The notes below the pieces were generated by a model. The model was not told the origin of the DNA and ran no database searches. It saw only the letters and a list, made by a program, of their open reading frames with translations. From Crocinitomicaceae bacterium (GTDB lineage Bacteria > Bacteroidota > Bacteroidia > Flavobacteriales_D > Sanyastnellaceae): 63,073 nt of DNA. Numbering within the stretch: position 1 is the stretch's first letter; each line of letters starts with the position of its first letter. The stretch lies in assembly GCA_002693775.1 (NCBI GenBank), contig NZRP01000051.1:18284-81356 (forward strand). Reading direction: 5' to 3'. Positions 1-63,073 of the stretch are shown here, piece after piece. A program made the position numbers and the translations under genes.

Positions 1-2043
1 TCTGGATCTTCAATAGGGGTGGGTGAGTCTATTGAGGTTTGCCCTACGGCTACAGAAACATTCACGGCTCAAGTTACCTATGACATTTGCGACGGTACCT
101 GGGTTGTTGCAACAGACCAAATCGAAGTAACCATGGTCGGTGAAGTCACCACATCACTCACAACTGAGGTTACGTGCGGCTCGTACTCTTGGAATAACGT
201 GACTTACAACTCCACAGGTATATACACCTACATCACAACCAACTCACTTGGGTGCGACTCAATTGCTACTCTCGATCTGACAGTTAACCTTGCAACCTAT
301 TCCATAGGAACAGCGGTTGCTTGCGAAAGCTACTCTTGGAATGGAGAGACCTACAATGAAACGGGATCATACCAATTCATTACTACAGGAGCAAGTGGAT
401 GCGACAGTGTGAGCACTCTGGAGCTTACTATTGTTGAGCCATCGTACTCATTCCAATTTGTAGAATCGTGTGAGCCATACCTATGGAATGGAGAACTATA
501 CGATGTGTCTGGAGAATACACCTTTAACACTTTGAACGCTGTAGGTTGCGATTCTGTTGCAACTTTAAGCTTAAATGTAAACTCTCCAACGGAATACATT
601 GAGTCAATAGAATCATGCGATCCGTACCTTTGGAATGGGGTGCTTTATGATGTGTCCGGTCAGTACACGTATTCAACAACAAATGTGGCTGGATGTGACT
701 CAACAGCGATCCTGAACCTAAGCATACTGACTTTTACTACTTCATTGACTCAGGAGAGTAGTTGCGCTCCTGTTCTGTGGAATGGAGTCATGTATGAAAG
801 CTCAGGCTTGTATTCTTACACTACAGTTAATTCTCAGGGGTGTGATTCAATAGCGTCGCTTGATTTGACCATAAGCTCGCCTTCAAGCTCATACGAACTT
901 GTTAATTCTTGTGAGTCGGTAACTTGGAATGGGGTGGATTACTCTGCGTCAGGCATTTATGAATACACTACTATTAACTCTGATGGGTGTGATTCAATTG
1001 CTACTCTGGACCTAGTGGTGAACTATCCATCGGAGTCATTTTCTACAGTGGAAACATGTATGCCATACCTCTGGAATGGGGAGATTTATGATGTTTCTGG
1101 AGTGTATACGTATGCAACAACTAACGCTTCAGGGTGTGACTCTTTGGCGACTTTAGATTTAAGCGTTCAGTCTTATACGAGCTCCTTATCGGAGCAAAGC
1201 AGCTGCGGCCCTTTGATTTGGAATGGTAGTGTTTACGATACGTCAGGGTTTTACACATACACCACTCAAAACTCTCAGGGTTGCGATTCCATTGCCACTC
1301 TTGATTTGACTGTAGGCTCTACTTCTAGCTCTTACAATTTTGTGAATTCTTGCGATGTGGTGACGTGGAATGGAATGGATTACACAGCTTCTGGAAATTA
1401 TGAGTTTTTCACTGTAAATTCTGCTGGTTGTGATTCTATCGCATATTTAGAAGTCCAAATCAATGAACCCACAGCATCCCTCGAAATCGTTGATGCATGT
1501 GAAGAATTTGTTTGGAATGGAGAAGTTTACAACGAATCAGGAGTATACTCTTTTTCAACTTTTAATTCCGTAGGATGCGACTCCATAGCTACACTGGATT
1601 TAATGATTTACGGAGCTTCGCCTACAAATGTTGTTATAGAAAAAGAAGCCTGTAATGAATTCACCTGGAATGAAACCACCTATACAGAAAGCGGAGTATA
1701 TTCTTTTGTAACAAACAACGAATTTGGTTGTGATTCAACCATCACATTGAACCTTGTAATCTATTCAGACAGACTTTTTATTCCCAACTCCTTCACCCCA
1801 GATAACGACGGAGTTAACGACGTATTCTTTCCAGTAGGAGAGCATGTAGACCTAAAAACATTAGAGATTTTCAACCGTTGGGGCGAACTAGTTTATCAGT
1901 CTGAATCCCTTGACTCTAAATGGAACGGAACCACATCAGGCGGCTTCTATTACTGCCCTGATGGCGTATACACGTACCACGTCGTTTACAAATGCCTAGC
2001 CACCACACATGAAAAGTTTGGCCACGTTAACCTTTTTAGGTAG
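1..2043 (+). CDS. Secreted tandem-repeat adhesin-like protein with gliding-motility C-terminus (5' truncated)
   Basis: The reading frame is open from base 1 (a GTG at 19 is internal to an uninterrupted frame), so the gene begins outside the window; 680 residues are visible. Eleven tandem repeats of about 49 residues follow a short lead-in. Each has the pattern C-x-x-x-x-W-N-G-x-x-Y-x-x-S-G-x-Y-x-x-x-T-x-N-x-x-G-C-D-S-x-A-x-L. The two cysteines per unit could form a disulfide outside the cell. The last 90 or so residues (from FIPNSFTPDNDGVND, with FNRWGELVY) match the gliding-motility-associated CHU_C-type C-terminal domain used for T9SS export and surface attachment. The role is inferred to be surface adhesion or matrix structure; no enzyme motif is visible. 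It runs in the direction of hemJ, 12 bases downstream, but is probably functionally unrelated to it. Confidence 0.85.
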   Translation, partial: SGSSIGVGESIEVCPTATETFTAQVTYDICDGTWVVATDQIEVTMVGEVTTSLTTEVTCGSYSWNNVTYNSTGIYTYITTNSLGCDSIATLDLTVNLATYSIGTAVACESYSWNGETYNETGSYQFITTGASGCDSVSTLELTIVEPSYSFQFVESCEPYLWNGELYDVSGEYTFNTLNAVGCDSVATLSLNVNSPTEYIESIESCDPYLWNGVLYDVSGQYTYSTTNVAGCDSTAILNLSILTFTTSLTQESSCAPVLWNGVMYESSGLYSYTTVNSQGCDSIASLDLTISSPSSSYELVNSCESVTWNGVDYSASGIYEYTTINSDGCDSIATLDLVVNYPSESFSTVETCMPYLWNGEIYDVSGVYTYATTNASGCDSLATLDLSVQSYTSSLSEQSSCGPLIWNGSVYDTSGFYTYTTQNSQGCDSIATLDLTVGSTSSSYNFVNSCDVVTWNGMDYTASGNYEFFTVNSAGCDSIAYLEVQINEPTASLEIVDACEEFVWNGEVYNESGVYSFSTFNSVGCDSIATLDLMIYGASPTNVVIEKEACNEFTWNETTYTESGVYSFVTNNEFGCDSTITLNLVIYSDRLFIPNSFTPDNDGVNDVFFPVGEHVDLKTLEIFNRWGELVYQSESLDSKWNGTTSGGFYYCPDGVYTYHVVYKCLATTHEKFGHVNLFR
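175..1770 (+). repeat. Eleven tandem 147-bp coding repeats
   Basis: The first cysteine codon of successive units lies at 175, 322, 469, 616, 763, 910, 1057, 1204, 1351, 1498 and 1651. Nine consecutive intervals are exactly 147 bp and the last is 153 bp. Amino acid identity is moderate and the nucleotide copies are well diverged, so the spacing is held although the sequence has drifted. Units 3, 4 and 7 share PYLWNG, while units 6 and 9 share VTWNG and follow SSYxxVNS or similar, hinting at higher-order duplication. Confidence 0.95.
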
Positions 2044-2055
2044 TACTTTTACTAC

Positions 2056-2598
2056 ATGACTCAAGACTCTCTAGAGGTAATAAAGGCGCTTCATATCATC
2101 TTCGTGGTTACGTGGTTTGCAGGGCTATTTTACATAGTTAGGCTCTTTATTTACCAACGTGAAGCGCAAGATAAACCTGAGCGGGAGCGAGCGGTGCTGA
2201 CTGAGCAGTTTAAGCTGATGAGTAAGAGGCTGTGGTTGGGAATTACTTGGCCTTCAGCGATTATTACTGCGATACTTGGTCCGTGTCTATTATATGACAA
2301 GTGGTCGTATTATTTAGCTGAGCCCTGGATGCACACTAAACTGGGTTTTGTAGTTCTGCTCTATTTGTATCACTTTGCTTGCCATATAATCTATAAGGAT
2401 ATGCAGAAGGACTATTATGGGATGAGTTCTATGGGGTTAAGAATTTGGAATGAGCTAGCAACCCTATTCCTGTTTGCAATCGTATTTCTCGTTGTATGCA
2501 AAAACTTCGACGCTCTTTACTTGGGAACAGGACTCATTGCATTAGCTGTTGCGCTAATGGTAGGGATAAAGATCTACAAGAAGAGAAGAGGAGTTTAA
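2056..2598 (+). CDS. hemJ: HemJ-type protoporphyrinogen IX oxidase (CopD/UPF0093 family)
   Basis: A 180-residue inner-membrane protein with about four to five hydrophobic helices. The N-terminal signature KALHIIFVVTWFAGLFY with His13 followed by RLFIYQREA is the hallmark of HemJ, and the later WMHTKLGFVV segment carries the conserved lysine. HemJ oxidises protoporphyrinogen IX to protoporphyrin IX, the step before ferrochelatase. No hemG or hemY is present in the cluster, so this is the obvious candidate for that step. The 3' end overlaps the convergent hemN stop by four bases. Many HemJ proteins have His where this one has Gln in FIYQ; I do not regard that as inactivating. Assignment is strengthened by the surrounding heme genes. 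Confidence 0.88.
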   Translation: MTQDSLEVIKALHIIFVVTWFAGLFYIVRLFIYQREAQDKPERERAVLTEQFKLMSKRLWLGITWPSAIITAILGPCLLYDKWSYYLAEPWMHTKLGFVVLLYLYHFACHIIYKDMQKDYYGMSSMGLRIWNELATLFLFAIVFLVVCKNFDALYLGTGLIALAVALMVGIKIYKKRRGV

Positions 2599-3956
2599 AT
2601 CGTCATAGAGAATACCCTTGTTTGAGGTGCTTTTCTCAGTAGATGTAAGTCGAAGGCCATGCAAACATTTCTGATAAATGGTCTTCCTGCTTCGTGAACT
2701 TTTATATAGTCTGAACCGATTTCAATCAAACCATCGTCTTCCATTTCGCGGAGCTTCGACAGGGTGTCCTTGAGTTCAGGAAACTTCATAGAAGGGTCGC
2801 TGAAATCTGTGCGGAAGTGACACATGATGTTGAGGATGTGCTTTCTGATGATTAGATCTTCCTCGCTTAGGACGTGGCCTCTAAAGATGGGAATTTCTCC
2901 CTGAGATACCAGCTGTTCGTAGCCTTCGACTGTTTTAACGTTTTGGGCAAAACCGTACCATGAATCACTTATTGAGGACATGCCCAAGCCTATCATTAGC
3001 TGGGTTTTTCCAGAAGTGTATCCCATGAAGTTGCGGTGAAGCGTACCCCCGTCAACGGCTTTATATAAACTATCCTTGCGAAGTGCAAAGTGGTCCATTC
3101 CAATCTCTTCATAGCCCAGCTCGAGGAAGCGCTTCTTTCCAAACTCATAAAGCGAACGCTTCACTTCGTCTTTAGGCAGATCAGCTTCGCTATAGCCCCT
3201 TTGGCCTAAACCTTTAATCCATGGGACGTGAGCATAGCTGTAAAAAGCAATGCGCTCAGGCATAAGATCCGCAGTTTTCTCAATGCTATCCTTGATATTG
3301 TCTAGGGTCTGATGAGGCAGACCAAACACCAAATCATGGCTAATCGACGTATAACCAATCTCACGACTTTTCTCTGTCACCTCCTTTACTTGCTCGAAGC
3401 TTTGGATGCGGTTGATGGTTTTTTGCACTAGGGGGTCATAATCCTGTATGCCAAAGCTATTTCTTCTAAACCCAAGTTCATACAGCTTCTTCAGGTGATC
3501 CTCAGTAGTGTTATTTGGATGTGCCTCAAAGCTAAATTCATAATTTTTAGTCTTCTCACCCTTACTCATTATGCCACTGATAAGCCTATCCAAATTCTCA
3601 GTACTAAAGAAAGTAGGAGTACCGCCGCCCAAATGAATCTCTTTAATCCTAGGCGTGCCACCTAGGACCTTCAAGTATAATTCCCACTCCTTCAGTACGG
3701 CCTCGATATATGGCGACTCAACACTATGCCTCTTTGTGATACGTTTGTGACATCCACAAAAAGTACACAAGCTCTCACAAAACGGAAGATGTATATACAG
3801 ACTTATTCCTTCCTTCTCATTACTCTCCTCAAAAGACTTCCTCAGGCTAGCCTTCCACTGCTCACTATTTATAGAGTCCTCACTCCAATATGGAACAGTC
3901 GGATAGCTTGTATACCTCGGTCCAGGAATATTGTATTTCTGAATAATACTCTGCAC
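2595..3956 (-). CDS. hemN: Oxygen-independent coproporphyrinogen III oxidase (radical SAM)
   Basis: A 453-residue protein of the usual HemN length. It has the N-terminal PGPRYTSYPT motif that separates true HemN from HemW, and the radical-SAM cysteines C60, C64, C67 plus C69 in CESLCTFCGC. It carries out oxidative decarboxylation of two propionates of coproporphyrinogen III in the cytoplasm using SAM and a 4Fe-4S cluster. It starts with GTG at 3956, eight bases after the hemB stop, and is the last gene of the minus-strand hem operon. No oxygen-dependent hemF is visible in the window. Confidence 0.95.
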   Translation of the reverse strand: MQSIIQKYNIPGPRYTSYPTVPYWSEDSINSEQWKASLRKSFEESNEKEGISLYIHLPFCESLCTFCGCHKRITKRHSVESPYIEAVLKEWELYLKVLGGTPRIKEIHLGGGTPTFFSTENLDRLISGIMSKGEKTKNYEFSFEAHPNNTTEDHLKKLYELGFRRNSFGIQDYDPLVQKTINRIQSFEQVKEVTEKSREIGYTSISHDLVFGLPHQTLDNIKDSIEKTADLMPERIAFYSYAHVPWIKGLGQRGYSEADLPKDEVKRSLYEFGKKRFLELGYEEIGMDHFALRKDSLYKAVDGGTLHRNFMGYTSGKTQLMIGLGMSSISDSWYGFAQNVKTVEGYEQLVSQGEIPIFRGHVLSEEDLIIRKHILNIMCHFRTDFSDPSMKFPELKDTLSKLREMEDDGLIEIGSDYIKVHEAGRPFIRNVCMAFDLHLLRKAPQTRVFSMTI

Positions 3957-3964
3957 GGCTTCAC

Positions 3965-5963
<1,999 letters not shown>

Positions 5964-5967
<4 letters not shown>

Positions 5968-7517
5968 TTCAATATTGTTTCAATTGCCTTTTCTACGGCT
6001 GATTCAATTGTTGATGTATTGCTCACAGCGGTGTTGACTGTGTGCTTTCTTGCCTCTTTCTCTGTGGTTGACCCAATGCAAATTGCTCGACCTGAGAAAT
6101 CTAGGTTTTTAGAGAAGAAACTTTCCACACCAGAAGGGCTGTAGAAAATCACAGCGTTTAAATCTCCTTCTATTTTTTCTGGAGTAAGATGTGTAGAGTA
6201 GGTCTCTATGATTTGGAGTTCTAAGCTAGCTTGTTTGAAGGCTTCTTCTACCTGTGGCATTCTTCTTTCTCCGCATATGAAGGTTGCTGGATATCCGTTT
6301 TTTACAGCGTGGGCGGCCATTTCAGACGATGTGTCAAATTTGTGCGACACTGTCGCACAAATCTGCTCTATGGCATTCTTTGTCTTTTCTCCAACGCATA
6401 AAATCTCCTTGCCTTGAAGTTGTTCATTGTTCGAAATACTAGCTATTGCGTTCTTAGAACTGATCATTACCACATTATGGGCGACACTGTTGCACAAATC
6501 TTCAGCGCTACCCTTAGCCTCAATTCTAATAAAGTCTCTCTCGATATAATCGCCCCCGTTTTTCCTTACTAAAGTCCCTAAATCTGCGCTCAATACCTTA
6601 GTCGATAATATCCTGGGCTTTTTAAAATGTGCCTTGATATCTTCCATAAGTTCAGCGCCACCCTGACTAAGAAGTTCTCTAGCCCAGATCTTACCCAACT
6701 CGCACCCCTCACTTACGCTACCAACATCAGAATCATGCTTAACCCTCAATTCCTCAGCTCCGTCAAGAGAATTTAACACTGCAGTAAACTTCACCTTATT
6801 TCCACTTACCTCAGCAATGGCACCAATTGGCGCTGTACAACCTCCTTCGAGTTCTCTTAAAAAAGCTCTTTCAATACTAACTGCAATACAGCTGTCCGTG
6901 TGATTTAGCACACCAACATTGGATCTCAATTCAGAATCCTTACTGCGTCCCACAATCATAATTGCGCCCTGAGCAGGAGCAGGCACCATCCAGTCCAATA
7001 CTTCGATCTCATCTGGCAATAGTCCCAATCTCTCTAGGCCTGATTTAGCGAATATGGCGCCATGCCAAGAGCTTTTATCAAGCTTGTGCAATCTGGTATT
7101 GACATTTCCTCTAAGACCGACAATTTCGTGAGTAGGGTTGCGGTGTAACCATTGGGCTTTACGCCTTAAGCTGCCTGTTGCCACTACTGAATTTGTACAG
7201 TCTTTAAAGGCAACAATGTCACGAGTTTCACCGCGCTCAAGCACGGCAAATTCAGAAATTCCCTTTGGTAAAAGTGTAGGGACATCCTTCATGCTGTGAA
7301 CAGCAAGGTCGATGTCGTTATTAAGAAGTGCTATGTCTAAAGTCTTAGTGAAAACTCCACTGATGCCTAGTTCGTAAAGGGGTTTGTCGAGGATAATGTC
7401 ACCACGAGATTTGATCTTAATAATCTCTGATTCGAGGCCTTCAGCTTTTAAAAGGGCCTTAACCTTTTCAGCTTGCCAAAGCGCCAGATCGCTCTCCCTG
7501 CTTCCTATTCTAATCAT
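5964..7517 (-). CDS. hemCD: Fused hydroxymethylbilane synthase / uroporphyrinogen III synthase
   Basis: A 517-residue bifunctional fusion. Residues 1 to about 290 are Hem[15 protein letters not shown] at the start, HSMKDVP, and the dipyrromethane-cofactor cysteine C227 in [12 protein letters not shown]. Residues from about 295 to 517 have the size and pattern of a HemD (uroporphyrinogen III synthase) domain, including a late [12 protein letters not shown] segment typical of that family; HemD is weakly conserved, so this half rests on length, position and that motif. Together they would make uroporphyrinogen III from porphobilinogen without releasing the unstable hydroxymethylbilane. I chose ATG at 7517: the frame extends to a TTG at 7541, but the ATG begins directly at the conserved MIRIGSRES and sits seven bases after the hemA stop. 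Confidence 0.9.
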
Positions 7518-7524
7518 ACCTAAG

Positions 7525-8760
7525 CTAGTAAAGTTCTTCAAGCTTGAAGATGTCTTCTATCGCCTCAATCTCTGCCTCCTGTCTAGTGCTGTTGTTACGA
7601 AGGTGATTCGCAATTTGGCCGGTGATTTTTTGGACTAATTTATCCGTCACCTGAATGATGCTATTGTGCTGAGCAGAGTCAACTTCCTTAAGCATCTTAT
7701 TCAGCTCGTTATCCTTGTATCCCTTTAGTCTGCTGTTTAAAGCGTGCAGCACAGGAACAATCTTGCGCGAGTCGATCCACTCAGTAAACTCAGCGTATTC
7801 CTCCTTAAGAATCTCAAGCGCCTGAGGTAGGTGAGTGAGTCTTTCTGCAAGGGCTTGGTTAGCGATTTTACTCAACTCATCAAGATGAACTAGGGTAACG
7901 CCATTAATGTCAGCTATAGCTGGATCAACATTACGAGGTAAGCTAAGGTCCAGAATCAAAATAGGCTTAGAGCGGTTGAGCATGGCAGTAGTGACTGTGG
8001 GAGTTTTCGCGCCAGTGGCGACAAACATTATGTCAGCTGCGTCGATTTCTTCTTGAAGATGGCTGATTTCTCGACTTGTAACGCTGTACTTCTTACTCAG
8101 ATTTTCCGCCTTTTCAGAACTTCGATTCACAAGTGTGATACTGCTTGGTTTGGAGTGCTTCACAAGGTTTTCGCATGTGTTGCGCCCCATTTTTCCTAGG
8201 CCAAAAAGTAAAATTTTCTTGTCGCTCAAATCCTCTACTTCATTTCTGACGTACTGAACACCGGAAAATGAAACTGAAGTGGCGCCTGAGCTAAGAGAAG
8301 TCTCGCTTTTAATTCGCTTCGATGCCTTAATTACTTGACTTACTAATCTGTCGAGGAAGGCTTTAGAACTGTTGCACTCCATTGAAAGAGCGAACGCTTT
8401 CTTTACTTGGCCTATGATTTCAAAGTCGCCTATAATTTGAGAATCAAGTCCGCATCCTACAGAGAAGAGGTGCTTTACTGCGCTTAATCCTTTTTTCACA
8501 TAAGCCTTCTCTTGAAGAGTTTTTATAGGTCCGCCAGAGATATAGCATAGAGCTTCCTGAAGAGTCGACACTTCAAGTCCTTCAGCGTAGATTTCTGTTC
8601 TATTGCAAGTAGAGATGACAAGGAAGTTATCTCCGCCCAAATTTTGTAGATGGTGGATTAATTCCTTCTGCGAATCAAGGTCTAGACTATAGAGCCCTCG
8701 GGTCTTTGTTTCAGTCTTCTTGTAAGAAAGACCTATTACAATGAATTCTTTGCTTAGCAT
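7525..8760 (-). CDS. hemA: Glutamyl-tRNA reductase
   Basis: A 411-residue NADPH-dependent enzyme reducing glutamyl-tRNA to glutamate-1-semialdehyde, the first committed step of the C5 heme route. The catalytic cysteine C52 is in STCNRTEIYAE, the nucleotide-binding region reads LLFGLGKMGRN, and a C-terminal helical dimerisation segment is present. It heads the minus-strand operon hemA > hemCD > hemE > hemB > hemN. The upstream region holds a good Bacteroidota promoter. This step is the classic control point of heme synthesis, and the divergent AraC-type gene is a natural candidate regulator (inference). Confidence 0.96.
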   Translation of the reverse strand: MLSKEFIVIGLSYKKTETKTRGLYSLDLDSQKELIHHLQNLGGDNFLVISTCNRTEIYAEGLEVSTLQEALCYISGGPIKTLQEKAYVKKGLSAVKHLFSVGCGLDSQIIGDFEIIGQVKKAFALSMECNSSKAFLDRLVSQVIKASKRIKSETSLSSGATSVSFSGVQYVRNEVEDLSDKKILLFGLGKMGRNTCENLVKHSKPSSITLVNRSSEKAENLSKKYSVTSREISHLQEEIDAADIMFVATGAKTPTVTTAMLNRSKPILILDLSLPRNVDPAIADINGVTLVHLDELSKIANQALAERLTHLPQALEILKEEYAEFTEWIDSRKIVPVLHALNSRLKGYKDNELNKMLKEVDSAQHNSIIQVTDKLVQKITGQIANHLRNNSTRQEAEIEAIEDIFKLEELY

Positions 8761-8785
8761 CTACGCTCAATTAGAGTTCTAAGTG

Positions 8786-8818
8786 CAAAAATAGAATTGA
8801 GCTTAGATGATAAAACAA
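8786..8818 (-). promoter_or_regulatory. Putative hemA operon promoter
   Basis: Read on the minus strand, TTG (8818-8816), a 22-base spacer and TATTTTTG (8793-8786) match the Bacteroidota consensus TTG-N17-23-TAnnTTTG. It would give a leader of about 20 bases before the hemA ATG at 8760. Confidence 0.6.
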
Positions 8819-8866
8819 CGCTGATAGGACTTTTAATATCACAATAGGTATCTGTGGATTTTGATA

Positions 8867-8874
8867 TATCTTTG
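8867..8874 (+). promoter_or_regulatory. Putative -7 box for the araC-type/hemH/hemL unit
   Basis: TATCTTTG fits TAnnTTTG exactly and lies about 60 bases before the GTG start at 8935. I see no clear TTG at the expected -33 distance, so activator dependence is possible. It is divergent to the hemA promoter, about 75 bases away. Confidence 0.45.
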
Positions 8875-8934
8875 CTAACGGTTTTACTATATAAATAAAG
8901 AGTTTTAAGGTGAAATTTAAAACCAATCTAAATA

Positions 8935-9831
8935 GTGATTGAGAAAATATTAAATATCGCTGAAAGTTCTGAGCAGTTGTCACCTCTAGATAAGGGATTG
9001 ATACTGCTCAATGTCAATCAGTTGGAGTCACATACAAATTTCATTTGGGATGAATTAACGCAGGAGTATATCCAGTTTCATTTTGGGCTAAAGGGTACTA
9101 CTAAAGTTCATTTTAATCAGAAGCAATACACTATTGATTTACAGGAGGAGCAGAGCCTTCTCATCTATAATCCTAATCAAAAGCTACCTCTAGACATGGA
9201 TGTCCAGAAAGACTCTAGTGTGATATCTCTGTTTGTAAAAATTGAGCTTTTTCATAGTTTTTTCTCAGAAGTGGCAGACCACATTCCTTTTTTAAATGAG
9301 GAGCATAGAAACAAGAAATACTATGATCAGAGTCCTATAACTCCTGAGACTATTCTTGTTTTAAACCAAATCAACAAGCTCAAATTCCAAGACCATCTTC
9401 AGCAACTATACCTTAAAGGCAAGGCATACGAGCTTATTAGCGTGTATTTTAATCAGAGTGCAGAAGCAGCGAAGTCTTGTCCTTTCCTTATGGACGATGA
9501 GTACCTGTCTAAAATCAAGCAGGTGAAAGATATTGTAGTGGAGAATATGATTAATCCACCCACTCTAACTGAGCTTTCTGAAGATGTCGGTCTCAATCTT
9601 AAAAAATTGAAGCAGGGTTTCAAGCAAGTATACGGGTCTTCAGTTTTTAATTTCTTATTTGATTACAAGATGGAATTTTCTCGCAAATTGTTAGACTCGG
9701 GAAAGTATAATATCAATGAGGTTGGTGAAAAAGTTGGCTATAGTACTGCCAGCCACTTCATTTCGTCTTTTAAAAAGAAATATGGGATTACCCCAAAAAA
9801 GTACGTTCTTTCTCAAAATCGCATTCGATAA
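8935..9831 (+). CDS. AraC-family transcriptional regulator of the heme cluster
   Basis: A 298-residue regulator. The C-terminal 85 residues form an AraC/XylS double helix-turn-helix (from LTELSEDVGLNLKKLKQGF to VGEKVGYSTASHFISSFKKKYG); the N-terminal 200 residues are a sensor or dimerisation region I cannot assign to a ligand. The start is GTG at 8935, the first start codon after an in-frame TAA at 8929. It is divergent from hemA and 15 bases upstream of hemH, a position seen in other flavobacterial heme clusters, so control of heme or iron homeostasis is the likely job. The actual signal (heme, iron, oxygen) cannot be read from sequence. Confidence 0.88.
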   Translation: MIEKILNIAESSEQLSPLDKGLILLNVNQLESHTNFIWDELTQEYIQFHFGLKGTTKVHFNQKQYTIDLQEEQSLLIYNPNQKLPLDMDVQKDSSVISLFVKIELFHSFFSEVADHIPFLNEEHRNKKYYDQSPITPETILVLNQINKLKFQDHLQQLYLKGKAYELISVYFNQSAEAAKSCPFLMDDEYLSKIKQVKDIVVENMINPPTLTELSEDVGLNLKKLKQGFKQVYGSSVFNFLFDYKMEFSRKLLDSGKYNINEVGEKVGYSTASHFISSFKKKYGITPKKYVLSQNRIR

Positions 9832-9846
9832 TTTTTTTAAATCTAA

Positions 9847-10869
9847 ATGAAGTCAAAAACAGGGGTTTTATTAGTCAATCTTGGAACACCAGATAGTCCA
9901 AAAACTAAAGATGTAAGGAGTTATTTATTTCAGTTTTTAAATGACAAAAGAGTAATTGATTTACCGCTATTTATTAGATGGTTTCTGGTAAATCTCATCA
10001 TTGTTCCATTCCGAGCCCCAAAATCTTCTAAGGTTTATTACGATTTATGGTCTGAAAAAGGATCACCAATCATTTTTCATACTCAAAATCTCGCACAAAA
10101 GCTACAGAAAAAACTAGGAGAAGACTTTTATGTTGATTTTGCTATGCGCTATAAGAACCCTTCTCTTAAAGAGATCTTAACAGAATGGAAATTAAAAAAT
10201 TTTAAACAGATTATAATCCTGCCATTGTTCCCTCAATATGCTTCGGCTACAAATGGATCTGTTATCGAATTAGCGATGAAAGAAATACAAAATTGGTGGG
10301 TAATACCAGAAATAACCTTTGTATCTCAGTTTTTTGATAACGAGTTGTTTATTCAGGCATTTTATGAAAATGGTATTAAATATAATTGTGATGATTATGA
10401 TCATATTTTATTTAGTTTTCATGGTTTGCCAGAACGTCATGTAGATAAAGTTTATAACAACAGTTTATGTTCTGATCATGATTGTGATCGTGGTATCAGT
10501 GATAATGATGATAACCTGTTTTGCTATAAAGCGAGTTGTTATGAAACAGCTCTAAGAATAGCAAAGAAATTAAGCTTAAAAGAGTCAAATTATACTGTTT
10601 GTTTTCAATCCAGGTTAGGTCGGGGTTGGCTTGAACCGTTTTCTGATAAAGTAATAGAAAATCTTGCCAAACAGGGGAAAAAAAAGATTTTAGTTTTTTC
10701 GCCTGCATTTGTTTCTGATTGTCTTGAAACAATTATTGAAATTGGTGATGAATATCAGGAAATTTTTGAAGAATATGGTGGAGAAAAAGTTCAACTTGTT
10801 GAAAGTTTAAATGATTCTGATACTTGGGTTGACTGCCTTGAACAAATTGTAATGAAACGAACAATTTAA
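9847..10869 (+). CDS. hemH: Ferrochelatase
   Basis: A 340-residue enzyme inserting ferrous iron into protoporphyrin IX. It begins with the typical [15 protein letters not shown], has the catalytic histidine H192 in [11 protein letters not shown] and the acidic partner E294 in [13 protein letters not shown]. Cysteines at 208, 213, 226 and 231 lie in an insertion where some bacterial ferrochelatases bind an iron-sulfur cluster; cluster binding here is inference. The gene is far more A+T rich than its downstream neighbour: by hand count 10081-10140 has 19 G+C of 60 and 10681-10740 has 16 of 60, against 36 of 60 at 11701-11760 in hemL. This may mean a different origin or an unusual codon history. 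Confidence 0.95.
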
Positions 10870-10877
10870 ATTTTGAC

Positions 10878-12155
10878 ATGAGATATGAGAGGTCGTCTAA
10901 GCTATTTATGGACGCAAAACAAACGATTCCTGGTGGGGTTAATTCTCCTGTAAGAGCTTTCAAATCTGTCGGCGGAACTCCGGTGTTTATGAAGAGCGCC
11001 AAGGGAGCTGAGCTTCTCGATGTAGATGGAAATAAATACATCGATTATATCAACTCATGGGGTCCCCAAATCCTAGGGCACGCTTTTGAGCCCGTAATCA
11101 CTGCAATTAAGAAGGTGGCGGATAAGGGAACGTCGTTTGGGACACCCTCAGAGATAGAGGTGGAAATCGCTAATCTGATAACTTCTATGGTTCCAGGCGT
11201 AGATCAAATTCGCATGGTAAACTCAGGTACCGAGGCCTGTATGAGCGCTATTCGCCTGGCTCGTGGCTTCACCGGCCGTGAGAAAATAATCAAGTTCGCT
11301 GGTTGCTATCACGGCCATTCAGACGCCTTCCTCATTCAGGCAGGGTCCGGTGCCATGACCTTTGGCACCCCTAACAGCCCTGGAGTAACCCAAGGCACTG
11401 CAAAGGACACCCTTCTCGCTCAGTACAATAACCTTGAAAGTGTTGACGCCATCATCTCGGAGCATGGTCCAGATATCGCAGCTATGATCATCGAGCCGGT
11501 AGCCGGAAATATGGGGTGCATTCCTCCAGCCTCGGGATTCCTGGAATCCATCCGTGCACTTTGCACTGAGAAAGGCATAATTCTTATTTTCGACGAAGTA
11601 ATGACTGGCTTCCGTCTAGCGCCCGGAGGAGCCCAAGAATACTATGGCATCACCGCTGACATCACGTGCTTTGGCAAAATCATCGGTGGTGGCCTCCCAG
11701 TCGGCGCATTTGCTGCCCGCCATGAAATCATGAACCATCTTGCCCCAGCCGGCCCAGTATATCAAGCCGGCACCCTCTCCGGCAATCCCCTCGCAATGGC
11801 AGCAGGCTACAAAATGGTCAAGCACCTCCATTCAAATCGTGACCTATACGTCACCCTTGAAAAAACAACAGCCCGACTAGAAGACGGTATCCGCGACGCT
11901 CTCGCGAACTCTGGTCACTCCTTCGTTATCAACCGAGTTGGTTCCATGATTAGCATCCACTTCACGGCAACCCCAGTTGTCGACTTCGATACAGCTAAAA
12001 CAGGTGATAACGACACTTTCAAACGATTCTTCCACCACATGCTAGACCACGGAATTTATCTTCCGCCATCAGCGTACGAGACTTGGTTTGTTTGCTCAGA
12101 AATAGGAGAGGAGGAGATTGAAAAAACCCTCGAAGCGGTTAGAAAATTTGACTAG
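10878..12155 (+). CDS. hemL: Glutamate-1-semialdehyde 2,1-aminomutase
   Basis: A 425-residue PLP enzyme converting glutamate-1-semialdehyde to 5-aminolevulinate, the step after HemA. The PLP lysine is K267 in [14 protein letters not shown]; the N-terminal [12 protein letters not shown] and the [11 protein letters not shown] motif are specific to HemL rather than other class III aminotransferases. It begins eight bases after hemH and is the last gene of the plus-strand unit. Its middle section (about 11050-11950) is markedly G+C rich with many C-ending codons. Confidence 0.96.
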
Positions 12156-12652
12156 AGTAGAATTGCTAGTATCATAAACAGAGCGCAAATGCAAAACCCT
12201 ATAATAGTTAATATACCGTATAATGCATAGTATGACTTTAGTCCCTGTATTCCATCAGCAAGACTTCTGTTGTCCCCAGTTTGCACCGCTCTCTTAAGTC
12301 CGTTACCTGCTCTATTAAGATAATTTGTTGAAATAAATAAAATGACAAAAGGAATGACACAAACTAAAAACACATTTAAAGTTCTAACTTGTTGAGCAAA
12401 TGAGACTGCATAGGCCAACCCCCCAATCACCAAAGTCACAATTATTACATAAACCACCCAAAGTATAATAAAAGCAATTGCGATGTAATTCAGGACCGCA
12501 AAAAATTTAGTCCATTTGCCAAGTGAAAGTAGGTTTGTCTCAGATCCTGCTAGACTTAAATAATTCTCAGTTGACTTGACCTCTTTGAAATGTTGATTTA
12601 TATCAGCATTTTCTGAGTTTACTGGAGCTTTGTTGCTATCCTCGTTTTCCAT
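12152..12652 (-). CDS. DUF5362-like membrane protein
   Basis: A 166-residue protein with a polar N-terminus of about 55 residues, then [16 protein letters not shown] and three to four hydrophobic helices, including a C-terminal pair. The pattern resembles the DUF5362 family of small membrane proteins; function unknown. I prefer ATG at 12652 (MENEDSNK) over the upstream TTG at 12694, because the extra 14 residues are not family-like. Its stop overlaps the convergent hemL stop by four bases. Confidence 0.7.
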
Positions 12653-12773
12653 TATTAAATTGTTAGGTAATTTCTTAATAAAGCTAATCAGCAATATGAG
12701 AATCTGACACTTAGCTTATTTAGTTTTTTCTACAGTACTTCTTTCTTCGTCTTCTTATTCCTAAATTGTACAC

Positions 12774-13214
12774 ATGAAAAATCTTCTATTACTTATAGCT
12801 CTATTCATTTCTTTTAATGCTTTAGGGCAATCAACAGTGGAGCGTCCAGTGCGAGTCTGTGAAAACATGCCTAAGCTTGCTCAATGTGCAGATGAAGATG
12901 CAAAATCATCTGATCATTGCACTCAGATGACAGTTATGCAATTAGTGGCTGATGAAATCAATTATCCTACTGTTGCTCAGTCTGCAGGAGTTGAAGGAAC
13001 AGCATACGTTTCTTTCATTGTTGAAAAAGACGGTTCTGTAAACGACGTTAAGCTAATGAGAGGTCCTGGCGATTCTGAAGCTCAACTAGCACTTTCTGCT
13101 GAAGCCGTAAGAGCAGTTAGACTTCTTCCTGACTTTACTCCAGGTACAGATGAAGAGGGTAAAGCTATTAGAGTAAACTTCGTAACTCCAGTTAGATTCT
13201 TACTTTCTAAATAA
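12774..13214 (+). CDS. Periplasmic TonB C-terminal-domain protein
   Basis: A 146-residue secreted protein: signal peptide (MKNLLLLIALFISFNALGQ), a short cysteine-containing segment (residues 27-50, with three Cys), then a TonB C-terminal fold covering residues 60-146 (VAQSAGVEGTAYVSFIVEKDG, and a closing NFVTPVRFLL). It lacks both the N-terminal anchor helix and the proline-rich spanner of true TonB, so it probably is not an energy transducer; such stand-alone domains are common in Bacteroidota. No exbB or exbD is nearby. A rho-independent terminator follows. Confidence 0.8.
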   Translation: MKNLLLLIALFISFNALGQSTVERPVRVCENMPKLAQCADEDAKSSDHCTQMTVMQLVADEINYPTVAQSAGVEGTAYVSFIVEKDGSVNDVKLMRGPGDSEAQLALSAEAVRAVRLLPDFTPGTDEEGKAIRVNFVTPVRFLLSK

Positions 13215-13218
13215 TTAT

Positions 13219-13848
13219 TTATTCTAAATATGAAATATCTACTGCGTCAGAACGCTCTGGCGCATTTTTTTTGCCAGTAAAAGGAGGGTACATAGCTGTT
13301 AAGTAAAGCAAATATGCGTCTACTTGAAGTGACCATCTAATAGTACCCACATTAAAGTTGTGCAATCTTTTAGGGTACTCTCCTGTGAATATTATAGATA
13401 GGATTGCAACAAATGAAAATATTTTAGAGATGATGCTTCTAATAAAGAGTATTATGAAATGAGGAATTCGCACATAAAAGAAACCAAACAATGTTCTTAG
13501 CAGTAGGTCAACAATGTTTAAGGAATGTATGTGTGGTATTTCTAGATTAAACCCTTTTTGTTTTACATCTAATCCAAATTCAGGATATGTGTCAAATAAA
13601 TTTGCTCTACTAGCTTGATATCTAACTTTCCATTTCAAATAGTTTACTTGGAAATTGAATAAATGACTAGGGTAAACTTTGATAGAAAGAATCAATAAGA
13701 ATGAAATGAATCGTACAATCATAGATGCTATTCCAACAAAGAATAAGCATATTCTATGGGGTAAACCAATTACAAGCCAACCAAAGATTAATCTAATTAT
13801 TAAATCCCTTTTGCTAAAACTGCTTTGGTGATTTATCTCAAATAGCAT
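13219..13848 (-). CDS. Tandem DUF4389 membrane protein
   Basis: A 209-residue protein with two copies of the same module. Each copy has RLIFGW or RTLFGF, then IPHFIILF-like hydrophobic helices, then YPxxLxxFxVxxxxW; the second ends in AMYPPF. This is the pattern of DUF4389, a small integral membrane family of unknown function usually containing one or two copies. Four membrane segments are likely. It is divergent from the aminotransferase at 13881 and convergent with the TonB-like gene. The last 15 codons overlap the terminator hairpin of that gene. Confidence 0.75.
   Translation of the reverse strand: MLFEINHQSSFSKRDLIIRLIFGWLVIGLPHRICLFFVGIASMIVRFISFLLILSIKVYPSHLFNFQVNYLKWKVRYQASRANLFDTYPEFGLDVKQKGFNLEIPHIHSLNIVDLLLRTLFGFFYVRIPHFIILFIRSIISKIFSFVAILSIIFTGEYPKRLHNFNVGTIRWSLQVDAYLLYLTAMYPPFTGKKNAPERSDAVDISYLE
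13243..13271 (+). terminator. Rho-independent terminator after the TonB-like gene
   Basis: TGCGTCAG (13243-13250), a six-base loop and CTGGCGCA (13257-13264) form an eight-pair stem with one G-T pair, followed by a run of T to 13271. It lies inside the 3' coding end of the convergent DUF4389 gene. Confidence 0.7.
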
Positions 13849-13880
13849 GCTGTACTTTAATTAATGTTTAAATTTATGAA

Positions 13881-14783
13881 ATGATTCATGGGACGCATAA
13901 CGCAGAGCCTGACTCTAGAAATGAAAATATCAAAATTTCCATTAATGGAGAGCTTTTCAATAGAGATAAGGCAAAGATTTCTGTATTCGATAGTGGATAT
14001 TTGGTAGGTGATGGTGTGTGGGAAGCAATGCGTCTTTACAATGGAAAGCTGGCTTTTTTAGACATGCACCTCGATAGGTTGTGGGCGGGTGCAAAGGCGA
14101 TTCATCTAGTCTTGCCCTTTTCTAGAGAAGAGCTAACTGATAGCATAAGAAAGGTTCTTGAGTCAAATGCTATGCATTCAGATGTCCACATTCGTGTAAT
14201 GGTGACTCGTGGCATCAAGAAGACTCCGTCTCAGGATCCTCGCCTAACGGTGAGCGGGCCCAATGTAGTAATCATTGCTGAACATAAGAAGGCGAATGAG
14301 GAATCGACTAAAAAAGGGATTACTCTCTTCACTAGTACGGTAAGGAGAGGGGCGCCTGATTATTTGGACCCAAGACTTAATTGCCACAGCAAGCTACACG
14401 AGGTTCAGGCTCTATCTCAAGCAATCGAGGCAGGTGCAGACGAAGCTCTTATGCTAGATACTCGTGGATTTGTGTCGACTTGTAATGCAACGAACTTCTT
14501 TGTGGTTAGGGGAGAGGAGGTTTGGACTTCGACAGGATCATATTGCATGAATGGCATAACACGCCACAATGTAATCGTGGCTTGCAAGGCAAACGGGATA
14601 ATATGCAAGGAGAAGGACTTCTCCTTATTCGACGTTTACTCAGCAGATGAGGCCTTCGTGACAGGGAGCTTTGGCGGGCTTACGCCAGTAGTAAAAATTG
14701 ATGGGCGAGTTATAGGCTCAGGTACAATTCCTGTGACAAACAAACTTAGAGAGTTATATAAACAAATGATTGACCAATGCTAA
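13881..14783 (+). CDS. Class IV aminotransferase (branched-chain/D-amino acid type)
   Basis: A 300-residue PLP-dependent fold-type IV enzyme. Visible motifs: VFDSGYLVGDGVWEAMR near residues 35-52, the PLP lysine in LNCHSKLHEVQA, and ADEALMLDTRGFVSTC with the phosphate-binding loop. This is the pattern of IlvE/Dat/PabC-like proteins; substrate cannot be set from sequence, and the first 16 residues are a non-conserved extension. Its 3' end overlaps the sulfotransferase gene by seven bases, so the two are probably translated together and act in one pathway. It is more likely specialised than the housekeeping IlvE. Confidence 0.85.
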   Translation: MIHGTHNAEPDSRNENIKISINGELFNRDKAKISVFDSGYLVGDGVWEAMRLYNGKLAFLDMHLDRLWAGAKAIHLVLPFSREELTDSIRKVLESNAMHSDVHIRVMVTRGIKKTPSQDPRLTVSGPNVVIIAEHKKANEESTKKGITLFTSTVRRGAPDYLDPRLNCHSKLHEVQALSQAIEAGADEALMLDTRGFVSTCNATNFFVVRGEEVWTSTGSYCMNGITRHNVIVACKANGIICKEKDFSLFDVYSADEAFVTGSFGGLTPVVKIDGRVIGSGTIPVTNKLRELYKQMIDQC

Positions 14784-15514
14784 ATCAGAAGTCACGTCCA
14801 GTTAGGATATGCTTATGGTCAGGTCCCAGGAATATCTCAACGGCTCTGATGTATTCATTTGCTCAGCGCACTAACTCTCAAGTTTACGATGAGCCACTTT
14901 ACGCCCATTACCTGAGTAATGTAAGTGAAGACAAGTGCGTTCAACACCCATCTTACAAGGAGGTGCTCAATTCTATGGAGCACGACGGAGAGAAGGTTGT
15001 AGATATGATGTTGGGAAATTTTCCAGCTGATACTGAGTTGGTATTCTTTAAAAACATGACCCATCATTTATTAGGACTTGATAGGTCTTTTATGAAGGAA
15101 GTTGTAAATGTGATTTTAACTCGTGATCCTGAGGATATGCTTCCTTCTTTTGATAAGGTGATAGAATCGCCTGGGATGGAGGATGTTGGGTATGCTGCTC
15201 ACATTGAACTGATTGCTGACCTTGAGTCAATGGGGGCAAGCTACATCGTATTAGAGTCAAAGGCGATTTTAGAAGACCCTGAAGGACAACTATCTAGAAT
15301 CTGTCATGCAGCAGGTGTTAAATTCGACGAGGCTATGCTCAGCTGGGAGAAAGGAGCTAGGGAAGAGGATGGCGTTTGGGCTGAGTTTTGGTATAAAGGG
15401 ATACATAACTCGACTGGATTTCAACAATATAGAAAGAAGGAAGAGCCTTTTCCCCAACATTTAAAGCCACTTCTTGAAGAATGTAAACCACTATTTCAAA
15501 AAATTATAGGATGA
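14777..15514 (+). CDS. Sulfotransferase-family P-loop protein
   Basis: A 245-residue protein with the N-terminal PAPS 5'-phosphate loop pattern WSGPRNISTALMYSF and a following DEPLYAHYL segment, as in the bacterial sulfotransferase family that is often annotated beside class IV aminotransferases. A second motif, NVILTRDPEDMLPSF, fits the 3'-phosphate-binding strand. It may transfer sulfate from PAPS to a small-molecule hydroxyl or amine; alternatively it could be a P-loop relative without that activity. The start ATG lies inside the aminotransferase gene. No signal peptide, so cytoplasmic. Confidence 0.78.
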   Translation: MLNQKSRPVRICLWSGPRNISTALMYSFAQRTNSQVYDEPLYAHYLSNVSEDKCVQHPSYKEVLNSMEHDGEKVVDMMLGNFPADTELVFFKNMTHHLLGLDRSFMKEVVNVILTRDPEDMLPSFDKVIESPGMEDVGYAAHIELIADLESMGASYIVLESKAILEDPEGQLSRICHAAGVKFDEAMLSWEKGAREEDGVWAEFWYKGIHNSTGFQQYRKKEEPFPQHLKPLLEECKPLFQKIIG

Positions 15515-15733
15515 GGCAAATTTTACTTTTCTGCTCGCTAGCGCAGATTTACCCAAATCAATCTACATATTCCTTCAATATCATTTCAACTGCTTTGAGC
15601 AACCTAATTTCTAAAGTAAAAGTCTATAATATAGTCGATTAAGCTGTTTTTGGTGTTTACTTTGTTTTGGTAGAGCACAAAAATGGCACTCAACACATTC
15701 AGAAAATTGTAATCCGCTAATAAATAAGAAATA

Positions 15734-16675
15734 ATGAAGAATATAATCTCTCTAATTATTGCAGTTTGTTGCTTACTTATTTCTCAGAAGGCTATAGCCC
15801 AAACTAACATCAGCTTCAAACTATCCCACCAATTCAATGGAGCTATAGCTCAAGAAGGTCAAGTTTACTCTATACAAGGGGCAGCATTTTCTTACGAGAG
15901 AATTCAATACTATCTCAGCAACTTCGTTATTACTCACGATGAAGGTCAAGTAACTGAATTGGGCGATTTAGTTTTTCTTGTTGATTCAGACCACGGATCC
16001 ACTTATGATTTGGGATCTCATCCTATCTATCATGTAGAGCAAATAGAATTCAGCGTGGGTGTGCCTGAGCATCTAAATCACCTTGATCCTTCTACATATG
16101 AGTTAAATCATCCTCTAGCTCACCATAATCCTTCAATGCACTGGGGTTGGACTTCAGGATACAGATTTCTTTGCTTGGATGCTCACTCTGCTTTAGACAT
16201 AGTCCAAATCCATGCATTAGGCGACGCCAACTACTACTCACAAACTCATGAGATAAACCAAACCGCCAATACAGTAAGCGCAATTGAAATCAATTTCGAC
16301 GCTAACTATGATCAGATTCTAACTGATGTGAGTGTAATTGGAGGAGTATTCGAGCACTCAGAAACAACTCCCACAATTGTTCAAGCATTAGAGAACATGC
16401 AGAACCTTGTTTTCTCGTACTCAGTTGCAAGCACAGATGACCTTTTGGATCAACCTTCAATAAATATTTACCCTAACCCCGCTACTTCTTTTATAAAAGT
16501 TGAAGGAGCTCAACAGGGCGATATAATCAAGGTCATTGATGTAAATGGTAGAGTAGCATTGTCAGAAGTCTTTGTAAGTGCTACTCTAGATGTATCAGAT
16601 ATAGAAGCTGGAGCATATACTGTTGTAGTTGAAGGTGTTTCTAACAAGCAATCAAGGCTTTTAATTCTAAGGTAA
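15734..16675 (+). CDS. MbnP-like copper-associated protein with T9SS sorting domain
   Basis: A 313-residue secreted protein. Residues 1-23 are a signal peptide; residues 25 to about 215 match the MbnP family: an early YERIQYYLSNFVI segment, then HHNPSMHWGWTSGYRF (residues 130-145), which holds His, Met and Trp residues at the place where this family has its conserved copper site and modified tryptophan. The last 75 residues are a T9SS type A sorting domain (IYPNPATSF, VIDVNGR, closing in LLILR), so the protein is probably released or displayed at the surface. It is directly followed by its MbnH-like partner. The 219 bases upstream (15515-15733) are non-coding with no clear promoter match. Confidence 0.82.
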   Translation: MKNIISLIIAVCCLLISQKAIAQTNISFKLSHQFNGAIAQEGQVYSIQGAAFSYERIQYYLSNFVITHDEGQVTELGDLVFLVDSDHGSTYDLGSHPIYHVEQIEFSVGVPEHLNHLDPSTYELNHPLAHHNPSMHWGWTSGYRFLCLDAHSALDIVQIHALGDANYYSQTHEINQTANTVSAIEINFDANYDQILTDVSVIGGVFEHSETTPTIVQALENMQNLVFSYSVASTDDLLDQPSINIYPNPATSFIKVEGAQQGDIIKVIDVNGRVALSEVFVSATLDVSDIEAGAYTVVVEGVSNKQSRLLILR

Positions 16676-17680
16676 GTGACAGCTAAGTCAGTAGGATTTC
16701 TTACACTTCTGTTTGCAGTTATGGTTTCTTCTTGCGGAACAAGACAGCCAGAGGCTGAATTTCCTTGGCTTGAAACTCCCAGCCATTTCCCTGAAATAAA
16801 CCACCCAGATGATAACGAGTTAAGCCTTGCTCGTTGGGAGCTAGGAAAACGTCTTTTCTTCGAGACAAAACTCTCAGTAGACGGAAGCAAAAGTTGTGCT
16901 TCTTGCCATTTTTCAGAATCTGCTTTTGCAACCAACTTCCCCACCAATAAAGGAGCATTTGGGGCTGATGGTACTCGTAACTCACCATCTCTTGCCAACA
17001 TAGGCTACCATCCTTATTTCACGAGGGAAGGAGGGGTGCCAACTCTAGAAATGCAAGTACTTGTCCCCATACAAGAAGAGGACGAGTTCCACAATAACAT
17101 CCTTGCCATTGCTGACACATTAAGTCAAGACTCCACATATGTTGTGGCTTCTCTTAATGCCTACGACTCAGAGATTACTCCCTTTGTTATTACTCGTTCC
17201 ATATCAGCTTTTGAGCGAACACTAATCAGCGGAGGTTCTCTTTACGATAGATTTCTTGCAGGCGACTCAACAGTGTTGTCTAATTCAGAACTCAGTGGTT
17301 TAGAAGTGTTCATATCTAAAGGCTGCTCCAACTGCCACAACGACTTCCTTTTAACCAACTTCGAAATCATTAATAACGGTCTTTATGAAGAATACTCGGA
17401 CCCAGGTCTTTTCAATTTAACTGGCAATACAGAAGACATAGGAAAGTTCAAAGTCCCTTCTCTTAGAAATGTCACCATTACATATCCCTACATGCACGAT
17501 GGTTCATTAGCTACTTTAGATGATGTTTTTGATCACTACGTCTCTGGTGGAAGCTCGCATCCCAATAAGTCAGAATTAATTACACCTATATCTCTCTCAG
17601 AGGAAGAGCGATCAGATTTGAAGGCCTTCTTTGAAACTCTCCGAGACAACTCTTTTATTGAGTGGTCGTCTAGCCTGTAA
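16676..17680 (+). CDS. MbnH/MauG-like diheme c peroxidase lipoprotein
   Basis: A 334-residue diheme protein. Lipobox VSSC (Cys20) predicts a lipoprotein. Two c-heme motifs are present, CASCH (74-78) and CSNCH (217-221). Other family landmarks are NSPSLANIGY, YFTREGGVPTLEMQ and FKVPSLRNVTITYPYMHDGS, where His274 or Met273 could be a distal ligand. The family includes bacterial cytochrome c peroxidase, MauG and MbnH; pairing with an MbnP-like gene points to MbnH, which in a methanotroph oxidises an MbnP tryptophan to kynurenine. The GTG start follows the MbnP-like stop with no gap. I would not exclude ordinary peroxidase activity. Confidence 0.85.
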   Translation: MTAKSVGFLTLLFAVMVSSCGTRQPEAEFPWLETPSHFPEINHPDDNELSLARWELGKRLFFETKLSVDGSKSCASCHFSESAFATNFPTNKGAFGADGTRNSPSLANIGYHPYFTREGGVPTLEMQVLVPIQEEDEFHNNILAIADTLSQDSTYVVASLNAYDSEITPFVITRSISAFERTLISGGSLYDRFLAGDSTVLSNSELSGLEVFISKGCSNCHNDFLLTNFEIINNGLYEEYSDPGLFNLTGNTEDIGKFKVPSLRNVTITYPYMHDGSLATLDDVFDHYVSGGSSHPNKSELITPISLSEEERSDLKAFFETLRDNSFIEWSSSL

Positions 17681-17761
17681 TTCTGCTGGATAATTATTTG
17701 AGGATTGAACTTCTGATAATACATCGTTGAGTTATAACTTGACCATTGAAAATAAGTAGCA

Positions 17762-19345
17762 ATGAATTTTAAGAATAAATTAAGAGCTGTGTTTGTTTTG
17801 GCCTTAGCCTCTTTATCAGGGCAAGCCCAAACCTTCCATGAAGACATCGCACCCATCATTTACGACAACTGCACAAGCTGTCACAGAGTGGGCGAAATAG
17901 GGCCTATGCAATTCACTACCTACGATGAAGTGAGCTCGCAGGGTTCATTCATCGAATACGTGATTAACTCAGGCATCATGCCACCATGGACGCCTGACCA
18001 CAACTACCAAGAATTCTTAGGTGAGCGTTACCTGACTGAAGATGAAATTGCATTATTCTCTGATTGGGTTGCTGGCGGTATGCCGGAAGGAAACCCAGCA
18101 AATAACCCCGGCCTACCTGAATTTCCTGACGGCAGCCAAATCGGCGAACCCGACCTCGTACTCGAGATGACGGAACCATATGTGCACACAGGGGACGGAA
18201 CGGAGCAGTACCAGGTGTTTGTTCTGCCTACTGGTCTTACTGAGGAGAAGGAGGTAAGAGCTGTAGAAATACGCCCAGGAAACAGCAATATTGCGCATCA
18301 CGGTCTTGTAGGTTACACAAGTAACCAGAATTCAATAAATCAGGCTATTGCTTTGGATGATGCGACAGAAGATCCTGGTTATGAGAACTTTGGTAGTTAT
18401 GGTGTGATAGTAGAAGATGATCTTTTTGGCGGGTGGGCTCCAGGCATTGAGGCTTTGTCTTTCCCTGAAACAATTGGCAAAAAGATGGCGCCTGATTCGT
18501 ATCTTCTTCTTCAGATGCACTATGGCGGAAGTTTAGTTGATGAGTCAGACCTTACTAAGGTTAATGTGTTCTTCCACGACGTACCCATTGAAAGAGAGGT
18601 GGAGACTTACTTGATGAGCCCTGAAAACTTGAATGAGCCTTTTTACATTCCAGCTAACCAGGAGGTGAGTTTCCACGGTTCATTCTACGTGTCAAATGAC
18701 GTTAGTTTGATTTCTGTGATTCCTCACTCGCACCTGCTTGGAAAGTCTTGGTATTCTTATGCGACTTCTGGGGATAATCAGGATACTATTCCAATTATAT
18801 CTATCCCTAACTGGGACTTCCACTGGCAGGGGATTTTCACTTACCCAACATTGAAGCATATTCCAGCTGGCTACACAGTTCACGCAATTGCTGAATACGA
18901 TAACACGGTTAACAATCCCTACAACCCCAATAATCCTCCACAGCCGATGTGGTTTGGCGACTACACAACAGATGAGATGTATGTGATGTTCTTCCAGTAT
19001 GTAAACTACTTGCCGGGAGACGAGAATATCAGCATTTCCAACGTTGAGGATGTAGAGCTGGTATATGGTGAGAGTCAGCTGTTCCCGGTTTGGCCTAATC
19101 CAGCCTCAGCTAATTCAACTGTGTCTATAGGCTTCCATGTCCCCGAAAGTGGGGAAGAAGTAAGCATAGATTTATATGACATTACTGGAAAGCATTTAGA
19201 TACTTGGCTTAATTCTGCCAGCTACCCTGAGGGCTATCATCTAGTGAGGCCTCATCTGGGTGATCTTACAGTTGGCTCATATGTGTACAGATTGACTACT
19301 TCTGGCGGTTTCAGCGCAAGCAAGACGCTTCAGGTAGTACGATAG
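17762..19345 (+). CDS. Heme c / PHM-type dicopper monooxygenase fusion with T9SS sorting domain
   Basis: A 527-residue secreted protein. It has a signal peptide (1-22), then an N-terminal c-type cytochrome domain with CTSCH at 37-41 and the following MPPWTPD segment, then a region matching the copper type II ascorbate-dependent monooxygenase family. Likely copper ligands can all be placed: H179 and H180 (IAHHGLVGY), H253 (LLLQMHYG), H322 and H324 (PHSHLLGK) and M406 (TTDEMYVMFF), in the same order as peptidylglycine hydroxylating monooxygenase. The last 85 residues are a T9SS sorting domain. It probably hydroxylates an extracellular substrate with electrons delivered through its heme; the substrate is unknown. 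It lies 81 bases downstream of the MbnH-like gene. Confidence 0.82.
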   Translation: MNFKNKLRAVFVLALASLSGQAQTFHEDIAPIIYDNCTSCHRVGEIGPMQFTTYDEVSSQGSFIEYVINSGIMPPWTPDHNYQEFLGERYLTEDEIALFSDWVAGGMPEGNPANNPGLPEFPDGSQIGEPDLVLEMTEPYVHTGDGTEQYQVFVLPTGLTEEKEVRAVEIRPGNSNIAHHGLVGYTSNQNSINQAIALDDATEDPGYENFGSYGVIVEDDLFGGWAPGIEALSFPETIGKKMAPDSYLLLQMHYGGSLVDESDLTKVNVFFHDVPIEREVETYLMSPENLNEPFYIPANQEVSFHGSFYVSNDVSLISVIPHSHLLGKSWYSYATSGDNQDTIPIISIPNWDFHWQGIFTYPTLKHIPAGYTVHAIAEYDNTVNNPYNPNNPPQPMWFGDYTTDEMYVMFFQYVNYLPGDENISISNVEDVELVYGESQLFPVWPNPASANSTVSIGFHVPESGEEVSIDLYDITGKHLDTWLNSASYPEGYHLVRPHLGDLTVGSYVYRLTTSGGFSASKTLQVVR

Positions 19346-19362
19346 AAGCAGCCTATTTGACC

Positions 19363-20193
19363 TTAATCATCAACGAGGTCGAAGAAGGTTTGCTTGAAAA
19401 AATCAAGGTGCTCAATAATTGACTCTCTCCAATAGGGCCAGTTATGGGCACCTTTTCTTTCTGAGTATATGTAGTTGTAGTGCTTCTCCTTTAGGACTTT
19501 ACTAAGCGATCTATTTGCTTCAAGGAAAAAGTCCTCTGTACCGCAGTCTACGATGAATCGCCAGCTACCTGTCTTTCTTGATTCTGATTCGCTCTCAGCG
19601 ATGTAAACCACGCTGTTTTCCTCCCAATTGCTATAGTGTTCAGAGTGATTTCCCAGGCGCAGAGGAATTTCCCAATTTCCAGGAAAGGGCCTAAGGTCTA
19701 CGCCGCCACTCATACTGCCAGCTATTGAAAAGACTTCAGGGTTTCTTAGACTTAGATACATGGCTCCGTGTCCACCCATGCTGAGTCCTGTTATAGCCCT
19801 ATTGTTGATGTGAGGCTGTGTTCTGTAGACTCTGTCCACTGTTGGGACTAATTCGTCAATGATGTAACTCTCGTACTTCATTGTGCTGTCTATGGGGCTA
19901 TCTAAGTACCAGCTTGTTTTTTCTCCATCAGGACAAACGAAAATAAAGCTATATGCTGAAGCAAGACTGTCTAACTCTGGAACACGTCTTAGCCAATTTC
20001 CATAGTCTCCACCAGCTCCGTGTAGAAGGTACACGACAGGGTAATACCACTCGCTTTCTTCATAATTGTCAGGAAGGATGACTGTACTTCCTATGCTCTT
20101 CTGCATAGTATCGCTGAACACCCACAGTGTGTCTACTCTAGCACTAAGTTGAGCTGAGTATAAAAGCGCTATTGATAGATATGCTAATCGCAC
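19363..20193 (-). CDS. Secreted alpha/beta-hydrolase esterase
   Basis: A 276-residue protein of the putative-esterase (D, S-formylglutathione hydrolase-like) family. A short signal peptide is followed by VVYLLHGAGGDYGNW, the nucleophile S138 in GLSMGGHG, an acid in IVDCGTEDFF and the histidine in KGAHNWPYW. It could be a carbohydrate esterase or other carboxylesterase acting in the periplasm. The GTG start at 20193 overlaps the end of the CotH gene by ten bases, and the three genes 25568 to 19363 probably form one transcript. Confidence 0.85.
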   Translation of the reverse strand: MRLAYLSIALLYSAQLSARVDTLWVFSDTMQKSIGSTVILPDNYEESEWYYPVVYLLHGAGGDYGNWLRRVPELDSLASAYSFIFVCPDGEKTSWYLDSPIDSTMKYESYIIDELVPTVDRVYRTQPHINNRAITGLSMGGHGAMYLSLRNPEVFSIAGSMSGGVDLRPFPGNWEIPLRLGNHSEHYSNWEENSVVYIAESESESRKTGSWRFIVDCGTEDFFLEANRSLSKVLKEKHYNYIYSERKGAHNWPYWRESIIEHLDFFKQTFFDLVDD

Positions 20194-22076
20194 ACAACAA
20201 GCCTTTGAACGTCAGTTTGGTCAGTTTCAGTTCTTACCTCTACTGTGTAAACACCAGGTCCCCAATCTTCAACTACTACGTCGAATAGAGCAGTTTGCTC
20301 ACGTACAAGTCTTCCGCTTGAGTCGTAGATCCTAACTAGCTCAGCTGAGGCAATGCCTCTAAATGAAAACTTTGTAGATGATGGATTAGGTACAATGCTG
20401 AACGACGCAGGAGTAAAAGCAGTTTCAATCCCCACAGGAGAGGTGAACTCATAAAATTCATATTCAGCCCTTGCAGGAGAGAGGGTCATAGCCTCTTCGT
20501 TCATCGCTCTTATGTAGAATTTCCAATCCTCAGGGTTGTCTATATCAATTGGTAAAAGCCCCTGATAAGTGCCTCCGCCTAGGTTTGCCATTTCATATGC
20601 CACAAAGTGAGAGTTGTACTCGCTTGTTGTAGCCATCAGTTGCACGCTAGTTTCACTGTTTACGGATGCTAGGATGGGCATGAAAGTCCCCGGGTTGCCA
20701 TCAGGGTTATTTACTACACTGCCTAGAGAAATGCTGTAGATTTCAGGAGCATTTACATTTAATTCTGGAAGAGATTCTAGGTACTCTAATCTTTCAGCTG
20801 CAGATGACGAAATCCCTCCAAATCCCCAGCCTGTAAATAGAGCCTCACTTACATTTTGTGTGTGGAGGTTCATCGGAAAGAGCTTGTTGTTGTCTGCTGC
20901 AACCATATCCTCAGCCAGAGCTTGTATCTCAAAAGCCTCAGCTTCAAGTTCTGATGCATCGAGAGACTCTTCCATGATAGTTCTCATGTGAGCATTGTAT
21001 TGTTTTCTGTAGAGGGGATTGTTCAGAAGCAAATGAGCAAGTGGTCTGTAATCACCCTCATTTTCTCCCATATACGGGGTGTAGTGGTATAGGTTGTTTG
21101 GGCTGTAATAATCCCATCCAAGTAGAGCCCCCACAAAGGTGTTGTCCATATCCCAAGGAATCATTTGCCATAGCCCGTTTTCCGAGAGATACATGTAGTA
21201 ATTGTGGATGTAGTATCCGTTGTAGGTATCCAGGTTTAAGAGTACTTGATTTGCAGCAAAAGCCCAAAGCACTCTATCAACGTTAAGCTTGTTTTCAATT
21301 TCCGATGGGTTTAGGTTGATGGTGTAAATGAGATCCATCAGCTCAGCCCATCCGTGATCAGATTTCAGAACGTAGCTGTTGTAGTAATCTGTAGAATCTG
21401 TTCCTAGCCAATGCATAGAAGGAATTCCGCCATCTTCGCCCTCGTCTCCACAAAACACTCCAGAGCCGTCACACTTAAATAACACACCGTCATTTTCATC
21501 AAAGTGTTTCCTTAGAAACTGTTTATTGATAGACTCTGTGTTTACATAAATACCCGTGTATTCTTCTTGAGTGTGAAGAGCTATGAGGTTGACCTCTGGG
21601 GAAGGCATGTATCGTTGATAGATTTGGGCTCCTACATATTCTTTAGCAAAAGTTGGATCAAGCCAAGCGTTTGCAAGCTTCACCTTGTGATATCCCATAA
21701 GCTCGCTATCCTCATGCCAATAGTTGAAGTCTAGGTTATAAGGTACCTTCACATTTCCTTCATCATTTGGTAGGCAGAATGTAGAATTCCCCTTGTAACG
21801 CACTGCAACGCTATCTATCACGATGTCATCCAGCGATACAGTCGCAGGAATACGTAAAGATGGGTTGTTGAAAAAAGATGTAACTAGAATCCCGTGGTAT
21901 CCAGGATTTTCAAAGTCAACAAACATGCTTCTCACTATGTCTTTGTCGTACAGTCCGCCTGCTTCATCGTAATGAACTTGAGGGTCGTGAACAGTAATTT
22001 GTTGAGCTTGCACTAGGCTAGTCGAAAAAACAAGAGCTACTAGTGTGAGAAAGCTTAGTTTGTATTCTTTTTTCAT
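20184..22076 (-). CDS. Secreted CotH-type protein kinase with T9SS sorting domain
   Basis: A 630-residue protein. It has a signal peptide (about 1-24), then CotH landmarks: VRYKGNSTFC near residue 93, ESINKQFLRKHF, DGVLFKCDGSG, and the catalytic-type strand QMIPWDMDNTF, where CotH proteins carry their metal-binding Asp residues. A T9SS sorting domain closes the protein (SIVPNPSSTKF, VRIYDSSGRLV). CotH is known as an atypical kinase of spore coat proteins; bacterial secreted relatives have unknown targets. It is translated from an ATG six bases after the large propeller gene. Cysteines in the N-terminal half fit an extracellular location. Confidence 0.85.
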   Translation of the reverse strand: MKKEYKLSFLTLVALVFSTSLVQAQQITVHDPQVHYDEAGGLYDKDIVRSMFVDFENPGYHGILVTSFFNNPSLRIPATVSLDDIVIDSVAVRYKGNSTFCLPNDEGNVKVPYNLDFNYWHEDSELMGYHKVKLANAWLDPTFAKEYVGAQIYQRYMPSPEVNLIALHTQEEYTGIYVNTESINKQFLRKHFDENDGVLFKCDGSGVFCGDEGEDGGIPSMHWLGTDSTDYYNSYVLKSDHGWAELMDLIYTINLNPSEIENKLNVDRVLWAFAANQVLLNLDTYNGYYIHNYYMYLSENGLWQMIPWDMDNTFVGALLGWDYYSPNNLYHYTPYMGENEGDYRPLAHLLLNNPLYRKQYNAHMRTIMEESLDASELEAEAFEIQALAEDMVAADNNKLFPMNLHTQNVSEALFTGWGFGGISSSAAERLEYLESLPELNVNAPEIYSISLGSVVNNPDGNPGTFMPILASVNSETSVQLMATTSEYNSHFVAYEMANLGGGTYQGLLPIDIDNPEDWKFYIRAMNEEAMTLSPARAEYEFYEFTSPVGIETAFTPASFSIVPNPSSTKFSFRGIASAELVRIYDSSGRLVREQTALFDVVVEDWGPGVYTVEVRTETDQTDVQRLVVCD

Positions 22077-22082
22077 GAGTGT

Positions 22083-25000
22083 TTATTTGACAATCAGTCT
22101 TGAAGATACGACTCCTGGGATAGAAAGAACATATAGTCCAGTAGGTTCACCACTTAAATCGATGGAGAAACTGCCTGAGCAAGATCCTTTTTCGATAATT
22201 CTTCCCATTGCATCTGTAACAGTGTACTCTTTAATTTCTCCAGAATTTATGCTTGCGAAGAAAATTCCTTCAGATGGGTTAGGGTAGATGCTGATTGTAG
22301 GTTTTTCAGATGGTTCTTCTATGCTTGTAGGCGTTCCTATCTGGACGTTGTCTATCCATGTGTGGTTTCCACCGCCTCCAACATTTACAAACGCAATTTC
22401 TCCGCAAACAGCACCAGAGCCATACCAGTAGTTGGGAGGAGTGATTGTCACTGTTTCCCATGCAATTTCTCCTCCTGTATCATACCAAAACCATGTGTAG
22501 CAATCCTCAACACTCAATTCGTCTCCATATGCTGACCACATAGGCATCCAATTTTCCTCAGTATCTAGTCTACACCAAATCTCTAATCCATCAACATAGC
22601 TAGAGTATTTCCTATGAGCGTAGTCAAAGTGGATCACATCTACTGCTGTAGGGTCAAACCCTGGAGTAATCAGCATATCAAATGCTCCTTCAGTATTAGT
22701 CCAGTAATTGGGGAATTGAGCAACGCCGTTAGTCTCGTCTAATAAATCGTAAGATTGTTCCCAAGCGTGACCTGGGCAGTCTAGTCTCCAGTTCTCTGGT
22801 GGGAAAACTCCTGAGTCGAAGTCCTCCTCGAGTCCCCAAGGCTCAGTTACTCCCTCATTTACAACTGTGATGAGGTCTACCCATGTTCTAGTGTTGGAGT
22901 TGCCATTAGCATCTGTAACAGTTAGGCTTACGTCATAAGATCCTACAGCATTGTAGTCAACATAAACGTCTGTTCCGCTTGAAGTAGCTGGAAGGCCTCC
23001 TTCAAACACCCACTCGTATGTAGCTTCATCGCATTTCACAACACTCACATCTGTAAAGTGGATGGGTGCAGGGTGGCATGGATTTGCAAGATTCACTTCT
23101 GTTTTATTTCCCATAAATCCAGCTACTACTTCTGAGTCTTCGTAGAATGTGCTTTCGTGTACAGATCTAGATCCAGCCACTCTAATTAGTCCCTCGCAGT
23201 AGTTGGGCTGAAGGAAAACAGCAGGAGTAATAATTGGAAGGCCGGCATTGAAAAGCTCCCAGTCATTCATAGAGTCATTTCTGTAGTAGACAGCTCTTGT
23301 AGTTCCTAGGTATAGTCCGCCTTCAGTTCCACGTTGGTGAGCTATGCTTACTACGTGCTCATCGTCCAGGGTAGAAGTGGTAAGGTTCTCCCATGTGTCT
23401 CCAGCGTTTTCAGATTGGAAAACTAGGTAGTCATCCTGTGTCCCAAGGAGTATTGCGTACACTCTGTCTGCGCTGTAGCTGTCTACATCCAAGTAAATTG
23501 CTTTATTGTTGTTGAAGTCAGATTGGAAGCTTGAAATACTGATGTTTTCCCATGTTGTGCCTCCGTCTGCAGTAGTGTGAATTCTCCAAGAAGAACCGTT
23601 CTGCTTGTGACTTACATAGATCCTGTTGGGGTCCAAGGGGCTTACTTTTACGCTGATGATTTTCTCTCCCTCAAAATCGTGAACAAGTGAGAATGTAGCT
23701 CCGCCGTTTTCTGTAACCCATAGCTCAGTACCTACAGGCGAGTAGAACTTGTTGTAGTTAGTGGGGTCCCAGTCGAAGTTGCCGTACTCGCCGTACCAAT
23801 ATGAAGTGTTTGGGTTTTTAGATCCATCAAATGGTGCGCCGCTAATTCTAGTAAATCTGTCGTCTGAGAAGTTGAATGCTCCTCCGTCGTGATAACCCCT
23901 TGTTCCATCTCCTGGATTTACAAATCCTCTGAAATTATCTCCAGCAAGTTCAGCTAACCATCCTCCGCTGGTGTCGCTATCAGCTCCCCAGTGGTACAGT
24001 TCGTCATTTCTAATCATTGTTCCGTTATGGTAAGTACCGCCCACCATTACATTGCTCGCTCTCCATCCAGCTTGCCAACCCCAGAAGTCTGTACCGTGTA
24101 GTCCGTACATCCTAGGCTCTGTATAATCTCCCTCGTCAGAAGAGTAGTAAAGCCCACCGTCAGAGGCTATCCACATATCAACATCTCCATTTTCTTGAGT
24201 AAAGAATTTGATGTCGTGTACATCTGCGTGTGTGTACCTATCGTGAGTAAACTCGCCAGACCAGGTAACCCAGTGCGCATTGAGAGACCATGATTCTCCA
24301 GTGTTTTCAGTTCGCCAAACACTTATACCAGCTGAAAACTGCTTGTTAGGATCAGTAGGTGATGCGCCATGAGCAAGGTCGTAGTAATACTGTCCTCCGT
24401 CGCCACTTCCGTCGCTACTCCATCCAAGAATATTGGGGTTTGTATCTACTTCCCATGGACCTCCAGGTCCGTCGCCACAGCAAGAAAACTCAAAAGTCTC
24501 CCCGCTGTCGCTACTCACGTAATAGCCAAATAAACCTCCACCATCAGGCGTAGAGCCAGAGCAAAGAGCGTATACTTTATCAGGATCAGCAGGGCTTACT
24601 GATATCTCTGCTCTCTTTTGTTCTTCTCCTTCTAATACATCTGGCCACCCAGCTCCAACGCCCACTTCGCTAAAAGTATCACCTCCGTTATCTGAGCGCA
24701 TAAACACAGTCTCTGACCCTGAAAGTCTAACAGTGTATAAAATGTCAGGGTTAGTTGGGTGCTGTTCAAGTTCCATGTATTCACCGACAGCGATAAGCTC
24801 CATTGTGGTGCCATTGTCAGCGCTAAACCAAAGTCCTTCATTAGTAGCTGCAAAAAGCCCTTCATCTGTGAGCATCAGAGTCCTATACCATTTACTTGAA
24901 TTTGCAAAAGCTAAACCTCCACATACAGTCCAATTTTCTCCACCATCTTCAGAACGGTACAGTTTTCCGCCTCCTTCTCCAAGCCAAACCAGATTCTCAT

Positions 25001-25568
25001 CATTCCTGTCTATCTCTATGCTATAAACAGAAGTGACAGGCAGCTCCTCAGTGATAAGCTCCCAATTAAGTCCTTTATTTGAGCTTTTATACATTCCTGA
25101 AGTAGCAGTTCCGCAGTACACTACCTCAGGATTTGAATATGATTGCTCAACTGTATATACGTGGCATGCACCAGGGGACTGCACCTGAAAATACATCGCC
25201 ACCTCCGGATCATAATGCCATGGCCCAGCCTGTTCCCACTCTCCAGACCTTAGCTGTTGCGCCTGCTTGTAGCTAGCGGCATAAGCGTCATCCACCTCAG
25301 GCTTAGGAGCCTGCACCTGCCTTAACCAACGCTTATAGAACTGACTGTGCTGATTTTTCAACTCTGGATTTAGCTCACGCCAAACCTCAAATCCACTCCT
25401 TATAGCCTCTACTTCATCAGGCTGCTCATACATAAGTTCAGCCCAATCAGGAAGTTGAGAATCGCCTTTGTATGAAGTTTGGGGTACATATTGAGCAAGG
25501 TTGAAAGTAGGTAAAGCACTTATAATTAACAGGATAAGCGCCCTGGTTAGAATTCTGTTTTCTTGCAT
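22083..25568 (-). CDS. Large secreted BNR/sortilin-type beta-propeller with PKD and T9SS domains
   Basis: A 1161-residue protein. A signal peptide (1-25) is followed by two series of propeller repeats with SxDGGxTW-type Asp-box motifs (for example YRSEDGGENWTV, VSSDSGETFEF, TENGGATFSL, TTADGGTTWENI, SENAGDTWENL), as in VPS10/sortilin and xyloglucanase-type proteins. A PKD domain lies near residues 840-925 (YEWVFEGGLP, GSYDVSLTVTDANGNS). A jelly-roll-like region comes next and then a T9SS sorting domain (SIYPNPSEGIF). No glycosidase catalytic residues are evident to me, so a binding or scaffold role is as likely as a hydrolase. It heads the minus-strand secreted operon with the CotH and esterase genes. 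Confidence 0.85.
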   Translation of the reverse strand: MQENRILTRALILLIISALPTFNLAQYVPQTSYKGDSQLPDWAELMYEQPDEVEAIRSGFEVWRELNPELKNQHSQFYKRWLRQVQAPKPEVDDAYAASYKQAQQLRSGEWEQAGPWHYDPEVAMYFQVQSPGACHVYTVEQSYSNPEVVYCGTATSGMYKSSNKGLNWELITEELPVTSVYSIEIDRNDENLVWLGEGGGKLYRSEDGGENWTVCGGLAFANSSKWYRTLMLTDEGLFAATNEGLWFSADNGTTMELIAVGEYMELEQHPTNPDILYTVRLSGSETVFMRSDNGGDTFSEVGVGAGWPDVLEGEEQKRAEISVSPADPDKVYALCSGSTPDGGGLFGYYVSSDSGETFEFSCCGDGPGGPWEVDTNPNILGWSSDGSGDGGQYYYDLAHGASPTDPNKQFSAGISVWRTENTGESWSLNAHWVTWSGEFTHDRYTHADVHDIKFFTQENGDVDMWIASDGGLYYSSDEGDYTEPRMYGLHGTDFWGWQAGWRASNVMVGGTYHNGTMIRNDELYHWGADSDTSGGWLAELAGDNFRGFVNPGDGTRGYHDGGAFNFSDDRFTRISGAPFDGSKNPNTSYWYGEYGNFDWDPTNYNKFYSPVGTELWVTENGGATFSLVHDFEGEKIISVKVSPLDPNRIYVSHKQNGSSWRIHTTADGGTTWENISISSFQSDFNNNKAIYLDVDSYSADRVYAILLGTQDDYLVFQSENAGDTWENLTTSTLDDEHVVSIAHQRGTEGGLYLGTTRAVYYRNDSMNDWELFNAGLPIITPAVFLQPNYCEGLIRVAGSRSVHESTFYEDSEVVAGFMGNKTEVNLANPCHPAPIHFTDVSVVKCDEATYEWVFEGGLPATSSGTDVYVDYNAVGSYDVSLTVTDANGNSNTRTWVDLITVVNEGVTEPWGLEEDFDSGVFPPENWRLDCPGHAWEQSYDLLDETNGVAQFPNYWTNTEGAFDMLITPGFDPTAVDVIHFDYAHRKYSSYVDGLEIWCRLDTEENWMPMWSAYGDELSVEDCYTWFWYDTGGEIAWETVTITPPNYWYGSGAVCGEIAFVNVGGGGNHTWIDNVQIGTPTSIEEPSEKPTISIYPNPSEGIFFASINSGEIKEYTVTDAMGRIIEKGSCSGSFSIDLSGEPTGLYVLSIPGVVSSRLIVK

Positions 25569-25615
25569 TCATGAAAATTACAAAACATACGCGCTGAAAG
25601 CATAGCTTTACTGCT

Positions 25616-26074
25616 GTGAAAGCGCTAGAACTTAAAAAGTTGATCTTGACTGAAATGAAGGCTCAGTTAGAGTTGAAAATCTCCTCTACTCAATCTGATA
25701 TTGCATCTATTCAGGACTCTAAACTTTCTGCGACCAAGAGCTCTGCAGGTGATAAGCATGAAACAGTCAGGGCCATGATGGAGAGGGAGCTTACTATGGC
25801 TCAGATTCAACTGTCCAAATCACAGCGTATGCTGGCGGATATAGATCAGATTGAGTCAATGCCAGCTACTGAAAAGGTAGAATTCAGCTCCTTGGTTGTG
25901 ACCTCGTCCGGAAAATTTCTAATAGGAGCTGCTTTTGGTAAGGTGGAAGTATCAGGAGAGACGTGCTTTGCTATTTCTGCAGTGTCCCCCATGGGTGAAA
26001 TTTTACTTGGAAAAAAAGTGGGAGAGGAATATGAATTTAGAGGTCTGAAAAATACTGTGGAGAGTATCTCATAA
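25616..26074 (+). CDS. GreA/GreB-like transcription factor C-domain protein
   Basis: A 152-residue protein: an N-terminal helical region with KSSAGDKHETVRAM (residues 41-54), resembling the coiled-coil of Gre factors, and a C-terminal FKBP-like domain (SGKFLIGAAFGKVEV, AISAVSPMGEILLGKKVGEEYEF) as in GreA/GreB/Rnk. Homologues in Flavobacteriia are often mislabelled 3-oxoacyl-ACP synthase; nothing here supports that name. It may bind the RNA polymerase secondary channel. The start is GTG at 25616. It is divergent from the propeller gene and 24 bases upstream of the glycosyltransferase. Confidence 0.7.
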   Translation: MKALELKKLILTEMKAQLELKISSTQSDIASIQDSKLSATKSSAGDKHETVRAMMERELTMAQIQLSKSQRMLADIDQIESMPATEKVEFSSLVVTSSGKFLIGAAFGKVEVSGETCFAISAVSPMGEILLGKKVGEEYEFRGLKNTVESIS

Positions 26075-26098
26075 AAGAAGGATATTTGCAACTGGAAA

Positions 26099-27175
26099 AT
26101 GGTGATAGCTTACTATATAGTTTTGGGATTATTAGTCCTTCCAGCTCTGGATTATTTTGTGGGTTTAAGGGTTCTTAAAGATGTGGTTCCGTCGGGCGAA
26201 AAAGACGAAGAATCGGCTAGCGCTTCAAATGGAATTTCCGCCATTATCGCCTGCCATAATGAGGTGGGGAATATTGCTGCAAAAATCGAAGAAATCTCAA
26301 TGCATTTTAAAGATGCAGGCTTTAAGTTAAATGAAATTATTGTTGTGGACGATGGTTCTACAGATGGTTCACTTGAAGTTTTAAAAAATACTGAAAAAGA
26401 AGGTATTATAAAATTAATTAAGGTAGCATACCGAAGAGGTAAGCCCAATGCTATTAACCTGGGGATAGCTAAATCTAAATACCCACTCCTTCTCCTAAGC
26501 GACGTTCGCCAAACCCTATCTAAGGGTGCTATAAAACTCCTTGTAGAAAAGTTCAGAGATGCAGACATTGGAGCAGTTTCATCTCAGCTTGAATTAGATG
26601 GAGATATCTCACCTGCTAGAAGGTGGATGAATGGCCTCAAACTAAGGGAGTCAAACAAGGGTTCAACAACAGGAGTTTGCGGCGCTCTTTACGCTATTAA
26701 AAAGGAATACGTAGAAGTCCTCCCAGAGGATACCATCCTCGACGATTTGCTAATGGCTCTTTTTGTTATGAAAAAAAGAAAGAGGGTCGTTCTTGAGCCT
26801 AATGCCATTGTTCATGACGTGCCCTTTGATCTGTTTTATTCAGGCAGAAGGCAAGGTAGAATCACAGCTGGTCTCATCCAGCTTTTAAGATCTCATGGAT
26901 CTACTTTGAGAAAGATCGGTTTACTACAATTGATTTTCCTCTATGGCCAAAAATACCTTAAGTACACCGCTCCAGTTTTGTTCGCACTTGCTTCAGTTTT
27001 AGCCTTATTTTCTGATTCTATTACCATGTGGCATTACTCTGTAACGCTCGTTATTACAGCTGTTTTAACAATAGCAAGGCCGCTCTTCGTAGCCCAAGCT
27101 CTAATGCTTACTTCAAGCTACATGATACAGCTTTTAAAGCTTGATAAGTATACAAAAGTTAAGTGGGATAAGTAG
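26099..27175 (+). CDS. Membrane-anchored family 2 glycosyltransferase
   Basis: A 358-residue protein with an N-terminal helix, a GT2 domain (SAIIACHNE, IIVVDDGSTDGS near residue 80, LLLSDVRQ, TILDDLLMAL, and a SGRRQGR motif equivalent to QxxRW), and two to three C-terminal membrane helices. The arrangement is that of processive or lipid-linked sugar transferases that act at the inner membrane. Substrate unknown. No other glycan genes adjoin it. The GTG start lies 24 bases after the Gre-like gene, so co-transcription is possible. Confidence 0.88.
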   Translation: MVIAYYIVLGLLVLPALDYFVGLRVLKDVVPSGEKDEESASASNGISAIIACHNEVGNIAAKIEEISMHFKDAGFKLNEIIVVDDGSTDGSLEVLKNTEKEGIIKLIKVAYRRGKPNAINLGIAKSKYPLLLLSDVRQTLSKGAIKLLVEKFRDADIGAVSSQLELDGDISPARRWMNGLKLRESNKGSTTGVCGALYAIKKEYVEVLPEDTILDDLLMALFVMKKRKRVVLEPNAIVHDVPFDLFYSGRRQGRITAGLIQLLRSHGSTLRKIGLLQLIFLYGQKYLKYTAPVLFALASVLALFSDSITMWHYSVTLVITAVLTIARPLFVAQALMLTSSYMIQLLKLDKYTKVKWDK

Positions 27176-27187
27176 GACTAGTTGGTT

Positions 27188-28003
27188 TTATTGCCTACTG
27201 AAAAACTCGCTTACATCCTTTAGAACCTCATCGCACTTGTTGTCATTGTGCAATTCGTGCCTAGTCTCTGAGTAAATCTTCAGCTCAGCTACTCCTCCAG
27301 AGTTTCTTGCAAATTCTTCAGAGCCTCTAAGGCCTACAATTGTATCGTCAGCTCCGTGAATTACTAGAGTAGGAATTTTTAATCGGTTTGAGTTCTCTGC
27401 AGCCCAAACCCCACTAGCATAAAAGCTTTTAAAAAGCCCAGCGGTAATCTTATTGTGCACAAGCGGGTCATTTAGGTAGTCCTCTCCAACTTTAATTCTG
27501 TGTGAAAGCGCAGTTTCATCAATCTTGTTATTCTGAGAAAAGCTTGGATAGATTGAATTCATTGCTGTTGCAAGCAACACGTCAACTTTCGATGGCTCTT
27601 TGTGTAGCCTCATCCAAGCACCGCTAAGTAGGGCCGCTTTCATGTTTTTCTGCTCGCGTCTAAGTAGAAAATTTGCAAGAACATTTCCGCCAAAGCTGTG
27701 ACCGTATAAAAACAAGTCACCAGCGTCTATTTCTTTAATCACGGCCTCTAAGTCATCGAGATTTGAGTCAATTCCTGAAGAATGCCCCTTCTTTCCATCT
27801 GAAAGACCGTGCCCCCTCTGATCATAACTGTACACCTTGTAACCGTCATTTATAAAATGCTCAGCTACGTGAGCATATCTCCCCTGATGTTCTCCTAAAC
27901 CATGGATAATCAAAAGGGTACGATTGCTACTGGCGTCTTTCGCATTCCAATCTCTTGCAACAAGACTAAGTCCATCCACGGTTTTCACTCTAAAATCTTG
28001 CAT
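27188..28003 (-). CDS. Alpha/beta hydrolase, monoacylglycerol lipase-like
   Basis: A 271-residue cytoplasmic hydrolase. It has the oxyanion segment IIHGLGEHQGRY, the YSYDQRGHGLSDG strand, the nucleophile S103 in LYGHSFGGN, the acid in HGADDTIVG and the histidine in TRHELHND. The GHGxSxG and helical-lid region after residue 130 are typical of monoacylglycerol or lysophospholipid lipases. The neighbouring glycerol kinase transcribed divergently suggests a link to glycerolipid turnover, but that is inference. Confidence 0.85.
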   Translation of the reverse strand: MQDFRVKTVDGLSLVARDWNAKDASSNRTLLIIHGLGEHQGRYAHVAEHFINDGYKVYSYDQRGHGLSDGKKGHSSGIDSNLDDLEAVIKEIDAGDLFLYGHSFGGNVLANFLLRREQKNMKAALLSGAWMRLHKEPSKVDVLLATAMNSIYPSFSQNNKIDETALSHRIKVGEDYLNDPLVHNKITAGLFKSFYASGVWAAENSNRLKIPTLVIHGADDTIVGLRGSEEFARNSGGVAELKIYSETRHELHNDNKCDEVLKDVSEFFSRQ

Positions 28004-28044
28004 CTGAGGGCGTAATTCTTAATTTGCAGGAAGGTATTAATCAT

Positions 28045-29517
28045 ATGTCTTATTTCATAATTTCTCTCGATTCTGGCACGACTTCAGCACGCGCTGTTCT
28101 CTTTGATGAGGCTGGCGAAGCGGTGGCTATTGAGCAGAAGGAATTTGAGCAAATTTTCCCTGAATCTGGATGGGTAGAGCATGATCCTATGGAGATTCTT
28201 GAAGCTCAAACTGAAGTGCTTGACGCTCTTCTTGCTCTGTCGGTCTCATCTACTAAGCCAGTGATTGCTTTGGGGATTACGAATCAGAGGGAGACTGCTG
28301 TGGTTTGGGATAGGGAGACGGGGAAGCCAGTTTACAACGCGATCGTTTGGCAGGATAAGAGGACTGCCGAAGTGTGTGCAGAGCTTAAATCAGGTGGACT
28401 AGGGGCGTACTGTAAGAAGGCAACGGGGTTGGTGCTGGATCCTTACTTTTCAGGGACGAAGATTCAGTGGATACTAGATAAAGTTGAAGGCGCGCGAGAT
28501 CGAGCGGAGAGGGGCGAGCTTTGTTTTGGAACTGTTGATTCGTGGTTGCTTTGGAATCTAACTGGGGGCGAGATTCACGCAACAGACGTGAGTAATGCCT
28601 CTCGAACATTGCTATATAACATAGTGGATATGTGCTGGGACAAGCATATGCTTTCAGTTCTGAATATTCCCAGGGCTATTCTTCCTGAAGTGAGGGAGAG
28701 TGCGTCGGTGTTTGGCCTGCATAAAGGAATACCAATTGCAGCTATAATGGGTGATCAGCAGTCAGCACTTTTTGGCGGGACTTGCTTTACACCTGGCACG
28801 GCAAAGAATACATACGGGACTGGATGCTTTATGCTCATGAATACAGGTAGTAAGATTTCAGACACGCCATCGGGCCTCCTGAATACTGTGGCATGGCAAA
28901 TAGGAGGAGAAACAACCTATGCACTTGAGGGGTCTGTTTTTGTGGCTGGGGCAGCGTTACAATGGCTTAGAGATGGGCTAGGGATAATTGAAAAAACAAG
29001 TGATTCTGAGGAGATTGCTCGAAGAGAAGCAGAACTTCATGAGGACTCGTCTGTGATTGTTGTTCCCGCCTTTGCGGGTCTTGGAACACCATATTGGGAT
29101 ATGAATGCAAAGGGATCTATCATGGGGTTAACAAGGGACACTGGGGCCGGAGCAATTACGAGAGCAACGCTGGAGTCATTAGCTTATTCAAGCATGGATG
29201 TCTTGAAGGCTATGCAGGAAGATTCAGGTATTTCTTTGTTTACACTTCAAGTAGACGGGGGTGCTTCAGCTAATAACTATCTCATGCAATTCCAGGCTGA
29301 TCTGTTGGGAGTGGGAATTGAAAGGCCGGCGTGCGTAGAAAGAACAGCTGCAGGAGTAGCTTATATGGCGGCGTTAACGATGGGAGAGAAGACCTTGCCT
29401 GAGCTGAAAACAATGCGCTCAATAGATTCGACTTTTACACCTTCAAAACCTGTTGAGTGGCGTGAGACTAAATCGAAGCTTTGGGAGGACGCAGTAAATA
29501 GAGTAAGGACAGAATAA
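28045..29517 (+). CDS. glpK: Glycerol kinase
   Basis: A 490-residue FGGY-family kinase phosphorylating glycerol to glycerol 3-phosphate. It has ISLDSGTTSARAVLFD at the N-terminus, NQRET and the ESGWVEHDPMEI segment typical of GlpK, GDQQSALFG, and a C-terminal VDGGASAN motif. The start is ATG at 28045, preceded by AGGAAGG (28028-28034), an unusually good ribosome-binding site for this organism type, rather than the upstream TTG at 28024. No glpF or glpD is adjacent. The MBOAT gene begins four bases downstream. Confidence 0.95.
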   Translation: MSYFIISLDSGTTSARAVLFDEAGEAVAIEQKEFEQIFPESGWVEHDPMEILEAQTEVLDALLALSVSSTKPVIALGITNQRETAVVWDRETGKPVYNAIVWQDKRTAEVCAELKSGGLGAYCKKATGLVLDPYFSGTKIQWILDKVEGARDRAERGELCFGTVDSWLLWNLTGGEIHATDVSNASRTLLYNIVDMCWDKHMLSVLNIPRAILPEVRESASVFGLHKGIPIAAIMGDQQSALFGGTCFTPGTAKNTYGTGCFMLMNTGSKISDTPSGLLNTVAWQIGGETTYALEGSVFVAGAALQWLRDGLGIIEKTSDSEEIARREAELHEDSSVIVVPAFAGLGTPYWDMNAKGSIMGLTRDTGAGAITRATLESLAYSSMDVLKAMQEDSGISLFTLQVDGGASANNYLMQFQADLLGVGIERPACVERTAAGVAYMAALTMGEKTLPELKTMRSIDSTFTPSKPVEWRETKSKLWEDAVNRVRTE

Positions 29518-29520
29518 CCC

Positions 29521-30909
29521 ATGCTCTTTAACTCTATAGCTTTTTTCATTTTTCTTCCAATAGTTTTTGCAATCTATTGGTGGTTAAAGAACTCGCTTAA
29601 GCTTCAAAATGCTTTCCTGATTCTTGCTAGCTATGTGTTTTACGGATGGTGGGATTGGAGGTTTTTAGCTCTCATTATCTTCTCTACTCTTCTCGATTAT
29701 TTTCTATCGCTGAGGATGACTAAACCTAAGTTCATCCTCTCATTAATAGGGAACCTGGGCGTGTTGGCTGTCTTTAAGTATTACAACTTTTTTGTAGATA
29801 GCTGGGTGAATGCTTGGGGTATGATTGGTGTGGATATGCATGCATCAACCATGCAGATTATCCTTCCTGTGGGGATTAGTTTTTATACATTCCAAACCCT
29901 CAGTTACTCCATCGACATATACAGGAAAAAGCTTGAGCCAACAAGTGATTTTCTATCATTTGCAGCCTTCGTTGCTTTCTTTCCTCAACTTGTTGCAGGA
30001 CCCATTGAAAGGGCAGTAAAGCTCCTTCCTCAGTTAGAAAAAACTAGGTCGTTTTCATACGACGAAGCAGTCTCAGGGCTAAGGCTAATTTTGTGGGGAA
30101 TGTTTAAAAAGGTAGTGGTAGCTGATACTTGTGCCCGTTATGCTGATAAGATATTTGCTGACCCCGCGGCATTTAATTCACCAACGCTTCTTCTCGGAGT
30201 GATTTACTTTACAATCCAAATCTATGGGGACTTTTCAGGTTACTCTGATATAGCGATTGGTACTTCGAGGTTGTTTGGTATTAAGCTTTCTACCAACTTC
30301 AAGACCCCTTACTTCTCTAGGGATATAGGTGAATTTTGGAGGCGCTGGCACATTAGTTTAAGCACTTGGTTTAGGGATTATCTTTACATTCCTCTGGGAG
30401 GTAGCAGGGGTGGAGTAATGAAGTCTCTGAGAAATGTTGCAATCATCTTCCTTGTTAGCGGATTGTGGCACGGGGCTAATTGGACCTTCGTTGCCTGGGG
30501 CGCTGTCCACGCCATACTTTTTGTGCCGCTCTTGCTAACAGGATACAACAGAAAACACACAGAGGGAGTAGCAAGCTTATGGGATTCGCCTAAGGTACTT
30601 GCAACTTTTACCTTGGTCAGTCTTGCTTGGGTATTCTTCAGGACTGAATCGCTTTCAGAAGCTATGACCTACTTCAAAGGGCTCTTTAGCTTCAATATTG
30701 GAGGTGAGACTAAACACTTTGTTCTGACGGCATTTGTTTGGGTAGCTGTGATGCTATTTGTTGACTGGCTAAGCAGGTCAGGTGAGATTCCACGCTGGTG
30801 GCTGTCGAAGAGAATGCTTGTTGCGAGGTGGGGGGTGTATGCAGTTGGGGTTTGGCTTTGCTTGAAAAATTTGAGCGGAGGATCGAGTTTTATTTATTTC
30901 CAATTCTAA
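29521..30909 (+). CDS. MBOAT-family membrane O-acyltransferase (AlgI-like)
   Basis: A 462-residue polytopic membrane protein with the MBOAT landmarks FPQLVAGPIERA, FWRRWHISLSTWFRDYLYIPLGG and the catalytic-type histidine in SGLWHGANWTFVAWGAVH. Length and motif order match AlgI/DltB/PatA-like proteins that move acyl groups from the cytoplasm to an exported polymer or lipid. Together with the following SGNH-like protein it forms an AlgI/AlgJ-type pair. The polymer target is not encoded nearby. It begins four bases after glpK and is probably in the same transcript. Confidence 0.9.
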   Translation: MLFNSIAFFIFLPIVFAIYWWLKNSLKLQNAFLILASYVFYGWWDWRFLALIIFSTLLDYFLSLRMTKPKFILSLIGNLGVLAVFKYYNFFVDSWVNAWGMIGVDMHASTMQIILPVGISFYTFQTLSYSIDIYRKKLEPTSDFLSFAAFVAFFPQLVAGPIERAVKLLPQLEKTRSFSYDEAVSGLRLILWGMFKKVVVADTCARYADKIFADPAAFNSPTLLLGVIYFTIQIYGDFSGYSDIAIGTSRLFGIKLSTNFKTPYFSRDIGEFWRRWHISLSTWFRDYLYIPLGGSRGGVMKSLRNVAIIFLVSGLWHGANWTFVAWGAVHAILFVPLLLTGYNRKHTEGVASLWDSPKVLATFTLVSLAWVFFRTESLSEAMTYFKGLFSFNIGGETKHFVLTAFVWVAVMLFVDWLSRSGEIPRWWLSKRMLVARWGVYAVGVWLCLKNLSGGSSFIYFQF

Positions 30910-30927
30910 CCTCCCAAGTAGCACAAG

Positions 30928-31809
30928 ATGAAACAATTTTTCAATAGACTCTTCAAGTTTACCTTACTCGCCTTGGTGGTCATTGCTGGGCTCTTTTTAG
31001 CTGGTCTTGTGAGCCCATTTGTTGAGACTCATCTAATTGCCAAACGAACGGATCAAGGTGCTGTAAAGCTTAAAACTGAGGAGTTTGAAGCTAGATACAA
31101 GACTCAATCTGACACTCTAGACTTTCTATTCCTAGGTAGCTCTACTTGTTATTGCGGAATTAATCCACTTACGCTTGAAGTGAAAGGGTATTCTTCCTTC
31201 AGTCTTTGCTCTTCAGCCCAAACCCTCTTCAACTCAACCCAGGTCCTCGACTACGCTACACAGTATTGCACTCCTAAATACGTAGTTATAGACGTGTATC
31301 CAGAGCTTTGGTCAGGTCCTTCGTCAAGCCTTGAATTCGAGAGAGACTGGATCATCAACGGACCATCCCTGCCTTTAGAACGAATAGATCCCTACAACGC
31401 TTTTTTAAAGCTTTATTTCAACATTTCTAAATCTCTAGGTATCCACCACATATCTACTAAAGAGGAAGAATATGACAGGTATTCTGGCCTAGGATTCGTT
31501 GAACGCTCATTGCCAGCTATTAAAACTGTTTCATGCGACTCTATTCGCACACTCGATTTCCCTCCGCAGTTATCTTCTCTCGTAGATTCTCTTAAGTACG
31601 AAATCATACTTATTATTCCCCCATTATGTTGCCCAGATGATTATGTTTTTCCAGAATCGTTCACGGTAATCGACGGAGGACAATGGCCCGGTGCTTCATA
31701 TAAATCTAGCTACTACGACGACCACCACCTAACTGCGTCTGGCGCAAATGCCTACTCGGGTTGGCTCTCTGAAGAACTGATACGCCTAACGACTGATCCG
31801 TCTGAATAA
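30928..31809 (+). CDS. SGNH-hydrolase-like partner of the MBOAT protein
   Basis: A 293-residue protein anchored by one N-terminal helix (residues 12-30), with a large periplasmic part. LFLGSSTCYCGINP contains the block I serine and CYCGINP positions of SGNH enzymes; VIDVYPELW is a likely block II-III region, and DDHHLTASG near the C-terminus supplies the Asp-His pair. It is probably the periplasmic acyltransferase half of the AlgI/AlgJ-like pair. The 3' 58 bases overlap the convergent EEP gene, and the C-terminus after LSEELIRL is within that overlap. Confidence 0.75.
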   Translation: MKQFFNRLFKFTLLALVVIAGLFLAGLVSPFVETHLIAKRTDQGAVKLKTEEFEARYKTQSDTLDFLFLGSSTCYCGINPLTLEVKGYSSFSLCSSAQTLFNSTQVLDYATQYCTPKYVVIDVYPELWSGPSSSLEFERDWIINGPSLPLERIDPYNAFLKLYFNISKSLGIHHISTKEEEYDRYSGLGFVERSLPAIKTVSCDSIRTLDFPPQLSSLVDSLKYEIILIIPPLCCPDDYVFPESFTVIDGGQWPGASYKSSYYDDHHLTASGANAYSGWLSEELIRLTTDPSE

Positions 31810-32816
31810 AAGTATAAAAGCGATTTAAAAGGTGCGTACTCGCACTTCCTACCCAGCACATCGTATACTCCTACAAGCGATTTATCCGAATCAGCATCAA
31901 CCTCCACCTCCGAACTCAACGGCGTTAATGCAATCCTCATCGCTACCGGCCTATGGTCACTTACATAATCCTCGTATTGGTTCCACCCACCCATCTCGTT
32001 CTCCACCTTGATTGTTTCAACTAGAGTAGTTGCCGACGCGAAATCGCTGAACATCTCGTCAGTGATCATGATGTGGTCTAGGTGCGATGGCCATGTAGGG
32101 TAAGACCAGTCAGAACTTGATCCCAGAGCGATTTCTTGGTCTGCAAACCTGTATTTCTCAGGATCGTTTAAAAACGGAGTGAAAACGTTGGTCTCAGCGA
32201 TTTCGTCTATCATGTCGTTAAGATCACCAAGCAGGATTACTCGTTTTCCTTCCAGTTCCTCGCTCATGTACTCTTCAATTAGGGTACTGGCCATAAGGCG
32301 TCTCATCTCTTCGTCATTGTCGTTACTCCAATTGATATAGTTGTCTCCACAGCATTTGAAGTGGTTGTTGATGGCGTAAACTTCTTCGCCCTGAAAGAGG
32401 AAGCGAAGGACTAGCGGAGAGCGGGGTAGAGGTTGCCAGTACTGAGACGAAGAGAAGATTTCGTAAGCGTCAAGGACTTCTATTGTCTGGGTGTTGTAGA
32501 CGTAGACAAGGCCGCCAAACCAGCCGTCCATCATTATGTAGTCGTAGTCTTCTAGTTGGTTGACCATGTTTTTGAAGGCAGTGGTGTCGTCGATTTCTTG
32601 AATCGCATAGAGGTCCATGTGCATGCCTTCGAGGATGTCAGAGACGTAGTTTACTGTGAAAGATCCACTGCCGGGAAACCATTCAATATTCCATGTGCAA
32701 ATCTCTAAGGATTCATCGGTGTTCCAGTTTAAATTCTCAAAGGTTTGGGATTGTCCATGAAAGCAAGGAAGTAGCAGGTAAAATGCTAAAAATGTATGCT
32801 TTAAATTGGTGATCAT
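31752..32816 (-). CDS. Secreted endonuclease/exonuclease/phosphatase-family hydrolase
   Basis: A 354-residue secreted protein. A signal peptide begins at the chosen ATG 32816 (MITNLKHTFLAFYLL to HGQSQ); the reading frame extends 21 residues upstream, but those are not signal-like. EEP-fold catalytic motifs are complete: CTWNIEWFPG, AIQEIDD (metal-binding Glu), GDLNDM, and SDHRPV. Substrate could be nucleic acid or a phosphoester. The C-terminal 45 residues carry VYDVLGR and FYSDGSVVRR, which look like a degenerate or lineage-specific sorting tail. The stop lies inside the convergent SGNH-like gene (58-base overlap). Confidence 0.83.
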   Translation of the reverse strand: MITNLKHTFLAFYLLLPCFHGQSQTFENLNWNTDESLEICTWNIEWFPGSGSFTVNYVSDILEGMHMDLYAIQEIDDTTAFKNMVNQLEDYDYIMMDGWFGGLVYVYNTQTIEVLDAYEIFSSSQYWQPLPRSPLVLRFLFQGEEVYAINNHFKCCGDNYINWSNDNDEEMRRLMASTLIEEYMSEELEGKRVILLGDLNDMIDEIAETNVFTPFLNDPEKYRFADQEIALGSSSDWSYPTWPSHLDHIMITDEMFSDFASATTLVETIKVENEMGGWNQYEDYVSDHRPVAMRIALTPLSSEVEVDADSDKSLVGVYDVLGRKCEYAPFKSLLYFYSDGSVVRRISSSESQPE

Positions 32817-32840
32817 GGGAATGTTAAATGTGCTATAACA

Positions 32841-32848
32841 CAAATATA
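32841..32848 (-). promoter_or_regulatory. Putative -7 box for the secreted EEP gene
   Basis: Read on the minus strand this is TATATTTG, an exact TAnnTTTG match, 24 bases before the ATG at 32816. A TTG at 32875-32873 is 24 bases further upstream, slightly beyond the usual spacer. Confidence 0.45.
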
Positions 32849-32877
32849 CTTTATCAGTATTGCATATATTCGCAATC

Positions 32878-33948
32878 ATGAAAAATCATATTTTAATTGT
32901 GTTTTGCCTTGCTATATGTTTTTTAGCGATTGCACCAAATTCTCACGCTCAAGTTACTTCTGGAGAAAACGCTGGACAGTCAGCGTCTACTTCTAAATGG
33001 GTGAGAATAGTAACTCAGAGTGGAGGAATCATCGAGGGTAAAGTCTTAGAGATTAGTCTAACTTACTTTTTATTAGATACTCCATTAATGGGACAAACTC
33101 AAGTTAATAAGGACAATATTGCTGCAATTACATATATAACTGAAGATCAAATAGGAGGCGGTAGCTTTATGAATACTCGATCAACTGACATTAACCCTCA
33201 GTCAAGCAGATACTTTTTCTCGCCTAGTGCACATTCGCTAAAAAAAGGAGAGGGGTATTACCACAATGTTTGGCTTGCTTATAACTCATTAAGCTTTGGA
33301 GTTTCTGATAATGCAACTGTTGGTTTTACAATGACTCCATTTGGTACTGGAGGAACAGCAAAGATTGGACATCAAGTAAACGATAATGTTACTTTAAGTG
33401 TTGGTGGCATAGCTGTTCTTCCGTTTTTTGATACTGGCGATTTAATGCCAGGGTTAGCTGGAATCGGATTTGCTAATATCACACTAGGTAGTGAAAGAAA
33501 AAATGTTTCTTTTAACTATGGAATTGCTTCTTTTATGAGTCAGTATCGCCAATATTTTACACTCGAACCCTATGAGCAATATGATGAAGACGGCAATTAT
33601 ATAGGAATGTCTCCTGAAGCAAATCATTACTACGATATAGACGGAGATGGCTATGATGAATATGTTCAAATGTCAGGTTGGAATTGGGTTACAGGAAGAA
33701 GGAATTTTCATGTAATTAACATGTCTGCTATGGTAGAGGTTAATTCAAAGCTTTGGATTATGACTGAGAACTACCACTTTATGAATACGGATAGATCAAC
33801 AGGAAATAACACTGATATTTCTTTCTTAATCATGGGTATTAGAAAAGCTTCTTCTAAGAGAGACGCTCTATGGGATGTAGGTATGATTGCAATACCCCAA
33901 GAAGAAGTTGCTGGAATTCCTTGGTTAGGAGTTACTGTTCCTTTCTAA
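32878..33948 (+). CDS. Secreted/outer-membrane protein with Sm-like N-terminal segment
   Basis: A 356-residue protein of unknown function. A signal peptide starts at the chosen ATG 32878 (MKNHILIVFCLAICF to SHAQ). Residues 45-95 (WVRIVTQSGGIIEGKVLEI, then DNIAAITYI) look like a small five-stranded Sm-like or similar barrel. The remainder alternates hydrophobic and polar residues with many glycines and aromatics, as in outer-membrane beta-barrels, and ends in VTVPF with a terminal Phe. A calcium-like DIDGDGYDEY stretch sits near residue 260. It is divergent from the EEP gene and convergent with the metallophosphatase. Confidence 0.7.
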   Translation: MKNHILIVFCLAICFLAIAPNSHAQVTSGENAGQSASTSKWVRIVTQSGGIIEGKVLEISLTYFLLDTPLMGQTQVNKDNIAAITYITEDQIGGGSFMNTRSTDINPQSSRYFFSPSAHSLKKGEGYYHNVWLAYNSLSFGVSDNATVGFTMTPFGTGGTAKIGHQVNDNVTLSVGGIAVLPFFDTGDLMPGLAGIGFANITLGSERKNVSFNYGIASFMSQYRQYFTLEPYEQYDEDGNYIGMSPEANHYYDIDGDGYDEYVQMSGWNWVTGRRNFHVINMSAMVEVNSKLWIMTENYHFMNTDRSTGNNTDISFLIMGIRKASSKRDALWDVGMIAIPQEEVAGIPWLGVTVPF

Positions 33949-33949
33949 A

Positions 33950-36298
33950 TCATTCAAACACAACTGTCGTACTACCCCAGAACTTACCGTTTACTAAAGT
34001 AACATTGTAAGTTCCCGCACTTAAGTCAGTTCTGTTTATAATAACGTTAGAGCTTTCAAATGTGATCTGAGGTTGTGCCTTCCGACCTTTAGAATCAACT
34101 ACTCTAACGGTTGTTTCCATGCTCCAATCTTTAGGTAGAGTGATTTTAGCTTTATCTGAAGAAGGATTAGGATATGCGGTGAATGTTAGATTTTGCAGTG
34201 GCTCGTCAATTGATACCACTGAAGCGTTGCATTCAACTTCGCTTCCAAGTCTAACAAACACATCATCGAAGTAGCTGTCGTTGTCTGTTCCTTCGTTTCT
34301 AGTACCGCGAAGCTCAGCTCTTATGATTCGTGAAAGAGCAGGAATATCAACTATGTTCTCAATTAAAAGCCAAGCGGTTTGATTCCCAGTTATGTAATCA
34401 GTAGTACTTATGGTATATCCGTTTTGGTTTTTAAACACAAGCCTCATATCCGGAACGTCTGAACCACTCCAATCAGACATCATTGCGCCAAACACTACTT
34501 GCATACCTCCCTGGTCAACAGAATCTGCATACATACTTATGTCTATCTCTTGGTGCATTCTTCCTATCTCACTTTCCTCACATAGTCCGCCCACTGCAAA
34601 GTATCTGTTGCCAGAGTAGGGGTTGGTTCCAGCGCAGTCTCCCGCAAGCATAGACTCGCATATTCCTTCGTCTATTATCCAATCCTCCATCAAGTTTTCA
34701 GACCCTGGATTTTCAAGAAGATTAGCGCTGAATGAAGATTCTCCAGTGGTGAAGCTCACCTCGTTACTCCACTCACTCCAGTTTAATTCCTTATCTCTAT
34801 ATCTTACTCTCCACCAGTATTGAGCATTTGCTTCAAGTCCTAATACATGTTCATCTGTTAGCGATTCGCCAACTTGACTGTCCTCGTTGAAGTATAGATT
34901 CTGATGTTGTTCCCATAGATCAACTAATGGCGTACTGTAATCACCTTCCGAGTTTGTAACCTGCCAATGTGTTGCTCCGTGCATTCCTTCGAGCTCGAAG
35001 TCAGTGCCGCAGAGGATTACACATTCAGGGGAAATGGTAATATCAACAGGGTGTTGAGCAGAAGGAGTGTCTAGCTCTAAATTGCTTTTAGTTACTGTAA
35101 ACCTGTCGATCTCTTCATTGTCTAAATCTTCATAGTTGTCTCCTCGAGAAAGTCTTTTTACTGTGAACTTAGGATCTTCTCCTGCCTCTATATCGACCAT
35201 TACAAATCCCCAATCATCTTCACTCACAGTAAACTCTTCGTAGTCAAATTGTGGCCACTCTCCCCAGTAATCGATAGCTCCTCCAGCTGTAGCTACATTA
35301 AGCCAAACATGTTTGTGATCCCTGCTTTGGCCTCGAGAATACCCATGAGTATGGCCAAAAAAGTGAATTGAAGGCTTACCGCAATCCGTGCTAAATTGCT
35401 CTAGAAGTTCGACAACTTCTCCAGTGAAGTCATTCTCTCCAGGCGTCCAAAGTTCGCTCTTAAATGGGTGGTGAAGCTCAGCAAAAACAAAATCAATAGA
35501 ATCCGCAGAGCAAGTGCTTCCAAGTACTTCTTCAAGCCAGTTAATCTGACCCTCTCCGTTATATGGAGCGTTAGAGTCAAGACCTATAAATCTGACATTT
35601 CCATAATCCTTCCACCACCAATGCTCTTCATAGCCTGGGGTTCCATTTTCAGGAAGATGAAAGTACTGGAAAAAGTAGCTAGTGTTAGCCTCGTGATTTC
35701 CTAAAACAGGGTAAAGCGGAACGGACTTAAGTAAATCAGAAGCAGGGTCAAAGAAATCCTCCTCCCACTGCTGATATGTGTTTCCGTAGTCAACTAAATC
35801 TCCAGGGATAAGAACAAGCGCTAGGTTGTCAGCTACTTCTCCACCAAACTGATTGTCCAAATAATCTAGCACGCCATCGTGCACCACCTCGTCGAAAATC
35901 TCTGGGTCAGACCAACTCTGCTGCATATCGCTCATAGCAACAAATCTGAAATCTTCCTCATCCGAGGCAAACGGAGGCGTCCTAAACATCGCCAAACCTG
36001 ATTGAGAACTACCCGTCTCAACCTGGTAGTAATACTTTGTAAATCTATCCAGCCCCTCAATCAAAACGTCGTGCATCACGTATCCTCCAGCAGAAGCGTA
36101 TGGCTCGCCAGTAGTCGTGTTACCAAGGCTCTCGTCCTCTCCCCAATGTACAACCGAATCCTCACCGCCATCACTCTCCCACATGACTCTCACGGAATTA
36201 GGAGTAGCATCTTGTAAGTAGGGTTTTACTATGAAGGTTTGGGCTTGAAGAGCCCCGCATAAAAAAAGCGTTATTAGAAAACTTTGGAGATTCTTCAT
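33950..36298 (-). CDS. Secreted purple-acid-phosphatase-like metallophosphatase with T9SS domain
   Basis: A 782-residue protein starting at ATG 36298 with a signal peptide (MKNLQSFLITLFLCGALQAQ). An N-terminal fibronectin-like domain (YLQDATPNSVRVMWES) is followed by a full metallophosphoesterase core: AMSDMQ, IPGDLVDYG, LGNHEA, AELHHPF, and FFGHTHGYSRG. A second fibronectin-like module (YWWRVRYRDKELNWSEWS), a jelly-roll-like region and a T9SS sorting domain (AYPNPSSDK) follow. It probably releases phosphate from organic esters outside the cell. Its ATG overlaps the ATP-grasp stop (ATGA, 36295-36298); 63 further codons upstream are open but belong to the overlap. Confidence 0.88.
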   Translation of the reverse strand: MKNLQSFLITLFLCGALQAQTFIVKPYLQDATPNSVRVMWESDGGEDSVVHWGEDESLGNTTTGEPYASAGGYVMHDVLIEGLDRFTKYYYQVETGSSQSGLAMFRTPPFASDEEDFRFVAMSDMQQSWSDPEIFDEVVHDGVLDYLDNQFGGEVADNLALVLIPGDLVDYGNTYQQWEEDFFDPASDLLKSVPLYPVLGNHEANTSYFFQYFHLPENGTPGYEEHWWWKDYGNVRFIGLDSNAPYNGEGQINWLEEVLGSTCSADSIDFVFAELHHPFKSELWTPGENDFTGEVVELLEQFSTDCGKPSIHFFGHTHGYSRGQSRDHKHVWLNVATAGGAIDYWGEWPQFDYEEFTVSEDDWGFVMVDIEAGEDPKFTVKRLSRGDNYEDLDNEEIDRFTVTKSNLELDTPSAQHPVDITISPECVILCGTDFELEGMHGATHWQVTNSEGDYSTPLVDLWEQHQNLYFNEDSQVGESLTDEHVLGLEANAQYWWRVRYRDKELNWSEWSNEVSFTTGESSFSANLLENPGSENLMEDWIIDEGICESMLAGDCAGTNPYSGNRYFAVGGLCEESEIGRMHQEIDISMYADSVDQGGMQVVFGAMMSDWSGSDVPDMRLVFKNQNGYTISTTDYITGNQTAWLLIENIVDIPALSRIIRAELRGTRNEGTDNDSYFDDVFVRLGSEVECNASVVSIDEPLQNLTFTAYPNPSSDKAKITLPKDWSMETTVRVVDSKGRKAQPQITFESSNVIINRTDLSAGTYNVTLVNGKFWGSTTVVFE

Positions 36299-37188
36299 TG
36301 TAATAATTTTTTGCATGCTTGTGCTAATTTGCCCGCAGCAGGAGGGAAGTTCCTGAACCACAGCTCAGGTTCGATTAATTCTAATTCGCAAAGACTTAGC
36401 TCTCCGCTATTGTCTCTAACGATGTCTATTCTTGCATATGTAGGAGTATATGGGCATTTTTTCAAGGCTTCCAACCCAAACCCCACTTCACCCCCCGTCG
36501 CCTCATGCACCACTACTCTGCCACCATGGTCGTCCTGCACACGGAAGTCACCTGCCTTAGCGATTTTTCTAACCGAATGGGTGTATTCTCCGCCCATAAA
36601 CATCAAGGAAATCTCACCAAACTCAGTTATGTCATTCAAGAACTCCTGAAAAATCATATCCTCAGAATCGAGTAGCTCGCGAAATATCGTTTCGTGCTTG
36701 CTAGAATTTTCTGGAGTAAGCCTGTAGGTGTGTCTTGCAGCCCCAGAAATTGTAGGTTTAAGAACGGCCTCTTTCCAGCCAGTTTTTTCGAAGAAATCTG
36801 CTAGAGTAGTTGAAGATCCTCGCTTAATAAAATGTGAAGGCGCTACATTGAGACCTGCATCTGCCAAATCTCGCAAGTAGTGTTTGTCGATATTCCACTT
36901 TATAGTTTCAGCTGAGTTGATTAGAAGGCATTTCTTGCTAACCTTAGCTAGCCAAGGTTTAAACTCAGGGTATCTATCGAAATAGTCCCAAGTGGTTCTG
37001 AAAATAACAGCTTTAGTACTACCCCAATCAAATTCAGGGTCAGCCCAATCTTTTTTTACAGCTTTAAGACCTTGAGCTCTAAGCGCTTCAAGTACGTAGT
37101 TGTCCTCGTCTAATACGTTTTGAATATACCAATCAACCTTTTTTGGGTTGATGTATTCAGCTTGCGTTAGTACGACGATATCAAACAT
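36295..37188 (-). CDS. ATP-grasp ligase-like protein (DcsG-like)
   Basis: A 297-residue protein with an ATP-grasp pattern: an N-terminal domain with VIFRTTWDYFDRYPEF, a central KHYLRDLADAGLNVAPSHFI, the ATP-binding lysine in VLKPTISGAARHTYRL, and the metal-binding ELELIEPELWF near the C-terminus. The N-terminal TTWDY and the PTISG segment resemble the family containing DcsG (cyclo-ligase of cycloserine synthesis) and uncharacterised relatives; no other biosynthetic genes for such a product are nearby, so I do not assign that reaction. It begins four bases after the typA stop and overlaps the metallophosphatase start. Confidence 0.75.
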   Translation of the reverse strand: MFDIVVLTQAEYINPKKVDWYIQNVLDEDNYVLEALRAQGLKAVKKDWADPEFDWGSTKAVIFRTTWDYFDRYPEFKPWLAKVSKKCLLINSAETIKWNIDKHYLRDLADAGLNVAPSHFIKRGSSTTLADFFEKTGWKEAVLKPTISGAARHTYRLTPENSSKHETIFRELLDSEDMIFQEFLNDITEFGEISLMFMGGEYTHSVRKIAKAGDFRVQDDHGGRVVVHEATGGEVGFGLEALKKCPYTPTYARIDIVRDNSGELSLCELELIEPELWFRNFPPAAGKLAQACKKLLQ

Positions 37189-37192
37189 TCCG

Positions 37193-38968
37193 TTAAGGTA
37201 TGCGCGTTCCAGGGACTTTCCTAACCCTTAGTGATTTAGGTGTTACCTCTAGGTATTCGTTATCTGCGATCCACTCCATTAATTCTTCAAGAGACATCTT
37301 CTTTGCAGGAGCAATCCTTAAACCTTTGTCTGCACCTGAAGCTCTCATGTTTGTTAGCTTCTTTCCGCGAACAAGGTTGACCTCCATATCCATGTTTCTT
37401 GCAGATTCTCCAACTACTTGGCCTGGGTAGATATCCTCACCAGGATCGATGAAGAATGTTCCTCTTTCTTGTAGCCTGTCGATTTCGTATGCTCTTGCTT
37501 GGCCTAATTCTGAACTTACTAGTGAGCCTGAAGATCTTGTAGAGATATCTCCAGCGTATGCGTCATACGACTCGAAACGGTGAGTCATAATAGCCTCTCC
37601 AGAAGTAGCTGTAAGGATTTGGTTTCTTAAACCTATTAGTCCTCGTGAAGGAATACGGAATTCCATGTGTTGAAGGTCTCCCTTAGGTTCCATAACCTGA
37701 AGCATGCCCTTTCTCATCATTACAAGCTCAGTAGCCTTACCTGCAGTTGCTTCTGGTACGTCGATTACTAGATTCTCAAAGGGCTCGTGCTTCTGGCCGT
37801 CAACTTCTTTGTAAATAACCTGAGGCTTACCAACTTGCAGTTCGTAGCCCTCGCGCCGCATGGTCTCGATAAGAACACTCAAGTGAAGAATGCCTCTTCC
37901 GTATATATTCCACTTATCCTCTGAGTCAGTAGACTCAACTCTAAGAGCTAAGTTCTTTTGAAGCTCAGTGTCAAGTCTTTCTCTGATGTGTCTACTCGTT
38001 AGGAATTCTCCATCCTTACCTAGGAAAGGAGAAGTGTTGATGGTGAACATTAAACTCATTGTAGGTTCGTCTATAGCAATTCTTGACATTGCTTCAGGAG
38101 TCTCTAAATCACTTATTGTATCTCCAATTTCAAATCCTTCAATGCCGTTTATTGCACATATATCTCCAGCTTTAACTGTATCTACTTTCTCTTTTCCTAG
38201 TCCAGAGAAAACAAATAGTTCTTTAGCTCTCACCTTCTTTACTCCATCCTTTGTACAAAGGGCGTAGTCTCTATTAGAGTGGATATCACCTCTAAATAGA
38301 CGGCCAATAGCAATTCTACCTGTGTATTTAGAGTAGTCTAGAGAAGTAATTTGCATTTGAGGAAGTCCCTCATTGTATGGTGCCTCAGGTACTTCGCTGA
38401 CAATCAAATCAAGTAAGTAGTCAATGTTGTCAGTAGGACTTTTCCAATCCTCTGCCATCCAATTATGTTTAGCTGAACCATATGCAGTAGGAAACTCTAA
38501 TTGCTCATCGGTTGCATCAAGGTTGAACATAAGATCGAATACCTGCTCGTGAACGATATCAGGTGTACAGTTTTCTTTATCGACTTTATTTACAATCACA
38601 AGTGGCTTGAGGCCTAACTCTATGGCTTTTCCAAGTACAAACCTTGTCTGTGGCATCGCTCCTTCGAAGGCGTCTACAAGTAGCAATACCCCGTCAGCCA
38701 TTTTCAATACTCTCTCTACTTCTCCACCAAAATCCGCGTGACCAGGAGTGTCGATAATGTTAATCTTCGTGCCCTTCCACATCGCACTTAAGTTCTTTGA
38801 AAGAATGGTGATGCCACGCTCTCTCTCAATATCGTTGTTGTCTAAAATTAAATTCCCAGTCTCTTTTCTAGAGTCTAGGACCTTACAACGATGTATCATT
38901 TTATCAACCAACGTAGTCTTTCCGTGGTCAACATGTGCAATAATTGCGATGTTTCTAATTCCGCTCAT
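37193..38968 (-). CDS. typA: TypA/BipA ribosome-associated GTPase
   Basis: A 591-residue translational GTPase of standard length. G-motifs: IAHVDHGKTT (residues 9-18), the switch I ERGITILSKN, DTPGHADFGGEV, and IVNKVD. The C-terminal unique BipA domain is present (RSSGSLVSSELGQARAYEIDR near residue 480). It acts on ribosome assembly or stress responses in the cytoplasm. It probably heads a minus-strand unit with the ATP-grasp and metallophosphatase genes, which is an unexpected grouping. Confidence 0.97.
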   Translation of the reverse strand: MSGIRNIAIIAHVDHGKTTLVDKMIHRCKVLDSRKETGNLILDNNDIERERGITILSKNLSAMWKGTKINIIDTPGHADFGGEVERVLKMADGVLLLVDAFEGAMPQTRFVLGKAIELGLKPLVIVNKVDKENCTPDIVHEQVFDLMFNLDATDEQLEFPTAYGSAKHNWMAEDWKSPTDNIDYLLDLIVSEVPEAPYNEGLPQMQITSLDYSKYTGRIAIGRLFRGDIHSNRDYALCTKDGVKKVRAKELFVFSGLGKEKVDTVKAGDICAINGIEGFEIGDTISDLETPEAMSRIAIDEPTMSLMFTINTSPFLGKDGEFLTSRHIRERLDTELQKNLALRVESTDSEDKWNIYGRGILHLSVLIETMRREGYELQVGKPQVIYKEVDGQKHEPFENLVIDVPEATAGKATELVMMRKGMLQVMEPKGDLQHMEFRIPSRGLIGLRNQILTATSGEAIMTHRFESYDAYAGDISTRSSGSLVSSELGQARAYEIDRLQERGTFFIDPGEDIYPGQVVGESARNMDMEVNLVRGKKLTNMRASGADKGLRIAPAKKMSLEELMEWIADNEYLEVTPKSLRVRKVPGTRIP

Positions 38969-39033
38969 AGGATGTTTGTTAAGCCTTCATAAAGGCGGCG
39001 CGAAATTACGTCCTTCTCAGTTATCTTCGTCAA

Positions 39034-39693
39034 GTGATTAAATTGAGCAATATTCAGAAGTCTTATAAGACGGGAAGCCAGTCGTTAAAAGTGCTTAAGG
39101 GCCTTGACTGCCATATTAAAGAAGGGGAGATGGTCGCAATTATGGGATCTTCAGGTTCAGGTAAGTCGACTTTATTGAATATTCTTGGACTACTTGACGG
39201 CTTCGATGAGGGTGAATACATGCTGTCAGGCGAGTCTATGGCAGGGCTTAATGAAAGGTCTTCAGCTAGGTATAGATCTAAGTTTCTCGGTTTTGTGTTC
39301 CAAAGCTTCAATTTGATCAATTTCAAGACAGCAGCTGAAAACGTTGCTTTACCACTTTATTATCAAGGGGTGTCTAGAAAAGAAAGGAATAAAAGAGCGA
39401 TTGATTTTCTAAAAAAGGTGGGGCTTAATGACTGGTCTAACCATCTTCCTAACCAGCTTTCTGGAGGCCAAAAACAACGAGTTGCCATAGCAAGAGCTCT
39501 TGTCGGTAAACCTAAAGTTATACTAGCAGACGAGCCTACTGGAGCTTTAGATTCTAAGACTTCCTATGAAGTAATGGGACTGTTAAGAGAGCTAAATAAG
39601 GAGGGAATTACTATGGTTGTTGTGACTCATGAAAATGATATCGCTGAAATGTGCGATAGGACGATTAATCTTCACGACGGACAGATAGCATAA
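39034..39693 (+). CDS. ABC exporter ATPase (MacB/LolD-type)
   Basis: A 219-residue cytoplasmic ATPase. Walker [10 protein letters not shown] (residues 39-47), signature [15 protein letters not shown], Walker [13 protein letters not shown] and a following H-loop VVTHEND are all intact. The family powers MacB-like or LolCDE-like mechanotransmission. It begins with GTG at 39034 and is followed by two FtsX-type permeases and an adaptor, which together make one tripartite exporter. It is divergent from typA with 65 bases between. Confidence 0.95.
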
Positions 39694-39694
39694 G

Positions 39695-40924
39695 ATGTTT
39701 AACCGAGACACCTGGTTAGAAATAGCATACACTGTACTTAGTCACCCGCTGAGGACAGCGCTTACTGGCGTTAGTATTGCTCTTGGGGTCTTCATATTGG
39801 TGGTAATGCAGGGGTTAGGTTTTGGTCTACAGAATGGAGTGAAAAAGCAATTTGCAGACGATGCTGTAAATTCTATTTGGGTTCAGGCTGGTAGGACGCA
39901 GCTTGCTTACAAGGGAAATATGGCAAACAAGTCGGTTAAGATCCGTGAGAATGACGTCGAAGCTATGTTTGAGGAGATGGATACAGTTTATGCTTCCTCA
40001 AGGCGAATTAGGACTTGGGGAGTGCAGATGGAGTATGGAGATAAGGCAGGTAGTTATCCGCTGAGAGGAGTTGATCCGGATCATCAAATGCTTGAAAACA
40101 CTAAGCTTACAGATGGGAGGTATATAAACCAAAGGGATATCGTTGAGGAGACTAAGGTTGCGGTTTTAGGAGCCACCATTGTTGAAGAGGTGTATCAGGG
40201 TAAGGATCCCATGGGTACTCATATTATGATAGGCGGAGTTCTTTTTAGTGTGGTTGGAACCTTTGATGATCCTGCGAGTAGGTGGGAGAATAAAATGGCG
40301 GTAGTGCCTTATTCTACTGCTAAAAAACTGTTTAGGAGCGGCAGAGATAAGGTTGATCAGGTTATTCTAGGTACTGGCGATATGGAGGTTGTTGAAACTG
40401 TGAGTTTGACTGACAGGTTAATGGTTTGGCTTAAGGAAAGGAAGTCAGTTCACCCTGAGGATGCAAGAGGTATTTGGATGGAGAATAATAATGAAGAGTA
40501 TCAGAAATACCAAAATATTTTCTTGGGTATCGAGCTGTTTATCTGGGGTTTAGGACTGTTGACTCTACTTGCTGGGGCAATGGGTGTTGCAAATATTCTT
40601 GCTATTGCAGTAAAGGAAAGGACGAAAGAAATAGGAGTAAGAAAGGCGTTAGGGGCTACGGGACTTTCTATTGTGGGGCTAGTTGTTCAGGAGAGTCTTT
40701 CCCTTATGTTGGTGTCAGGAAGTTTAGGGCTTGTTGTAGGGGTTTGGCTTTTAGAAATAGTGTCTCCCATGATAGCTCATGAGTATTTCCAAAACCCACA
40801 GGTAGATTTTAGGATAGCCATGGTTGCGTTGGGAGTTTTGACAGTAGTGGGAGTATTAAGTGGAGTTGGGCCTGCAATTAGAGCGGTTAGTATTAAACCA
40901 GTTGAGGCATTACGGGACGAGTGA
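39695..40924 (+). CDS. MacB-type ABC permease 1
   Basis: A 409-residue permease: one N-terminal helix (residues 14-35), a periplasmic MacB-PCD-like domain (about 40-270), and three C-terminal helices with the FtsX-type VKERTKEIGVRKALGAT loop. The last TM segment ends in SIKPVEALRDE, a typical family ending. It overlaps permease 2 by four bases (GTGA at 40921-40924), suggesting stoichiometric translation of a heterodimer. Confidence 0.93.
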   Translation: MFNRDTWLEIAYTVLSHPLRTALTGVSIALGVFILVVMQGLGFGLQNGVKKQFADDAVNSIWVQAGRTQLAYKGNMANKSVKIRENDVEAMFEEMDTVYASSRRIRTWGVQMEYGDKAGSYPLRGVDPDHQMLENTKLTDGRYINQRDIVEETKVAVLGATIVEEVYQGKDPMGTHIMIGGVLFSVVGTFDDPASRWENKMAVVPYSTAKKLFRSGRDKVDQVILGTGDMEVVETVSLTDRLMVWLKERKSVHPEDARGIWMENNNEEYQKYQNIFLGIELFIWGLGLLTLLAGAMGVANILAIAVKERTKEIGVRKALGATGLSIVGLVVQESLSLMLVSGSLGLVVGVWLLEIVSPMIAHEYFQNPQVDFRIAMVALGVLTVVGVLSGVGPAIRAVSIKPVEALRDE

Positions 40925-42195
40925 TTTTGAAGATTTTCGATAGAGATAGAGCCCTAGAGATTCTGCAGGTGTTTATTACAAACCCTTTCAGAACCTTCCT
41001 GTCTGGATTAGGTGTGGGGTGGGGGCTGTTTATGATCATCGTCACTGTGGGTGCATCAAATGGGCTAGAAAATGGCGTTTCAGCTGATTTAGGAGGAAGG
41101 GTGAAGAACTCAATGTTCTTTTGGACTCAATGGACTTCGATGCCATATAAGGGGTTTAATAAAGGCAGAAATTTCAATTTCAATAGTGCTGACACTGAGT
41201 ATCTAAAAGAGAACTCTAGTTCAACAATTTTAGTTGCTCCAAGGAATCAGCTAGGTGGTCACAGGGGGTCAAATAATATTATAAGGGGCTCAAAGTCAGG
41301 AGCTTTCAACGTTTATGGTGATGTTCCATCATATATTCAAATAGAGCCGTATAAAATACTGAAAGGTAGATATTTAAATCAAGGTGATGTTGATGAAGAG
41401 AGGAAGATAGCAGTTATTGGAAAGAGGGTGTATGAATTGCTATATGATGAAGGTGAGGAAACAATAGGATCAACTATAAAAGTTCAAGGAGTAACCTTTA
41501 CTGTGGTAGGAGTTTACTCATCGTTCCAAACTGGAGAGGATGCTGAAGAGTCTAATCAAAGCATATTTGTTCCATACTCTACTTTCTCCAAGGCATTTCA
41601 TACTGGAGATAAAGTTGGATGGTATGGTTTGCTAATAGATCCTGAAGTTCATGCTGATTCTGCTGCCGCGGAGGTGGTGAATCTAATGAAAGCAAGAAAG
41701 TCAGTACACCCTGATGATAGAACTGCATTTGGCTATTGGACTATGGCTAGTGCATTTGAAGAAATTGAAATGATATTTTCAGCATTCAGGTTTATTGCAT
41801 TTGTTTTTGGAGGATTAGCTCTTTTAGCCGGAGCCATAGGTATTATGAATATCATGCTAATTACAGTTAGAGAAAGAACGAAAGAACTAGGAATTAGACG
41901 AGCTATGGGAGCGACACCCATTACTGTGATGCGCCAAATCATGTCTGAAACTATGTTTATAACTACTATTTCAGGTCTTGCTGGGATGTGTTTTGGTGTA
42001 GCAACTTTAGAAGGAGTTAATAAGCTACTTCTTTCAATGGGTGGTGCTGGAGGAAGCTTTAGAAACCCAGAGGTGTCTTTAGATATAGTATTAATCGCCC
42101 TAGCTGTTATGTCAGTAATGGGGCTATTTGCAGGTATATTGCCAGCCTTAAGAGCTGTTGGAGTTAGGCCTGTAGAAGCAATTAGAACGGAATAA
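40921..42195 (+). CDS. MacB-type ABC permease 2
   Basis: A 424-residue permease with the same topology as the upstream gene: N-terminal helix, periplasmic domain, then FtsX helices with TVRERTKELGIRRAMGAT and the ending VGVRPVEAIRTE. The two permeases are paralogues and presumably form a heterodimer. The start is GTG at 40921. Exported substrate unknown: MacB homologues move peptides, lipids or macrolides. Confidence 0.93.
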   Translation: MILKIFDRDRALEILQVFITNPFRTFLSGLGVGWGLFMIIVTVGASNGLENGVSADLGGRVKNSMFFWTQWTSMPYKGFNKGRNFNFNSADTEYLKENSSSTILVAPRNQLGGHRGSNNIIRGSKSGAFNVYGDVPSYIQIEPYKILKGRYLNQGDVDEERKIAVIGKRVYELLYDEGEETIGSTIKVQGVTFTVVGVYSSFQTGEDAEESNQSIFVPYSTFSKAFHTGDKVGWYGLLIDPEVHADSAAAEVVNLMKARKSVHPDDRTAFGYWTMASAFEEIEMIFSAFRFIAFVFGGLALLAGAIGIMNIMLITVRERTKELGIRRAMGATPITVMRQIMSETMFITTISGLAGMCFGVATLEGVNKLLLSMGGAGGSFRNPEVSLDIVLIALAVMSVMGLFAGILPALRAVGVRPVEAIRTE

Positions 42196-42203
42196 TCAAG
42201 AAT

Positions 42204-43340
42204 ATGAAAAAAGGAATTCTATACTTTTTACTATTTGTAGTAATCGCAATTTTAGGCTCAGCTGTGTACACAGTTTTCTTTCTTAAGCAGAAGGAACAGA
42301 TGGCTGAGGCTTTCTATAGGACCCAAACTGCAGAAGTTGGTGATATAGTTCTGAAAACGATTGCTTCAGGTAGCATACAGCCTAGGAAGGAGATTTTAAT
42401 TAAGCCACAAGTAAGTGGTATTGTTAAAACTGTTCATGTTGAAGCAGGAGACATTGTTCAGAAGGGTGATGTTATAGCAGAAGTTAAAATTGTTCCTAAT
42501 ATGTCAGCTCTTAGTAGTGCTGAAAACAGATTATATAGAGCACAGATTACTTTAGAAGATGCTCAAACTACTTTCGATAGAAACTCTGCTCTATTTGAGC
42601 AAGGAGTTATGTCTGCTATGGATATCCAAAGAGATGAGGTTGCTTTAAAGCAGGCTAACGAGGAGTTTCTTGGAGCTAAGGATAATTTAAGAATAGTGCA
42701 GGAGGGAGTTACTTCTAGAGGAGGGAGTGCATCGAATACTCTTGTTCGCTCAACGATTACGGGTATGGTGCTAGAAGTGCCAACTAAAGAAGGTAATAGT
42801 GTAATTGAGGCAAATAATTTCAATGACGGAACTACAATAGCTTCTGTTGCTGATATGCAGGATTTGATTTTTATTGGAAAAATTGATGAGTCTGAGGTTG
42901 AGAAATTACATGCAGACATGGATATAGTACTTTCAATTGGAGCAATCGAGGATTTAACATATCAAGCGACTTTAGAGCATATTTCTCCTAAAGGGGTTGA
43001 AGAGTCTGGAGCTATTCAGTTTGAGGTAAAAGCAGCCGTATTGCTCGAAGAAGGTCAGTTCCTAAGAGCTGGATATTCTGCAAACGCAGAGGTGGTGTTA
43101 GATAAGAGAACAGATGTTCTTACTCTCAGCGAGATGTTGATTCAGTACGAGGGGGTTAACCCATTTGTAGAGGTGGAAGTGGCCGAAAACACATATGAGA
43201 AGCGTGAAGTAGAGCTAGGATTAAGTGATGGACTTGTTGTTGAGGTGCTTTCAGGCGTAACTCTGGAAGATAAAATTAAGATTTGGAATAAACCTAGTTA
43301 CGAGAAAATTAAAAGGAAGGGAGGCCGTAAGAAGCACTAA
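42204..43340 (+). CDS. HlyD/MacA-type periplasmic adaptor
   Basis: A 378-residue membrane-fusion protein. It has an N-terminal anchor helix (residues 4-26), a lipoyl/barrel-sandwich segment (KPQVSGIVKTVHVEAGDIVQ), a coiled-coil hairpin (about 95-170, EQGVMSAMDIQRDEVALKQA), the return lipoyl strand, a beta-barrel and a membrane-proximal domain (YEKREVELGLSDGLVVEV). It bridges the ABC permeases to an outer-membrane factor; no TolC-like gene is in the window. It is the last gene of the exporter operon. Confidence 0.92.
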   Translation: MKKGILYFLLFVVIAILGSAVYTVFFLKQKEQMAEAFYRTQTAEVGDIVLKTIASGSIQPRKEILIKPQVSGIVKTVHVEAGDIVQKGDVIAEVKIVPNMSALSSAENRLYRAQITLEDAQTTFDRNSALFEQGVMSAMDIQRDEVALKQANEEFLGAKDNLRIVQEGVTSRGGSASNTLVRSTITGMVLEVPTKEGNSVIEANNFNDGTTIASVADMQDLIFIGKIDESEVEKLHADMDIVLSIGAIEDLTYQATLEHISPKGVEESGAIQFEVKAAVLLEEGQFLRAGYSANAEVVLDKRTDVLTLSEMLIQYEGVNPFVEVEVAENTYEKREVELGLSDGLVVEVLSGVTLEDKIKIWNKPSYEKIKRKGGRKKH

Positions 43341-43351
43341 AGAAATTCTCT

Positions 43352-44218
43352 TTAAAGCTTGAAAACTCGGCTCATATTAAACCCGAAAAATATGTCGCCG
43401 TCGAGCCAAGTTCCAGTGTTTTCTGTTAGAAATGATCGTTCATACATACCTTTAGAATTAGTTAGATGGAGTTGGAACACATGACCTCCAGTTTCTATGT
43501 CAACCCCTAAAGAAAGACCGTTTGTGAATTGGTCGTTTTCAGATGTGTTGATTCTGTAGTTGTACTCTGAATTAATGCTAATCCTTGTATTTAGTTTGTA
43601 TCTACCACCAATGCCTAAAACGAATTGGTCATGTGGTGAATCTTCAGAATCAACTAGGTTTCTGTGCACCAATGATGGCACAAATGCAAGACTGAGTTCC
43701 TTATTGATTTTTTTCGTGATTATGGCTTGATGAACATAGCTAAGTCTGTGGATAAAAAGGTTGTCAGCATCTGGGTTAGCCCATTTTAAACCGTTGCACA
43801 TTAGACTTGAATACCACGTAAGACTAATGGGCATTTCCACAGCTCCTGTGCTTTGTCTAAGGATTTTTGCTTTAATGTTAGCATCTAATGTTTTTTCGTG
43901 TGTACTTCTTCCGACTCCAATAGCTAGTCTTTCATTAATTCCGTAGTCAAATCCCATTCTCATCATTGCATTATCTAGTCCCCATAATGTGTAAGCGCCC
44001 TCGTTTAGCCTGCCAAACCTATGTGCAATCACAAAATGTAAAATGCCTTCACCTGCGGTTTCGTTACTCTGTAAATTGACAACCCTAGTGTCTTTAAAAG
44101 TTGCTGTAGTATAAATAGTGCTTTCTGAGGTGTCTTCATTTAATTCGTCTAGAAGCCCCTGAGCAGATATTGCCATTGAGAAACACACGAGAATAACTGC
44201 TATTAAGAATTTGTTCAT
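43352..44218 (-). CDS. DUF5777 family beta-barrel protein
   Basis: A 288-residue secreted protein with a signal peptide (1-20, ending SAQG), then alternating beta-strand-like sequence with FVIAHRFGRLNEG, a conserved stretch in this family, and a terminal RVFKL. It matches DUF5777, thought to be an outer-membrane barrel. It follows the YceI and cytochrome c genes on the same strand, and the trio recurs in Bacteroidota (from memory). A role in oxidative or electron-transfer processes at the envelope is inference. Confidence 0.78.
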   Translation of the reverse strand: MNKFLIAVILVCFSMAISAQGLLDELNEDTSESTIYTTATFKDTRVVNLQSNETAGEGILHFVIAHRFGRLNEGAYTLWGLDNAMMRMGFDYGINERLAIGVGRSTHEKTLDANIKAKILRQSTGAVEMPISLTWYSSLMCNGLKWANPDADNLFIHRLSYVHQAIITKKINKELSLAFVPSLVHRNLVDSEDSPHDQFVLGIGGRYKLNTRISINSEYNYRINTSENDQFTNGLSLGVDIETGGHVFQLHLTNSKGMYERSFLTENTGTWLDGDIFFGFNMSRVFKL

Positions 44219-44225
44219 CTTTAGG

Positions 44226-44780
44226 TCATCGAGGAGTTAGGGTAGCATTGACAGATACTATAATTGACTCAGCAATTTGCTTTCTGACAAGTGATGGAAT
44301 ATCTATTTCGTAATCAACTGCGTCAACTTCAAATTCTGAAGACACCACATAGTTGTTACCGCTTTTAGTAATGGTGCCCTCAAATGATCTTTCAAAAGAT
44401 ATTCCGTGAATTTCAATTATTCCTTTTACTGTGATGTGGTGAGGAGTTCCATCACTTAAAATGCTTGAATAGTTGTTAAAATTCTCAATTCTACCTTGTA
44501 GTGTAGATCTTGGGAACTCCTCAGTATCCATATAGTTCTCATTGAAGTGTTCTTCCATTAATGCGTTCTCAAAATGAAAGCCTCTTATTGGAACTTGAAA
44601 TACGATTTCTCCTGTAGATAAATCGAGAATAGAGCTCACTTGATTGTTAAATGCCTCAATATTCTCAATAGGAGTTTCACTTAAAAAGCTGACTTCAACA
44701 GAACGACTTATGTATTTCTGAGCACTTGCGCTAAGTCCCGCAGACACAAGAAAAAGTGAAATAAGGATGAGTCTTCTCAT
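44226..44780 (-). CDS. YceI-family periplasmic protein
   Basis: A 184-residue lipocalin-like protein: signal peptide (1-20), then the YceI fold with FHFENALMEEHFNENYMD and GIIEIHGISFERSFEGT. YceI proteins bind polyisoprenoid-type lipids or quinones. It lies three bases downstream of the cytochrome c gene and seven upstream of the DUF5777 gene, so one transcript is likely. Confidence 0.88.
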   Translation of the reverse strand: MRRLILISLFLVSAGLSASAQKYISRSVEVSFLSETPIENIEAFNNQVSSILDLSTGEIVFQVPIRGFHFENALMEEHFNENYMDTEEFPRSTLQGRIENFNNYSSILSDGTPHHITVKGIIEIHGISFERSFEGTITKSGNNYVVSSEFEVDAVDYEIDIPSLVRKQIAESIIVSVNATLTPR

Positions 44781-44783
44781 GTG

Positions 44784-45134
44784 TTAATTATTTGGAGCTC
44801 CATCATTAAGCCATCTTGTAATTTTTTCAATATCACATTCGCTTAATCCTCCAGTTGGGGGCATAACCAAGTCGCTGCTTAATGGGAGGGTTATTCTGCT
44901 TAGAACATCACCAACTAAAACGGCATCAGAAGCCGAATCGTATGTGGTTAAGTCAAGGTTTCCCTCAGGTGAAAACCCACTGTGGCAGCTACCACATTTG
45001 GCATCTAAAAGAGGTGTTATGTCATTAGAATAGCTCACTTCCTCAATGTGACATTCTATGGCTATGTCGTAGGTGCAGCCAGTTACCACTGTAGATAAGA
45101 TGATTGTGGATAATGTGATTCTAAATAACTTCAT
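44784..45134 (-). CDS. Small lipoprotein cytochrome c
   Basis: A 116-residue lipoprotein (lipobox TGC, Cys20) with one heme c site, CGSCH at residues 47-51, and a likely Met ligand in DLVMPPTGG. The ITPLLDAKCGSCH context is that of the planctomycete/Bacteroidota single-domain cytochrome. It heads the operon with YceI and DUF5777 proteins and could pass electrons at the outer face of the periplasm. Redox partner unknown. Confidence 0.83.
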   Translation of the reverse strand: MKLFRITLSTIILSTVVTGCTYDIAIECHIEEVSYSNDITPLLDAKCGSCHSGFSPEGNLDLTTYDSASDAVLVGDVLSRITLPLSSDLVMPPTGGLSECDIEKITRWLNDGAPNN

Positions 45135-45175
45135 GAGATATAATCACTAAGGTAATTATTGTTTAACTTAGTTTT

Positions 45176-45499
45176 ATGACCCCTGCTGAAAAATATAGAG
45201 ATAATTTCAAAAGTCTCGAAGAGGAGCTATTGATTGCAGCTACTCAGTATGCTTTAGCATGGAAGTTTGGCAACTGGACAGCAAGGCGCAGAATGCTTTC
45301 TGTTCACGAGAGGCTCTTAAGGAATGTTAGGTGCGAATTGCAGGAGTTGTATGATGTGACCAACATGGAGCAAGATGAGTATAGAAGAGAGTTTGTAAAG
45401 ACGTTCAATCTTTGGGTTAAATCTCTTCCAAAGCTTGCAAAGGAACAGTTAGATTTAATTAAGAACTACACAGATGTATTTGTGGATGAGGATGAATAA
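45176..45499 (+). CDS. Unknown small helical protein
   Basis: A 107-residue protein I do not recognise. It is highly charged and predicted mostly helical (EEELLIAATQYALAWKF, ARRRMLSVHERLLRNV, LPKLAKEQLDLIKN), with no signal peptide, so probably cytoplasmic. It is divergent from the cytochrome operon, separated by 41 bases. Its last eight bases overlap the start of a lipoprotein gene, so the two are likely co-translated. Confidence 0.6.
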   Translation: MTPAEKYRDNFKSLEEELLIAATQYALAWKFGNWTARRRMLSVHERLLRNVRCELQELYDVTNMEQDEYRREFVKTFNLWVKSLPKLAKEQLDLIKNYTDVFVDEDE

Positions 45500-45995
45500 G
45501 TATTTGATTTTATTGTTGGGTGTAATGAGTATTTTATCTTGTTCTGAACCAGTAGAAACTTGTCATAGCATAGATCATCCGGATATCGATTTGACCTTAA
45601 AATCTATGGATGATTACGCTAATATGAAGTGGGAGGAGCATAGGGCGTCTTATACAGATGATGGGACGGTGCATGTGAATTCATTAAGAGAGGAGGATTT
45701 GAAGCATATTGATGATGCAATTGAGGGGTATAAAGACCAAAGACAAAACGGAACATGGAGTGAGTTTTTCTGGACTGGTAGAAATGCAGATAGGGTGATT
45801 TTAGATTATACTGGTCTAGACCCTGCGCCTTGGGTTTTTGTTTGGGGAGATTGGAATGGGGTGTTGGCAGAATCAGGTGATACGGTTACTACTGCAGTTC
45901 ACATTGCAAATAGGATGTCTCAGGATGGACTCATCAGGTACCACTATGTAAATATTGATAGAGCGCCTATCGTTGAAGCTCTAAACAAGAATTAG
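45492..45995 (+). CDS. Unknown lipoprotein, possibly NTF2-like
   Basis: A 167-residue protein with a lipoprotein signal (MNKYLILLLGVMSILSC, Cys17). The stretch MKWEEHRASYTDDGTVHVNS and the later WTGRNADRVILDY and NRMSQDGLIRYHYV alternate as in NTF2/SnoaL-like folds, with a histidine-aspartate rich N-terminal part. This is only a weak fold hint; I do not name a function. I chose ATG at 45492, since upstream ATGs at 45474 and 45486 precede the signal by extra residues. It overlaps the preceding small gene by eight bases. Confidence 0.62.
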   Translation: MNKYLILLLGVMSILSCSEPVETCHSIDHPDIDLTLKSMDDYANMKWEEHRASYTDDGTVHVNSLREEDLKHIDDAIEGYKDQRQNGTWSEFFWTGRNADRVILDYTGLDPAPWVFVWGDWNGVLAESGDTVTTAVHIANRMSQDGLIRYHYVNIDRAPIVEALNKN

Positions 45996-46000
45996 TAGGT

Positions 46001-46008
46001 TAGATTTG
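46001..46008 (+). promoter_or_regulatory. Putative -7 box for the metalloprotease gene
   Basis: TAGATTTG is an exact TAnnTTTG match, 35 bases before the ATG at 46044. A TTG at 45973-45975 is 25 bases upstream, a little beyond the usual spacing. Confidence 0.45.
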
Positions 46009-46043
46009 TGCAACCTTTCTAAGCAATTGAATGTTTGCATTAT

Positions 46044-48329
46044 ATGAAGCACATTTTACTAGCCTTTAATTTTCTTGTTTTTGCAGGTTTTAGCTTGTTT
46101 AATGCTGAAGCCCAAACCTATTTCACAACTTCTTCCTCATCCCTTGGAGAGCCTACAATAGTTCCTTCAGAGTATAGAGTAGTAGATGTTGATGTAGATG
46201 CATTAAAGCAGATGCTTAGTATTGCTCCTTATGAAACAGAGGTGAGTCCTAAAAACTCTACTTCAATAATCAATCTCCCAATGCCAGATGGTTCCTTCGA
46301 ATCATTCTCGTTTGTGAACTCGCCTGTCATGGCTCCTGAGCTTGCGGCTAAATTTCCTGAAATACAAGTATACCTAGGCCAAGGTATAGATAATCCTTCA
46401 TCTACAGTAAGGTTTGACCTAACACCTCAGGGATTTCATGCCATGATTTTAAAGACAGGAGAATCAATCTTTATTGATCCATTTAACCCAGGTGATTTAC
46501 ATCACTGCATCAGTTACACTAAAAGCAGTTTCTACGCAAACAATACCACAGACGGCTGGTCTTGCGGGGTAGAAGAGAATTCAGACCTTACAACTCCACC
46601 TGCTAGTAAAAATGGCGGTAAGGAGGTCCTACGTATGGGGCCTCAGAATTCTCCACAATTCAAGGCTTCTCAGCAAGCAACCTCTAACGGTACAACTTTG
46701 AGAACATACAGGCTTGCTCTTGCTTGTACAGGAGAGTACGCAAGCTACCACGGAGGCACAACATTGGGAGCCCTTTCAGCAATGAACACAACCATGGCCC
46801 GTGTGAACGGCGTGTTCGAACGCGATGTTTGCTTAAGAATGGTAATCATTGCGAACAACGAAGATATCATCTACCTGAACGGAAGTTCTGATCCATACAC
46901 GAACTCAAATGGGTCAGCCATGTTGTCCCAAAACCAAAACACCTGCAACAGCGTCATTGGTTCATCTAACTATGACATCGGCCACGTATTTTCAACAGGA
47001 GGCGGTGGAATTGCGAGCCTGCAATCGCCTTGTTATTCAAATTATAAGGCCAGGGGAGTTACAGGCAGGTATCAGCCAGTAGGCGACCCGTTTGACATTG
47101 ATTATGTAGCGCACGAGATTGGACACCAGTGGGGGGCTAATCACACTCAGAACAACAGTTGCAATCGTGCAAGCAATGCAGCATATGAACCAGGTTCAGC
47201 CTCAACCATCATGGGTTACGCAGGTATTTGCTCACCGAACCTTCAGAACAACTCTGACGATCACTTCCACAACAAGAGCATTAACGAAATGATTTCATTT
47301 ACTGTTAATGGATATGGAAACACATGTGATTCGCCTACATCAACTGGCAACTCTGTTCCAACAGTTAATGCAGGAGAAGGAGGAATGTACATTCCAGCAA
47401 GCACCCCTTTTGAGCTGACGGCAATAGGTAGCGATTCAAATGGCGATCAGATTACATACAATTGGGAGCAATACGACTTGGGGCCAGCTACAGCAAGCAA
47501 TGACTACACTCTAACAAACCCGTCAGGTAATCAGCCTATTTTTAGATCTTGGTCTTCATCTGAGTCTCCTACAAGAACCTTCCCTCGTACTGCAGATCTA
47601 GTTAATAACACTACTACAATAGGAGAGCACCTGCCAACTTACACAAGAGACCTTCAGTTCAAATGTTCTGTAAGAGATAACGTTGCAGGAGGAGGAGCTT
47701 TTAACGACGATGCTGTTTCATTTAGCGTTTATGGATTTGCAGGTCCTTTTAAAATCCTGTCACCTCAGGGTGGGTCTTTAACGGGAGGATCTGAAACTAT
47801 AATCACTTGGGATGTAGCAGGGACTAACGCATATCCAATAAACTGTTTCCAAGTTGACATCCTTATGAGTACAGATGGGGGTTATACTTTCGATACAGTT
47901 CTCTTAGAAAACACTGCTAATAATGGTGAAGCAATTGTAAGTCTTCCCAATATCACCAGCTACCAAACTAGATTTAAGGTAAAAGGATCTGGAAGCATAT
48001 TCTTCGATATAAGTAACATAAACACAGCGCTCATCTACAGCTCAGGAGTTGAAGGATGCACAGATTTAGAGGCGTGTAACTTTGACGAAGAAGCTACAAC
48101 TGATGATGGCTCTTGTGAATACGCTGATCCAGGATTTGACTGTGATGGCAACGTCACATGCCCAGAGGACGTTAATAATAACGGCGTTATCGACGTTGGT
48201 GATGTATTAGCAGTTCTCGGAGATTTTGGATGTACCTCTTCATGTGAAAGTGATGTAAATGGAGATGGAGTGGTCACAGTTGTTGATATATTGCTTTTAT
48301 TGTCTAGCTTTGGTCAAGCTTGTCCTTAA
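46044..48329 (+). CDS. Reprolysin-type secreted zinc metalloprotease with dockerin-like tail
   Basis: A 761-residue protein. A signal peptide starts at the chosen ATG 46044 (MKHILLAFNFLVFAGFSLF to AEAQ). A propeptide-like region covers about 25-200; the metzincin zinc motif HEIGHQWGANH begins near residue 357. Ig-like modules follow (PTVNAGEGGMYIPASTPFEL and ILSPQGGSLTGGSETIITW). The C-terminus has one GCTDLEACNFDEEATTDDGSC cysteine module and then two EF-hand-like repeats, DVNNNGVIDVGDVLAVL and DVNGDGVVTVVDILLLL, which look like dockerin repeats. No T9SS sorting domain is visible, unlike the other secreted proteins here. The track start TTG at 46035 would add three residues. Confidence 0.85.
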   Translation: MKHILLAFNFLVFAGFSLFNAEAQTYFTTSSSSLGEPTIVPSEYRVVDVDVDALKQMLSIAPYETEVSPKNSTSIINLPMPDGSFESFSFVNSPVMAPELAAKFPEIQVYLGQGIDNPSSTVRFDLTPQGFHAMILKTGESIFIDPFNPGDLHHCISYTKSSFYANNTTDGWSCGVEENSDLTTPPASKNGGKEVLRMGPQNSPQFKASQQATSNGTTLRTYRLALACTGEYASYHGGTTLGALSAMNTTMARVNGVFERDVCLRMVIIANNEDIIYLNGSSDPYTNSNGSAMLSQNQNTCNSVIGSSNYDIGHVFSTGGGGIASLQSPCYSNYKARGVTGRYQPVGDPFDIDYVAHEIGHQWGANHTQNNSCNRASNAAYEPGSASTIMGYAGICSPNLQNNSDDHFHNKSINEMISFTVNGYGNTCDSPTSTGNSVPTVNAGEGGMYIPASTPFELTAIGSDSNGDQITYNWEQYDLGPATASNDYTLTNPSGNQPIFRSWSSSESPTRTFPRTADLVNNTTTIGEHLPTYTRDLQFKCSVRDNVAGGGAFNDDAVSFSVYGFAGPFKILSPQGGSLTGGSETIITWDVAGTNAYPINCFQVDILMSTDGGYTFDTVLLENTANNGEAIVSLPNITSYQTRFKVKGSGSIFFDISNINTALIYSSGVEGCTDLEACNFDEEATTDDGSCEYADPGFDCDGNVTCPEDVNNNGVIDVGDVLAVLGDFGCTSSCESDVNGDGVVTVVDILLLLSSFGQACP

Positions 48330-48350
48330 CTAACACAACTAATTCAATTT

Positions 48351-48839
48351 ATGGAAGTTAGATGTATTCTTCAAAGTCTTGACTATGATCAACTTCCTCC
48401 TGAAGATCAGGAACTACTTGTTAAAGCACACGAAGCGGCCTCCAAGGCATTTGCTCCATATTCTGACTTCAAAGTAGGGTCAGCTGTTAGAATGTCTTCA
48501 GGAGCTATTGTAATGGGGTCGAATCAAGAGAATATTGCATACCCATCCGGTTTATGCGGAGAACGTACAGCAATCTTTGCTGCTGGAGCTCAATACCCAG
48601 ATGATGAGGTTGTTGCAATGGCTACAGTCTCACCCTCATTAATTGCGGACTCTTCAGGCTTTTCTCCTTGCGGTTCTTGCCGCCAAGTGATCTTAGAGTC
48701 TGAAGTAAGACAAGCAAAGCCCATTCGTTTGCTATTCCAAGTAAGAGATGAAAAGGTATTGGTCTCAGAATCAGCTTCAAACCTGATGCCTTTCTCTTTC
48801 CGAGTGTTAAATGATGGTCTAAAGAGGAATAAGGGTTAG
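48351..48839 (+). CDS. cdd: Cytidine deaminase
   Basis: A 162-residue zinc enzyme deaminating cytidine and deoxycytidine. Zinc ligand motifs are CGERTAIFAAG (with the catalytic Glu) and PCGSCRQVI. The length and the SDFKVGSAV segment fit the tetrameric bacterial type. It is followed within nine bases by a nucleoside transporter and then thymidine phosphorylase, giving a pyrimidine nucleoside salvage operon. Confidence 0.95.
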   Translation: MEVRCILQSLDYDQLPPEDQELLVKAHEAASKAFAPYSDFKVGSAVRMSSGAIVMGSNQENIAYPSGLCGERTAIFAAGAQYPDDEVVAMATVSPSLIADSSGFSPCGSCRQVILESEVRQAKPIRLLFQVRDEKVLVSESASNLMPFSFRVLNDGLKRNKG

Positions 48840-48848
48840 ATTCACGTC

Positions 48849-50486
48849 ATGGAAATTTTCATGAGTTTTATTGGTATGGTGGTTCTTATTGGAATTGCCA
48901 TTTTGTTTTCTAAAGACAGAAGAGCAATCAACCTAAGAACTGTAGCTGGTGCCTTCGCTATTCAGCTTCTTTTTGGTGCGTTTGTTCTGTATACAAGCAT
49001 TGGAAAGACAGCACTTCAAAGGCTTTCAGATGGTGTAGGATCTGTAATTCAATACGGTAATGATGGTATAGATTTTCTTTTTGGTGATGTTACTAGGACA
49101 TCATTTGAAGATGTGCATCCAAGAGAAATAAGTGGAGTTAAGATAGATTCAGTAGATTTTGTTCAAAAAATTATTTCTTTTGAAAATGTAGATTCTATTA
49201 AGGTTTTAGATAGTGATTCACTTCTATATACTCGCCCAAATTATGGCAGTCTAGATTTTCTTAGTGAAAGTGTCAATCTTAGGGTTCACTTAGATAGTGA
49301 GTATTTAAATGAGTACTCTCGTTCCGATGTAGTTTGGGTAGAAAATCATCTGTTGACTTGTTTAAATGATTCAGCTGATAATGCTCCAACATTAACTTAC
49401 CTTAAAAATGGAGATGATTTAGTAGATAGGAAGAGTTTAATTGATTTAACTGGAAATGTAAATTCAGCATATATCGATTTGCCTTCTAAGCCATATAGAA
49501 GCGTTGGGTTTGTTTTTGCTTTTAAGGTTCTACCTGTTATAATATTCTTCTCAGCATTGATAAGCGTCCTCTATTACCTGGGAATTATGCAATGGGTGAT
49601 TAACCTCTTAGGAGGAGCGTTAAGGTTCATTCTAGGCACTTCCAGAGCTGAATCTCTTTCTGCCACTGCAAATATTTTTGTAGGCCAAACCGAAGCCCCA
49701 CTCGTTGTCAAGCCCTTCATAAAAACGATGACAAGGTCTGAACTCTTCGCTGTTATGTGTGGAGGTTTAGCGTCAGTAGCAGGTTCTGTTCTTGCAGGTT
49801 ACGCAAGCATGGGCGTACCTCTAGAATATCTTATTGCAGCTTCATTTATGGCAGCTCCAGGTGGACTTCTCTTTGCAAAAATCATCATACCTGAAACTGA
49901 AAAGCCCTCGGATAAACTTGATGGAATTGAAGGCTATGATGACGAAGAAGAGCCTGTAAACGTCGTAGATGCCGCGGCATCAGGTGCCAGCTCAGGATTA
50001 AAATTAGCGTTAAACGTTGGTGCAATGCTACTAGCTTTTGTGGGATTGATCGCTCTTATCAACGGAATTTTCTCAGTGGTTGGTGCGCAGTTTGGCTATG
50101 AGGATATAACTCTAGAATTAATTCTTGGATACGTCTTTAGTCCACTTGCATTCCTAATCGGTGTTCCATGGGAAGATGCTACCATTGTAGGATCTTTCAT
50201 AGGCCAAAAGCTAGTCATCAACGAATTTATTGCCTACGAAAACTTCCAGGACTATCTAACTGGTGACCTTGTAGGTAAGCTGACTGAAAAGTCTCGAGTA
50301 ATCGTATCATTCGCTCTCTGCGGTTTTGCTAACCTATCATCAATTGCAATTCTAATAGGAGGCCTAGGAGGTATCGCGCCAAGTAGGCGGGCAGAGATTG
50401 CAAGGTTTGGTCTATTAGCAGTTCTAGCTGGAACACTTTCAAATCTGATGTCTGCAACAATTGCAGGTCTCTTTATGTCTATCTAG
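48849..50486 (+). CDS. Concentrative nucleoside transporter (CNT) with large N-terminal insertion
   Basis: A 545-residue ion-coupled nucleoside permease. Standard CNT segments are [46 protein letters not shown], the [12 protein letters not shown] motif that binds nucleosides, and [17 protein letters not shown]. Typical bacterial CNTs are about 400-420 residues. Here residues 81-217 form a polar insertion, with no membrane helices, between the DFLFGD and VFAFKVLPV segments, probably outside the inner membrane. Function of the insertion is unknown. Its TAG shares one base with the GTG start of deoA. Confidence 0.92.
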
Positions 50487-51823
50487 TGAAGTTCTTACCT
50501 CAGGAAATAATCCGTCATAAGCGAGACGGTCAAATCTTGTCACGTGAGCAATTGCGAGATTTCTCACTAGGTATTACTTCAGGCGAGGTAAGTGAAGCCC
50601 AAATCGCAGCTTTTGCCATGGCAGTCATTTTCCAAGACTTAAATGTCGAAGAAAGAGTAAACTGGACTGAGGCTGTGGTTGACTCAGGATTAAAAATAGA
50701 TTGGTTAGAATCTAACCTTCCTGGCCCCATTCTTGACAAGCACAGCACAGGAGGGGTAGGCGACGGTGTCTCGCTTATGCTTGCTCCAATGTTAGCAGCT
50801 TGTGGCGCCTATATCCCAATGATAGCCGGCCGAGGCCTTGGACACACTGGCGGAACTATTGATAAGCTAGAAGCTATCCCTGGCTACAACACGACGCTTT
50901 CAATCAATGATTTCAAGCGTGTCGTTACATCTACAGGTTTGTCTATTATCTGTCAAACCTCAGAACTCGCACCCACCGACTATCGCGTCTACTCAGTAAG
51001 AGATGTTACAGCCACCGTTAAAAACACCGGTCTAATCACTGCATCTATCCTTTCTAAAAAAATCGCCGCCGGCCTAGATTCCCTGGTCCTTGATGTAAAA
51101 ACAGGTAACGGCGCAGTAATGCCGAATCTTGATGAATCCCGAACCCTGGCTAAGGCCTTAGTCGAAGTCGCAAACGGCGCCGGCCTCAAATCTTCTGCCC
51201 TCATTACGGACATGTCTGAGCCTCTATCATTCAATGCCGGGAATGCCCTTGAAATCCAGGAGTCAATTTCATTCCTGAAAGGTTCATATCCAACTAATTC
51301 TCGCCTCTCAGAGGTCGTATACGCATTAGGATCTAGGGCCCTTGTTGACTCCGGCATATACCAAGACCTCGAATCTGCTAAGGATGCGCTCTCATGCACC
51401 ATCTCATCAGGACACGCTGCAGAAAAATTTTCAGCAATGACACATGCCATGGGTGGTCCTTCTGACCTCGTCGAGCGCCCCTCAACCCATCTGGCCCAAG
51501 CTCCGATTGTCCGTCCCGTATATTCACCGGTCTCAGGCTACGTGACATCGTTCGACGTGCGCTCTCTCGGCTTCACCGTTGTCTCCCTCGGCGGAGGCAG
51601 AACTATCCCCGGCGCCCCCATCGATCCATCCGTCGGCCTCGCATCCCTTGTCATGTCCGGTACTCCCGTAGGTCCCCCGTCAACATCCTCAATTCCCCTC
51701 TGCGTGGTCCACGCTACATCAGATGCGGACTACGAGATGGCCTCTAAAAAAATTATAAACTCAATTACTGTCGAAGATGAGGCAGTAAATTCGCGACCTG
51801 TAATTCATGATTTAATCACCTAA
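50486..51823 (+). CDS. deoA: Thymidine phosphorylase
   Basis: A 445-residue phosphorolytic enzyme releasing thymine (or uracil) and deoxyribose 1-phosphate. The family signature is complete: LDKHSTGGVGDGVSLMLAPML, AGRGLGHTGGTIDKLE, and the C-terminal VSPVSGYV-like strand. A pyrimidine-nucleoside phosphorylase specificity is possible. It starts GTG overlapping the transporter stop by one base. The 3' third is strikingly G+C rich (51541-51600 has 39 of 60 by hand count), unlike the next gene (52021-52080 has 20 of 60). Confidence 0.94.
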   Translation: MKFLPQEIIRHKRDGQILSREQLRDFSLGITSGEVSEAQIAAFAMAVIFQDLNVEERVNWTEAVVDSGLKIDWLESNLPGPILDKHSTGGVGDGVSLMLAPMLAACGAYIPMIAGRGLGHTGGTIDKLEAIPGYNTTLSINDFKRVVTSTGLSIICQTSELAPTDYRVYSVRDVTATVKNTGLITASILSKKIAAGLDSLVLDVKTGNGAVMPNLDESRTLAKALVEVANGAGLKSSALITDMSEPLSFNAGNALEIQESISFLKGSYPTNSRLSEVVYALGSRALVDSGIYQDLESAKDALSCTISSGHAAEKFSAMTHAMGGPSDLVERPSTHLAQAPIVRPVYSPVSGYVTSFDVRSLGFTVVSLGGGRTIPGAPIDPSVGLASLVMSGTPVGPPSTSSIPLCVVHATSDADYEMASKKIINSITVEDEAVNSRPVIHDLIT

Positions 51824-51825
51824 TA

Positions 51826-52599
51826 ATGGTAAAAGTAAAGATGTTCGATACGCCCGAAGTCAATGCTAGACCATCAGTAGATGCTCCTAAAACTGATGCA
51901 AAAGCTTTTCATGACATAGTTGAGTCTAGAAGGTCAGTTCGATTCTTTTCAAGCGATCCGATTCCACAAGATGTAATTGATCAGTGTATTGATGCGGCTT
52001 TACTTGCTCCAAATTCTTCAAATCTTCAATGCTGGGAAATACACCATGTTGTAAATGAAGAAAAGAAAAAAGAGCTAGCTAAGTATTGTTTAGGACAACC
52101 AGCAGCAACTACTTCACAGGAATTATTTGTGTTTGTAACAAGACCTGACCTATGGAAAAGAAATAATCAGTGGACTTTAGACGAGTTTGATAGGAGAGGG
52201 AATATGCCAGATAAGGCATACCAGTATTTTAAGACTATCACAAAACTTGCTTACACTACTGGTATATTTGGAATTGCAGCACCTTTTAAGTGGTTAATGT
52301 TTAACGTTATAGGATTAACTAAACCCACACCAAGAGGGCCTGTTGGTAAGTCGGGCATGAAGGTTTGGGGACATAAAAGCACTGCGCTAGCCTGTGCGCA
52401 TTTCATGTTGGGTATGAGGGCTCATGGATTCGACACGTGCCCAATGGAAGGATTTGATGTGGTAAGAGTAAAGAGACTTTTAGGCCTTCCAAGAAGAGCA
52501 GATGTAACAATGGTGATTTCTGCGGGTAAAAGAGCTGAAGGCGGAATCTATGGTGAACGCTTTAGATTTGATAAGAAGCATACAGTCAAGACTCATTAA
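51826..52599 (+). CDS. Nitroreductase-family flavoprotein
   Basis: A 257-residue FMN-dependent reductase-like protein with the family's SRRSVRFFSSDPIPQ, NLQCWEIHHV and the closing LGLPRRADVTMVISAGKR. The middle KWLMFNVIGLTKP and the LACAHFMLGMRAHGFDTCPMEGF stretch fit the NfsA/FRase-like group. It begins three bases after deoA and may be co-transcribed, but its job in nucleoside metabolism is unclear. Reaction unknown. Confidence 0.85.
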   Translation: MVKVKMFDTPEVNARPSVDAPKTDAKAFHDIVESRRSVRFFSSDPIPQDVIDQCIDAALLAPNSSNLQCWEIHHVVNEEKKKELAKYCLGQPAATTSQELFVFVTRPDLWKRNNQWTLDEFDRRGNMPDKAYQYFKTITKLAYTTGIFGIAAPFKWLMFNVIGLTKPTPRGPVGKSGMKVWGHKSTALACAHFMLGMRAHGFDTCPMEGFDVVRVKRLLGLPRRADVTMVISAGKRAEGGIYGERFRFDKKHTVKTH

Positions 52600-52602
52600 A
52601 GT

Positions 52603-53457
52603 CTAGTTGTTTTTCAACTTATATAGGAAGTCTAACCCTACCTCAAGTCCTAATCTGTAATCAGCGTCAACATCTTCTTTATAAACGTAGTATCCGTCTG
52701 ATTTTAAATCATGTGGAGGCGCGATTACATGCCAATCTACACCTTTAGGTTTCTCACCATTGAGAAAGTCAACTCTGTCATTATATGTATGGTAGCTATT
52801 GTGAAAAAGGTCAGATAAGGCTTCGTTATCGTAATTCCAATATTCAGCAAACCAAGAGATGTAACCTTGTTCAAGCCTTACTTCAATAGGTCTGGTTCTA
52901 ATTACAAGAAGTTTCTTTGAGCCATTTTTTATTGCCTCTCTAACAGGAATTGGGTCAGAATAACCACCGTCAAACATCCTAACACCATCTACTATTTGCT
53001 CTCCCTTAGTTATGAAGGGTAAAGTGGCAGAAGCGAGTAGGTAGTCTATCCATTTATCTTCCTTTGGCTCAAGGTAATGAGGCTTACCTGTGATTTTGTC
53101 AGTAGTAATGATTCTGACAGTCTTTCCTTTAGAGTTTTTATTAGCAGCCTTTTCATCAAGGGGGAAGGTTTCACTTACATATTTCTTTAAAAAATCAAGA
53201 TTCATTAACCCTGATGAAGAGAACGTATTCATGTAGCTTAAAAACTTTGGATTCTCTACAAGTGAACGTGCTACTTTGATAAAGTTTTTCCTTTGGTTTG
53301 AAATCAGGAAGGCCATGGCCATAGATCCGCTTGAAACTCCATAATAGTTTTGGAATTCCGGGAAGTTGTTGTCCATTAATACATCTAGTATGCCCGCAGT
53401 AAATGAGCATCGAAGGCTGCCACCTTCTAATACTATTGTATCAAATTTTTTACGCAA
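52603..53457 (-). CDS. Patatin-like phospholipase
   Basis: A 284-residue hydrolase with the glycine-rich oxyanion loop EGGSLRCSFTAG, nucleophile S42 in GVSSGS and the catalytic aspartate D163 in FDGGYSDP (DGG rather than DGA). It is of the YjjU/RssA-like bacterial type, cytoplasmic, with unknown lipid substrate. It is convergent with the nitroreductase gene. The 124 bases upstream (53458-53581) are A+T rich and non-coding. Confidence 0.88.
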   Translation of the reverse strand: MRKKFDTIVLEGGSLRCSFTAGILDVLMDNNFPEFQNYYGVSSGSMAMAFLISNQRKNFIKVARSLVENPKFLSYMNTFSSSGLMNLDFLKKYVSETFPLDEKAANKNSKGKTVRIITTDKITGKPHYLEPKEDKWIDYLLASATLPFITKGEQIVDGVRMFDGGYSDPIPVREAIKNGSKKLLVIRTRPIEVRLEQGYISWFAEYWNYDNEALSDLFHNSYHTYNDRVDFLNGEKPKGVDWHVIAPPHDLKSDGYYVYKEDVDADYRLGLEVGLDFLYKLKNN

Positions 53458-53581
53458 GGTTCAGTAGTTTTTTCAGTTTGTTCACATGTGTTTATTTATG
53501 TTCATTACGATTCAAAAATTGCATAATCTTAATTCAATAGAGTATATTCAACATTAACGGGATCATCTTAATCATTTATTG

Positions 53582-54841
53582 TTATGGAGTTAACTGGTTC
53601 AAGCGACTAGATAGACCGATGTATCCCGTTTGAGATGTAAGTAAATCGAGCAAAATCAAGTTCGATTTTCTGCGTTTAGAACTTCCAATCTTTTCTAAAA
53701 GACTGTAATACCAAATTCCCAATGTTCTCTCTTCATGAGCTGGAAATCTATCTGGACTTACTGAATCTAAAAGAGCTTTTGCTTCGAGTTCTCTTTCAGT
53801 AAGGTAGTAGCACCATGACAACCTTAGGTCCATAATGTTGTCAACTGAGAACTGTCTTGTAGCAAAGTCTTGTCTTGTCCTGTAATTCTGTATTCCTAGA
53901 ATAGCTTCTTCGCAAAGTGATTTATCATTTGCAAGAGTTACCCACTCAATGATCTTAAAGATAAATGGGCAAGTAGTTACAGCCCATCTAGGCCAAATTG
54001 CTTCTTCGTTATTTATACCTTCAAAAATGAGGGTTCTGAAGTTAGGAGCTGTATTTACTTCTGTTTCAATCCCTTCACTTTGGGCTAAAAGATGCAATCC
54101 TAGAATTCTAGCCTGAGGCATAGGGTGAATTGCTTGAGTTAATTCTAAAACAGGAGGTAAAGTTTTGAAAGTCTTTGCAGTTTCCTTCGCTTGGTATAGC
54201 TGACTGATCGTAAGAAGCCCCAAAGAAAACATTTTCTCTTGTAGAGAGTTGCTTGTCTCGTAATAATCTCTCATTAAATCCGCACCGAAGGTATTCAAGT
54301 AATCAAGAGGAGGGAAGTACTCAAATAAAAGTCTAACTATAGGGTGTCTATTTGCCTTTTTCCAAAGCCACTCAGGCATTGCGTTAAGCTTATAAAGAGT
54401 TATCGCACTCTCCCTAGTAGATTTAAGCTGAGCTGCTGACAATCGCAAGGATGGGTTTCTTAGAAGAGTTTCTATCATGTCATCAAGTGATTCAATGATG
54501 TCTGAAACAGTTTGAGAGTTAGATTTAACAGTGATTTTTTGAGATTCAATTTTCTCAATTACAGGAAAGCTTGCTCTTGATTCTTCCCAGTTTTTGAAAC
54601 TCGTAAAGCCTGTAAACCTAGCTAACGAATTCAACGTGCTTAAGGAGTACTCGCTCTTTTTTGGGATTAGCCCAAAAAACCTTCTCAACGTACTAACACT
54701 AAGTGAAAATCTCCTGTCAAATCTCTCTAACTCCATTGCAAGAACCTCGCAGTCTCGAGTAGAGGTAATATCAAATCCAAGTTTTAATTCTACACTTTTG
54801 CTTAGTTCTGAAATAGTATCTAAATCAGCTGTTGTCTTCAT
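53582..54841 (-). CDS. Bacteroidota-specific protein with N-terminal HTH-like domain
   Basis: A 419-residue cytoplasmic protein of unknown function. Residues 1-85 (SVSTLRRFFGLI, SLSTLNSLARFTGFTSFKNWEES) form an N-terminal pattern seen in many flavobacterial proteins, resembling a DNA-binding or regulatory helix-turn-helix. The rest is helical with possible repeat-like segments (LGIWYYSLLEKI, ELEAKALLDSV), perhaps TPR-like. No signal peptide. Its ATG overlaps the stop of the upstream beta-propeller gene as ATGA, so the pair is translationally coupled. Confidence 0.65.
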   Translation of the reverse strand: MKTTADLDTISELSKSVELKLGFDITSTRDCEVLAMELERFDRRFSLSVSTLRRFFGLIPKKSEYSLSTLNSLARFTGFTSFKNWEESRASFPVIEKIESQKITVKSNSQTVSDIIESLDDMIETLLRNPSLRLSAAQLKSTRESAITLYKLNAMPEWLWKKANRHPIVRLLFEYFPPLDYLNTFGADLMRDYYETSNSLQEKMFSLGLLTISQLYQAKETAKTFKTLPPVLELTQAIHPMPQARILGLHLLAQSEGIETEVNTAPNFRTLIFEGINNEEAIWPRWAVTTCPFIFKIIEWVTLANDKSLCEEAILGIQNYRTRQDFATRQFSVDNIMDLRLSWCYYLTERELEAKALLDSVSPDRFPAHEERTLGIWYYSLLEKIGSSKRRKSNLILLDLLTSQTGYIGLSSRLNQLTP

Positions 54842-55869
54842 TTAAAATCTATTTTACTCAGTCTCTTACTACCCGCTAAATAAAGTCTACTTCCTGATGG
54901 TGAGAATCTACCTGTGTAGAAACCTTCATTAGACAATCTAGTCCAAGTAGCCCCCTCATCATGAGAGATATCTATTCCCTCAGATCCAATTGCTACACAT
55001 GTTTCAGGCTGTGTTGGCTGCCAAACTATTGACGATCTGTATCCAGGTCCTTTTCCTTCTGAAATTAATTTCCAGCTTTTACCGCCATCTCTAGTTATTG
55101 CTAGATTTCCTTTATTGTTCTCCATTTCTTCCCAGTTTCCGCCAATAGCTATGCCTGTGTTTCCATCTTTAAACGAAATAGCGAAAATACCTGTCATTTG
55201 TCCCCCTTGAGTAATGGGAGTTTTATTAGCTGTCCAGTCAAAGCCTCTGTACTCAGATTTGAAAACCCTTGAAGATTTTCCACCTGTAGCAAACCAAACT
55301 TCATCACCTACAATCGCGATATTTCCATTACTTGCAGCAAAAGCAGCTTCTCCATCATGGTTTTTGGGCATCCTGTTGCAAGGTATTCTCTTCCATGTTT
55401 CTCCGTCATTGAAACCCATTAACACTGTCATGCATCCATTTGTTGGATCACCCATAACAATTGCAAGTCCATCCTCTGTAAATTCTAATGCATCTAGGAA
55501 TACATCCTTGTCGTCATTTCTGTAGACTAACTTTTGAATGCTCAAATCGTCAGTGGGTATTTTGAAAATCAAGCCAGGCGATTCAATACTAACAATGTAT
55601 AGATGCTTATTCATAATTCCGCATGCCCTAAAGGCAGGCTTCTTGCCCTCAAATTCCACCCTAGTTGTATCCCAAGATTCGCCTCCATCCCTGCTGATCC
55701 CAATTAATCCACCGTAGCCTGAAAACGCAATTGTTTCCTCGTTCAGGACGTCGAGTGCTCTAACACTAGATTTAAATTCTAGGAGCGTGGTGGTTTGGGC
55801 ATGAAAAGCCTGGACGAAAAAGATGGTGAAAAACCAAGGAAGTATTGTGGTAATTAGCCTCACACGCAA
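54838..55869 (-). CDS. Secreted YCF48/BNR-type beta-propeller
   Basis: A 343-residue protein with a signal peptide (1-24, to FHAQ) and about five to six propeller blades with Asp-box motifs: GISRDGGESWDT, GFNDGETWKRI, ITRDGGKSWKLI and ISHDEGATWTRL. It resembles photosystem-assembly factor YCF48-like proteins of Bacteroidota, of unknown role. The first gene of a two-gene unit with the HTH-like protein; the join of an exported sensor-like protein and a cytoplasmic regulator-like protein is suggestive but unproven. The start at 55869 is GTG or the first Met before the signal. Confidence 0.78.
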   Translation of the reverse strand: MRVRLITTILPWFFTIFFVQAFHAQTTTLLEFKSSVRALDVLNEETIAFSGYGGLIGISRDGGESWDTTRVEFEGKKPAFRACGIMNKHLYIVSIESPGLIFKIPTDDLSIQKLVYRNDDKDVFLDALEFTEDGLAIVMGDPTNGCMTVLMGFNDGETWKRIPCNRMPKNHDGEAAFAASNGNIAIVGDEVWFATGGKSSRVFKSEYRGFDWTANKTPITQGGQMTGIFAISFKDGNTGIAIGGNWEEMENNKGNLAITRDGGKSWKLISEGKGPGYRSSIVWQPTQPETCVAIGSEGIDISHDEGATWTRLSNEGFYTGRFSPSGSRLYLAGSKRLSKIDFK

Positions 55870-55889
55870 AAGATACTAAAGGCTTAGCA

Positions 55890-55897
55890 TATATTTG
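55890..55897 (+). promoter_or_regulatory. Putative -7 box for the prolyl oligopeptidase gene
   Basis: TATATTTG is an exact TAnnTTTG match, 21 bases before the ATG at 55919. No TTG is visible at the usual -33 position. Confidence 0.4.
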
Positions 55898-55918
55898 AAT
55901 TAGAACTAAACTGAACTT

Positions 55919-58033
55919 ATGCGCAATATTATTTTTCTCATCGCTATTACTACTCTAATTTCTTGTGGAGAATCTTACATGAATTCAAATAATAAATACC
56001 CCCATTCTAAAATTGTTGATCAAGTTGATACTCTTTGGGGTGTTGTGGTTTCTGATCCATATAGATGGCTTGAGGATGATAGGGACCCAGAGGTTGAGCA
56101 GTGGGTTTTAGAGCAAAACATTGTCACGCGCAACCACCTTGATTCAATCCCTCTTAGAATCGAGCTTAAGAAGAGGTATGAGGAACTATACAATTATGAA
56201 AAGGTGGGAATGCCTAGAAGTATTGGGGGTAGGTACTTCGTTAGTAGAAACGACGGACTTCAGAACCAGAGTGTTGTTTACGTTAAGCAAGGCCTTAATG
56301 GCGATGAGTCAGTATTTTTAGATCCCAATATATTAAGTGAAGATGGAACTGTAACTGCGCATTTAGGGGGTGCGTCTAAGGACGGTAAATACGTTGTTGT
56401 TGTTAGAAATGAAGCGGGTTCTGATTGGCAACAGTTTAGGATTTTAAATGTTGCAACGGGTGAGGAGTTAAATGATAAGCTTGATTGGGTGAAATTCAGT
56501 GGGGCAAGTTGGTTAGGGAATGGATTTTTCTATAGCAGATACCCAGCTCCAGAAGGAAGTGAGTTCAGTACTGAGAATACTTATCACAGTGTTTACTACC
56601 ACAGAATTGGCGATGACCAATCTAAAGATAGATTGGTGTTTAGAAATGATGATGAGCCAAATCGTTATCACTTTGTAAGTGTTACTGAGGATGAAAAGTT
56701 TATGATACTTAATTCGTCGACAGGAACAGATGGTAACTCAATACACGCTAAGCATTCTTCCTCATCGGATTCTCAATGGCAGGAGGTGGTTGGAGGGTTT
56801 AAGCACAGATCAAGTGTAGTTGGAGCTCACAATGGAATTATGTATCTACTAACAGATATTGATGCACCTAATTACAGGCTTATTGCAATTGATTCTGCTA
56901 ACGATATGAGTGATCAAAGTTTATGGGTCGAGGTTTTGCCAGAAGATGAGAATCTACTCGAATCGGTCTCTATTGCCGGAGGGTCAGTTTTCGCTAAGTA
57001 CCTTAGAAATGCATGTAACACAGTAGTTCGCTATGACATGGATGGTTCTAATCCTATCGAAATTGAGTTGCCTGGAGAAGTAGGTTCTGTTGGAGGCTTT
57101 GACGGTAAATATGACGCAAATGAGGTGTTCTTTGCCTTTACATCATTTACTCATCCTACTAGTATTTACAGGTATGATTTGGCCTCTGGAAAAAGTGAGT
57201 TGTACGCAGAACCTACTGTTGATTTTGTGCAAGCTGATTTTGTAACTAAGCAGGTTTGGTATTCATCAAAAGATGGTACATCAATTCCAATGTTTATTGT
57301 ACATCAAAAAGGCTTGGAATTAAACGGTCTGAACCCAACACTTCTTTATGCATATGGAGGTTTTAACATCAGTTTGACACCAAGCTTTAGCGCGTCTGAA
57401 ATTGTCTTTTTAGAACGAGGTGGAGTTTATGCAATGCCTAATTTGAGAGGTGGTGGAGAATTTGGAGAAAGCTGGCATGAGGCTGGAATGCTATTAAAAA
57501 AACAAAATGTATTTGATGATTTTATTGCAGCAGCTGAATACTTAGTTGATGTAGGGTATACTTCCTCGGAAAAGCTTGCAATTGAAGGTAGATCTAACGG
57601 TGGTCTTTTAATTGGCGCTGTAATGACGCAGAGACCAGATTTGGCAAAGGTTGCCCTCCCTGGAGTAGGTGTTATGGATATGCTTAGATACCACAAGTTC
57701 ACAATAGGATGGGGGTGGATCCCAGAATACGGTTGTGCTGATAGTTCTGAGGTGCATTTTAAGAATCTCTATGGATTTTCACCAGTTCACAACATTGAAG
57801 ACGGTGTCAAGTATCCTAGTACAATGGTTACTACTTCAGATCACGACGACAGAGTAGTACCAGCTCACTCTTTTAAATACACTGCAAGGCTTCAAGCTGC
57901 TCATGCTGGAGATAATCCTGTCCTAATTAGAATTGAAGTGAATGCTGGCCACGGAGCAGGTAAGCCTACTTCTATGATCATAAATGAAGAAGTAGATAAG
58001 TGGGCTTTCCTTTTAAGCCAAGTAGGAGAGTAG
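55919..58033 (+). CDS. Prolyl oligopeptidase (S9A), lipoprotein
   Basis: A 704-residue serine peptidase. A lipoprotein-type signal (ISC, Cys16) places it in the periplasm or outer membrane. The N-terminal PHSKIVDQVDTLWGVVVSDP opens the family; a seven-bladed propeller follows, then the alpha/beta hydrolase core with S559 in EGRSNGGLLIG, D644 in SDHDDRVV and H678 in NAGHGAG. It cleaves short peptides after proline. It is divergent from the propeller gene and convergent with plsC. Confidence 0.92.
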   Translation: MRNIIFLIAITTLISCGESYMNSNNKYPHSKIVDQVDTLWGVVVSDPYRWLEDDRDPEVEQWVLEQNIVTRNHLDSIPLRIELKKRYEELYNYEKVGMPRSIGGRYFVSRNDGLQNQSVVYVKQGLNGDESVFLDPNILSEDGTVTAHLGGASKDGKYVVVVRNEAGSDWQQFRILNVATGEELNDKLDWVKFSGASWLGNGFFYSRYPAPEGSEFSTENTYHSVYYHRIGDDQSKDRLVFRNDDEPNRYHFVSVTEDEKFMILNSSTGTDGNSIHAKHSSSSDSQWQEVVGGFKHRSSVVGAHNGIMYLLTDIDAPNYRLIAIDSANDMSDQSLWVEVLPEDENLLESVSIAGGSVFAKYLRNACNTVVRYDMDGSNPIEIELPGEVGSVGGFDGKYDANEVFFAFTSFTHPTSIYRYDLASGKSELYAEPTVDFVQADFVTKQVWYSSKDGTSIPMFIVHQKGLELNGLNPTLLYAYGGFNISLTPSFSASEIVFLERGGVYAMPNLRGGGEFGESWHEAGMLLKKQNVFDDFIAAAEYLVDVGYTSSEKLAIEGRSNGGLLIGAVMTQRPDLAKVALPGVGVMDMLRYHKFTIGWGWIPEYGCADSSEVHFKNLYGFSPVHNIEDGVKYPSTMVTTSDHDDRVVPAHSFKYTARLQAAHAGDNPVLIRIEVNAGHGAGKPTSMIINEEVDKWAFLLSQVGE

Positions 58034-58038
58034 TAGTG

Positions 58039-58806
58039 CTATTTTTTTACTAAGTCTCTTAATCTATAACTCTCATTTTGAGTCCAGTTTCTAACGTCCT
58101 CTAACAATTTTTCTGCATCGTTTCCGCTGAAGCTAGGTCCAAAGCTTACGTGTATATTATTCTGTCTATTGCCAAAGTTTCTAAACGCGTGAGGAATAAA
58201 CCATTCTTTATTTACCCAATTGAGGTCGTCATTTTCAAATTCGATGGCTACTGGTGCAATTGGGAATCCATTTTCTGCACAAGTGTAGAACATGCCTTTG
58301 TGGAATGGAAGTAGATCGGGGCCTGGTCCTGTAGTTCCTTCAGGAAATATTATTACACCAAGTCCGTCTTCTAATCTTTCTTTTACAGCTACTCTAGTTG
58401 CTCTTCTGCTTTCTTTTTTGTCCCTCATAACCCAAATTGTTCCAAGTAGTGTTGCTCCAATTCCAATAAGAGGCCAAGATTTAGTTTCGTGTCTTGCGAC
58501 AAATACAGCAGGAAAAGAAACAGGAAGAACAACTGCGTCAATATATGACCTATGATTTCCCATTATTACATGTGCCTTTTCTGGGGACTTGCCATGCCAG
58601 TGTATTCTAATACCAGCAATAATGTGAAGCCCTCTGATGAATAAGTTGAAAAAGCTGTGAGCTAAAGCCATTCTAGCCTTATTGTTTCTCAAAGTCAGCT
58701 TTGAAATGACAACTACTATAATTAATAATACAAGATAGCAAATACCCCAAATTGCAAGTAAAATAAAGCGTAGCGTTGCTCTTGTGTTATTTATTATTTT
58801 TCTCAT
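58039..58806 (-). CDS. plsC: 1-acyl-sn-glycerol-3-phosphate acyltransferase
   Basis: A 255-residue inner-membrane acyltransferase with an N-terminal double helix, the HX4D catalytic motif in GNHRSYIDAVV, and FPEGTTGPG for glycerophosphate binding. It makes phosphatidate from lysophosphatidate. I chose ATG at 58806, whose overlap with the upstream stop is ATGA (58803-58806); a TTG at 58818 would add four residues. Substrate could be another acyl acceptor, as the family is broad. Confidence 0.9.
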   Translation of the reverse strand: MRKIINNTRATLRFILLAIWGICYLVLLIIVVVISKLTLRNNKARMALAHSFFNLFIRGLHIIAGIRIHWHGKSPEKAHVIMGNHRSYIDAVVLPVSFPAVFVARHETKSWPLIGIGATLLGTIWVMRDKKESRRATRVAVKERLEDGLGVIIFPEGTTGPGPDLLPFHKGMFYTCAENGFPIAPVAIEFENDDLNWVNKEWFIPHAFRNFGNRQNNIHVSFGPSFSGNDAEKLLEDVRNWTQNESYRLRDLVKK

Positions 58807-59696
58807 AAGGTCTCGCAATTTAAGTCTAGTTTACTCAGTGCTTTTAAAAACTTTTTATGAGGGTATGTTTTAATCGTTAATAATTCTCCAGATCTCTGGT
58901 TTTTAAACCTTATATAAATGCATGAAAGGAATAGTCCAGAGCCTTTATATCTCTTCTCAGAACTATATATTGGGTCGCCTACAACTGGGTATCCAACACT
59001 TTGTAAATGAACTCTAATTTGATGTTTTCTCCCAGTTATAGGTACAGCTTTTATAAGTGAAACTGTTCCGTGAATCGGCCAGTTAATTTCGCCCAATTTT
59101 TCAACTTTAGTAAGCGAATTTTTCGCATTAATTTTTGTAGAAATTTGGTGAATGTGAGTAGGAAAATTTCCACAAACTAGCGCTATGTATTCTTTGTGAA
59201 TTTTACGTTCTTCGAATGCCTTACAAAGCCAATTTGAGGATGTGATGTTTTTGTAAAATATGACTATCCCGTGGGTGTCTTTGTCAAGTCTATGAGCAGG
59301 GTATATGTCACTGTTTTTTAGCTGATTTCTTACTATGTTTTCAAGTGTAGATGTACTGTTTCCATTTGTGTTTATGCCTGGAGGTTTTACAACAGCTAAT
59401 ATGTCATGATCTTCATGTAAAATTTTAATTTTATGGTTTAGTTTAAGCTCAGTTTTTGTCAGTTTTAGAGTATTGTGTTTTTGAGGTAAAAGTTCAATCT
59501 CATCTCCTATTAAAACCCAAGTGGAATTAGTACTCAATTTTCCGTTAACTTTCACCCTTTTTTCGAGAATTGCTTTTTTAAGTGATTTTCGACTTGGTAG
59601 TTCTGTAAACTGAAATATTCCAGCTTCCTGAAGTCTCTTTTTGAGAGCTTTTTTATCACCGTGTTTCCACTCTTTAATTTGAACGATTCTACTCAC
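58803..59696 (-). CDS. RluA-family pseudouridine synthase
   Basis: A 297-residue enzyme isomerising uridine in rRNA or tRNA. An N-terminal S4-like RNA-binding segment (SRKSLKKAILEKRVKVNG) precedes the catalytic motif HRLDKDTHG with the nucleophile D138; the family more often has TSG at this point. A late GRKHQIRVHLQSVGYPVVGDP is the second signature. Exact target site is not predictable. It is followed by plsC with an ATGA overlap. Confidence 0.9.
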   Translation of the reverse strand: MSRIVQIKEWKHGDKKALKKRLQEAGIFQFTELPSRKSLKKAILEKRVKVNGKLSTNSTWVLIGDEIELLPQKHNTLKLTKTELKLNHKIKILHEDHDILAVVKPPGINTNGNSTSTLENIVRNQLKNSDIYPAHRLDKDTHGIVIFYKNITSSNWLCKAFEERKIHKEYIALVCGNFPTHIHQISTKINAKNSLTKVEKLGEINWPIHGTVSLIKAVPITGRKHQIRVHLQSVGYPVVGDPIYSSEKRYKGSGLFLSCIYIRFKNQRSGELLTIKTYPHKKFLKALSKLDLNCETL

Positions 59697-60004
59697 TTGA
59701 TCTTTGAAAAATGCAGAAATTCTATGTTCTGTTATTTAGAATTACCTCAAAATTACCCACTAAACCAATAGGGTTGGTGAGAATTTTTATTCAATCAGTC
59801 GATTATTTTACTTGTTCAATCGCTAAAGTGACACAATAATCACATCTCATAACTTATTGATAATCAGTTCTTGTACACTTTATCACGCGCAAGGCACCTG
59901 AAAGTTAGTCGTAATTTTAGCTTAATTCGTCGATTATAATAGGTGTTTAGCCGTTATAATCTGGCTGTTTATCTGTATATTTCGGCATAACCATAAATAA
60001 TCTC
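59697..60004. other. 308-base non-coding interval
   Basis: A+T-rich divergent intergenic region between the pseudouridine synthase and the giant repeat protein. It contains an exact TAnnTTTG-type box on the minus strand (59748-59755) and a 7-of-8 match TATATTTC at 59976-59983 on the plus strand. The nonamer GTCGATTAT occurs at 59798 and 59929. I see no tRNA, strong hairpin or open reading frame. Confidence 0.6.
59748..59755 (-). promoter_or_regulatory. Putative -7 box for the pseudouridine synthase/plsC unit
   Basis: Read on the minus strand this is TAATTTTG, an exact TAnnTTTG match, 51 bases before the start at 59696. No convincing -33 TTG was found. Confidence 0.35.
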
Positions 60005-63000
60005 ATGAGTCGCATCATTTTATTTCTAATCCTTAGCTTGTCAACAACTCAGTTGTTTGGCCAATCGGATATCCTAGGTTGTACAATTTCTGTTGCATGT
60101 AATTACAATCCGGAAGCAACAATTAACGACGGTAGTTGTGATTTTGTTTCGTGTTACCAACTCGGTTGTACTGATCCATCAGCATGTAACTTCGACATTT
60201 CTGCTGCAATCAACGACGGTAGTTGTGATTACATCTCGTGTTTAGAACAAGGTTGTATGAACTCTTCAGCATGTAACTATAACTCAGCTGCAGAGGTTGA
60301 TGATGGATCATGTGAATATCTTTCTTGCGCCGGCTGTACTGATGTTGCGGCGCCTAATTATGATGAAAATGCAACCATTGACGATGGCTCTTGTGAGTCG
60401 ATTCTAGGTTGTTTGGCACCAGAAGCCTGTAACTACAATCCCTTAGCAACTGAAGATGATGGTAGCTGTGACTACACATCTTGTCTAGTTCTTGGATGTA
60501 TGGATGATGCAGCTTGTAACTTCAATGCTGATGCTACAGCAAGTGATGGCTCTTGTGAATACGCTCAAGACGGATACGATTGCGACGGTAACTGTCTTCA
60601 AGATGCAGATTCTGATGGTGTTTGTGACCAGTTTGAAGTTCTAGGATGTGATGATGTCAATGCGACCAACTACTCTTCACAGGCAACTGAGAACGACGGT
60701 ACATGTACTTACCCAGTCCCTGGATGTACGAACTTTGAGGCTTGTAATTACGATGCAGATGCGGATGTTGATGACGGATCTTGTGAGTTTACTTCTTGTT
60801 CGGGATGTACTTCACTTGATGCTTGTAACTATGATTCTGAAGCGGTTTACTCAGATGGTTCATGTACATATCCTGAGTTTGGATATGATTGTGATGGGAA
60901 CTGCTTGACAGATACTGATGGTGATGGTGTTTGTGATCAGTTTGAGATAATTGGATGTATTGATGATATGGCATGTAATTTCTCCGAGGAAGCTACTGAT
61001 GCTGGTTCTTGCTCATACCCTCTTTTAAACTATGATTGTGAAGGAAACAATCTTCAGCCAATTTTTACCACTTTAATTGAGGATATTGTTGTTCAAGGAT
61101 CAGCAGTAGTTGATATTGAAGATGTTTTAATTGAAGCAATAGTTTCTCCATACGCTCCTCCATTTGAATCTCAATTTAACTCCCAGGATTGTTATTTTGA
61201 TAATTCAGATGTTATTGTTGAAGTTGCAGGTGAATTTGTAATAAGCGGAAATTGTGAGCACGATTACACGCTATTCCGATCATGGACGGCAACGGATTGT
61301 GCTGGATATCAATCTACTATCAACCAAATTGTAACGGTTGTTGATACAATTCCACCGGTATTGATTCTGCCAAATGATATATCTATTTCTTGTGATTTAG
61401 TAGATGGAGCCGAACTAGGTAATGCATCCGGCACAGATGATTGTGGTGAGGTTACAATAACAGTTCAGGAAAGTATCGTTGAAGGATCGTGTAACGGTTC
61501 ATATGAAATACATAGAACTTTTACCGCTGAGGATCCTTGTCTAAACTCAACTACTGGTGTTCAAATTGTAACGGTAGTTGACGATATAGCGCCTGTAATT
61601 ACTCCTCCTGCGGATTTTACAATTGAATGTTCTGATGCAATTCAATTAGCACCAGCTACCGCTACAGACAATTGTGGTTCATTTACAATTTCTTCTACAG
61701 AGACTATAATTCCTGGAGATGCTGAAGGAAACTATATTATAGCTAGAACATTCATGGCTATTGATGATTGTGGTAACATGAGCACTGCAAATCAAACAAT
61801 AACTGTTGAAGACACTACCGCTCCATCTTTGAGTATACCTGCTGACTATACTGCTGAGTGTTCTGATCAATTAATATTATCAGATGCTTATGCAAGTGAC
61901 TTCTGTGGAGAGGTTATTATTACTATATCAGAAGAAATTATTGAAGGTACTGCATTAGGTAATTATACATTAATTAGAACATTTACAGCTACGGATGATG
62001 CAGGAAATTCAACTACTGATAGTCAGACTATTAATGTAATTGATACTACACCACCATCAATATTGGCTCCATCAAATTTTACAGTTGAATGTGACGAGTT
62101 TATGCGTTTAGACGATCCGCTTGCTTCAGATGATTGTAGTGATGTTACAATTTTTAGTACAGATGAAATAATTCCTGGTTCATCTGCAGGTAATTATACT
62201 GTTATCAGAACATTTATTGCCGTTGATGATTCTGGAAATGAGAGCTACGAAGCGATTCAAACGATTAATGTAGTCGATACTTCCGCTCCTGAGCTAACCA
62301 TTCCTGAAAATTTAGTTGTTGAATGTGACCAAGAAATCGTTTTTGAGGAAGCCACTGCGGTTGATAATTGTGGTGAGTCTTCCATTACTCTATATGAACA
62401 AATTATACCAGGTCCCAACGATAATACTTACACTATCTTCCGTGAGTTCACTGCTACTGATGATGCTGGAAACTCAACAATATCTATCCAGGAGATTCAA
62501 GTTATAGATTCTACAGCTCCAATAGCTACAAACATTCCTGCAGACTTTGAAGGAACCTGTAATTCGATACCAGACGCTACTTCTGCTCCCACATTTACAG
62601 ATAACTGTTCTGAAGTATATGTGGACTATGCAGAAGTCATAATAGAAGGATCATGTTCAGGAGACTACACCCTTCAAAGAATCTGGTCTGCTACTGATGA
62701 TTCTGGTAATGAAACTATTGTATCTCAATCAATTTTAGTTTCGGATACTGAAGCTCCAGTATTTGTGCCTCTTGCAGATCTTTCATATAGTTGTTCGGAT
62801 AATTTATCACTCCCAGAACCAACACTTGTATCTGGATGTTCTGAAGAAGTCATAACAGTTCAACAGACTATAATTCCAGGTAATTGTAACCACTCATATG
62901 CAATTGTTCGAACTTTTACAGCTACTGATGACTGTGGTAATTCTTCTCAGTATGTGCATTCGACCACTATTTTCGACACGACTGCACCAGAGTTCACTTC

Positions 63001-63073
63001 TGTTCCTTCTGACTACACAGCAGAGTGTTCTGACGAGCACCCAATGGATGACGCTACAGCTACAGACAACTGT
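60005..63073 (+). CDS. Giant secreted mosaic protein: cysteine modules plus HYR-like repeats (3' truncated)
   Basis: The frame opens at ATG 60005 (MSRIILFLILSLSTTQLFGQ, a signal peptide) and stays open for 1023 codons to the window end. Residues 24-350 hold ten cysteine modules of the GCTDPSACNFDxSAAINDGSC type, two of which carry a GYDCDGNCL then DxDxDGVCDQFE calcium-binding-like insert. After a linker, HYR-like repeats of 77-79 residues run to the end, each with a DTxAP boundary, a C-containing first strand, ATDNCG, and GNYTLxRTFTATDDxGNS. Likely a very long surface or matrix protein exported by T9SS; the sorting domain should lie outside the window. It shares the cysteine module with the metalloprotease at 46044. 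Confidence 0.85.
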   Translation, partial: MSRIILFLILSLSTTQLFGQSDILGCTISVACNYNPEATINDGSCDFVSCYQLGCTDPSACNFDISAAINDGSCDYISCLEQGCMNSSACNYNSAAEVDDGSCEYLSCAGCTDVAAPNYDENATIDDGSCESILGCLAPEACNYNPLATEDDGSCDYTSCLVLGCMDDAACNFNADATASDGSCEYAQDGYDCDGNCLQDADSDGVCDQFEVLGCDDVNATNYSSQATENDGTCTYPVPGCTNFEACNYDADADVDDGSCEFTSCSGCTSLDACNYDSEAVYSDGSCTYPEFGYDCDGNCLTDTDGDGVCDQFEIIGCIDDMACNFSEEATDAGSCSYPLLNYDCEGNNLQPIFTTLIEDIVVQGSAVVDIEDVLIEAIVSPYAPPFESQFNSQDCYFDNSDVIVEVAGEFVISGNCEHDYTLFRSWTATDCAGYQSTINQIVTVVDTIPPVLILPNDISISCDLVDGAELGNASGTDDCGEVTITVQESIVEGSCNGSYEIHRTFTAEDPCLNSTTGVQIVTVVDDIAPVITPPADFTIECSDAIQLAPATATDNCGSFTISSTETIIPGDAEGNYIIARTFMAIDDCGNMSTANQTITVEDTTAPSLSIPADYTAECSDQLILSDAYASDFCGEVIITISEEIIEGTALGNYTLIRTFTATDDAGNSTTDSQTINVIDTTPPSILAPSNFTVECDEFMRLDDPLASDDCSDVTIFSTDEIIPGSSAGNYTVIRTFIAVDDSGNESYEAIQTINVVDTSAPELTIPENLVVECDQEIVFEEATAVDNCGESSITLYEQIIPGPNDNTYTIFREFTATDDAGNSTISIQEIQVIDSTAPIATNIPADFEGTCNSIPDATSAPTFTDNCSEVYVDYAEVIIEGSCSGDYTLQRIWSATDDSGNETIVSQSILVSDTEAPVFVPLADLSYSCSDNLSLPEPTLVSGCSEEVITVQQTIIPGNCNHSYAIVRTFTATDDCGNSSQYVHSTTIFDTTAPEFTSVPSDYTAECSDEHPMDDATATDNC
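60074..61047 (+). repeat. Ten GCxxxxACNxxxxAxxDDGSC cysteine modules
   Basis: Ten copies, each about 27-50 residues depending on inserts, with three to five cysteines per copy. The fourth and seventh deviate (AAPNYD and NATNYS instead of ACN). Modules six and nine carry a near-identical insert including DGVCDQFE, showing duplication of a multi-module block. Confidence 0.9.
61343..63073 (+). repeat. HYR-like repeats, period 231-237 bp
   Basis: The boundary aspartate codon (DTxAP or variant) lies at 61343, 61580, 61811, 62042, 62276, 62507, 62744 and 62975. Intervals are 237, 231, 231, 234, 231, 237 and 231 bp, all multiples of three, so units of 77-79 residues. The series continues beyond the window. 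Confidence 0.9.

Follow-up and report, generated by a model that had tools for sequence, protein, structure and literature searches.

A T9SS-tailed MbnP and an MbnH-family diheme lipoprotein lacking the interheme tryptophan are encoded side by side in a Crocinitomicaceae bacterium

We found that two abutting genes in a 63,073-nucleotide stretch of Crocinitomicaceae DNA (contig NZRP01000051.1; the whole stretch is called the window below) form a unit whose probable product is a secreted protein that binds copper at a site created by oxidation of one of its own tryptophans. Gene 1 (15734-16675, + strand) encodes a 313-aa MbnP-family protein. Gene 2 (16676-17680, + strand), whose GTG start abuts the gene 1 stop codon with a 0-base gap, encodes a 334-aa MbnH-like diheme lipoprotein of a clade, H1, that is without the interheme Trp. 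After a gap of 81 bases follows gene 3 (17762-19345, + strand), which encodes a 527-aa protein with a cytochrome c, a copper monooxygenase region like that of PHM and dopamine beta-hydroxylase (DBH), and a T9SS tail. These three open reading frames were confirmed where a sequence-only reading had placed them. That reading, which named the first two products MbnP-like and MbnH-like and joined all three genes into one system, did not contain the point we consider worth following, namely the Trp-less MbnH paralogue.

The family assignment of gene 1 is borne out by both sequence and fold. The protein consists of a Sec signal, an MbnP domain (residues ~24-201) and a T9SS type A tail (residues ~245-309), and it scored 87.6 bits against Pfam MbnP (PF20243; cut-off 27) and 37.9 bits against Por_Secre_tail (cut-off 27). 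The T9SS type A sorting domain TIGR04183 was matched by 14 of 15 relatives, and with this C-terminal domain the protein is predicted to be exported as type A cargo. An AlphaFold (AF2) model built from 78 sequences reached a pLDDT of 90.9, and a fold search with it returned MbnP of Methylosinus trichosporium (7l6g) as the only structure with a weighty match (Z 17.4, 200 aligned residues, rmsd 2.5; next entry Z 4.7). A phmmer search of the PDB with the window MbnP alone retrieved no MbnP, where the fold search succeeded. Judged by this predicted structure, gene 1 is a true MbnP. It nevertheless falls below the TIGR04052 equivalog cut-off (47.8 bits against a curated 140), and the mature protein has one Cys instead of the four-Cys motif of that family.

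The candidate metal site lies in an M-H-W-G-W motif (16136-16150, + strand) comprising M135, W137 and W139, numbered as the sequence-only reading had numbered the two tryptophans. W137 is the kynurenine candidate, and M135 is a candidate copper ligand, as is His160 (16211-16213, + strand). M135, W137 and W139 were each conserved at 1.00 in 41 sequences gathered by whole-protein search without a motif search; in a second set of 80 loci, for which the motif itself seeded the search, their invariance is partly the result of selection. The Met, both Trp residues and His160 are common to lipoprotein MbnPs as well, in which His160 is likewise invariant. A mixed profile placed the motif opposite GMAWNW of 7l6g, albeit weakly (E 0.017). 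In 7l6g it is reportedly the first of the two WxW tryptophans that has become kynurenine, and the other Cu(I) ligands are reported to be His, Met and solvent.

The pairing of the two genes proved to be conserved. An MbnH-family gene accompanies the secreted MbnP at 78 of the 80 named loci and, in the set drawn from relatives of the window, at 37 of 40, mostly with gaps of 0-20 bases, and three of the five exceptions in the two sets are loci cut by a contig end. Cultured relatives that carry the cassette include Phaeocystidibacter luteus (L095/L123) and Cryomorpha ignava (L128). A 2013 paper (PMC3621798) had already noted how widespread the MbnP/MbnH pair is outside methanobactin producers, and the proposal of the sequence-only reading that the pair serves a use unrelated to methanobactin is thereby supported. 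None of the papers that we searched treats MbnP in Bacteroidota, and the term 'metallo-mystery pair' gave no match among them. The genome that contains the window also holds a second pair, consisting of a lipoprotein MbnP and a Trp-bearing MbnH (G000:C3:6798-8574, L001). Some loci (L059, L113 and L145) carry at least three MbnH-family genes or fragments each. Three contigs with secreted MbnPs of Bacteroidota type, L073 (PBNL01000029.1), L082 and L083, stand under the titles Euryarchaeota, Rhodospirillaceae and Poseidoniaceae, and these records are probably mislabelled or misbinned MAGs.

Gene 2 was confirmed as a member of the MbnH family. Its product matched Pfam CCP_MauG with 137.5 bits, its best solved relative is 6e1c ('Di-heme enzyme', E 2e-47), and its lipobox Cys20 is 97% conserved. 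The two hemes are bound at C74-H78 and C217-H221 (motifs CASCH and CSNCH), and the sixth-ligand position carries Tyr288 (17537-17539, + strand; conserved in 122/123), not Met, as is typical of the MauG/MbnH type. This residue is equivalent to the heme ligand Tyr294 of MauG, and the 17 residues from Pro271 to Tyr288 equal the distance from Pro277 to Tyr294 in MauG. The peroxidatic pocket, Q127/P131/E137, has the spacing of Gln103/Pro107/Glu113 in MauG, and equivalents of these residues have been described in MauG and BthA (PMC6405878). In contrast, the interheme position occupied by Trp93 in MauG is taken by Arg117 (17024-17026, + strand), which in alignments faces the Trp of both the N. europaea peroxidase 1iqc and 6e1c. 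Against the MbnH equivalog TIGR04039 (cut-off 362.85) the protein scored 233.6 bits; a Trp-bearing homologue of the other clade, H2, is likewise under that cut-off, at 237.1 bits.

When 154 MbnH-family proteins, taken from the loci of secreted and of lipoprotein MbnPs, were placed in a tree, they split completely into two clades with a support of 1.0, and gene 2 fell in H1. The interheme Trp is present in 76 of 76 H2 proteins and in 1 of 78 H1 proteins; among H1 proteins from secreted-MbnP loci it occurs in 0/65, and Arg takes its place in 60/65. P131, E137 and both hemes are kept without exception in both clades and Q127 nearly so, and H1 also retains T269/P271. Tyr at position 288 is found in all H2 proteins and in 64 of 65 H1 proteins from secreted contexts, but in only 8 of 13 from lipoprotein contexts. 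The sole Trp-bearing member of the H1 clade (L179, 3454-4476) has Ile at its Tyr-ligand position.

We propose, and think it reasonably likely, that the window encodes an MbnP/MbnH-type cassette in which the H1 enzyme oxidises W137, a Cu(I) site forms and the T9SS exports the MbnP. MbnP would reach the periplasm by Sec and fold there. The lipoprotein MbnH homologue, supplied with peroxide (or with O2 and electrons), would turn W137, the first Trp of MxWxW, into kynurenine, and this residue would join M135, H160 and a ligand from the solvent to complete a Cu(I) site. MbnP would then pass in its folded state through the T9SS to the surface or the medium and bind copper there, for acquisition or buffering, as is thought for MopE/CorA in methanotrophs. 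Cargo of the T9SS is already folded when it crosses the outer membrane, and lipoboxes are present on the diheme proteins; the simplest order of events would therefore be that W137 is oxidised in the periplasm and the protein is exported afterwards. CorA and MopE, secreted or surface kynurenine copper proteins encoded next to a MauG-like protein, offer a precedent (PMC3912023). What speaks against this reading is that the local enzyme is without the interheme Trp that MauG needs; the sub-cut-off equivalog scores of both proteins and a window in which no copper gene of the kinds searched was detected weigh on the same side.

The absent Trp gives rise to the best-surviving alternative, which is that H2 proteins make the kynurenine, here in trans, and that H1 proteins are auxiliary, relaying electrons, scavenging peroxide, serving for docking or oxidising some other residue. 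The strict contrast in interheme Trp between the clades favours this. In MauG the residue has been reported to be necessary for making TTQ and for stabilising bis-Fe(IV) (PMC6405878). The distribution of the genes can be read in the same way: among 73 loci whose full-length MbnH genes were tallied, both kinds occur at 47, usually side by side, 17 have H1 only and nine H2 only. At the window locus only H1 is present, and H2 lies elsewhere in the genome with the lipoprotein MbnP; all 12 H1-only genomes checked have an H2 elsewhere. The presence of H2 elsewhere weighs little, however, because almost every genome of the order has MbnH-family genes (116/120 relatives). Moreover, the H1-only and the H2-only loci share the MbnP motif, and we found no MbnP residue that separates H1-only, H2-only and H1+H2 loci. 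BthA, which is Tyr-ligated and has Ser at the interheme Trp position, yet forms bis-Fe(IV) (PMC6405878), so loss of the Trp does not by itself exclude a competent H1. We therefore regard the assignment of the oxidation to H2 as possible but doubtful. In the window's genus, H1 was found in only the two of eight genomes checked that have a secreted MbnP and not in the six others, which speaks for the cassette.

Beyond oxidation of W137 by H1 as we propose it, a bolder and rather unlikely idea is that two enzymes share the maturation of MbnP in Bacteroidota, with Trp-bearing and Trp-less paralogues both acting on MxWxW; the Trp-less enzyme would itself be competent to oxidise protein Trp, its hemes exchanging charge without the relay residue considered necessary in MauG, and a second modification, at W139, might result. 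If kynurenine is formed as proposed, kynurenine copper sites would be a common feature of secreted Bacteroidota proteins, reached via the T9SS, and not a speciality of methanotrophs. The H1/H2 pair would then let nature itself show whether long-range protein oxidation depends on the interheme Trp, a question already raised by BthA.

The involvement of copper was assessed by scanning the fetched flanks, up to 8 kb on each side, for CopA-, CusA/B- and CopZ-like genes. Such genes were present at 28 of the 80 named secreted-MbnP loci across the phylum and at 0/20 control loci (Fisher p 0.0007), the controls being a small set of different taxonomic make-up, drawn from around the monooxygenase. Among close relatives the link is weak (4/41 vs 0/20 controls, p 0.29), and no CopA-, CusA/B- or CopZ-like gene was found in the window. 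These results support copper for the family and less so for the window genome. A Cys-rich HYC_CC_PP protein is encoded at 25 of the 80 named loci, usually just upstream of the secreted MbnP (for example L090, 7473-7937, and L128, 7242-7805), and is a candidate partner of MbnP; it was not found beside the window MbnP.

The product of gene 3 is, as had been noted, a heme c protein related to the PHM type. It bears a CTSCH heme motif, and its matches to Pfam are weak when it is searched alone (Cu2_monooxygen E 0.003, Cu2_monoox_C E 0.035), but a profile of 17 family members reached DBH (E 9e-5) and PHM (E 1.6e-4). The candidate copper ligands H179, H180, H253, H322, H324 and M406 are invariant in the 17 relatives. 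A model of gene 3 built from only two sequences had a pLDDT of 31 and was discarded. T9SS tails had been ascribed to both gene 1 and gene 3; the former stands, whereas that of gene 3 scored 21.7, under the cut-off of 27, yet 13 of 17 family members match. The sequence-only reading saw in the three genes a joint surface copper oxidation system in which the diheme protein would mature MbnP, the monooxygenase or both, and could point to the short gap, the shared strand, the tails on genes 1 and 3, and the likelihood that MbnP and the monooxygenase are both copper proteins. When co-occurrence of the three families within 5 kb was checked in related genomes, the neighbourhood was not conserved. A monooxygenase homologue occurs in 30 of 40 secreted-MbnP genomes, but within 5 kb of the secreted MbnP in only 2/40, the window and congener G012 (L033/L073), and the single case among the 80 named loci is that same congener. 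There the gene order MbnP-MbnH-monooxygenase is kept, but 3 kb and an 828-aa hydrolase-like gene intervene. The monooxygenase is also found in 9 of 12 other congeners, those without a full-length secreted MbnP, and it has recurrent neighbours of its own: an esterase (19363-20193 in the window), a BNR protein, CotH and a redoxin-like gene. Given the rare adjacency, the separate occurrence and these neighbours, the triad was ruled out as a conserved unit and is better described as a local neighbourhood, and we consider a joint three-gene system very unlikely.

The redoxin-like protein, which has no Pfam match, is encoded beside the monooxygenase in nine loci (L158 9223-9864, L163, L165, L166 and L169 among them). 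Loci of the genus such as L153 (5827-7910) have two cupredoxin/multicopper-oxidase-like proteins near the monooxygenase, one of them with a T9SS tail, and these are possibly its real copper partners. As for a reading in which MbnP serves at the surface in metal binding or as a structural element, an ordinary peroxidase travels with it and no Trp is modified, the motif tryptophans could indeed be structural, but the Tyr in place of Met at the sixth-ligand position, the strict pairing across the phylum and the motif shared with the solved MbnP make it highly improbable.

Compared with known systems, the cassette most resembles the MbnP/MbnH pair of M. trichosporium (7l6g; TIGR04052/TIGR04039, the 'metallo-mystery pair'), with which it shares the fold, MxWxW, the conserved His and a neighbouring diheme partner whose ligand position is occupied by Tyr. 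It differs in its T9SS tail, in having one Cys against the four-Cys motif, in the absence of methanobactin genes, and in a local MbnH without the interheme Trp. Like MopE/SACCP and CorA/CorB of methanotrophs, it places a secreted or surface protein beside a MauG-like diheme protein, the kynurenine copper site known there being a candidate here. MopE and CorA are not markedly similar to MbnP in sequence (PMC3621798), their site consists of two His and Kyn, and the T9SS is not involved. With BthA of Burkholderia, gene 2 shares the Tyr ligand and the lack of the interheme Trp (Ser257 in BthA; PMC6405878); unlike BthA, which has Lys444 for calcium, H1 keeps the calcium-site residues N102, T269 and P271, and it sits in MbnP loci. 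Gene 3 resembles PHM and DBH in the two-copper ligand pattern HH...H...HxH...M and in the distant profile match, and differs from them in its N-terminal cytochrome c and its T9SS tail.
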